DNA from: a virus | IMG/VR virus record: IMGVR_UViG_3300028548_002090 | Span: 1 to 26,297 of that record | Direction: 5' to 3' (one strand) | DNA length: 26,297 nucleotides | Shown: piece by piece, positions 1 to 26,297 of the stretch | Layout of the letters: each line of letters starts with the position of its first letter | How positions within the stretch are numbered: the stretch's first letter is position 1 | Translations under genes and position numbers: made by a program | Notes under the pieces: model-generated | The model's database searches: none | The model's input: the letters and a program-made list of their open reading frames with translations, nothing else | What the model was told of the DNA's origin: nothing

Positions 1-858
1 GCAATAGAAACTAAACAGCAGGTCCTAGTCTTTACGGACGTATCGCTGCATGCGATGCAATTCTTAGGACCCCCGTTCACCTTCGGAATTAACGTTGTGT
101 CTGAAAACATTACGATTGCCAGCCCACTTTCGGCAATCAACGTTGAGGACACCGTGTATTGGATGGGTCGCAAAGAGTTCTACGCCTACTCCGGTCAGGT
201 CCAACGCCTGCCCTGCACCGTGCGGGATTATGTGTTTAATGACATCAATGAATCCCAGCTAGAAAAAGTAACAGCCGGATCGAACAGTGCCTTTGGCGAG
301 ATCTGGTGGTTCTACCCTTCAGCCTCTAGTCAAGAAAACGACCGATACGTCACATACAACTATATGGAGAACGTCTGGGCATACGGAAATCTAGCGCGAA
401 CAGCTTGGCTCGATCGAGGAATTACAAGCCTGCCTTTAGTTGCTGCCCCTGATCACTTTATGTATAACCACGAATCTGGGTTCGATGACGGCAGCACCGT
501 ACCTTCGACGGCGATTAATTCTTTTATTGAAAGCAGTCAGATTGATATGGGCGACGGAGACGAGTTTATCTTTATGAACCGGATGATCCCTGACTTAACC
601 TTTCGCAACTCAACCGCGGACTTCCCTTCTGCAACCATGACCCTATCAGCTAGGAACTATCCAGGCGGTTTGTATCTACAGTCAGAGGCAAAGTCGGTAA
701 CACGCACGGCCACCACTCCGATTGAGCAATGGACCGAGCAAGTAAACTTACGGTTGCGTGGCAGAGCTTTTGCTCTAAAATTAGAGACTACAGGGTTGGG
801 TGTTGGCTGGCGTTTAGGTACGCCACGGGTTGATATACGAAGCGATGGGCGTAGATAA
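1..858 (+). CDS. Phage virion protein, C-terminal part (tail/DNA-stabilisation type)
   Basis: The reading frame is open at the left edge, so this is a 3' fragment of 285 codons; the first internal ATG is at 55 but sense codons run back to base 1. The visible part looks like the C-terminal region of the beta-rich podovirus virion proteins related to P22 gp10-type packaged-DNA stabilisation or tail-tube proteins. Typical signatures are 'VYWMGRKEFYAYSG' followed by 'VRDYVFNDIN', and an aromatic stretch beginning 'WWFYPSAS' and ending 'NVWAYG'. The role would be structural, in the tail or head-tail junction. It is first in a plus-strand run of virion genes, and its TAA shares one base with the next ATG (TAATG). 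The class of protein (virion) is secure; the exact homology is a recollection. Confidence 0.7.
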   Translation, partial: AIETKQQVLVFTDVSLHAMQFLGPPFTFGINVVSENITIASPLSAINVEDTVYWMGRKEFYAYSGQVQRLPCTVRDYVFNDINESQLEKVTAGSNSAFGEIWWFYPSASSQENDRYVTYNYMENVWAYGNLARTAWLDRGITSLPLVAAPDHFMYNHESGFDDGSTVPSTAINSFIESSQIDMGDGDEFIFMNRMIPDLTFRNSTADFPSATMTLSARNYPGGLYLQSEAKSVTRTATTPIEQWTEQVNLRLRGRAFALKLETTGLGVGWRLGTPRVDIRSDGRR

Positions 859-1172
859 TGTCTCGTAATCTGACAAAACCATTCTTTGCTAGACCACCTG
901 ACGAATACGATCCGAAATACATGTCGGACTTAGTACTATCTTTTGCTCTGTATTTAGAGCAAATGCAGAACCCAGGGGAGGGCCGTCATACACGGCTAAC
1001 CCTTACGGACTTACCTACAAGTGACCAAGGATTAGAGGTGGGAGCCTTATTTGCGTACCGTGACGCGGCCGGATTAACTGGTGTTGTAAAGATAACAACC
1101 GCCGATCAGGTCAATCTCCCAAGTATTCTTTCGACGGGCGGAGTAGGATCGGTTACGGTGGGAATATCATGA
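858..1172 (+). CDS. Small phage structural-region protein of unknown function
   Basis: A 104-residue protein whose ATG overlaps the stop of the virion gene before it by one base, which implies translational coupling. It has no signal peptide or membrane segment. The N-terminus is polar (starting MSRNLTKPFFARPP); the C-terminus ends in a Gly/Val-rich strand pattern with 'GGVGSVTVGIS'. Its place between a tail/stabilisation protein and a glycine-rich virion protein suggests a minor structural or assembly role, but I recognise no domain. Its TGA overlaps the ATG of an 18-codon hydrophobic mini-ORF (ATGA). Confidence 0.75.
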   Translation: MSRNLTKPFFARPPDEYDPKYMSDLVLSFALYLEQMQNPGEGRHTRLTLTDLPTSDQGLEVGALFAYRDAAGLTGVVKITTADQVNLPSILSTGGVGSVTVGIS

Positions 1173-1225
1173 CTAGAACTTTTAAAGCACTTCTGCTAAT
1201 GTTGGCAGTAATTAACGTTGGGTGA
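1169..1225 (+). CDS. Possible 18-aa hydrophobic mini-peptide
   Basis: ATG at 1169 overlaps the preceding TGA as ATGA, the coupling arrangement used throughout this genome. The 18 codons give MTRTFKALLLMLAVINVG: a short basic N-terminus and a hydrophobic core, like a bare signal peptide. It fills most of the 59-bp gap before the gene at 1232. It could be a real membrane micropeptide, the remnant of a longer gene, or simply a ribosome re-initiation bridge. Nothing beyond position and composition supports it. Confidence 0.3.
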   Translation: MTRTFKALLLMLAVINVG

Positions 1226-1231
1226 TTAACC

Positions 1232-2035
1232 ATGAGTTTACTTAGCAGTATAGGTGGCCTAGTTGGATTTGCCATGGGCGGACCCGCAGGGGCCGCAATT
1301 GGCTCTGGACTAGGGTCGTTAGCTGGTGGCGGTGATATAAAAGATGCCTTCCAATCTGCGGCGATGTCCTTTGCTGGTGGTCAAGGTGGTGGAATCATGA
1401 ACGCTGTGGGCGCTATGGGCGGACAGGGCGGCGGCGGTAATCAGATGGCTCAATTGGCTCAGATGTTTGCTAACCAAGGCGGCGGTAATAAAGGCGGCGG
1501 CGGAAACCAAGGCGGCGGCGGTAGTGGCGGTATTTCTGCGATCATGAACGCTATGGGTGCTTCTGGCCCAGGCGGCGGCGGTAATAAAGGCGGCGGCGTC
1601 GGCGGCGGGATAGGTTCTATAATGGACAACCCAGCAGTAATGGCGGCTCTTTTACGCGCATCCGAACCAGAAAGCATTAAGATAACATCCGCGCTACAGG
1701 ATGCTCAGTTAGCTACAGGCGAAAGACTGCCTAACTTCCGCGGCGTAGGCATGAGAGAAACAAGACCAGGTATGAGTTCTAGACCACAACAGTTTACTAA
1801 TCGCCCAACATACGCACAAGGCGGGTTGATCGAGGGCCCTGGAACAGGGACCAGTGACTCAATACCTGGGGCTATCATGCAAAACGGAGAGCCTGTTGAG
1901 GAAATCCGTGTTGCTAACAATGAATTTATTCTTAGAGAAAAAGATGTAGAACAGATCGGCAATGGCGATCGCAATCTCGGAGCCGCAAAACTATACGCTA
2001 TGCAGCGCCGCTTTGACAATGGAGCTAGGGCATAA
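1232..2035 (+). CDS. Glycine-rich phage virion protein
   Basis: 267 residues. The N-terminus (about 5-35) is a glycine-zipper-like hydrophobic segment including 'GFAMGGPAGAAIGSG'. Residues about 55-130 are low-complexity Gly/Asn/Gln with repeated 'GGGGN(Q/K)GGGG' units, encoded by near-repeated GGCGGCGGCGG tracts. The C-terminal about 75 residues carry a pattern I associate with phage tail/hub proteins: 'GGLIEGPGTGTSDSIPG', then 'ANNEFILREKDVEQIG', then 'GAAKLYAMQRRF'. It is probably a minor virion component or part of the ejection apparatus; the zipper could interact with membrane. Its TAA overlaps the next ATG (TAATG). The structural assignment rests on context plus the C-terminal motif. 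Confidence 0.7.
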   Translation: MSLLSSIGGLVGFAMGGPAGAAIGSGLGSLAGGGDIKDAFQSAAMSFAGGQGGGIMNAVGAMGGQGGGGNQMAQLAQMFANQGGGNKGGGGNQGGGGSGGISAIMNAMGASGPGGGGNKGGGVGGGIGSIMDNPAVMAALLRASEPESIKITSALQDAQLATGERLPNFRGVGMRETRPGMSSRPQQFTNRPTYAQGGLIEGPGTGTSDSIPGAIMQNGEPVEEIRVANNEFILREKDVEQIGNGDRNLGAAKLYAMQRRFDNGARA

Positions 2036-3609
2036 TGACTGACGCAAACACAGGGTCTGACCAAACAATCCTTACCCAAAGCCAGACAATGCTTCCGGGC
2101 TACCAAGAAGAATACCTAAAGAACCTTCTGGCAAGCGTATATCAAGTTCAGTACGACGAAAACGGCAACGCCATGCTGGACGCCAACGGCCAGCCTATAA
2201 CCACGGGGCTTGCTGCTGAATCGCCACTGTATGGTACGCCGGTACTAGATGACGCCGGCAACCCTGTATTTGAAAAGAACGCAGACGGAACAGACAGGCT
2301 AGACTTCCGAGGGCAACCTATTCCGCAGGTAGACGGCGGCATTATTAGACCTGACGTTGCACCTATGACCGAGAACCAGAAGGAAGCTATTCGGTTAGCT
2401 GAAACTGGCGTGGGTTCTTTCCAACCTTATATGACCGATGCAGACGCAACGCTGGGTAGCGCCGCAGGTCGAGCCGACACTGCACAAACGGCGTTTGATC
2501 AAGCTACTGGCGCCCTTAAAGGGACCGGTGATGCATATGATGCAGGTTCTTACTCAGATTATTATGACCCGTTCACACAGAATGTTGTTGGACAAACCGC
2601 TGCTGATGTAGCAAACGCTAGTACCGCGCTGGGCAATGCCGCGCAGGGTGGCGTAAATGCAGGGCAGTTTGGTCTAGGGTCCGCGGTCCAAGGTCAACAG
2701 ATGCTTGGCGGAACTACTGATCGGTTTGCCGGTGAGGGTGTTGGATCATTTATGAACCAGTACGAAGATGAAGCGGTGCAGCAAGCACTTGCGGACATTG
2801 CTCGTAGTGGTCAGATGCAACAAGCACAGCTTGGAGCCAACGCTGTAGGCGCTGGTGCGTTTGGCGGGGCTCGTCAGGGCATCCAAGAAAGCGAACTAGG
2901 TAGAAACATATTAGAACAACAGGGTCGAACTGCGGCAGGAATGCGGCAGGCTGGCTTTGAAAGTGCAGCGCAACGCGCACAAGCAGCATACGAGGCAGAG
3001 CAAGCTCGGGCCCAAGGTGCAGCGCAACTTACTGGTCAGCTAGGACAGGCGGGTGCAGCTAGTGCTTTATCTGGTAGTCAGATGGGTATGGCCGGCGCTC
3101 AAGGACAGGCTGATCTCTCCATGGGTCTTGCAGGATTACGCGGCCAAGGCTTCGGATCTTCTCAAGAGCTTGGTATGAACGCTTTCCAAAATCAAATGGC
3201 ACGAGGCCAGAACGCAGGTCAGATCTTCGGGTCCCTTGGACAAGGGATCGGGGCCCTCGGTACTGCGGAAGCTGGCATTGGTACACGTCAAGCGGCTATG
3301 GGCGAAGCAGTTCAAGGTGCAGAACAGAGGGATGTCAATTCACTGTTCAACATTGGTGCCTTGGAGCAAGGTCAACAGCAGTCAGAGTACGACGTACAAC
3401 GCGCTGGGCAGATCGAAGAAATGTACGAGCCGTTCCAAAGAGCATCGTATATGTCAGATATTTTCCGCGGCGTACCGTCTACTAGCTCGTCACTTACTAC
3501 TAGCAGCGCCCCAGCCCCGAGCCCAGTATCTCAAATGCTAGGTAATGCTATGGGTATGAGTGGTTACAATCAAGCAGGCGGACAAGGTATCTTGTCAGGT
3601 ATAGGTTAG
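2035..3609 (+). CDS. Ala/Gln/Gly-rich putative virion protein
   Basis: 524 residues, coupled to the preceding gene by a TAATG overlap and preceded by GGAG/AGGG purines. The N-terminal third is acidic and repetitive with 'DENGNAMLDANGQPI' and 'DDAGNPVFEKNADG' style units. The middle (about 240-450) is a long Ala/Gln/Gly-rich stretch with many helix-forming heptads, for example 'QAAYEAEQARAQGAAQ', likely elongated helical or coiled coil. The C-terminus is Ser/Pro/Gly-rich. No enzymatic motif is visible. Composition and position immediately before the large internal-virion-type gene suggest an ejected or tail-associated structural protein. The protein is plainly real; its function is unassigned. 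Confidence 0.7.
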   Translation: MTDANTGSDQTILTQSQTMLPGYQEEYLKNLLASVYQVQYDENGNAMLDANGQPITTGLAAESPLYGTPVLDDAGNPVFEKNADGTDRLDFRGQPIPQVDGGIIRPDVAPMTENQKEAIRLAETGVGSFQPYMTDADATLGSAAGRADTAQTAFDQATGALKGTGDAYDAGSYSDYYDPFTQNVVGQTAADVANASTALGNAAQGGVNAGQFGLGSAVQGQQMLGGTTDRFAGEGVGSFMNQYEDEAVQQALADIARSGQMQQAQLGANAVGAGAFGGARQGIQESELGRNILEQQGRTAAGMRQAGFESAAQRAQAAYEAEQARAQGAAQLTGQLGQAGAASALSGSQMGMAGAQGQADLSMGLAGLRGQGFGSSQELGMNAFQNQMARGQNAGQIFGSLGQGIGALGTAEAGIGTRQAAMGEAVQGAEQRDVNSLFNIGALEQGQQQSEYDVQRAGQIEEMYEPFQRASYMSDIFRGVPSTSSSLTTSSAPAPSPVSQMLGNAMGMSGYNQAGGQGILSGIG

Positions 3610-3619
3610 GGGTTAAGAT

Positions 3620-4894
3620 ATGCAGGGCACAGTAGCTAACCGCAGTTTGTTTAAGAATAAGAGTGGCGCGAGAGATAAGCTTCGCAGTCTTGGTGGTATC
3701 ATGGCCTCGAGCGAACCTTTGTTGGAAGAAGCTTACCGGTCAATTGACCCACCTAAAAAACCAGACATGCCTTCTCAGATGGCTGGACTTATGTCCACAC
3801 CACAAGCCCCGAGGATGGCACCACCGCCACCACCACAGATGGCACCACCACCACAGATGGCACCACCACAGATGGCACCGCAGTCCATGCAACCCGCACC
3901 TCCGCCAATTCAACCAGCACCCGTAGCACCTCCGGCTCCGGGCCTTAATCCTATGGCGCAAGTACCAGGTAAACCTCCAGGTTTGGCGCTTGGTGGATTC
4001 TATCAAGACCCTGAGACTCGGGCTCGGCTTGCCGCTAACTCTGCACCTAGGTCCTCTGGGGTAGACGTAACTCAGACAGCAGGCACAGTAAGCTTTAACG
4101 ACATGACAGCGGACCAAGCAAAGAAACTTGGTTCCGAAACATTGTCTGGCTCTAGGCCGTTCAAGTCTCCGTTTACAGAGATGAATGTTGGGGACAAAGC
4201 ACCAGAGCTATCGGCCGCTATGTTGAAACTTGGCGGAGTGTTAAGCGACTCAGGTCGTAGTGCGGAAGAAAAATCTAGAGCTATCGCCGCATTTACTGGC
4301 GGTAATCCAGAAGCTAAAGACATGAAAAAAGAAATGGTGAAGGTGGCGAAAGATACCTTTGGCAAGAAACTTAACTCGAACGACAAGATAGATGGGCTCA
4401 ACAGAGCTATCACTGGGTTTGCTATTGCCGCTGGCACAAGTCCACGGGCCTCGGTCAACTTTGCAAACGGCATGCTTGTTGGTCTTGGAGAGATGAAGAA
4501 GACCGAGGTTGGTCGGCAAACCGCGGCGGCTGCGGCGGCGAAGGCTGCGGCTGGTGGCGTCTCGGGAGGTGCTAAATCTAGCACATACAGAACTCCAGGC
4601 AATGCATACCAAGACGCAATCAAAGAAGCGATGAAAATGGATGATATGGATTTGCCAGAAGGTATGACTTTAGCTCAGTATGCAGACCAGTATGCGAAAA
4701 CCATTGTTTCTAAGTCATACACTCCGGCTCAACTTGCGGGGACGGCGTTTGAAGGTACTTCGGCCCAAGGTGGTGGTTCTACCGCTCCACAAGGAGACGG
4801 AAGGCAGGTTGCATATGACGCGAGTGGCACACCATTCTATTCTACAGACGGTGTCAATTATGTTGATGCACAAGGCAAACCATACGCTGCTTAG
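3620..4894 (+). CDS. Proline-rich putative virion protein
   Basis: 424 residues, with a good Shine-Dalgarno AGGGG seven bases before the ATG at 3620. Residues about 50-115 are a Pro/Met/Gln linker made of 'QMAPPP' units, encoded by tandem CAGATGGCACCACCA-type repeats at about 3814-3880. Residues about 150-330 look folded and mostly helical ('MTADQAKKLGSETLSG' onward), then an Ala-rich patch (about 300-312) and a Gly/Ser-rich C-terminus ending 'DGVNYVDAQGKPYAA'. I recognise no domain. It lies between two likely virion genes in the same operon, so a structural or ejection-protein role is likely. Confidence 0.65.
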   Translation: MQGTVANRSLFKNKSGARDKLRSLGGIMASSEPLLEEAYRSIDPPKKPDMPSQMAGLMSTPQAPRMAPPPPPQMAPPPQMAPPQMAPQSMQPAPPPIQPAPVAPPAPGLNPMAQVPGKPPGLALGGFYQDPETRARLAANSAPRSSGVDVTQTAGTVSFNDMTADQAKKLGSETLSGSRPFKSPFTEMNVGDKAPELSAAMLKLGGVLSDSGRSAEEKSRAIAAFTGGNPEAKDMKKEMVKVAKDTFGKKLNSNDKIDGLNRAITGFAIAAGTSPRASVNFANGMLVGLGEMKKTEVGRQTAAAAAAKAAAGGVSGGAKSSTYRTPGNAYQDAIKEAMKMDDMDLPEGMTLAQYADQYAKTIVSKSYTPAQLAGTAFEGTSAQGGGSTAPQGDGRQVAYDASGTPFYSTDGVNYVDAQGKPYAA

Positions 4895-4909
4895 TAAGGA
4901 AAATAAAAC

Positions 4910-7900
4910 ATGGCTGAATTACCTAGTGGACTTTCCTCTACTCCTCCTCCAGGATTAAGTGCTACTCCACCAGAAGGGTTGTCTACAACTCCTCCTCCTG
5001 GCTTGTCTCTCACACCACCCGAAGTAGAAGAGACAGGGCGCAATCGTAAACAGTTTTACGACGACAACGTTTTTGGTGAACTCGGTGAGGGTATTGTGTC
5101 TGGCCTTATTGGTGCCGGCGAAGGTGTTATTGGCCTAGGTGCTTTAGCCGTAGATATTGTTGCAGACACTGACTATGGAGACAAGGTCGCTAATGCGGCT
5201 GAGTCTGCGCGTGATGCGCTGGGGTTAGACCCAGAAGGTATTGTCGGCAAGGGCGCAGAAATTATTACACAGTTTGTTGTCCCTGGTGGTCTAGCTGCAA
5301 AGGGCGCCAAGGCTTTAACTACTGTCGGTCGCGCCGCTCGTGCTGCTAAAGTAGCCAAGAACCCTGTAGCAAAAGGCTTTGGAAACAAAGTAAAAGGTTT
5401 GGTCGCTGATCCTAAAACTGTTTTGAAAGACTACGCAACAGATCCTAAACGTTGGGAGACAGCGGCCTTTGCTGGTGCGGACTTTGCTGTGGCAACCGGT
5501 AAAGAAGCCACCCTTGGTGATTGGGTGGAAGCTGGTCCAACTCAGACAACTGAGTTAATTGGTTTAAGAGGACGAGAGAAAGCACTAGCTCGTCTTGGGA
5601 ACAGGGCAAAAGTCGCCGCAGAGGGTGGGGTTCTTGGAGAAGCGGCGCAAGGGATTCTTGGTGCTGCGGGAAAAACTATTGGTGACGCAAAGATAACTAA
5701 GGACATAGCAGGAGCTACCCGCGGCAAGATAGATCAAGCAACAAAAAGTATTGATACCTTGTTAGAGCGCAGGATGTTAGCAAGACCCGGCACTGCTGAA
5801 GAGCTTGGTAAAGGAAAAGCGTTTATAGCGGATGCTATAGCCTTTGGTCGATACCGTGGATACCTTCCGAGTGAGGTCGCAGAAAAACGACTGTTGATGG
5901 ATGGTATAGTTAGCAAGCAAGTTAAAAGAGCCGATCGTATTCTTAACGATCTAGATCGAGAAATAGATGGCGCTTTAAAGAACATGCCGGAAGGTGATGG
6001 CAATCTTGATAAGGTTGGCTACATGACTAAGATTGAGAACTACCTGACCGAGGCAGATGAAGGTGTTAAGAAAAGTGTGTTGGCTGAGTTGCCAAAAGGT
6101 ATTAGGCAAAATGCGTTGCGTATGCGTAAGCACATCGAGGTTCTTAGCAAGGATGTGCTAGATAGTAATTACTTAAAAGAACAAAAGTACACGGTAGATG
6201 GTCTAAATGTTAATGATGTTGTTAAGAAAAACATTAACAACTATCTTCGCCGCCGGTATAAGATCTTTGAAGACAAGAAGTATGTACCAACAGACGAATC
6301 AATCAAGAATGCAGACTCATTCTTTAGGAGAAACAAACCGTCTGTAGAAAAAGAATTGACTGAAGCCTATCGTAAAGATGTGGATAACGTATTTAACGCA
6401 GAGTTCTTTGCTAAGAACGGGTTGACCAGAGTTGATGAACTAAAGACGGCTGTAATAAGTGGGAACAACAAGGGCAAGGTAGACACAAGAAAATACGGCA
6501 AAGTTCCTACTGGTAAAATTAATATAAAAGTTGGCAATAAAGTTACTGCGGATGCTGGTCGTGTAGCTCGTGAAAACTTTCTTAACCGTTACACAATAGA
6601 AGCCCGTGTAAAGTCTGGGGCTGGTCGTGTAGCAACTGACCGGCTAGAAACTGGGATGTTTCTGAAGAGAAAGAAGATTGCTCCTGAGTTACAGGATTTG
6701 CTAGGCATTGTTAAAGACCCTCGGCAAGCGTACCTTGGAACGGTAGCTGATCTAGCGCAATTCACTGCGGTAGATGATTACTTTGGAACAATTGCCAAGC
6801 TTGCAGACGAGAACTCTGGCATAGGTAAATTCTTTAAGAACGGTAACGCCCTTACCAATGATCAACAAGAAGGTTTGTTACGAAAAGGATTTGTTAAACT
6901 TGGCGGAATAGACGGAAAGCCTAGCGGGTTAGGTAAAGCAGATCCTCAAGGACAGGTGATTGAAACAGACGCTGTAAACAAAATATTAGTTGAGGAAAGT
7001 TCGGGTTGGGGAGAGTTAGACGGATACTTTGTACCGAAGGGTGTGTATAACAACCTAACTAATCATGTACTGGCAGAAGACGGGTTCGGGGCTAACCTTT
7101 TAAACAATACAGTAGGCCGACTTTTAAAACTTAAAGGTGTGTCTCAGTACGCTAAGACTGTGCTTTCCCCTATCACTCAGGTTCGTAACTTTACAACAGC
7201 AGCGTTGTTCGCCACGGCTAATGGTAACATGCCACTTATTGGACGAGGTTCTAAGAATGGTCTGAGAGACGCTTGGAAAACTGTTCATGCAAATGTTACT
7301 AACAAAGGAGACGACGCGGTATTTCTTGATATAGAAGATGCCTTTGACCGCGGAGTCATGGGGACTAACGCTGAGTTAAGAGAGATTCAAGACACATTAA
7401 GTAAGGGTCTTGACCTTGACGGTAAAGCTCCGACTAACTTTGTTGAAGCTACCTTTGGGGAGTCTATTGCTAAGAGTAAGATTGCTGGTGGCGCCAAGTT
7501 TATGGAAGATGTTTACCAAGGGTCAGATGACTTTTGGAAATACTTTAACTATAACGCCGAGCAATCACAGATACGTCACATGTTGAAAGAAGCAACACCC
7601 GAAGAACAAGTTGCGTACCTTACAAAGAATGGTTCAGATCCTGGCAGGCAAGGAAGTGTTGGCGATACGGTAGCAAGAAACGAAAAGATTAAACGTGGAG
7701 AGATTGATCAGGATATGATCGATGAACTTGTTAAGGACCGAGCCGCTCAAATTGTTAGGGACACTGTTCCAAACTACAACAAGGGTGCGTCAGATGCTAT
7801 TAAGCTTGGACGTAAACTTCCTGTTGGTAACTTTATTACCTTTCCTGCGGAAATGTTTCGCACAAGTTTTAACATTGTTAAGCAGGGTCTTGATGACATG

Positions 7901-9232
7901 GGGTCGGAGATCCCCGCAGTACAAGCACGGGGCCGAGGTCGTTTAACAGGCTTTGTAGGCACAACAGTTGTTGCTCCAGCGGCGGTGACAACTGCTATGT
8001 CTGCTGCAACGGGTATAAGTAAAGAAGAGATGGCTGCATACCAACGGTCGTTTGCTGCACCATGGGAGAAAGGCGCTGTCCTAGTTCCAATTGGTAGAAA
8101 CGAAGATGGTACAATTCGATACATTAATTACAGTACATCTAATCCATACGACGTGGTTTCTAGGTTTGCTACCAGAGCTTTAAATGAAGCGGATGAAGCA
8201 ATTAAACAAGGTAAAAGTCCAAGTGAAACCTTTACCGGCGTTATCGGCAACACAGTTACAGAGTTCTTCCAACCGTTTTTATCTGAGGCGATGTTAACTG
8301 AAGCTGTTACAGATGTATTTCTGCGTGGAGGTAAAACAGCTACTGGTGCAAAGGTATGGAATCCAGTTGACGATGCTGGAACCATTGGGTTTAAAGCTAT
8401 AATGCATGTGGTGGACACTGTAGTACCTGGCATTGTACCTGTTAATATTTCTGGGGGTGTGCCAGAACCAAGTCGTTTCCTGAGAGGCGTTATGCCTGGG
8501 GAATCATTGGTTAAATACAAAGATAAGATGGGTCGTGAGCGCACGTTTATCGGAGAGATGGCACGGGCCATGTCTGGGGTCAGTGTATTGGAGTTCGACC
8601 CTAAGAAGGGTCTGGAGTACGGCGGCTTCCGTATGCAACGTGCCCAGACTGATGCTAAAAGTATGTTCAACAAAGTTGTTGATGACGAGAACGGTGACGC
8701 TGGAACTTTGTTCAATGGTTTCCGCAAAGCCAACGAGGCTAAGTACCGTGTCGATAAAGAATATTATCAGATGATAGAAGACCTTAGAACTATGGGGATG
8801 ACTAACTCAGAAATCCGCAAGGTTCTTAAACAAGAGGGTGTCGGCGGCACCAAAGGTATTATGCGTGGTGAGTTTGAGCCTTTTAAAGTCTCAGCAAAAA
8901 ATAAAAAAGACATGCGTAAGGCTGGCATCGATGAGTTCTATCCTCGGGAACAAATCAACCAGCTTCGAAAAGATATGAACCGGCTGCCGTTGGCTCCGGA
9001 TGATCCAAGCACAATACGTCCACGTCCAACGCCCAACACATCTACGCCACCCGCAGGTTTATCTCTAACGCCACCAACGGGTTTATCTTTAACTCCTCCC
9101 CCTGGGTTGTCTCCTTCAACACAAGCAGCGCCACCCGTCTTTCAAAATCCTCTGCCCCCAGGGTTGTCTCCAGCACTAACAGGCGGTGACCCCAACACTC
9201 AGGAGATCGCTAGGCGGTTAGGTCTTAATTAA
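4910..9232 (+). CDS. Very large internal-virion/polyvalent-type phage protein
   Basis: 1440 residues, preceded by AAGGAAAATAAAAC-ATG. Both ends carry the same short repeat: residues about 5-36 hold four PP(x)GLS(x)TPP units, and the last about 60 residues hold 'TPPAGLSLTPP', 'TPPTGLSLTPP' and 'PPGLSP' units. After the N-terminal repeats comes a hydrophobic Gly/Ala region ('VSGLIGAGEGVIGLGALAVD'). The centre is long, charged and mostly helical, and a second Ala/Val-rich hydrophobic patch lies near residue 1015-1035 ('TGFVGTTVVAPAAVTTAMSA'). A segment containing 'TVLSPITQVRNFTTAALFA' recalls LPD38-type domains of phage polyvalent proteins. I see no lysozyme/SLT catalytic motif. By size, place and hydrophobic patches I infer an ejected inner-virion protein. 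Its stop overlaps the convergent gene by four bases. Confidence 0.7.
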   Translation: MAELPSGLSSTPPPGLSATPPEGLSTTPPPGLSLTPPEVEETGRNRKQFYDDNVFGELGEGIVSGLIGAGEGVIGLGALAVDIVADTDYGDKVANAAESARDALGLDPEGIVGKGAEIITQFVVPGGLAAKGAKALTTVGRAARAAKVAKNPVAKGFGNKVKGLVADPKTVLKDYATDPKRWETAAFAGADFAVATGKEATLGDWVEAGPTQTTELIGLRGREKALARLGNRAKVAAEGGVLGEAAQGILGAAGKTIGDAKITKDIAGATRGKIDQATKSIDTLLERRMLARPGTAEELGKGKAFIADAIAFGRYRGYLPSEVAEKRLLMDGIVSKQVKRADRILNDLDREIDGALKNMPEGDGNLDKVGYMTKIENYLTEADEGVKKSVLAELPKGIRQNALRMRKHIEVLSKDVLDSNYLKEQKYTVDGLNVNDVVKKNINNYLRRRYKIFEDKKYVPTDESIKNADSFFRRNKPSVEKELTEAYRKDVDNVFNAEFFAKNGLTRVDELKTAVISGNNKGKVDTRKYGKVPTGKINIKVGNKVTADAGRVARENFLNRYTIEARVKSGAGRVATDRLETGMFLKRKKIAPELQDLLGIVKDPRQAYLGTVADLAQFTAVDDYFGTIAKLADENSGIGKFFKNGNALTNDQQEGLLRKGFVKLGGIDGKPSGLGKADPQGQVIETDAVNKILVEESSGWGELDGYFVPKGVYNNLTNHVLAEDGFGANLLNNTVGRLLKLKGVSQYAKTVLSPITQVRNFTTAALFATANGNMPLIGRGSKNGLRDAWKTVHANVTNKGDDAVFLDIEDAFDRGVMGTNAELREIQDTLSKGLDLDGKAPTNFVEATFGESIAKSKIAGGAKFMEDVYQGSDDFWKYFNYNAEQSQIRHMLKEATPEEQVAYLTKNGSDPGRQGSVGDTVARNEKIKRGEIDQDMIDELVKDRAAQIVRDTVPNYNKGASDAIKLGRKLPVGNFITFPAEMFRTSFNIVKQGLDDMGSEIPAVQARGRGRLTGFVGTTVVAPAAVTTAMSAATGISKEEMAAYQRSFAAPWEKGAVLVPIGRNEDGTIRYINYSTSNPYDVVSRFATRALNEADEAIKQGKSPSETFTGVIGNTVTEFFQPFLSEAMLTEAVTDVFLRGGKTATGAKVWNPVDDAGTIGFKAIMHVVDTVVPGIVPVNISGGVPEPSRFLRGVMPGESLVKYKDKMGRERTFIGEMARAMSGVSVLEFDPKKGLEYGGFRMQRAQTDAKSMFNKVVDDENGDAGTLFNGFRKANEAKYRVDKEYYQMIEDLRTMGMTNSEIRKVLKQEGVGGTKGIMRGEFEPFKVSAKNKKDMRKAGIDEFYPREQINQLRKDMNRLPLAPDDPSTIRPRPTPNTSTPPAGLSLTPPTGLSLTPPPGLSPSTQAAPPVFQNPLPPGLSPALTGGDPNTQEIARRLGLN

Positions 9233-9432
9233 AACTCAGACACTTCTACCTTAACGCCCACGCCGCCAAACAATTGGACGAGGTCATTGGCCTCGGCCTC
9301 TACTTGCTCTAGAATGTCGTCGTCAATCATGCTGGCTAGTCGCAGAGATGTGTTAACCAGATTCATAAGGGCGGCAAGCTGCATGGGGTGCATCTGATCT
9401 ACGCCTAGGCTTTTAAACTTCTTCATCTTCAT
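9229..9432 (-). CDS. Small helical protein of unknown function, last gene of the replication operon
   Basis: 67 residues starting MKMKKFKSLGVDQMHPMQLA. I chose the ATG at 9432 because it overlaps the DNA polymerase TGA as ATGA. The sequence is predicted helical throughout, acidic in the second half ('DDDILEQVEAEANDLVQLF'), with no membrane segment. It has no recognised family. It is the terminal gene of the minus-strand replication run and collides tail-to-tail with the 1440-aa gene at a TTAATTAA palindrome. Confidence 0.7.
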   Translation of the reverse strand: MKMKKFKSLGVDQMHPMQLAALMNLVNTSLRLASMIDDDILEQVEAEANDLVQLFGGVGVKVEVSEF

Positions 9433-11345
9433 TCTATCTCTCCCCAATTATCTTTGAGTTCTTGGTCTATCTTAGAAGGAACCTTGAGAGGCACACCAGT
9501 TTCCATAATCTCTTTGATCTGTGCTGCCTGTTCGGTACTTTCTACGTTGAAGCATAGCTCATCATGGACCGTGAGCATAGGAGTAAGACCAGCGTTATAA
9601 CAATCAAGCATCGCCTTCTTTGTTTGGTCGGCCGCTGAACCTTGGATCAAACGGTTAAGTGCCTTGTATGTAAAGGCGCGACGGAGTTGACCCATGCCCC
9701 CGTACACTTCCTCTGCTTCCTCTATGGGCAAAGGTTTGTTGTATCCGAACGTTGATGGCTCCCACATATCGAAGCGACACAGGCGCCCTAGCAGGGTGCG
9801 TATCTGCCCGTTCTTGCCGGCCCTCTTGCTTGCGATGTCAGCCAACTGCTTAACAAACGGGACCTTCTCGCGGTGATCTCTGATGATAGTCTTGGCCTCG
9901 TCCGCTGTGATCGCCATCTGATTCGCTAGTTTAGCTACGCCCATACCGTACATGATACCTAGGTTCACTGTCTTCGCTTGCTTGCGGGTGATCCCTGCCA
10001 AGTCCGCTACGATCTGGTGCAGGTCTACATCGCCAGTATTAAACTCTTCAACGATGGTCTGAAGCACAGGATCCTGCATGTTGGGTGGCATCGATGCCGC
10101 AAAGTGTACCAGTAACCTCGGCTCTTGGCTCGAGTAGTCAAAGGATCCCCACTTGGTTCCCTCTTCTGGTATAAACAACCCGCGGATTAACTTCTTGATC
10201 TCCTTGTCCCGCGCCGGAATCTGCTGAAGGTTGGGGTTGCTTGACGAAAATCTACCAGTGACCGTACCGCCCTCATCCCTGCGGGTAGAGTGTAGCTCTG
10301 TATGTATGCGGCCGTTGTGTTCATGCTTCAGTATGCTGTCAATGAATGTGCTGTCTGCCTTGTCGAACTCGCGCAGTTTAACCAACGACTGACAGGCTTC
10401 ATGTGGGTGGGAGTTGAGGTACGCCTTAGTGAACGACGCTGCACCAGCATCGGTCCTTGGATACTCTAGCCCCAGCTTGTCAAACATCTTAGCTACTGAG
10501 GCACTGGCCCATATGTCTACGTCCACGCCGGCGCTTTTCTTTATCTCTTGACGCAACTCAGACGACCGCTTCTGGATCAGCTTCTTGTTACGGTCAGCCT
10601 TCTCCAGGTCTACACGCACACCGTTGGTTCTCATGTCCAACAGGCAGGGGATTAAACCTGTCTCTAGTTCCCAGATAGCCCACAGGTCCTGCTTCTCTAG
10701 CTGGATCTTCAACGCTTCCCATAGCTTCAACGTGGCTACAGCATCCTGTTCAGCATAGGCGCCCACATACTTCGGGGGTAACTGCCACATCTCTGCCTTG
10801 GGATCGATGCCCCACTCTTGAGCCGCGGCCTTCAGAAGCTTCTCGTCCTTGCGTATACCCACATAGTCCCGTGCCATAGCATCAAGGCCAAAGGACCAGC
10901 GGTTCTCATTAACCAACGCGCCGGTAATCATAGTATCGATGATGCGCCCCTGCACCTCAACACCCTCGGCCCTCATCCAGCCAGCATCGTAGGTTGCATT
11001 GTGCATGATCTTATCAATGTCAGGCGTAGACATCTGAGCCTTGAGCCAACGCATTGTCATGGTGGGGTCTAGGTTGTGGCCGTTCTGGTGGCGTAGTGGG
11101 AAGTATCCTTTGAAGTCACCGGCTGCTACAGCAATGCCAATGATGTGCCCATCTTTCCTAGCCCAGCCTGGGCCCTGTGTTTTGATGTTGGGGTCCTTAG
11201 TCTCAAGGTCTACGGCGATCTGGCTGTAGCCTGATAGATCAGGGAACTCGGTAGGGATATTCCAATCAGTGTCAACAAGCTCCATCTCTGCGCGGATCTG
11301 GTAGTCTTTGTCTTGGTTGCTAGTGAACAGAGTTCCTTGGGTCAT
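9429..11345 (-). CDS. polA: DNA polymerase I family (family A) with 3'-5' exonuclease
   Basis: 638 residues; the phage replicative polymerase. DEDDy exonuclease motifs are intact: Exo I D46-L-E48, Exo II N116-ATY-D120, Exo III Y197-AEQ-D201. Polymerase motif A is 'FDYSSQEPR' (D403), motif B 'RKQAKTVNLGIMYG' (R454, K458, Y466) and motif C 'HDE' (594-596). There is no 5'-3' exonuclease domain, as usual for phage PolA. The residue equivalent to E. coli Phe762 is Leu462. No DnaJ-like zinc insertion lies between the exonuclease and polymerase domains, unlike what is reported for HMO-2011. Start and stop both overlap neighbours by ATGA, tying it to the DUF6378-like gene and the 67-aa gene. Confidence 0.97.
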   Translation of the reverse strand: MTQGTLFTSNQDKDYQIRAEMELVDTDWNIPTEFPDLSGYSQIAVDLETKDPNIKTQGPGWARKDGHIIGIAVAAGDFKGYFPLRHQNGHNLDPTMTMRWLKAQMSTPDIDKIMHNATYDAGWMRAEGVEVQGRIIDTMITGALVNENRWSFGLDAMARDYVGIRKDEKLLKAAAQEWGIDPKAEMWQLPPKYVGAYAEQDAVATLKLWEALKIQLEKQDLWAIWELETGLIPCLLDMRTNGVRVDLEKADRNKKLIQKRSSELRQEIKKSAGVDVDIWASASVAKMFDKLGLEYPRTDAGAASFTKAYLNSHPHEACQSLVKLREFDKADSTFIDSILKHEHNGRIHTELHSTRRDEGGTVTGRFSSSNPNLQQIPARDKEIKKLIRGLFIPEEGTKWGSFDYSSQEPRLLVHFAASMPPNMQDPVLQTIVEEFNTGDVDLHQIVADLAGITRKQAKTVNLGIMYGMGVAKLANQMAITADEAKTIIRDHREKVPFVKQLADIASKRAGKNGQIRTLLGRLCRFDMWEPSTFGYNKPLPIEEAEEVYGGMGQLRRAFTYKALNRLIQGSAADQTKKAMLDCYNAGLTPMLTVHDELCFNVESTEQAAQIKEIMETGVPLKVPSKIDQELKDNWGEIE

Positions 11346-11665
11346 TCTACATCCTTCCAGCTACCAACCTCTGTGGTTGGCCTGTTCTTCTCAGAAAATT
11401 CTGCACCTAGGGCCGTGTACCCAGCCTTGTCCACCCATGAATCATCATGGTCTATTGTCTCTAATAGCCTAGCTGTCTTGACCCAGTCCATCATTAATAC
11501 AACGTGTTGTTCTGATATTTCAAAGTGCGTTTCGAAAGCACTCCTAACAATGATGTTCCACCCGTCGGCGATACGCCGGTGGTTCTCGAACGCATCTCCA
11601 TAATCCTTGGCCCTCTGCCCGTTGATCAGTTCTTTTGCGGTGTCTAGGATCTCATCACGTTTCAT
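11342..11665 (-). CDS. DUF6378-like phage protein
   Basis: 107 residues. The pattern 'LINGQRAKDYGDAFENHRRI' then 'WVDKAGYTALGAEF' matches what I recall of the DUF6378 family, a small helical protein frequent in phages near replication genes; its biochemical role is not established. The His/Asp/Glu content (NHRRI, 'HVVLMMDWVKTARL', DHDDSWVDKAGY) recalls all-alpha NTP-pyrophosphohydrolase-like folds, which would suit nucleotide-pool control, but that is inference. It is coupled by ATGA overlaps to both the lysin gene upstream and the polymerase downstream. Confidence 0.75.
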   Translation of the reverse strand: MKRDEILDTAKELINGQRAKDYGDAFENHRRIADGWNIIVRSAFETHFEISEQHVVLMMDWVKTARLLETIDHDDSWVDKAGYTALGAEFSEKNRPTTEVGSWKDVE

Positions 11666-12165
11666 TGTACATTCTCCAGAGTTTTCTTTTTAGATCTTGT
11701 TTTAGGTCGGACGCTGACCTGCACCGCAGTCGGGTGGTCATACGAATAGAAGATGTGGTATCCAATACGAACAACCCTATGTAGTTTCTTGCGCCAGACT
11801 GGTCGAACATTCACGGCATGGTAATGATCCGCAGTGCTGAACGGTAGGATCTCGGGATCGTTTATGATCTCAACAGCAAGCTTCTGTGCTGCGGCCCAAG
11901 CTACCTCGTTCCTTGGCTTGGGCGTGTTGTTCTTTCGATAGAACGAGAACTGCCTGTTCTGTGTGATTACATTGCACATAGACGACGGCCACCGAGGTGA
12001 CTCCATGCGGTTCGTAATAACCCTAGCCACCATAAGCTGTCCGTTGAGGGGCTCACCTCTAGCTTCATGGTATAGTGCCAGGGATAAGCATGCGGCTGCG
12101 GCTATCAAAAGAACTGTGCCGTAATGGTTACGCCAATAAGAATGTAGGCAAATACAATGACCCAT
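11662..12165 (-). CDS. SleB-type cell wall hydrolase (phage lysin)
   Basis: Up to 167 residues. The segment 'LSLALYHEARGEPLNGQLMV' followed by 'ITNRMESPRWPSSMCNVI' and 'RQFSFY' matches the Hydrolase_2/SleB family (PF07486), which cleaves peptidoglycan; Glu34 in YHEARGE is the likely catalytic acid. The start is uncertain. ATG at 12165 gives a basic N-terminus followed by a hydrophobic run (TVLLIAAAACLSLAL) that could act as a signal anchor. A TTG at 12108 overlaps the stop of the 30-aa membrane ORF as TTGA and would give 148 residues. Neither has a strong Shine-Dalgarno. It is unusual in lying between a helicase and polymerase genes rather than in a late lysis cassette. Confidence 0.85.
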   Translation of the reverse strand: MGHCICLHSYWRNHYGTVLLIAAAACLSLALYHEARGEPLNGQLMVARVITNRMESPRWPSSMCNVITQNRQFSFYRKNNTPKPRNEVAWAAAQKLAVEIINDPEILPFSTADHYHAVNVRPVWRKKLHRVVRIGYHIFYSYDHPTAVQVSVRPKTRSKKKTLENVQ

Positions 12166-12197
12166 GGTGATAGACGTTTAATTATTTGTGATATCAT
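12105..12197 (-). CDS. Putative 30-aa single-TM peptide (holin candidate)
   Basis: The ATG at 12197 overlaps the UvrD-like helicase TGA as ATGA. The frame encodes a basic N-terminus (MISQIIKRLSPW) followed by about 18 hydrophobic residues (VIVFAYILIGVTITAQFF), then TGA. That stop overlaps an in-frame TTG of the SleB hydrolase as TTGA, so ribosomes could pass from helicase to peptide to lysin. One membrane helix directly upstream of a lysin fits a very small holin/pinholin-like peptide or a spanin-like accessory. Length and position are the only support; no family is recognised. Confidence 0.45.
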   Translation of the reverse strand: MISQIIKRLSPWVIVFAYILIGVTITAQFF

Positions 12198-13717
12198 AGC
12201 TCGTACCTATACCTTTTATCTGTATCCAAGATGTGTAATTCTCTCTTGGCTCTTGTTACCCCTACATAGAACGCCCGATGTTCATCGTCTGGGTACTTGG
12301 ATTCCATGCATGCCTTGGTTGATGCCAAGAACACTAGACAGTTGTCATCCTCTCCGCCCTTCATCGCATGAAATGTTGACAGTTTAATTCTTGGGGGCTG
12401 GGTAATCGACTCGCCCCTTCTCTCGATCGCTTGCACATACATCTTATCGTCGCTGCCAAGACGCACAACATCCATTGCATCACGGGTTCTTTCACACTCT
12501 AGGCCGTAGTCTTTGTACAGCGCATCGATGCTCAACTCTCCAGTAGGATCGGCTGCATCTAACAGGTTGCTGGCGCCGCGTCGGATAACTTTATAGTCAC
12601 CCTGCTTGGGCACAACTTCGTACATCTTCTTGATGCGATCAACGGCAACCATGTCTCCGGCTTGTAGCTCTCTCCACGTTTGGATGGCTCGACCAACCTC
12701 GGTCTTAATAGACGGCCGGCCCTTCACTGAGTATAGGTAGCCAGCTTCCCTGATGGTGTCGGCGAACTCTTTAACAAAGCTGTTGGTCCGCGCCATGATA
12801 GTCCAAGAGCCTTGGTGTATAGGAACACTGTCCAAGGTCTGGTGATACTGAACGACACCCTCTTCGGTGGTTGGGTAGAACTCTTTGTGAAACCTAGTGT
12901 GTATGCGCTTTACGATCTGCTGAGACAGGTCGAAGACCAGCTTGGGTAGGCGGTAGGATTGTGACAGGATCTCGACGTTGTCTGTAACTTTCATGAACCT
13001 TTCAACAACAACACCTGTCCACCGGTGGATAGCTTGATCATCGTCGCCAGCATACACAGTGCGTTCAGCGTTCTCTCTCCAGTGTAGTACCATCTCCCAC
13101 TGTAGCGGGGTAAGATCCTGTGCCTCATCAATGAACAGTAGCTTTAGACGTGGGGCATCTACGTTCAGTGACAACTCGATCATGTCAGGGAAGTCTACCT
13201 TCTCGTTCTCAGACTTGTATCCGGTCACCGTCTCATAGATCTGCTTCATCTTACTGAAGTACATGTTGTAGTCTTCAGCCTCGTTGAACTCTTCTGACAA
13301 AGTACACTGACGATACCGAGACCGGTCTATCATCTGTAGATACTTTGTTCCGTCACCGCCGATCGCAGGGATCAACACCCCATCATCAGGAGAGGCAGAG
13401 TCTGCACCCTTAAAGGACAGCCCCAAGGTTTGCCCAAGGATGCGCCAGTCTTCCAGGGACAGCAGGTCGGTGCGTGTTAGGCCAAGCAATCTAAAGGCCG
13501 CTGAGTGCAGGGTCCGGAACCAAGGCAGTTGTTTAGGCTCAAGGTTAAACCTAGCACAGGCGCGGTCCTGTGCTTCTTGCACAGCCTTCTTAGTGAAGGA
13601 CATGAAGCCGATCTCCTCGGGCCGTGTGCCTTGCTCCAGTGCATCCTCGACCATCTGCATAAGGGTGTGGGTTTTACCGCAGCCTGGTGGACCTAGGAGT
13701 AGCTTATCAGTCTTCAA
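12194..13717 (-). CDS. UvrD/Rep-like superfamily 1A DNA helicase
   Basis: 507 residues, shorter than cellular UvrD (about 720). All core motifs are visible: Walker A 'GPPGCGKTH' (9-17), motif II 'FIDEAQDLTPLQ', motif III 'GDDDQAIHRWTG', motif IV 'SYRLP', motif V 'STFHAMKGGEDDN' and motif VI 'FYVGVTRAKRELHIL'. It should be an ATP-dependent 3'-5' DNA helicase for replication or recombination. The start is TTG at 13717, since no ATG lies before Walker A; it overlaps the end of the HTH gene by 11 bases. With no DnaB-type helicase in the window, this or the SNF2 protein may help fork progression. Confidence 0.93.
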   Translation of the reverse strand: MKTDKLLLGPPGCGKTHTLMQMVEDALEQGTRPEEIGFMSFTKKAVQEAQDRACARFNLEPKQLPWFRTLHSAAFRLLGLTRTDLLSLEDWRILGQTLGLSFKGADSASPDDGVLIPAIGGDGTKYLQMIDRSRYRQCTLSEEFNEAEDYNMYFSKMKQIYETVTGYKSENEKVDFPDMIELSLNVDAPRLKLLFIDEAQDLTPLQWEMVLHWRENAERTVYAGDDDQAIHRWTGVVVERFMKVTDNVEILSQSYRLPKLVFDLSQQIVKRIHTRFHKEFYPTTEEGVVQYHQTLDSVPIHQGSWTIMARTNSFVKEFADTIREAGYLYSVKGRPSIKTEVGRAIQTWRELQAGDMVAVDRIKKMYEVVPKQGDYKVIRRGASNLLDAADPTGELSIDALYKDYGLECERTRDAMDVVRLGSDDKMYVQAIERRGESITQPPRIKLSTFHAMKGGEDDNCLVFLASTKACMESKYPDDEHRAFYVGVTRAKRELHILDTDKRYRYEL

Positions 13718-13931
13718 GGTGCTTGCCCCGTGGACGGTCTTTCAACCAGTCGCGCACCTCTTGCTCGACCCACCGGCTGGCAGTATTCTTAGCGCCATCG
13801 TTCTCACCCAGGATAATAGGTTTAGGAAAGTCACTGTTGCTGACCCACTTGTATATAGTGGACCGCGATACACTTAACCAATCGCTCAGTTCCGCGATAC
13901 GCATAAGCTTTTCATCAGAAGGGAATGTCAT
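13707..13931 (-). CDS. AlpA/excisionase-like helix-turn-helix protein
   Basis: 74 residues. 'MRIAELSDWLSVSRSTIYKW' followed by 'FPKPIILG' and 'ASRWVEQEVRDWLKDR' is the standard MerR-like winged HTH of AlpA/excisionase (HTH_17) proteins: a DNA-binding helix (STIYKW), a basic wing, then the conserved W-x-x-x-E-x-x-x-W helix. ATG at 13931 has GGAG seven bases upstream and lies inside the last codons of the primase gene, so the primase tail and this gene's ribosome-binding site share bases. It could regulate transcription or act as a recombination directionality factor; no integrase is in the window. Confidence 0.85.
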   Translation of the reverse strand: MTFPSDEKLMRIAELSDWLSVSRSTIYKWVSNSDFPKPIILGENDGAKNTASRWVEQEVRDWLKDRPRGKHLED

Positions 13932-15444
13932 TGTCTATCTCCACGTTTTGTAGTGCTGTTTCATTTTCAAAGGCTGGGACCCACCAGACTCTGATAGTAG
14001 AAAATTTGCCGTCTTCCTTACGAATGTTTTGATGCCCGTAACAATCATCTCCACTGTTCATATTCTTAATCTGTTCTTGGATCTCGGCTCTGTTGTAGTC
14101 ATTGAAGCCCCTGTTCTTTAGGAACTGTGTTACTCCACTCATTGTAAACTTAGTAAGACCATCCTCTGTCCAAGGTTTGCCCATGGATAATTCCTCGGGA
14201 GATACGGCTCGGATGCGGCTGGTGCAGTAGTTGGTAAGTAGTTCCTTGAACTGACCACTGATCGTAAGTTCTTCGGGGACATCCATCTTTACTGACTTGG
14301 ACATCAGGCCGTTGATCATCTGTTGCCAGTCGTTGGCCTTCATCAGCGGGGGCATCATACTTAATTGATCCATGCAGGACCGCTGCCACAACGTCTGGTT
14401 CTGCAACTGTTCTACAGTTAGCTGAAGTCTCTGCCCATCAACGTCCATGAAGTACATCCTGGGCTCGGACAACATGATCGTAAGACCACCAACACTGGGC
14501 GCATCAGGTGCGCTGCTTCCTATACCAAACGGTCTGGACTTACATATCTTCTTGTCGCAGTGATCCTTCAACGGGCAGATGTCACACTGAAGAAAGTATT
14601 CCTTCTTCATCAAAGACTTTTGCAGATCTACAATCTCGCCAGCTTCTAAGGCGGGACTGCACAGCATGCGGTTGTAATCCTCATGGTGCTTCTTCCAATC
14701 GTCAGGCCACTTGAACCTGCAATACACACCCACATTAAACATAAAGATGTTGCGGAACTCAGTCACCGAACCTTGGCTGGAGATAACTTCCAAGCAGTAG
14801 GGCCCGTCAGTAAAGTGTGATCGCTCACCACCAAAGGTCATCTCGTCTAGGTCCGAGGCAGATACACGAGCCTTGCTCACTGCCTTGTGGAACTGGGCCA
14901 TGGTCATCGACTCGCCCTTGGCGTCCAACGCATAGCGTGTCGTGATGTCACCACCAAAGTATGGCATGTTGATAAAGTTACCAACGTCCCCTCGATCAGC
15001 AAGGATCTTGTCCTGCTTGGGGAATATCTCACACCCGCTGTAGCCCAGCGCGACAGACATCTCGGTCAGGTATTCTCGGACCAGTGCCGCCGGCTCCCAA
15101 TCCTTGGTAAACAAATAAAGGTGGGCGCCACCGGACTTAGACCTGCACATAATCAACGGCAGCTTCATCTCATAAACCTTATCGTTCAGAGCTTTCAAAT
15201 CTAAATCATAAGTATCGATATCAAGAGCGCCGAACTTACACATGTTGTCTTGAGTAATAGGGATGGAGCCCACGCCCATCTTGCCTTCGATATGTTCCTG
15301 TATCTTTTCTTCTGTAAGAGCGCCCCGAACAACGCGGCTATCAGACTCGGCCTTGCCGTTCCGACCGGTACGACCAACAACAGTTGTCCCGTGAGCCGCA
15401 CCCGATCCCTCGAACGCCTCTATTAATTTTTTTGCATCTGACAT
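13915..15444 (-). CDS. TOTE-type archaeo-eukaryotic (AEP) DNA primase
   Basis: 509 residues. The N-terminal domain has the AEP catalytic pattern: 'ALDIDTY' (D75, D77), 'CRSKSGGAHLYLF' (H108) and then 'EIFPKQD' and 'GNFINMPYFGG', as in TOTE conflict-system primases and phage prim-pols. Residues 287-301 form a C-x2-C-x5-C-x4-C cluster, probably zinc-binding. The C-terminal about 120 residues look like a DNA-binding wing domain; no Walker A is present, so no fused helicase. The last residues 'VEIDNDIPF' look like the acidic tip of bacterial SSB. ATG at 15444 has AAGGGG eight bases upstream. It presumably primes synthesis for the PolA encoded downstream. Confidence 0.88.
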   Translation of the reverse strand: MSDAKKLIEAFEGSGAAHGTTVVGRTGRNGKAESDSRVVRGALTEEKIQEHIEGKMGVGSIPITQDNMCKFGALDIDTYDLDLKALNDKVYEMKLPLIMCRSKSGGAHLYLFTKDWEPAALVREYLTEMSVALGYSGCEIFPKQDKILADRGDVGNFINMPYFGGDITTRYALDAKGESMTMAQFHKAVSKARVSASDLDEMTFGGERSHFTDGPYCLEVISSQGSVTEFRNIFMFNVGVYCRFKWPDDWKKHHEDYNRMLCSPALEAGEIVDLQKSLMKKEYFLQCDICPLKDHCDKKICKSRPFGIGSSAPDAPSVGGLTIMLSEPRMYFMDVDGQRLQLTVEQLQNQTLWQRSCMDQLSMMPPLMKANDWQQMINGLMSKSVKMDVPEELTISGQFKELLTNYCTSRIRAVSPEELSMGKPWTEDGLTKFTMSGVTQFLKNRGFNDYNRAEIQEQIKNMNSGDDCYGHQNIRKEDGKFSTIRVWWVPAFENETALQNVEIDNDIPF

Positions 15445-15469
15445 TATTAGCCCCTTGGAGAAATAAAAC

Positions 15470-15499
15470 AGGGTAGATCTTGTAGAAAAGATCTACCCT
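15470..15499 (-). terminator. Intrinsic terminator/attenuator inside the replication run
   Basis: A perfect 12-bp inverted repeat (AGGGTAGATCTT / AAGATCTACCCT) with a six-base loop. On the minus strand it is followed by GTTTTATTT, so it terminates or attenuates minus-strand transcription. It lies just after the SSB-like gene stop and before the primase ribosome-binding site. Confidence 0.8.
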
Positions 15500-15507
15500 A
15501 TCGTTAC

Positions 15508-16329
15508 TTAAAACGGTATTTCATCTTCCAAGTTTGATGTTGCTGACTCAGACGCTGTATCTTCTGAGGCATTCTTTTTCTCATCGTCTTCTGATGTAGC
15601 CTTAACTTCACCGGAGACACAGGATTCACGAAACTTCTTAGCTTCTTTCAAGATGTCCCGATCAGATACAAGTCCGACCTTCTCGACAGACCAGTTGGCC
15701 CAGTCACCTTGGTCATTGCTATCTTCAGTGGAGGTTAGTTTCCACATGGTAGCGAAGACGGCTGGCGTAACCATAGCCCCTGTCTTAGGGTGCTTGATCT
15801 TCTGCATAGCGATCTGTGTCTTCCAACGACGGCTGTGCTTTAAGGCACTAGACTTCATGTCGATCACAGCGAGTTGAAACATCCCATCGTCACTAAGAAC
15901 TAACACAAAGTGTTGATCAGACTTAACCAGTTCGTTGCCATGCGGTAAGATTTCCTTGGAACCTACACGGTTAGTGCGCTGAAGGATTGGATCGGACGGG
16001 CTGATCTCTCCCTTGTAACCACCACCTTGCTCACGAGGTACGAACTCAAGATACTTAGTAACCTGATAGCAGGGGATAACTGTTATACCAGTGCTACCGT
16101 CCCAGTATTCCTTGGTGACATTGTTATAAATGCTACCCAGTTCTGCACCCTCGATGTACTCAGGCTTTTTCTTGTTGAGTTGTGGGGATAGTTGCTGACC
16201 TAAACGAATAAAAGGTATCTCTAATTCGCTGGCGTCAAACACTGTACCTTCGCCGGCACTGTCAAAGATATCATCCAAAACATCTGTGCTTAACTCTGCA
16301 TTTTTTTTCGTTGCTACTGCGTTTCCCAT
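15508..16329 (-). CDS. Putative single-stranded DNA-binding protein with SSB-like tip
   Basis: 273 residues. The body has a beta-rich pattern ('GITVIPCYQVTKYLEFVPRE', 'HFVLVLSDDGMFQLAVIDMK') with basic and aromatic residues ('KHSRRWKTQIAMQ') that fits an OB-fold-like ssDNA binder. It is followed by an acidic low-complexity tail (Glu/Asp/Ser from about 245) ending 'DEIPF', the diagnostic tip of SSB proteins that recruits partner proteins. It lies at the start of the replication run, coupled by TAATG to the coiled-coil protein upstream, with AAGGA before its ATG. The SSB assignment rests on tail, composition and context; the OB fold is not proven by reading. Confidence 0.65.
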   Translation of the reverse strand: MGNAVATKKNAELSTDVLDDIFDSAGEGTVFDASELEIPFIRLGQQLSPQLNKKKPEYIEGAELGSIYNNVTKEYWDGSTGITVIPCYQVTKYLEFVPREQGGGYKGEISPSDPILQRTNRVGSKEILPHGNELVKSDQHFVLVLSDDGMFQLAVIDMKSSALKHSRRWKTQIAMQKIKHPKTGAMVTPAVFATMWKLTSTEDSNDQGDWANWSVEKVGLVSDRDILKEAKKFRESCVSGEVKATSEDDEKKNASEDTASESATSNLEDEIPF

Positions 16330-16889
16330 TATGTTTTCCTTTTGATTTCTGCTGCGTTTGCTATGAATGCCCCGAACATGTCGAGGTTGATTGGTTTCCC
16401 TGCGGTCACACGTTCTTTGATGAACGCCTTGAGTGTGCTGGGATGGACGTGGGTCTTGGTCGAAGGATCAAAACCTTTCTCGCGAAGGATGCCAACGACA
16501 TCTCCGGCCAGATTGTCTTGGCCCTTACCAAAGGAACAAGTGATGTCATTCTTTATGATGTCATCAAGATTGTTTTCCCGTAGCCAATCGAACGCCTGTT
16601 CTTTATTAGCGGCTGGGATAGACGCATGTACCATCATCTTACGTTGGACAGTGAGCCCGTCTACATCGAGACGTTCAACACCCATTTCATCCATCAATGC
16701 TGGTATGTTTTCTACTGAGAGCTTATGTTTCTCAGCCTTCAAAGACTTCAGATGCACTTCAGCATCATCGATCTGGTCCTCCACGTTGCGGAGTTTTCGT
16801 ACAAGGTTGGATAGATCCTTCCCCGTTCCTACTGTGACATCAGCCAGAGCTTGGCCTTCGTCAAACATGTCTTCAAATATATCACTCAT
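16329..16889 (-). CDS. Coiled-coil phage protein of unknown function, first gene of the replication operon
   Basis: 186 residues from ATG 16889, chosen because AGAGGG lies about eight bases before it; an in-frame ATG at 16925 has no such site and extends into the divergent intergenic region. Residues about 20-55 form a charged heptad-like helix ('NVEDQIDDAEVHLKSLKAEK'), followed by an alpha/beta region ('MGVERLDVDGLTVQRKMMV'). The combination faintly recalls nuclease-inhibitor (Gam-like) proteins, but I cannot support that name. It is coupled by TAATG to the SSB-like gene, which suggests a role in DNA protection or replication. Confidence 0.75.
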   Translation of the reverse strand: MSDIFEDMFDEGQALADVTVGTGKDLSNLVRKLRNVEDQIDDAEVHLKSLKAEKHKLSVENIPALMDEMGVERLDVDGLTVQRKMMVHASIPAANKEQAFDWLRENNLDDIIKNDITCSFGKGQDNLAGDVVGILREKGFDPSTKTHVHPSTLKAFIKERVTAGKPINLDMFGAFIANAAEIKRKT

Positions 16890-16963
16890 AAGTATTCCCT
16901 CTTCAGAGTTGTGGTTGACACACAAGCAATGGTGTGCAAAAACTACGATACAGGAGGAAACAG
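16890..16963. promoter_or_regulatory. Divergent intergenic control region
   Basis: 74 bp separate the leftward replication operon from the rightward SNF2 operon, and each flanking gene has a clear ribosome-binding site. A perfect TTGACA hexamer (16915-16920) faces right, but the best -10-like hexamer TACGAT (16944-16949) is 23 bp away, too far for sigma70. Promoters for both operons are expected here by layout; I cannot define them. Confidence 0.45.
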
Positions 16964-18430
16964 ATGACTGTCAACTATAAATTTAAAACCGTACCATATG
17001 ACCACCAAAAGACTTCCTTGGACGCAGCCGGAGATAAAACATCCTTCGGCTTCTTCATGGAGATGGGCACTGGTAAATCTAAGGTGCTGATCGATAACCT
17101 TGGTCAGCTATTTGTAGATGGTAAAGTTAACTTCGCTTTAATCATCGCGCCGAAAGGTGTGTATCGTAACTGGGTAGCCAAAGAAATTCCTCAACACATG
17201 TCGGATGACGTACCGCATCGCATAATCCGGTGGGTGTCAGTCGGAAACAAGAAGCAACAGGCTGAGGTGCAGTCGGTGAAGGAACCATTCTCTGGTCTTA
17301 CCATCTTTGTTATGAATGTTGAAGCGTTTTCTACAAGCAAAGGACAAACAGCAGGCAAGTGGATGGCTAAACACTTGGGCCAACACGGCATGATAGTTGT
17401 TGATGAGTCCACAACCATAAAGAATAGCAAGGCCAAGCGCACCAAGGCACTCATAAAGATTGCCGAAGGGTTCCGCTACAAAAGATTGCTGACCGGATCA
17501 CCCATAACTAAATCACCTATGGATATCTATGCACAGGCAGAGTTCCTCGGCCCTGGGATGTTGGGTTATGATTCCTTCTATGCATTCCAAGGTCGGTATG
17601 CTGTGCTTCAGCGCAGAACTATGGGGGCCCACGCCTTTCAACAGGTGCTGGGGTACAAGAACCTAGAAGAGTTGACCGAAAGAATAGATCGGTTCAGCTA
17701 TCGGGTGCTGAAGAAAGATTGCTTGGACCTGCCAGAGAAAACATACACTGCCAGATACGTTACACTGACATCAGAACAGGCGAAGATGTATGACGACATC
17801 CAACGGCAAGCTCTGTTGCTACTAGATAACGGGGAGTTGGTCACCGCACCAGCAGTAATCACTCAGCTTCTAAGGCTGCAACAAATTATGTCAGGTCATC
17901 TGAAGACTGACGACGGTACGATGCTGTCGTTCCCAACACGCAGGATGGATGCGCTACTAGAAATCATGGACGAACATGATGGCAAGGCGATCATCTGGTC
18001 TAGGTTCCGGCATGACATAAAAGAAATCACAGCTACATTAAACAGAACCCTCGGTGATGGATGCGCTGCCGCATACTTCGGGGACACTGGCGACGATGAG
18101 CGCCAGGATATTGTTACTAACTTTCAGAATCCTAATCATCCTCTCAAGTTTTTTGTGGGGAATCCAGCTACCGCAGGGTACGGCTTAACTTTGACCGAGG
18201 CTAATCTTGTGGTATACTATGCCAATGACTTCAACTTGGAGACTCGTATCCAAAGCGAAGACAGGGCACACCGAATCGGTCAGAAAAACCCTGTCACTTA
18301 TGTCGATCTAATTAGTGAAGGTACACTCGATGAGCGTATCGTTAAGTCACTTAGATCTAAGATTGATATCAGTGCAAAAGTTCTTGGAGAGGATGCTAGA
18401 GAATGGCTGACACTAAAGCCGGCGAAATAA
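16964..18430 (+). CDS. SNF2-like superfamily 2 helicase/ATPase
   Basis: 488 residues from ATG 16964, selected because AGGAGG lies seven bases upstream. Motif I is 'EMGTGKS' (33-39), motif Ia 'IIAPKGVYRNW', motif II 'VVDEST' (DEST at 147-150 in place of DEAH/DEGH), motif III 'LLTGSPI', motif V 'ATAGYGLTLTEAN' and motif VI 'QSEDRAHRIGQ'. The last is typical of the SNF2/Rad54 branch, whose members translocate on dsDNA and remodel DNA-protein complexes. Phage SNF2 proteins often stand in or near replication modules. It leads a four-gene plus-strand operon divergent from the primase/polymerase operon and overlaps the next gene by 28 bases. Confidence 0.93.
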   Translation: MTVNYKFKTVPYDHQKTSLDAAGDKTSFGFFMEMGTGKSKVLIDNLGQLFVDGKVNFALIIAPKGVYRNWVAKEIPQHMSDDVPHRIIRWVSVGNKKQQAEVQSVKEPFSGLTIFVMNVEAFSTSKGQTAGKWMAKHLGQHGMIVVDESTTIKNSKAKRTKALIKIAEGFRYKRLLTGSPITKSPMDIYAQAEFLGPGMLGYDSFYAFQGRYAVLQRRTMGAHAFQQVLGYKNLEELTERIDRFSYRVLKKDCLDLPEKTYTARYVTLTSEQAKMYDDIQRQALLLLDNGELVTAPAVITQLLRLQQIMSGHLKTDDGTMLSFPTRRMDALLEIMDEHDGKAIIWSRFRHDIKEITATLNRTLGDGCAAAYFGDTGDDERQDIVTNFQNPNHPLKFFVGNPATAGYGLTLTEANLVVYYANDFNLETRIQSEDRAHRIGQKNPVTYVDLISEGTLDERIVKSLRSKIDISAKVLGEDAREWLTLKPAK

Positions 18431-18657
18431 AACACGATGCCGCAATAGAAACTATGGTTGATTATAAGCGTGGACTAAGGAACCTGGACACTGGTTCTAA
18501 GATGCTGTCCTTGCAGACGGGACTAGACGAGGACATCTCTGCACTAATCTTGAAGTCCATGAAGCGGGACAACGTAACTCAGATCCGAGGCTATAGTAAA
18601 GAACCGGAGAGACTTCGTAAATCAAAGATAGGAAAATCAAATGAGCCTAAAAGATAA
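18403..18657 (+). CDS. Small basic protein of unknown function
   Basis: 84 residues starting MADTKAGEIKHDAAIETMVD, with GAG purines before the ATG, which lies inside the SNF2 gene's 3' end. It is helical and charged, ending in a Lys/Arg-rich tail ('RLRKSKIGKSNEPKR') that could contact nucleic acid. I recognise no family. It overlaps both neighbours (28 and 17 bases), so it belongs to the SNF2 operon. Confidence 0.7.
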   Translation: MADTKAGEIKHDAAIETMVDYKRGLRNLDTGSKMLSLQTGLDEDISALILKSMKRDNVTQIRGYSKEPERLRKSKIGKSNEPKR

Positions 18658-19006
18658 CTTCGAATGTCGTTACGATCAGATCAAAGCAAAGTTTGCAGAG
18701 TTTCATAGTGAACATCCAGATGTCTATCAGTGGGTAACACAGTTCACGTTTGAATTGATTGACCGTGGCTATGAGAACTACTCGATCGATGGTGTGTTAA
18801 TGAGGGTGCGCTGGGAGAAGGACATCTACTACGATACATCTGTCGGGTTTAAGATTAACAATAACTTCTCAGCGTTCTATGCTCGTATGTTTATGGAAGA
18901 GTATCCAGATCATGAAGGGTTCTTTCGTACACGCAGGCAGATCAGCCTGATGGCGCCGGCGATTAATCAAGACGAGCTAACGCCAGAGTTCTTTGATGCA
19001 CTATAG
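18641..19006 (+). CDS. Conserved-looking phage protein of unknown function
   Basis: 121 residues, with AGGAAAATCAA before its ATG. The text 'FELIDRGYENYSIDGVLMRV' followed by 'GFKINNNFSAFYARMF' and 'HEGFFRTRRQI' is a pattern I recall in many phage and mobile-element hypothetical proteins, so it is very likely a real conserved family. The dense aromatic and charged residues suggest a compact soluble fold, and I know no assigned activity. It sits between the SNF2 ATPase and the PP-loop protein. Confidence 0.75.
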   Translation: MSLKDNFECRYDQIKAKFAEFHSEHPDVYQWVTQFTFELIDRGYENYSIDGVLMRVRWEKDIYYDTSVGFKINNNFSAFYARMFMEEYPDHEGFFRTRRQISLMAPAINQDELTPEFFDAL

Positions 19007-19829
19007 ACTACCAGATGGTAATGTACTGATAAGTTTTTCGGGGGGCAGGACCAGTGGGTTCATGCTCCACGAAATACTAAAGGCGAACGACGGTCTTCCC
19101 GAAAGGTGCAAGGTGTTGTTCGCCAACACTGGTCGAGAGATGCCGGAGACGCTGGACTTTGTACAAGAGTGCAGCGAAAGGTGGAACGTTCCTATTACTT
19201 GGCTAGAATATAACCGGCGTGATAGTAAAGTAACCTTTGATATAGTCAACCATAACAGTGCCAGTCGTACCGGCCAACCGTTCGAGTCCATGCTGACCAG
19301 CGCAAAGATACTACCCAATGTGCATCGACGGTTCTGTACCCAAGAATTAAAAGTAAAGACAATTAAAAGATACCTAGTGTCTCAAGGTTGGAAGACCTGG
19401 GCCCAAGCAATCGGCATCCGCAAGGATGAAGGCCGTCGCATCAAGGTGTCTAAAGAAAAACGATGGGACAACTGGTATCCATTGAACGATGCTGGCGCCA
19501 CTAAGGCTACGGTCATGGAGTTCTGGAACGCACAGAAGTTTACACTGAATTTATACGGGCCCAATGGTGTGACACCCAAAGGTAATTGCGATGGCTGCTT
19601 CCTTAAATCTGAGGCCACGCTTGCTATGATGTGGCGCGAACACCCCGATCGAATGCAGTGGTGGGCTGACGTGGAAACCCGTAGGTCAAAAGAGATAGGT
19701 AAGAAGTGTCACTTCCATGAGAGCCGGACATACGCTGGGCTGGGAGAGTTTGTCAGTAGGCAAGGGGACTTTATCTTTGATGATGAAGCCTATCTATGCC
19801 AAGCAGATGACGGGGAATGCACTGGCTGA
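18996..19829 (+). CDS. PP-loop ATPase, PAPS-reductase-like phage protein
   Basis: 277 residues from ATG 18996 (a TTG lies one codon earlier), overlapping the previous gene by 11 bases. The PP-loop 'SGGRTSG' (15-21) binds ATP and forms adenylated intermediates. 'HRRFCTQELKVKTIKRYL' matches the conserved Cys-Thr..Leu-Lys region of PAPS-reductase-like proteins, and 'GNCDGCF' adds a CxxC. In cellular relatives this fold reduces PAPS or modifies nucleic acid with sulfur (DndC, TtcA-like). The partner cysteine-desulfurase genes are not here, so sulfate reduction is unlikely; nucleic-acid modification is plausible but unproven. It is last in its operon, before a terminator. Confidence 0.87.
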   Translation: MHYRLPDGNVLISFSGGRTSGFMLHEILKANDGLPERCKVLFANTGREMPETLDFVQECSERWNVPITWLEYNRRDSKVTFDIVNHNSASRTGQPFESMLTSAKILPNVHRRFCTQELKVKTIKRYLVSQGWKTWAQAIGIRKDEGRRIKVSKEKRWDNWYPLNDAGATKATVMEFWNAQKFTLNLYGPNGVTPKGNCDGCFLKSEATLAMMWREHPDRMQWWADVETRRSKEIGKKCHFHESRTYAGLGEFVSRQGDFIFDDEAYLCQADDGECTG

Positions 19830-19839
19830 AACGTAAAAC

Positions 19840-19869
19840 GAGGCGGATAGTGTCCAACACCCCGCCTCG
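19840..19869. terminator. Bidirectional intrinsic terminator between convergent operons
   Basis: The 8-bp stem CGAGGCGG / CCGCCTCG encloses a second 4-bp stem (GTGT / ACAC). On the plus side CTTCTTGTC follows; on the minus side TTTTACG follows. It lies between the PP-loop gene stop (19829) and the convergent RHH-type gene stop (19932), so it can serve both operons. Confidence 0.8.
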
Positions 19870-19908
19870 CTTCTTGTCATTCAAAGTAAAACCCTCAAGT
19901 CAGAGGAC

Positions 19909-19926
19909 ACGGGATCCCCATCCCGT
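19909..19926 (-). terminator. Second hairpin downstream of the accessory operon
   Basis: A perfect 7-bp stem ACGGGAT / ATCCCGT with a four-base loop starts six bases after the stop codon of the leftward RHH-type gene. It has no adjoining T-tract, so it is more likely an mRNA 3'-end stabiliser or an auxiliary to the terminator at 19840-19869. Confidence 0.45.
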
Positions 19927-19931
19927 ATGTA

Positions 19932-20102
19932 TTATGTAACATCTTTCCCGCCTTCATCATAGGCTTTTCTTATCAAGACAGATAGCTGCCGTGCCATCGA
20001 GCGTTGTTCCTCGTCAGCTAACGTGTGAAGTTTAGCGTGATCCTCTAACAGGACGGCCACGTTTCTAAACTTAGGCGCTTCTTTGGTAGGTGCGTTCTGC
20101 AT
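19932..20102 (-). CDS. Small ribbon-helix-helix-like regulator
   Basis: 56 residues from ATG 20102, chosen for AAGGAG six bases upstream; longer in-frame starts lack a site. 'RNVAVLLEDHAKLHTLADEE' followed by 'SMARQLSVLIRKAYDE' has the strand-helix-helix spacing of Arc/CopG-type DNA-binding proteins, with the beta strand at about 12-19. It would act as a small DNA-binding repressor. An inverted repeat (CCTTGTA/TACAAGG, 20111-20144) covers its ribosome-binding site and could be its own operator. It is the last gene of the leftward accessory operon. Confidence 0.65.
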   Translation of the reverse strand: MQNAPTKEAPKFRNVAVLLEDHAKLHTLADEEQRSMARQLSVLIRKAYDEGGKDVT

Positions 20103-20110
20103 GATGGTCT

Positions 20111-20144
20111 CCTTGTATGTCACCTGTTGATTACTTCTACAAGG
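20111..20144. promoter_or_regulatory. Inverted repeat over the ribosome-binding site of the RHH-like gene
   Basis: CCTTGTA (20111-20117) and TACAAGG (20138-20144) form a 7-bp inverted repeat with a 20-base spacer. The left arm covers the Shine-Dalgarno AAGGAG of the gene starting at 20102, so it could be a protein operator or an RNA hairpin that hides the site. Confidence 0.4.
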
Positions 20145-20163
20145 TATGTGACCCAAACGCAAG

Positions 20164-20697
20164 TCAGTCCTCAAAGTCTCGTAGTGTAGCCGCCCACATT
20201 ATCAAAGACCCCATCCTCGTAGGGTCGGTGCTGAAATCAACTCGGCAGATAACAGCACGTTCGTACAACCTGGTGCATGCTCGGTGGCATTCGGCTGGAG
20301 ATGCAGTGTCTAATGTCGTGGATGCATTGGCACTAATTTTATCGGACACCTCCTTGTCAGTCCAAAGTCTACCCGTCTCAGTGTCAGCCCATAGTAGGCG
20401 CATGATCTCGTTATCCAGGGTGGATGGTTCTGTCTCAACAACAGGCGAAGTCTGCTGCGGGGTGTCACGAGGTACATCAACACGCATCGCTCTCCAAGGA
20501 ATAATGAACCGCTTGTCTTCATAGTTGGGTAGAACATAAGCCGTAACCAACCCCCCCTCTCTCAGGTTCATGCGCTCCATGATCCGAGCGTTGATAAAGA
20601 TCTGTTCACCCGCAGAGTTAACCGCAAACGCACTGCCCGAAAATGATTTCATCTCCACAACAGCTTCCATCCTAGTGGTATCTAAAGTACTTTCCAT
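20164..20697 (-). CDS. OB-like plus winged-helix putative nucleic-acid-binding protein
   Basis: 177 residues; ATG at 20697 has GGAG eight bases upstream. Residues about 14-65 ('MKSFSGSAFAVNSAGEQIFI', then 'GGLVTAYVLPNYEDK') have the beta pattern of a small cold-shock/OB-like domain. After an acidic Pro/Thr linker, residues about 95-177 are helical ('RLWTDKEVSDKISA', 'ECHRACTRLYERAVICRVDF') and read as a winged helix. It is probably a DNA- or RNA-binding regulator. It overlaps the next upstream gene by 16 bases. The domain calls are pattern-based and no family name is claimed. Confidence 0.7.
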   Translation of the reverse strand: MESTLDTTRMEAVVEMKSFSGSAFAVNSAGEQIFINARIMERMNLREGGLVTAYVLPNYEDKRFIIPWRAMRVDVPRDTPQQTSPVVETEPSTLDNEIMRLLWADTETGRLWTDKEVSDKISANASTTLDTASPAECHRACTRLYERAVICRVDFSTDPTRMGSLIMWAATLRDFED

Positions 20698-20990
20698 TCG
20701 CCATTCTCCCTAATTACTTTTTTCTGACCTCTTAGCTCTATGAGCCAAGTCTTTATCATGCACTGCTTCACCTTTAGCTGGCGCTGTAGCATGGGTAGTG
20801 TCCAGAGTGGACGGGTCTTCATCAGCCGCAGCATATAGAACCTGATCATGTCTTCGGTCAGAACTATATCTGGTCCACGCCTCTGTGTCGGCCGGCATAT
20901 AGCCATCATCCTCTTGTTCTCCAACGGCGCCACCTTCGCCATCGCCTGCCCGAGTTCTTGCTCGGTGTACTTCATCTCGTAGTCTTTCAT
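20682..20990 (-). CDS. Small winged-helix-like protein, overprinting the neighbouring gene
   Basis: 102 residues. The C-terminal about 60 ('RPLWTLPMLQRQLKVKQCMI', then 'KTWLIELRGQKKVIRENGEWKVL' in part) have the helix-turn-helix plus wing pattern of a small wHTH protein. The N-terminus is a charged helix ('YTEQELGQAMAKVAPLE'). Starts at 20990 or at the second Met (20975) are possible; no strong ribosome-binding site separates them. Its first about 280 bases lie inside another open frame (20710-21138), so at least one of the two is overprinted. This frame shows the better protein-like pattern in the shared region. Confidence 0.65.
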   Translation of the reverse strand: MKDYEMKYTEQELGQAMAKVAPLENKRMMAICRPTQRRGPDIVLTEDMIRFYMLRLMKTRPLWTLPMLQRQLKVKQCMIKTWLIELRGQKKVIRENGEWKVL

Positions 20991-21138
20991 TTTCTATCCA
21001 CAACTCTTCTTCTAACCAATCAAGGTAGTCGGCCACCGCATCTAGGATATCGGCGCCGATCTTTTCTGGGGGGACGCCGCGCCTTATGCCAAGGGCAATG
21101 AGGCGAAGCTGGTAGGATCTATCAGATATTGTATCCAT
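20710..21138 (-). CDS. Unknown helical protein with low-complexity tail overlapping another gene
   Basis: 142 residues from ATG 21138 (a GTG is one codon upstream). The first about 55 residues ('LRLIALGIRRGVPPEKIGAD', 'ILDAVADYLDWLEEELWIEN') are a convincing amphipathic helical domain that needs a gene here. From about residue 50 the frame overlaps the wHTH gene and turns into Gly/Asp/Glu/Ala-rich low-complexity sequence. Either the real gene once ended near 20990 and lost its stop, or both frames are used. It overlaps the upstream gene by 17 bases. Confidence 0.55.
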   Translation of the reverse strand: MDTISDRSYQLRLIALGIRRGVPPEKIGADILDAVADYLDWLEEELWIENERLRDEVHRARTRAGDGEGGAVGEQEDDGYMPADTEAWTRYSSDRRHDQVLYAAADEDPSTLDTTHATAPAKGEAVHDKDLAHRAKRSEKSN

Positions 21139-21313
21139 CACGACGCAAACCCTCTACAAAAGTTTGAAGCTCACGCCGCGCTCGATCCAAGTCTTGAGTT
21201 GTATTCGAGTGTGGATCATTGCTGAGTGACGAATTAATTCTGCCATCAACTTGGTTGCGAAGAAATCTAAGCTCCGCATCCTGGGCAGGGTTCAATGGTT
21301 TACTCATCGTCAT
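21122..21313 (-). CDS. Small helical protein of unknown function
   Basis: 63 residues from ATG 21313 (a second ATG two codons on, at 21307, is equally possible), with GAGGGG seven bases upstream. The sequence MTMSKPLNPAQDAELRFLRN is followed by 'TTQDLDRARRELQTFVEGLR', charged and helical, suggesting a small coiled coil or peptide partner. The longer in-frame upstream extension is rejected because it reads through the zinc-ribbon gene. No family is recognised. Confidence 0.6.
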   Translation of the reverse strand: MTMSKPLNPAQDAELRFLRNQVDGRINSSLSNDPHSNTTQDLDRARRELQTFVEGLRRDGYNI

Positions 21314-21497
21314 CGTCCCACCCCTCGATCTCGCCATCGCCATTGCAATTATCGCAGACCATAGTCTGGCAATCCAAGTAGCCATAGGGGTTGCAGTTTG
21401 ACATGGGAACTGGAACCTCGAACTCCATGGTTCCCTCGCCCGAACATTCGGGGCATGTGATCAAAGGTATTTCCGGTACTTTAGCAATCATAGTCAT
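21300..21497 (-). CDS. Small zinc-binding protein with DnaJ-like CxxCxGxG motifs
   Basis: 65 residues; ATG at 21497 has AAGGAG eight bases upstream. 'CPECSGEG' (15-22) and 'CDNCNGDGE' (48-56) are two CxxCxGxG half-sites as in the DnaJ central zinc domain, with additional Cys35 and Cys43, and an acidic tail WDDDDE. It likely binds one zinc and could contact proteins or nucleic acid. In cellular DnaJ such repeats are part of a larger chaperone; here they stand alone. The gene sits in the leftward accessory operon after the secreted glycine-zipper gene. Confidence 0.75.
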   Translation of the reverse strand: MTMIAKVPEIPLITCPECSGEGTMEFEVPVPMSNCNPYGYLDCQTMVCDNCNGDGEIEGWDDDDE

Positions 21498-21509
21498 AGT
21501 ATATACTCC

Positions 21510-22001
21510 TTAGTTAAATGATATCCTGACTGGCATATGTGTGCCGCGCTTATACTTCTTCTTAGTTCGGGCCACGCCCGTCAAACCATTCCATGAATAC
21601 GTTGTGTCGTACCCATCGATGACGTTCTCAACTCTGCGGACGTAGTTAGTGTCACACTTCTGTTGGTTCTGATACCCGACCACCTGTTGGTTGCCATTCT
21701 GTGCAACGTCAGCCCCGAAGATAGCACCCAACACAGTCATGGCATCTCGTCCATCACCGCTACCAAACTGGTTGCCAATCGCGCCGCCAAGCACAGCCCC
21801 GAACAAAGTATCGATCGGGTTAGATGGTCCGCGGCTCCCGTACATAGGGACAGATACATTGCGGCATGAGTTAACAGGATCAGAAAAAGTAACCTGTCTG
21901 TACACTGGGCGGACATCCACCACATGCGCCTTGACGTTGTATGTCTCAGCGTGGACCGCGGACGAGGCACATACTAAGCCTATTAATAAACTCTTATACA
22001 T
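21510..22001 (-). CDS. Secreted glycine-zipper protein
   Basis: 163 residues from ATG 22001, chosen for AGGAGG nine bases upstream; upstream in-frame codons have no site. A classical signal peptide (MYKSLLIGLVCASSAVHA) is cleaved before Glu19. Residues 63-98 ('NPIDTLFGAVLGGAIGNQFG' to 'TVLGAIFGADVA') are a glycine-zipper hairpin like those in Rickettsia 17-kDa surface-antigen-type proteins, able to insert into or associate with membrane. It has mature Cys47 and another Cys near 117, a possible disulfide. It should act in the periplasm or outer membrane of the host, perhaps in superinfection exclusion or envelope modification. The function is inferred; export is well supported. Confidence 0.8.
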   Translation of the reverse strand: MYKSLLIGLVCASSAVHAETYNVKAHVVDVRPVYRQVTFSDPVNSCRNVSVPMYGSRGPSNPIDTLFGAVLGGAIGNQFGSGDGRDAMTVLGAIFGADVAQNGNQQVVGYQNQQKCDTNYVRRVENVIDGYDTTYSWNGLTGVARTKKKYKRGTHMPVRISFN

Positions 22002-22173
22002 TTTTTGTTTCCTCCTGTTGTTTAACTCTTTGATTGACACCCAGATTATATATCAACTCATCTCTAAAATCGACAAGAGATGTCATCATCTCATCGGTAT
22101 CCGCTTGAGCAATCTCATCCAGCTTGTTTAAAACATAATAAACATACACATAATCTTCTTTCATACGTCCCAT
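21994..22173 (-). CDS. Small acidic protein of unknown function
   Basis: 59 residues if it starts at ATG 22173, three bases after the HTH gene stop; ATG 22164 (MKEDYVYVYYVLNKLDEIAQ) is the alternative. It is helical and acidic ('ADTDEMMTSLVDFRDELIYN') with no membrane segment, ending in a charged tail whose last codons contain the AGGAGG ribosome-binding site of the following glycine-zipper gene. No family is recognised. Confidence 0.6.
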   Translation of the reverse strand: MGRMKEDYVYVYYVLNKLDEIAQADTDEMMTSLVDFRDELIYNLGVNQRVKQQEETKNV

Positions 22174-22175
22174 AA

Positions 22176-22433
22176 CTACACGTTCTCCCAAAAATCAACG
22201 GACATCTTGGTGCGCTTGGAACCATAGTACTTAATTATACGCTCCAATATATCACGAGGTGGAAAAAAGGGTCCACGCTCATACCGAGACAACATCGACT
22301 GAGATATACCTATCGCATCTGCCACCTCAGTTTGAGACACACGCCGTGCAGGATTAACCACAGAAACAATGCGATGCCGAAGCTGTCGCAGTTTCTTGTG
22401 GTTGAACTTTAACTCGAACACATAATCCTCCAT
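22176..22433 (-). CDS. Cro/CI-type HTH transcription regulator
   Basis: 85 residues from ATG 22433, which overlaps the preceding TGA (TGATG). The segment 'VSQTEVADAIGISQSMLSRY' followed by 'ERGPFFPPRDILERIIKYYG' is a textbook HTH_3 domain (residues about 32-70) with a basic N-terminal arm ('KKLRQLRHRIV'). It should bind operator DNA and regulate early or accessory genes; there is no dimerisation or peptidase domain, so it is Cro-like in size. The tandem CACGGTC or opposed TGTCAT repeats in the control region at 24485-24858 are candidate targets, by inference. Confidence 0.87.
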   Translation of the reverse strand: MEDYVFELKFNHKKLRQLRHRIVSVVNPARRVSQTEVADAIGISQSMLSRYERGPFFPPRDILERIIKYYGSKRTKMSVDFWENV

Positions 22434-22825
22434 CACCAACTCCCATAGTATTCGACAGACTTCCAAGTGTTGTCTTCCTTGTCCAACCAATCGGCTGCAT
22501 CCCGTAGCATCTTCAAGGTCTCCGCTACTTTCTCCGGCTCCTTGTGCCACGCATCGATCTCCTCTCGGTAGCCTGCGTCCAGCAAATCACCTTGCTCCAC
22601 GGCATCAGCAATCTTACGCAGATCGTCCGACTCCAATTCAATCTTAACTGAACCATCCTCGCAGTAGTTATCGTTGATGTAATTGTGCAGAGCCCAATGC
22701 TTGCGCCAGTATCCCATCTTTAATCGCTGGCTCTCGACAGGATAACTATCGACCTTGGCCCTCGGTAAATTGTCCTGATGCTCAGGAACAAACTTGTCCC
22801 CAGTTAGATACATGTCTAGTCCCAT
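22433..22825 (-). CDS. Conserved phage protein of the MGLDMYL type
   Basis: 130 residues. The start MGLDMYLTGDKFV and internal 'GYWRKHWALHNYINDNY' match a widespread phage/bacterial hypothetical family that begins MGLDMYL and has a YWRKAN-like motif; no activity is known to me. The C-terminal half is a helical bundle ('DDLRKIADAVEQGDLLDAGY'). It is coupled by TAATG to the upstream gene and by TGATG to the HTH regulator downstream. Confidence 0.8.
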   Translation of the reverse strand: MGLDMYLTGDKFVPEHQDNLPRAKVDSYPVESQRLKMGYWRKHWALHNYINDNYCEDGSVKIELESDDLRKIADAVEQGDLLDAGYREEIDAWHKEPEKVAETLKMLRDAADWLDKEDNTWKSVEYYGSW

Positions 22826-23070
22826 TACGATCTCCCCTGCTTTGCCATTATGTCTTCAATGCTTTCCCGCAAATCTAAGTCGAAGGTCAGGGTCAGCCGC
22901 CACTCATCCGCGCATGCTAAGTGCGTTGCCATCTGATCTGCCATCTTCCAAGCGTTATGAAGAAACTCGTCGGGATCGGGACCGTCTTCGTAATGGTCCG
23001 CTGTTATAGACGTGGACGATATAACTAAGTTGTCAACGTCCCGTAGTTTGATTGTTGCTTTCATAGGCAT
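22825..23070 (-). CDS. Small protein of unknown function
   Basis: 81 residues from ATG 23070, with AAGGAAGG upstream (inside the methyltransferase end) and a TAATG overlap with the methyltransferase stop. Alternating strands ('KATIKLRDVDNLVISSTSIT', 'EWRLTLTFDLDL') suggest a small alpha/beta fold. No family is recognised. It is coupled into the methyltransferase operon and to the MGLDMYL-type gene. Confidence 0.7.
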   Translation of the reverse strand: MPMKATIKLRDVDNLVISSTSITADHYEDGPDPDEFLHNAWKMADQMATHLACADEWRLTLTFDLDLRESIEDIMAKQGRS

Positions 23071-23993
23071 TACGTTTCCTTCCTTGTTTCCATATAGCTT
23101 TCGATTAAACCTTGCGCGACTTGAGGAACGATGCCGTTACCGTAGGCGCGCAATCGTCCCACCCTTGAGGTAGCCCCATCAACCAACGGGCATGTGCTGG
23201 GTTCAACTGGCCTCCACTTGCCATCTCGGCAGAAGAGCCAGTCAGCATCTTTCCAGTGGCCGTTAGTCTTGCCGCTTGGTCCTCGCTCCATGCCGTCAGT
23301 TGCGCTTGCGCTCCCGTGTTCCACCCGTGCTTGCCCGTCAGATGTGAGGGTGCTATCCCCGTGCCCCCCGTCATGGAGGTCGGTGTTGCCCAGCCCCCCG
23401 TCAGTTGAGCCGTTACGTCCAAGGTGTCCGTGCTGATCTTCCCGTTCCTGATCCGGCCCCCTTGGTATCCGCCCTTGTGATCCCGCGTTGTCGGTGTCGG
23501 CCACGAACCAGAGGCGTTGCCTGATGTGCGGAGCGCCGAACCCCGATGCGCTGAGATCGAACGCCCCGAAGGCGTAGTCCTTTGCTTCCATGTCAGTTTG
23601 TACAAGGTCGAGCCAACCGAGGCCGTCCTTGCTTGCAACTTGCTCTCCAAAGATTGTTGCAGGGCGGCACTCTTGGATGAGGTGGTTCCAATGGGGCCAC
23701 AAATGCCGCTCGTCAGAAGTCCCCGCTCGTTTGCCTGCACCGCTGAAAGGCTGGCACGGGCACGATCCTGTCCAAACTGGCCGATCGTCTGCCCATCCCG
23801 CACCTCTGAGGGCACGGCTCCAGATGCCAATCCCTGCGAAGAAGTGGCACTGAGTAAATTCAAAAAGTTCTTCTGGTCTGACATCACTGATGCTCCTATC
23901 ATCGACAACACCATCCGCGATGTGTCCGGCTTTGATTAAATTGCGTAGCCACTCTGCGGCATACGGGTCGATCTCGTTGTAGTAGGCAGACAT
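23070..23993 (-). CDS. DNA (cytosine-5) methyltransferase
   Basis: 307 residues from ATG 23993, which overlaps the previous TAA (TAATG). Motif I is '[13 protein letters not shown]' (50-62), motif IV '[12 protein letters not shown]' with catalytic Cys80, motif VI appears as 'FGEQVA' (GEQV instead of ENV), motif VIII 'IRQRLWFVA' and motif X '[10 protein letters not shown]'. The enzyme transfers a methyl group from S-adenosylmethionine to C5 of cytosine, probably protecting phage DNA from host restriction. The central part after residue 170 is Gly/Asp/His-rich and poorly ordered, and it is exactly there that another open frame (23105-23884) shows conserved-looking protein sequence. No cognate restriction endonuclease is adjacent. 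Confidence 0.93.
23105..23884 (-). CDS. Overprinted gene nested wholly inside the C5 methyltransferase
   Basis: A 259-codon frame on the same strand but in a different phase. ATG 23884 ([18 protein letters not shown]) has AGGAG exactly eight bases upstream, a real ribosome-binding site inside the methyltransferase gene. The product matches a phage/prophage hypothetical family I recall: '[20 protein letters not shown]', then '[16 protein letters not shown]', 'GWATPT', '[20 protein letters not shown]' and '[20 protein letters not shown]'. The LNP..RWLMG.P.GW element also resembles C-terminal segments of other phage C5 methyltransferases. No catalytic motif or membrane segment is seen. The function is unknown; a specificity or accessory subunit for the methyltransferase is one guess. 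The existence of the coding frame is well supported; its expression is inferred. Confidence 0.75.
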
Positions 23994-24484
23994 TAGCTTG
24001 CCTTCCAAAGTGCTAGAGCCTCGTCAAACGGCATATCGTTTAAGATGCGGCGGGTCATACCCGCTTGCTTGTCAATGATCCACTCGCCCTTGGTAACAGT
24101 CGGGTGGTACTTGGTCTGGTAAAGAGCGCCCGTGCCCTTCCGTTGATATACAACATGAGACTTAAACTTACGCTTTAACTCACGAACACTGAGAAACTCA
24201 TTGACCTGATCCGCGCACCAATACTCTAACTGTTGAGCGAAGCCGTCCTCACTCCACTCACTTGGCTCTTTAGGTAATGATTTGAAGTAATCGTGGACCG
24301 CCTTCATCGTAGCGCGGTAGTCAGCTTTGCACTTCGGGTGGTCATACTCATAGTCACAGCCGCCTTGGCCATCGTTTCCTACAACAGCAACAGGCTTGCC
24401 CTCTACATATAACGCCGCTTGAAAGCAGTGGGTCTCGTGACTAGCCCATGATGTGTGCTTGATTGCTTTGAGTTCCAGTTTCAT
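23993..24484 (-). CDS. Phage protein of unknown function, first gene of the accessory operon
   Basis: 163 residues from ATG 24484, with AAGGA about eight bases upstream. N-terminal strands ('MKLELKAIKHTSWASHETHC', 'FQAALYVEGKPVAVVGNDGQ') look like a small beta sheet, followed by Gly-Cys-Asp-Tyr and a helical, basic C-terminus ('RELKRKFKSHVVYQRKG'). I recall similar phage proteins of unknown role. It is the promoter-proximal gene of the leftward operon, and its TAA overlaps the methyltransferase ATG. Confidence 0.78.
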   Translation of the reverse strand: MKLELKAIKHTSWASHETHCFQAALYVEGKPVAVVGNDGQGGCDYEYDHPKCKADYRATMKAVHDYFKSLPKEPSEWSEDGFAQQLEYWCADQVNEFLSVRELKRKFKSHVVYQRKGTGALYQTKYHPTVTKGEWIIDKQAGMTRRILNDMPFDEALALWKAS

Positions 24485-24526
24485 AATATATATCCTTGTG
24501 ATCTAGTTGAGTTGGTTAATACATAC

Positions 24527-24555
24527 AAAGTATTGTGGGTGGATTGGGGTGTCAA
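24527..24555 (-). promoter_or_regulatory. Sigma70-like promoter for the leftward accessory operon
   Basis: On the minus strand, a perfect TTGACA (-35; plus-strand TGTCAA at 24550-24555) is followed by a 17-bp spacer and TACTTT (-10; plus-strand AAAGTA at 24527-24532). Transcription would start near 24520, leaving a leader of about 36 bases before ATG 24484. This is the best host-type promoter in the window. Confidence 0.65.
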
Positions 24556-24574
24556 GTGATTTGTTTGCTCGGAT

Positions 24575-24588
24575 CACGGTCCACGGTC
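24575..24588. repeat. Tandem CACGGTC heptamer pair
   Basis: Two perfect adjacent CACGGTC copies lie about 20 bp upstream of the -35 element of the leftward promoter, a typical position for an activator or repressor site. Confidence 0.5.
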
Positions 24589-24663
24589 CTGATTACAGTG
24601 AGTACACTATAGGAGTATTTCACACAGATTTTATTTTTATTTTAATTTCTCATTTGAATTAGG

Positions 24664-24690
24664 TGTCATAACTGTCATAACTGTCATCAC
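24664..24690 (+). repeat. Three tandem 9-bp iterons (TGTCATAAC type)
   Basis: TGTCATAAC, TGTCATAAC and TGTCATCAC lie head to tail without gaps, directly after an AT-rich block. They share the core TGTCAT with the opposed set at 24725-24753. Confidence 0.8.
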
Positions 24691-24724
24691 TACCTTATTT
24701 ATATACTCCATTCAGCCCCACTTC

Positions 24725-24753
24725 TGATGACACTTGATGACATTGATGACACT
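24725..24753 (-). repeat. Three iterons in the opposite orientation (TGATGACA type)
   Basis: TGATGACACT, TGATGACAT and TGATGACACT lie in tandem. On the minus strand each reads TGTCATCA, the same core as the upstream set, so the two sets face each other across 34 bp. Confidence 0.8.
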
Positions 24754-24804
24754 TCTGGGAAGAAAAGCCCTATATAGGACTGACAAGCTGCTTCATTCTG
24801 CCCG

Positions 24805-24831
24805 TTGCTAAGGCTCCGCCCTTGGTATAAC
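24805..24831 (+). promoter_or_regulatory. Weak candidate promoter for the terminase gene
   Basis: TTGCTA (24805-24810) and TATAAC (24826-24831) are separated by 15 bp, shorter than the usual 16-18. Another -10-like TATATA lies at 24771-24776 without a good -35. A rightward promoter is needed here, but this match is only suggestive. Confidence 0.35.
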
Positions 24832-24858
24832 TTGTTCACAGATAACAATGAGGTAACC

Positions 24859-25428
24859 ATGCCATCTACCAAGCAAAAGATTGAAGAAGAACACGGTCGA
24901 ACACTGACCAACAGGCAGACAACTTTCGCACGGTACATAGTCGAGGGGATATACTCGAACGCTGACTGTGCCCGTAAGGCTGGCTATTCTGTGGACGTTG
25001 CGGCTAAACAGGCGTCCATCCTGTTAAACGGTCGCGACTACCCCCATGTGCTGGACTACATCAAGGATATGCGTGAGGAGCGGGAGCGCAGGTATGGGGT
25101 GACAACCATCGGACAACTTGAACGGCTTCACAAGCTCTCTATTGGGGCCGAGGAGAACAACCAGTTCTCTGCCGCCATCAATGCCGAGAAGATACGTTCC
25201 GCGCTTGGTGGTTTGACTATTGATAGGCGAGAAACAATCAACACTATTGACCAACTGTCGCGCGATGAAGTCACGGCTCGACTTGCCAAGTTGCAACAGC
25301 AATATCCGCAAGCGTTCATGGTTGATATAACACCGAAGGAAACACCCGATGAGCAAGGGCCCAGAGGCGAACTTTTGGAACACGATCCGCAACAACCTAC
25401 CGAAGAAGTGCTTCGCGACAAGGATTGA
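24859..25428 (+). CDS. terS: Terminase small subunit
   Basis: 189 residues from ATG 24859, chosen for GAGGT four bases upstream. 'TLTNRQTTFARYIVEG' followed by 'SNADCARKAGYS' and 'ASILLNGRDYPHVLDYIKDM' is the N-terminal HTH of Terminase_2-like small subunits (residues about 15-70). A helical oligomerisation region follows, with 'NQFSAAINAEKIRSALGGL' and 'IDQLSRDEVTARLAKLQQQY' near the C-terminus, common in phage TerS. It recognises the packaging start site and presents DNA to the large subunit, which is outside the window. Its last 80 bases overlap the VRR-NUC gene. The heptamer array about 240 bp downstream is a candidate binding site. Confidence 0.82.
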   Translation: MPSTKQKIEEEHGRTLTNRQTTFARYIVEGIYSNADCARKAGYSVDVAAKQASILLNGRDYPHVLDYIKDMREERERRYGVTTIGQLERLHKLSIGAEENNQFSAAINAEKIRSALGGLTIDRRETINTIDQLSRDEVTARLAKLQQQYPQAFMVDITPKETPDEQGPRGELLEHDPQQPTEEVLRDKD

Positions 25429-25777
25429 GAACAAGCACGGGGGCGGTGTTCCTGATGTTCATCTTGTCTGGGATGGCATACCGTTTTGGATGGAGCTCAA
25501 GGTAAGCAATGCCAACGCCATAAAAGTCTCGCCTCATCAAATCGCTTGGCACATGGCATATTGTGCGCGAGGGGGGCTAAGTTTCTACTTGGTTAGAAGG
25601 TCCAAGGAGCGCGATATACTTTTATTTGGGGGTGATCAGGGGCCCATGGTCCTTGATTTGGGGTGCCTTGCGCCCTGCGCCCTTCGTGTGGGCTCTGTAC
25701 CTGAGTTGTTCTGCGCCCTGCGCCCTTTATTGGTGGATAAATTGTCTTGCGCCCTGCGCCCTGCGCCCTTGCCTTAA
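25349..25777 (+). CDS. VRR-NUC (PD-(D/E)xK) nuclease
   Basis: 142 residues; ATG 25349 follows AAGGAAACACCCG and lies in another frame inside terS. 'TRIENKHGGGVPDVHLV' then 'FWMELKV' and 'SPHQIAWH' give the PD-(D/E)xK set Glu27, Asp36, Glu49-x-Lys51 and Gln64, typical of phage VRR-NUC nucleases that cut structured or branched DNA. The fold ends near residue 100; the last about 35 residues ('LAPCALR', 'CALRPAP') are only the translation of the TGCGCCC repeats and may be a by-product. Its place beside terS suggests resolving branched replication DNA before packaging. Confidence 0.88.
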   Translation: MSKGPEANFWNTIRNNLPKKCFATRIENKHGGGVPDVHLVWDGIPFWMELKVSNANAIKVSPHQIAWHMAYCARGGLSFYLVRRSKERDILLFGGDQGPMVLDLGCLAPCALRVGSVPELFCALRPLLVDKLSCALRPAPLP

Positions 25778-25797
25778 TGATCTTGCGCCCTGCGCCC
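25669..25797 (+). repeat. Phased TGCGCCC heptamer array
   Basis: Nine perfect TGCGCCC units lie in four clusters: starts 25669, 25676 / 25712, 25719 / 25748, 25755, 25762 / 25784, 25791. Clusters keep an exact 36-bp register (25676, 25712, 25748, 25784). The array spans the end of the VRR-NUC frame and 20 bp beyond its stop. Position near terS suggests a packaging (pac/cos-associated) site; a replication or regulatory site is possible. Confidence 0.8.
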
Positions 25798-25841
25798 TTG
25801 TTCGTTCGAATAGGAGTAGTGCTTGTCGGGGTTCGGGTACG

Positions 25842-25863
25842 AAAAAAGGGCCCGAAGGCCCTT
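25842..25863 (-). terminator. Intrinsic terminator with UUCG loop
   Basis: On the minus strand a 7-bp stem AAGGGCC / GGCCCTT closes a TTCG tetraloop and runs into TTTT (six T in all from the end of the stem), immediately after the stop codon of the leftward Cys-rich gene at 25867. It is a strong rho-independent terminator for that gene. Confidence 0.88.
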
Positions 25864-25866
25864 CAT

Positions 25867-26297
25867 TCAGTGTTCTACTATCGCGATTGATTTTGCTAGG
25901 CTCGATCCCTTGCACAATTTGCAGGCGGTACACTGGACGCGGCGCCCTGCTTCCTTGCTTGCGGGGCAAAGCGCCTCGTTAGTCTTGTCTAATTCGCCAA
26001 GGTCCGCGATCACTCGGAATGTGCGGCGCCCTGCTTTCCAATGGTCGAGGGCCTCGGCCTTGTTGTCCGCGCTTTGCATGGCAATATCTGGGCGCCACCC
26101 GCTTTGGTGCGAGTATGCGGTAAAGGTATCGGCCTCTGCTAACAGTTGTTCCCAAATAAAAGCAGGAACGGCAGCAGGATCCCCATAGGTGCCAACCCGC
26201 ACGAACCGTGCGCGGCCTAATGTATTGCGACCGGCCTTTGTGTTGGCCATGGCGTAAACCCCGCGAAGGAATGCTTTGAAAACAATCAAAACGCCTT
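25867..26297 (-). CDS. Cys-rich phage/plasmid protein of unknown function, cut by the window edge
   Basis: The frame is open through the right edge; a TTG at 26289 is in frame but sense codons (Gly-Val) continue to 26297, so the true start lies outside. The visible 143 codons match a family I recall in phages and plasmids: 'VFKAFLRGVYA', 'RARFVRVGTYGDPAAVPAFI' , 'FTAYSHQ', 'GRRTFRV', and a Cys cluster 'CPASKEAGRRVQCTACKLC' near the end. Family members carry additional upstream cysteines, so a metal site is likely. Function unknown. It is transcribed toward the heptamer array and ends at a strong terminator. Confidence 0.75.
   Translation of the reverse strand, partial: GVLIVFKAFLRGVYAMANTKAGRNTLGRARFVRVGTYGDPAAVPAFIWEQLLAEADTFTAYSHQSGWRPDIAMQSADNKAEALDHWKAGRRTFRVIADLGELDKTNEALCPASKEAGRRVQCTACKLCKGSSLAKSIAIVEH

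Follow-up and report, generated by a model that had tools for sequence, protein, structure and literature searches.

A phage C5-methyltransferase whose two subunits are probably encoded by nested reading frames

A single stretch of viral DNA very probably encodes both subunits of a heterodimeric phage C5-methyltransferase. The outer gene, alpha, encodes the catalytic chain, and a second gene, beta, read in another frame inside it, would supply the specificity cassettes and motif IX. We also think it likely, with somewhat less confidence, that the pair represents a widespread phage family of split C5 enzymes in which the whole specificity array, one to eight interchangeable cassettes, is encoded in the nested frame and the gene is partitioned between the two frames along its length.

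The window, that is, the whole stretch of DNA analyzed, is an entire viral record of 26.3 kb (26,297 nucleotides), and this record may be a fragment. Alpha has 307 codons and runs on the minus strand from ATG 23993 to a stop ending at 23070. The beta frame, also on the minus strand and at +1 relative to alpha, ends at 23105 and has no stop as far upstream as ATG 23914 (269 codons); from ATG 23884 it has 259 codons, all of them inside alpha. The first-pass annotation had described a 259-codon frame within a 307-codon methyltransferase gene on the same strand and in another phase, and the layout is as it stated. The third sense frame at alpha contains 14 stops in the window. Among the genes near the pair are those for a repressor-like protein and the terminase small subunit. 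Elsewhere in the window, the product of positions 13918-15444 (minus strand) has an archaeo-eukaryotic primase domain of the TOTE conflict-system type (PF22548), and its gene adjoins those for a family A DNA polymerase and a UvrD-like helicase; positions 18993-19829 (plus strand) encode a PAPS-reductase-like protein (PF01507).

The features of alpha are the following, where w is the substitution ratio described below with its interval in brackets.

23070..23993, minus strand: alpha, the outer C5-methyltransferase subunit (307 aa), with motifs I, IV, VI, VIII and X and without IX
23796..23852, minus strand: alpha motif I, conserved columns in alignment A3
23742..23768, minus strand: alpha motif IV with the catalytic Cys, GSCPCQPFS; P79 and C80 are invariant in A3, and the motif aligns with M.HhaI
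23637..23651, minus strand: alpha motif VI, FGEQV, with an invariant Glu in A3
23499..23522, minus strand: alpha motif VIII, RQRLWFVA, in A3
23286..23456, minus strand: alpha linker between VIII and X, which is the beta cassettes read out of frame; predicted to be disordered; w 1.6 (0.86-3.6)
23100..23165, minus strand: alpha motif X; G285 and N286 are invariant in A3; alpha w 0.27 in the IX+X region

Alpha is the C5 catalytic core. It matches PF00145 in Pfam (E=1e-10) and phrog_363 in PHROGs (8.6e-84), and motifs I, IV (PCQ), VI and VIII are present by the PF00145 match, an alignment with M.HhaI and Foldseek. Motifs I, IV, VIII and X, which had been named earlier, are all visible in alignment A3, as is motif VI. 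The core of the AlphaFold model matches M.HaeIII and M.HhaI (Foldseek matches 1dct and 2i9k). The pLDDT is mostly above 85 over residues 1-170; between VIII and X it is largely below 50, mostly 35-50. Motif IX and a target-recognition domain (TRD) are absent from the alpha chain, and its VIII-X stretch is unconstrained and predicted to be disordered. The alpha model, ordered over residues 1-170 and disordered from VIII to X, agrees with the pattern of constraint in this chain.

The nested gene has these features.

23105..23884, minus strand: beta, the nested subunit (259 aa), +1 frame; phrog_1008; constrained over the overlap (w given below)
23893..23897, minus strand: Shine-Dalgarno AGGAG of beta, inside the alpha V-D-D-R-S-I codons; called from the sequence and from codon bias in relatives
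23546..23668, minus strand: beta N-terminal conserved element, predicted helix plus hairpin; pLDDT mostly 70-87 within a model that is poor overall; w 0.50
23393..23503, minus strand: beta cassette 1, a proposed target-recognition module; the module is found in slots 1, 2 or 3 in 72 loci
23270..23392, minus strand: beta cassette 2 plus linker; its module type is found in 17 loci
23159..23206, minus strand: beta motif IX; L, P, WLMG and P are invariant in alignment A2; profile match to canonical motif IX

Beta is a real, functional gene. It matches phrog_1008 in PHROGs (1.6e-29); Pfam and NCBIfam gave no match above threshold and PDB profiles nothing usable. The structure model is poor (pLDDT 59.5, pTM 0.26), and so the failure of Foldseek to find a fold match with it is uninformative. 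From the window alone, a chance origin of the open frame is weakly excluded: when the synonymous codons of alpha were shuffled, 3.0 beta-frame stops were expected and the probability of no stop was 0.014. Since this value is not overwhelming, and most records annotate the outer gene alone, one could read the beta frame as an untranslated by-product of codon usage and of the conserved motifs of alpha. We find this scarcely credible. Among 185 diverse relatives, 5.5 beta-frame stops were expected in each and 0 were found over the open frame; the relatives were picked for having that frame, and the expectation is a measure of how unlikely it would be by chance. Three results presented below also contradict it: beta has a w of 0.07 where alpha is unconstrained, codon bias preserves the Shine-Dalgarno sequence, and pairs of loci that share a cassette are conserved in the beta frame and not in the alpha frame.

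The linkage of the two genes is close. Whether homologs of the nested product always lie inside a methyltransferase gene had been asked at the outset, and in the closest viral relatives beta is nested in the same phase in 80 of 80. Of the relatives collected with alpha peptides, 70 have a complete alpha, and in every one of them the nested beta is open and includes motif IX; this collection was meant to limit ascertainment, and its contigs largely repeat the first set. Of the 356 open reading frames in which motif IX occurs, 303 lie wholly within alpha, in every case at +1. About 38 more overlap alpha with differing or broken ends, 11 are at contig edges, three form a single open reading frame with alpha, apparently through frameshifts, and one is a truncated copy that has no alpha core. 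A DNA-pattern search for motif IX alone gave 240 loci, and the 238 that were readable all belong to this split-methyltransferase family. Apart from the truncated copy, the searches turned up no beta that stands alone between adequate flanks, with profiles that could miss very divergent ones. This bears on the possibility that beta is a separate phage protein, a regulator or inhibitor, overprinted on the methyltransferase by chance. Its lack of a Pfam domain would suit that explanation; however, beta has motif IX, which alpha is missing, and with the rarity of freestanding copies this makes an unrelated protein highly improbable.

Several loci display unusual arrangements of the pair. For example, Dunaliella viridis virus SI2 (L090:1626-2099) has a miniature copy that consists of the first residues and motif X of alpha and motif IX of beta, with the catalytic core lost; a PF01507-type gene lies upstream of this remnant, as one is also present in the window. 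A Klebsiella aerogenes NCTC9644 plasmid (L083:3842-4948) has a pair with several frameshifts that is annotated in fragments, either through sequencing error or decay. In Komagataeibacter phage phiKX2 (L094:2468-3051) an insert with an HNH-like frame, a possible intron or homing insertion, splits the pair between motifs IX and X; the alpha frame is open through it and the beta frame is not. One contig (L243:132-1952) has two nested pairs in tandem, possibly by duplication.

Selection was measured in both frames across homologous loci, a comparison that the first-pass annotation had proposed. We used a home-made OLGenie-style count over 126 pairs from 78 sequences, at locally homologous positions only, with a bootstrap over sequences; the pairs are non-independent. 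For beta, dNN/dNS is 0.39 (0.34-0.45) over the whole overlap. By region it is 0.50 (0.45-0.57) in the N-terminal part, 0.07 (0.05-0.11) in the cassettes and 0.40 (0.32-0.51) in IX+X. The alpha values (dNN/dSN) are 0.15, 1.60 (0.86-3.61) and 0.27, and the unused +2 frame, as a control, gave 1.61, 4.25 and 0.91 in the same three regions. From these values, purifying selection acts in both frames and is split by region, on motifs I-VIII and X in alpha and on the cassettes and motif IX in beta. In the cassette region beta alone is constrained and alpha drifts. The earlier suggestion that one 780-bp stretch yields two constrained proteins is therefore borne out in that both frames are under selection, but the constraint is divided and the cassettes are constrained in beta only. 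Bacterial and phage genes that are nested yet translated separately often meet with doubt. This pair is a strong test case for overprinting because the many loci allow selection to be measured in both frames, and that selection divides cleanly along domain lines.

The start of beta is better placed at 23884 than at 23914, because in eight relatives (L040, L043-L046, L048, L050 and L053) a stop codon falls shortly before the site equivalent to ATG 23884. The AGGAG at 23897-23893 is eight bases ahead of this ATG on the minus strand, as noted in the first reading. AGGAG[CT] is present in 67 of 126 distinct relatives; most often, the first start codon is an ATG that follows the hexamer by seven bases. 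In the same 126 relatives the Arg of alpha VD[ED]RSI is encoded by AGG in 54%, compared with 10% for all other Arg and 1% at the Arg of DERHLW. The Shine-Dalgarno sequence of beta inside alpha VDERSI is thus under codon selection, and the bias, the hexamer and the spacing of the ATG support independent initiation over frameshifting. A programmed +1 frameshift would produce an alpha-beta fusion with I-VIII, the cassettes and IX. The constant phase would be consistent with this, and a few loci (L071, L379) do have I-VIII, cassettes and IX in one frame, although those look like sequencing or mutational frameshifts. Moreover, the fusion would be without motif X, and neither the conservation of beta upstream of the cassettes (w 0.50) nor its own selected ribosome-binding site fits a frameshift, which we regard as very unlikely.

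The C-terminus of beta had been said to resemble those of C5-methyltransferases, and it matches C5 motif IX, which is absent from alpha. Its LNPxxxxWLMGxPxxW aligns with xLTPRExARLxGFP of canonical C5 enzymes from bacterial genomes; hhalign gave a probability of 43.5 and an E of 2.4e-4 in a single comparison, and the best of 100 column-shuffled controls reached 1.9. In the window, motif X belongs to the alpha frame, and seven of its bases are shared with the end of motif IX. Three loci (L272, L275 and the second copy in L109) differ in that the beta-like frame runs in canonical order from the cassettes through IX to X, and the alpha, truncated beyond VIII, shares only the initial part of beta. 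These are M.AquI-like splits that display the canonical order of core, cassettes, IX and X. Pfam found no match in these IX-X forms of beta, so the motif IX call rests on the profile comparison and the order. In L109:628-3343 (plus strand) a nested pair with X in alpha is directly followed by an AquI-like pair with IX and X in beta. Of the two origins hinted at earlier, the companion subunit was the right one, as motif IX of beta complements alpha. An ancient frame-shifted duplicate of alpha is rejected: beta has no alpha-like core and repeats no alpha domain, and what it holds is the portion absent from alpha.

The stretch of beta from the N-terminal element to motif IX is made up of modules that each begin with WxTP. 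There are one to eight per protein (mostly one to six; two in the window), with a median of 37 residues and 330 similarity clusters among the inner modules. The second module of phage N15 is a related form of the first module in the window. In 91 pairs a module is more than 80% identical on backbones that are less than 60% identical, and in 53 of these the module is in different slots; L111 and L275, for example, have one module in common at 86% and upstream parts that are 20% identical. Within 41 equal-length pairs with the same module, identity is 85% in the beta frame, 45% in the alpha frame and 73% in the DNA. One whole cassette differs and the upstream DNA is identical in L023/L026, L025/L039 and L011/L013. 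The cassettes recur over unrelated backbones and slots and are gained or lost whole. One-frame monomers with WxTP cassettes, sought in 386 loci, were represented only by frameshifted cases. In Krischvirus LF73P4 (L092:1878-2733), compared with phage Aragogtheria (L088), a change at the cassette has put the N-terminal part of beta and motif X of alpha into a single frame, and the pair should be inactive as a result.

We infer that the cassettes are exchangeable target-recognition domains. It might be argued that alpha and beta do form a heterodimer but that the cassettes are something else, such as protein-protein or anti-restriction modules, with specificity set elsewhere. The beta model gives the cassettes no structural support, and the TRD of M.EcoHK31I was predicted in the large subunit, at least in the summary in PMC3404938. 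Still, the cassettes are exactly between VIII and IX, the site of C5 TRDs; the matching alpha stretch is unconstrained and predicted to be disordered; and the shuffling and tandem number mirror those of multispecific C5 enzymes. We therefore consider another function for the cassettes unlikely.

The mechanism we propose is as follows. Alpha would bind AdoMet and perform catalysis through its core (I-VIII) and would also contribute the motif X helix. Beta, initiated at its own ribosome-binding site inside alpha, would provide the small N-terminal element, the tandem target-recognition cassettes and motif IX, and together the two chains would amount to a single enzyme like M.HhaI. This enzyme presumably methylates the phage DNA and so probably shields it from host restriction. 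Each cassette probably corresponds to one target sequence, in which case phages would switch specificity by swapping cassettes. If the cassettes are recognition domains, the collection would be a catalog of natural C5 specificities, each testable singly, and the cassettes would be exchanged as DNA that has to remain open in two frames with only one of them constrained.

By tblastn, beta is present in 223 phage records (including Escherichia, Klebsiella, Rhodobacter, Salmonella, Xanthomonas, Pseudomonas and other phages) and 15 plasmids; it is also found at 51 loci in bacterial genomes, and divergent forms occur in Paenibacillus, Lactobacillus and Bacteroides phages. Most records examined annotate the outer gene alone; a few give both, namely PhiXhv-28, Rani (as an 'internal gene') and K1ind2. 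Consequently, many phage 'DNA cytosine methyltransferase' entries probably lack the specificity-setting subunit in their annotation.

A nested C5 heterodimer is an already known kind of enzyme. The proposal of overprinting is supported but not as something unprecedented, because the gene pairs of EcoHK31I, Tn5252 and streptococcal phages were reported earlier. M.EcoHK31I was reportedly described by Lee et al. in 1995 with an alpha of about 309 aa and a beta of 176 aa, the latter in another frame inside alpha. Its target is YGGCCR and that of M.AquI is CYCGRG. M.EcoHK31I, a naturally split enzyme of this type, has already been put to use for targeted methylation. As summarized in PMC3404938, the large chain of M.EcoHK31I has I-VIII and X and the small chain IX. 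By motif layout, the window and its relatives are split in the same way (A2, A3 and the motif IX profile), and, as is said of M.EcoHK31I, the small chain is read in another frame inside the large gene. They differ in that beta is longer and has the WxTP cassettes, and in that our data favor target recognition in beta and not, as predicted for M.EcoHK31I, in alpha. Wholly overlapping C5-methyltransferase genes in different frames are also described in S. thermophilus 5093-group phages, a pneumococcal phage and Tn5252 (PMC5601072); compared by description, those overlaps were called striking, without subunit roles, cassettes or selection analysis.

M.AquI is split differently: as summarized in PMC3404938, its alpha has I-VIII and its beta part of the variable region and IX-X. 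Only L272, L275 and the second copy in L109 match that type, with X beside IX in the small chain; in the window motif X is in alpha and the genes are nested. The cassette array, the divided constraint and the embedded ribosome-binding site have no description in the literature searched (REBASE and most subscription papers were outside it), and the breadth of the nested layout together with the cassettes seems newly described. In the multispecific C5 enzymes of Bacillus phages (SPR, phi3T and rho11), recognition modules that can be exchanged, each about 40 residues long, stand in tandem between VIII and IX. Those enzymes are monomers encoded in a single frame; nevertheless, by description, the beta cassettes are like their modules in position, tandem number, length and shuffling, and beta has the tandem exchangeable modules between VIII and IX that are expected of a multispecific C5-methyltransferase.
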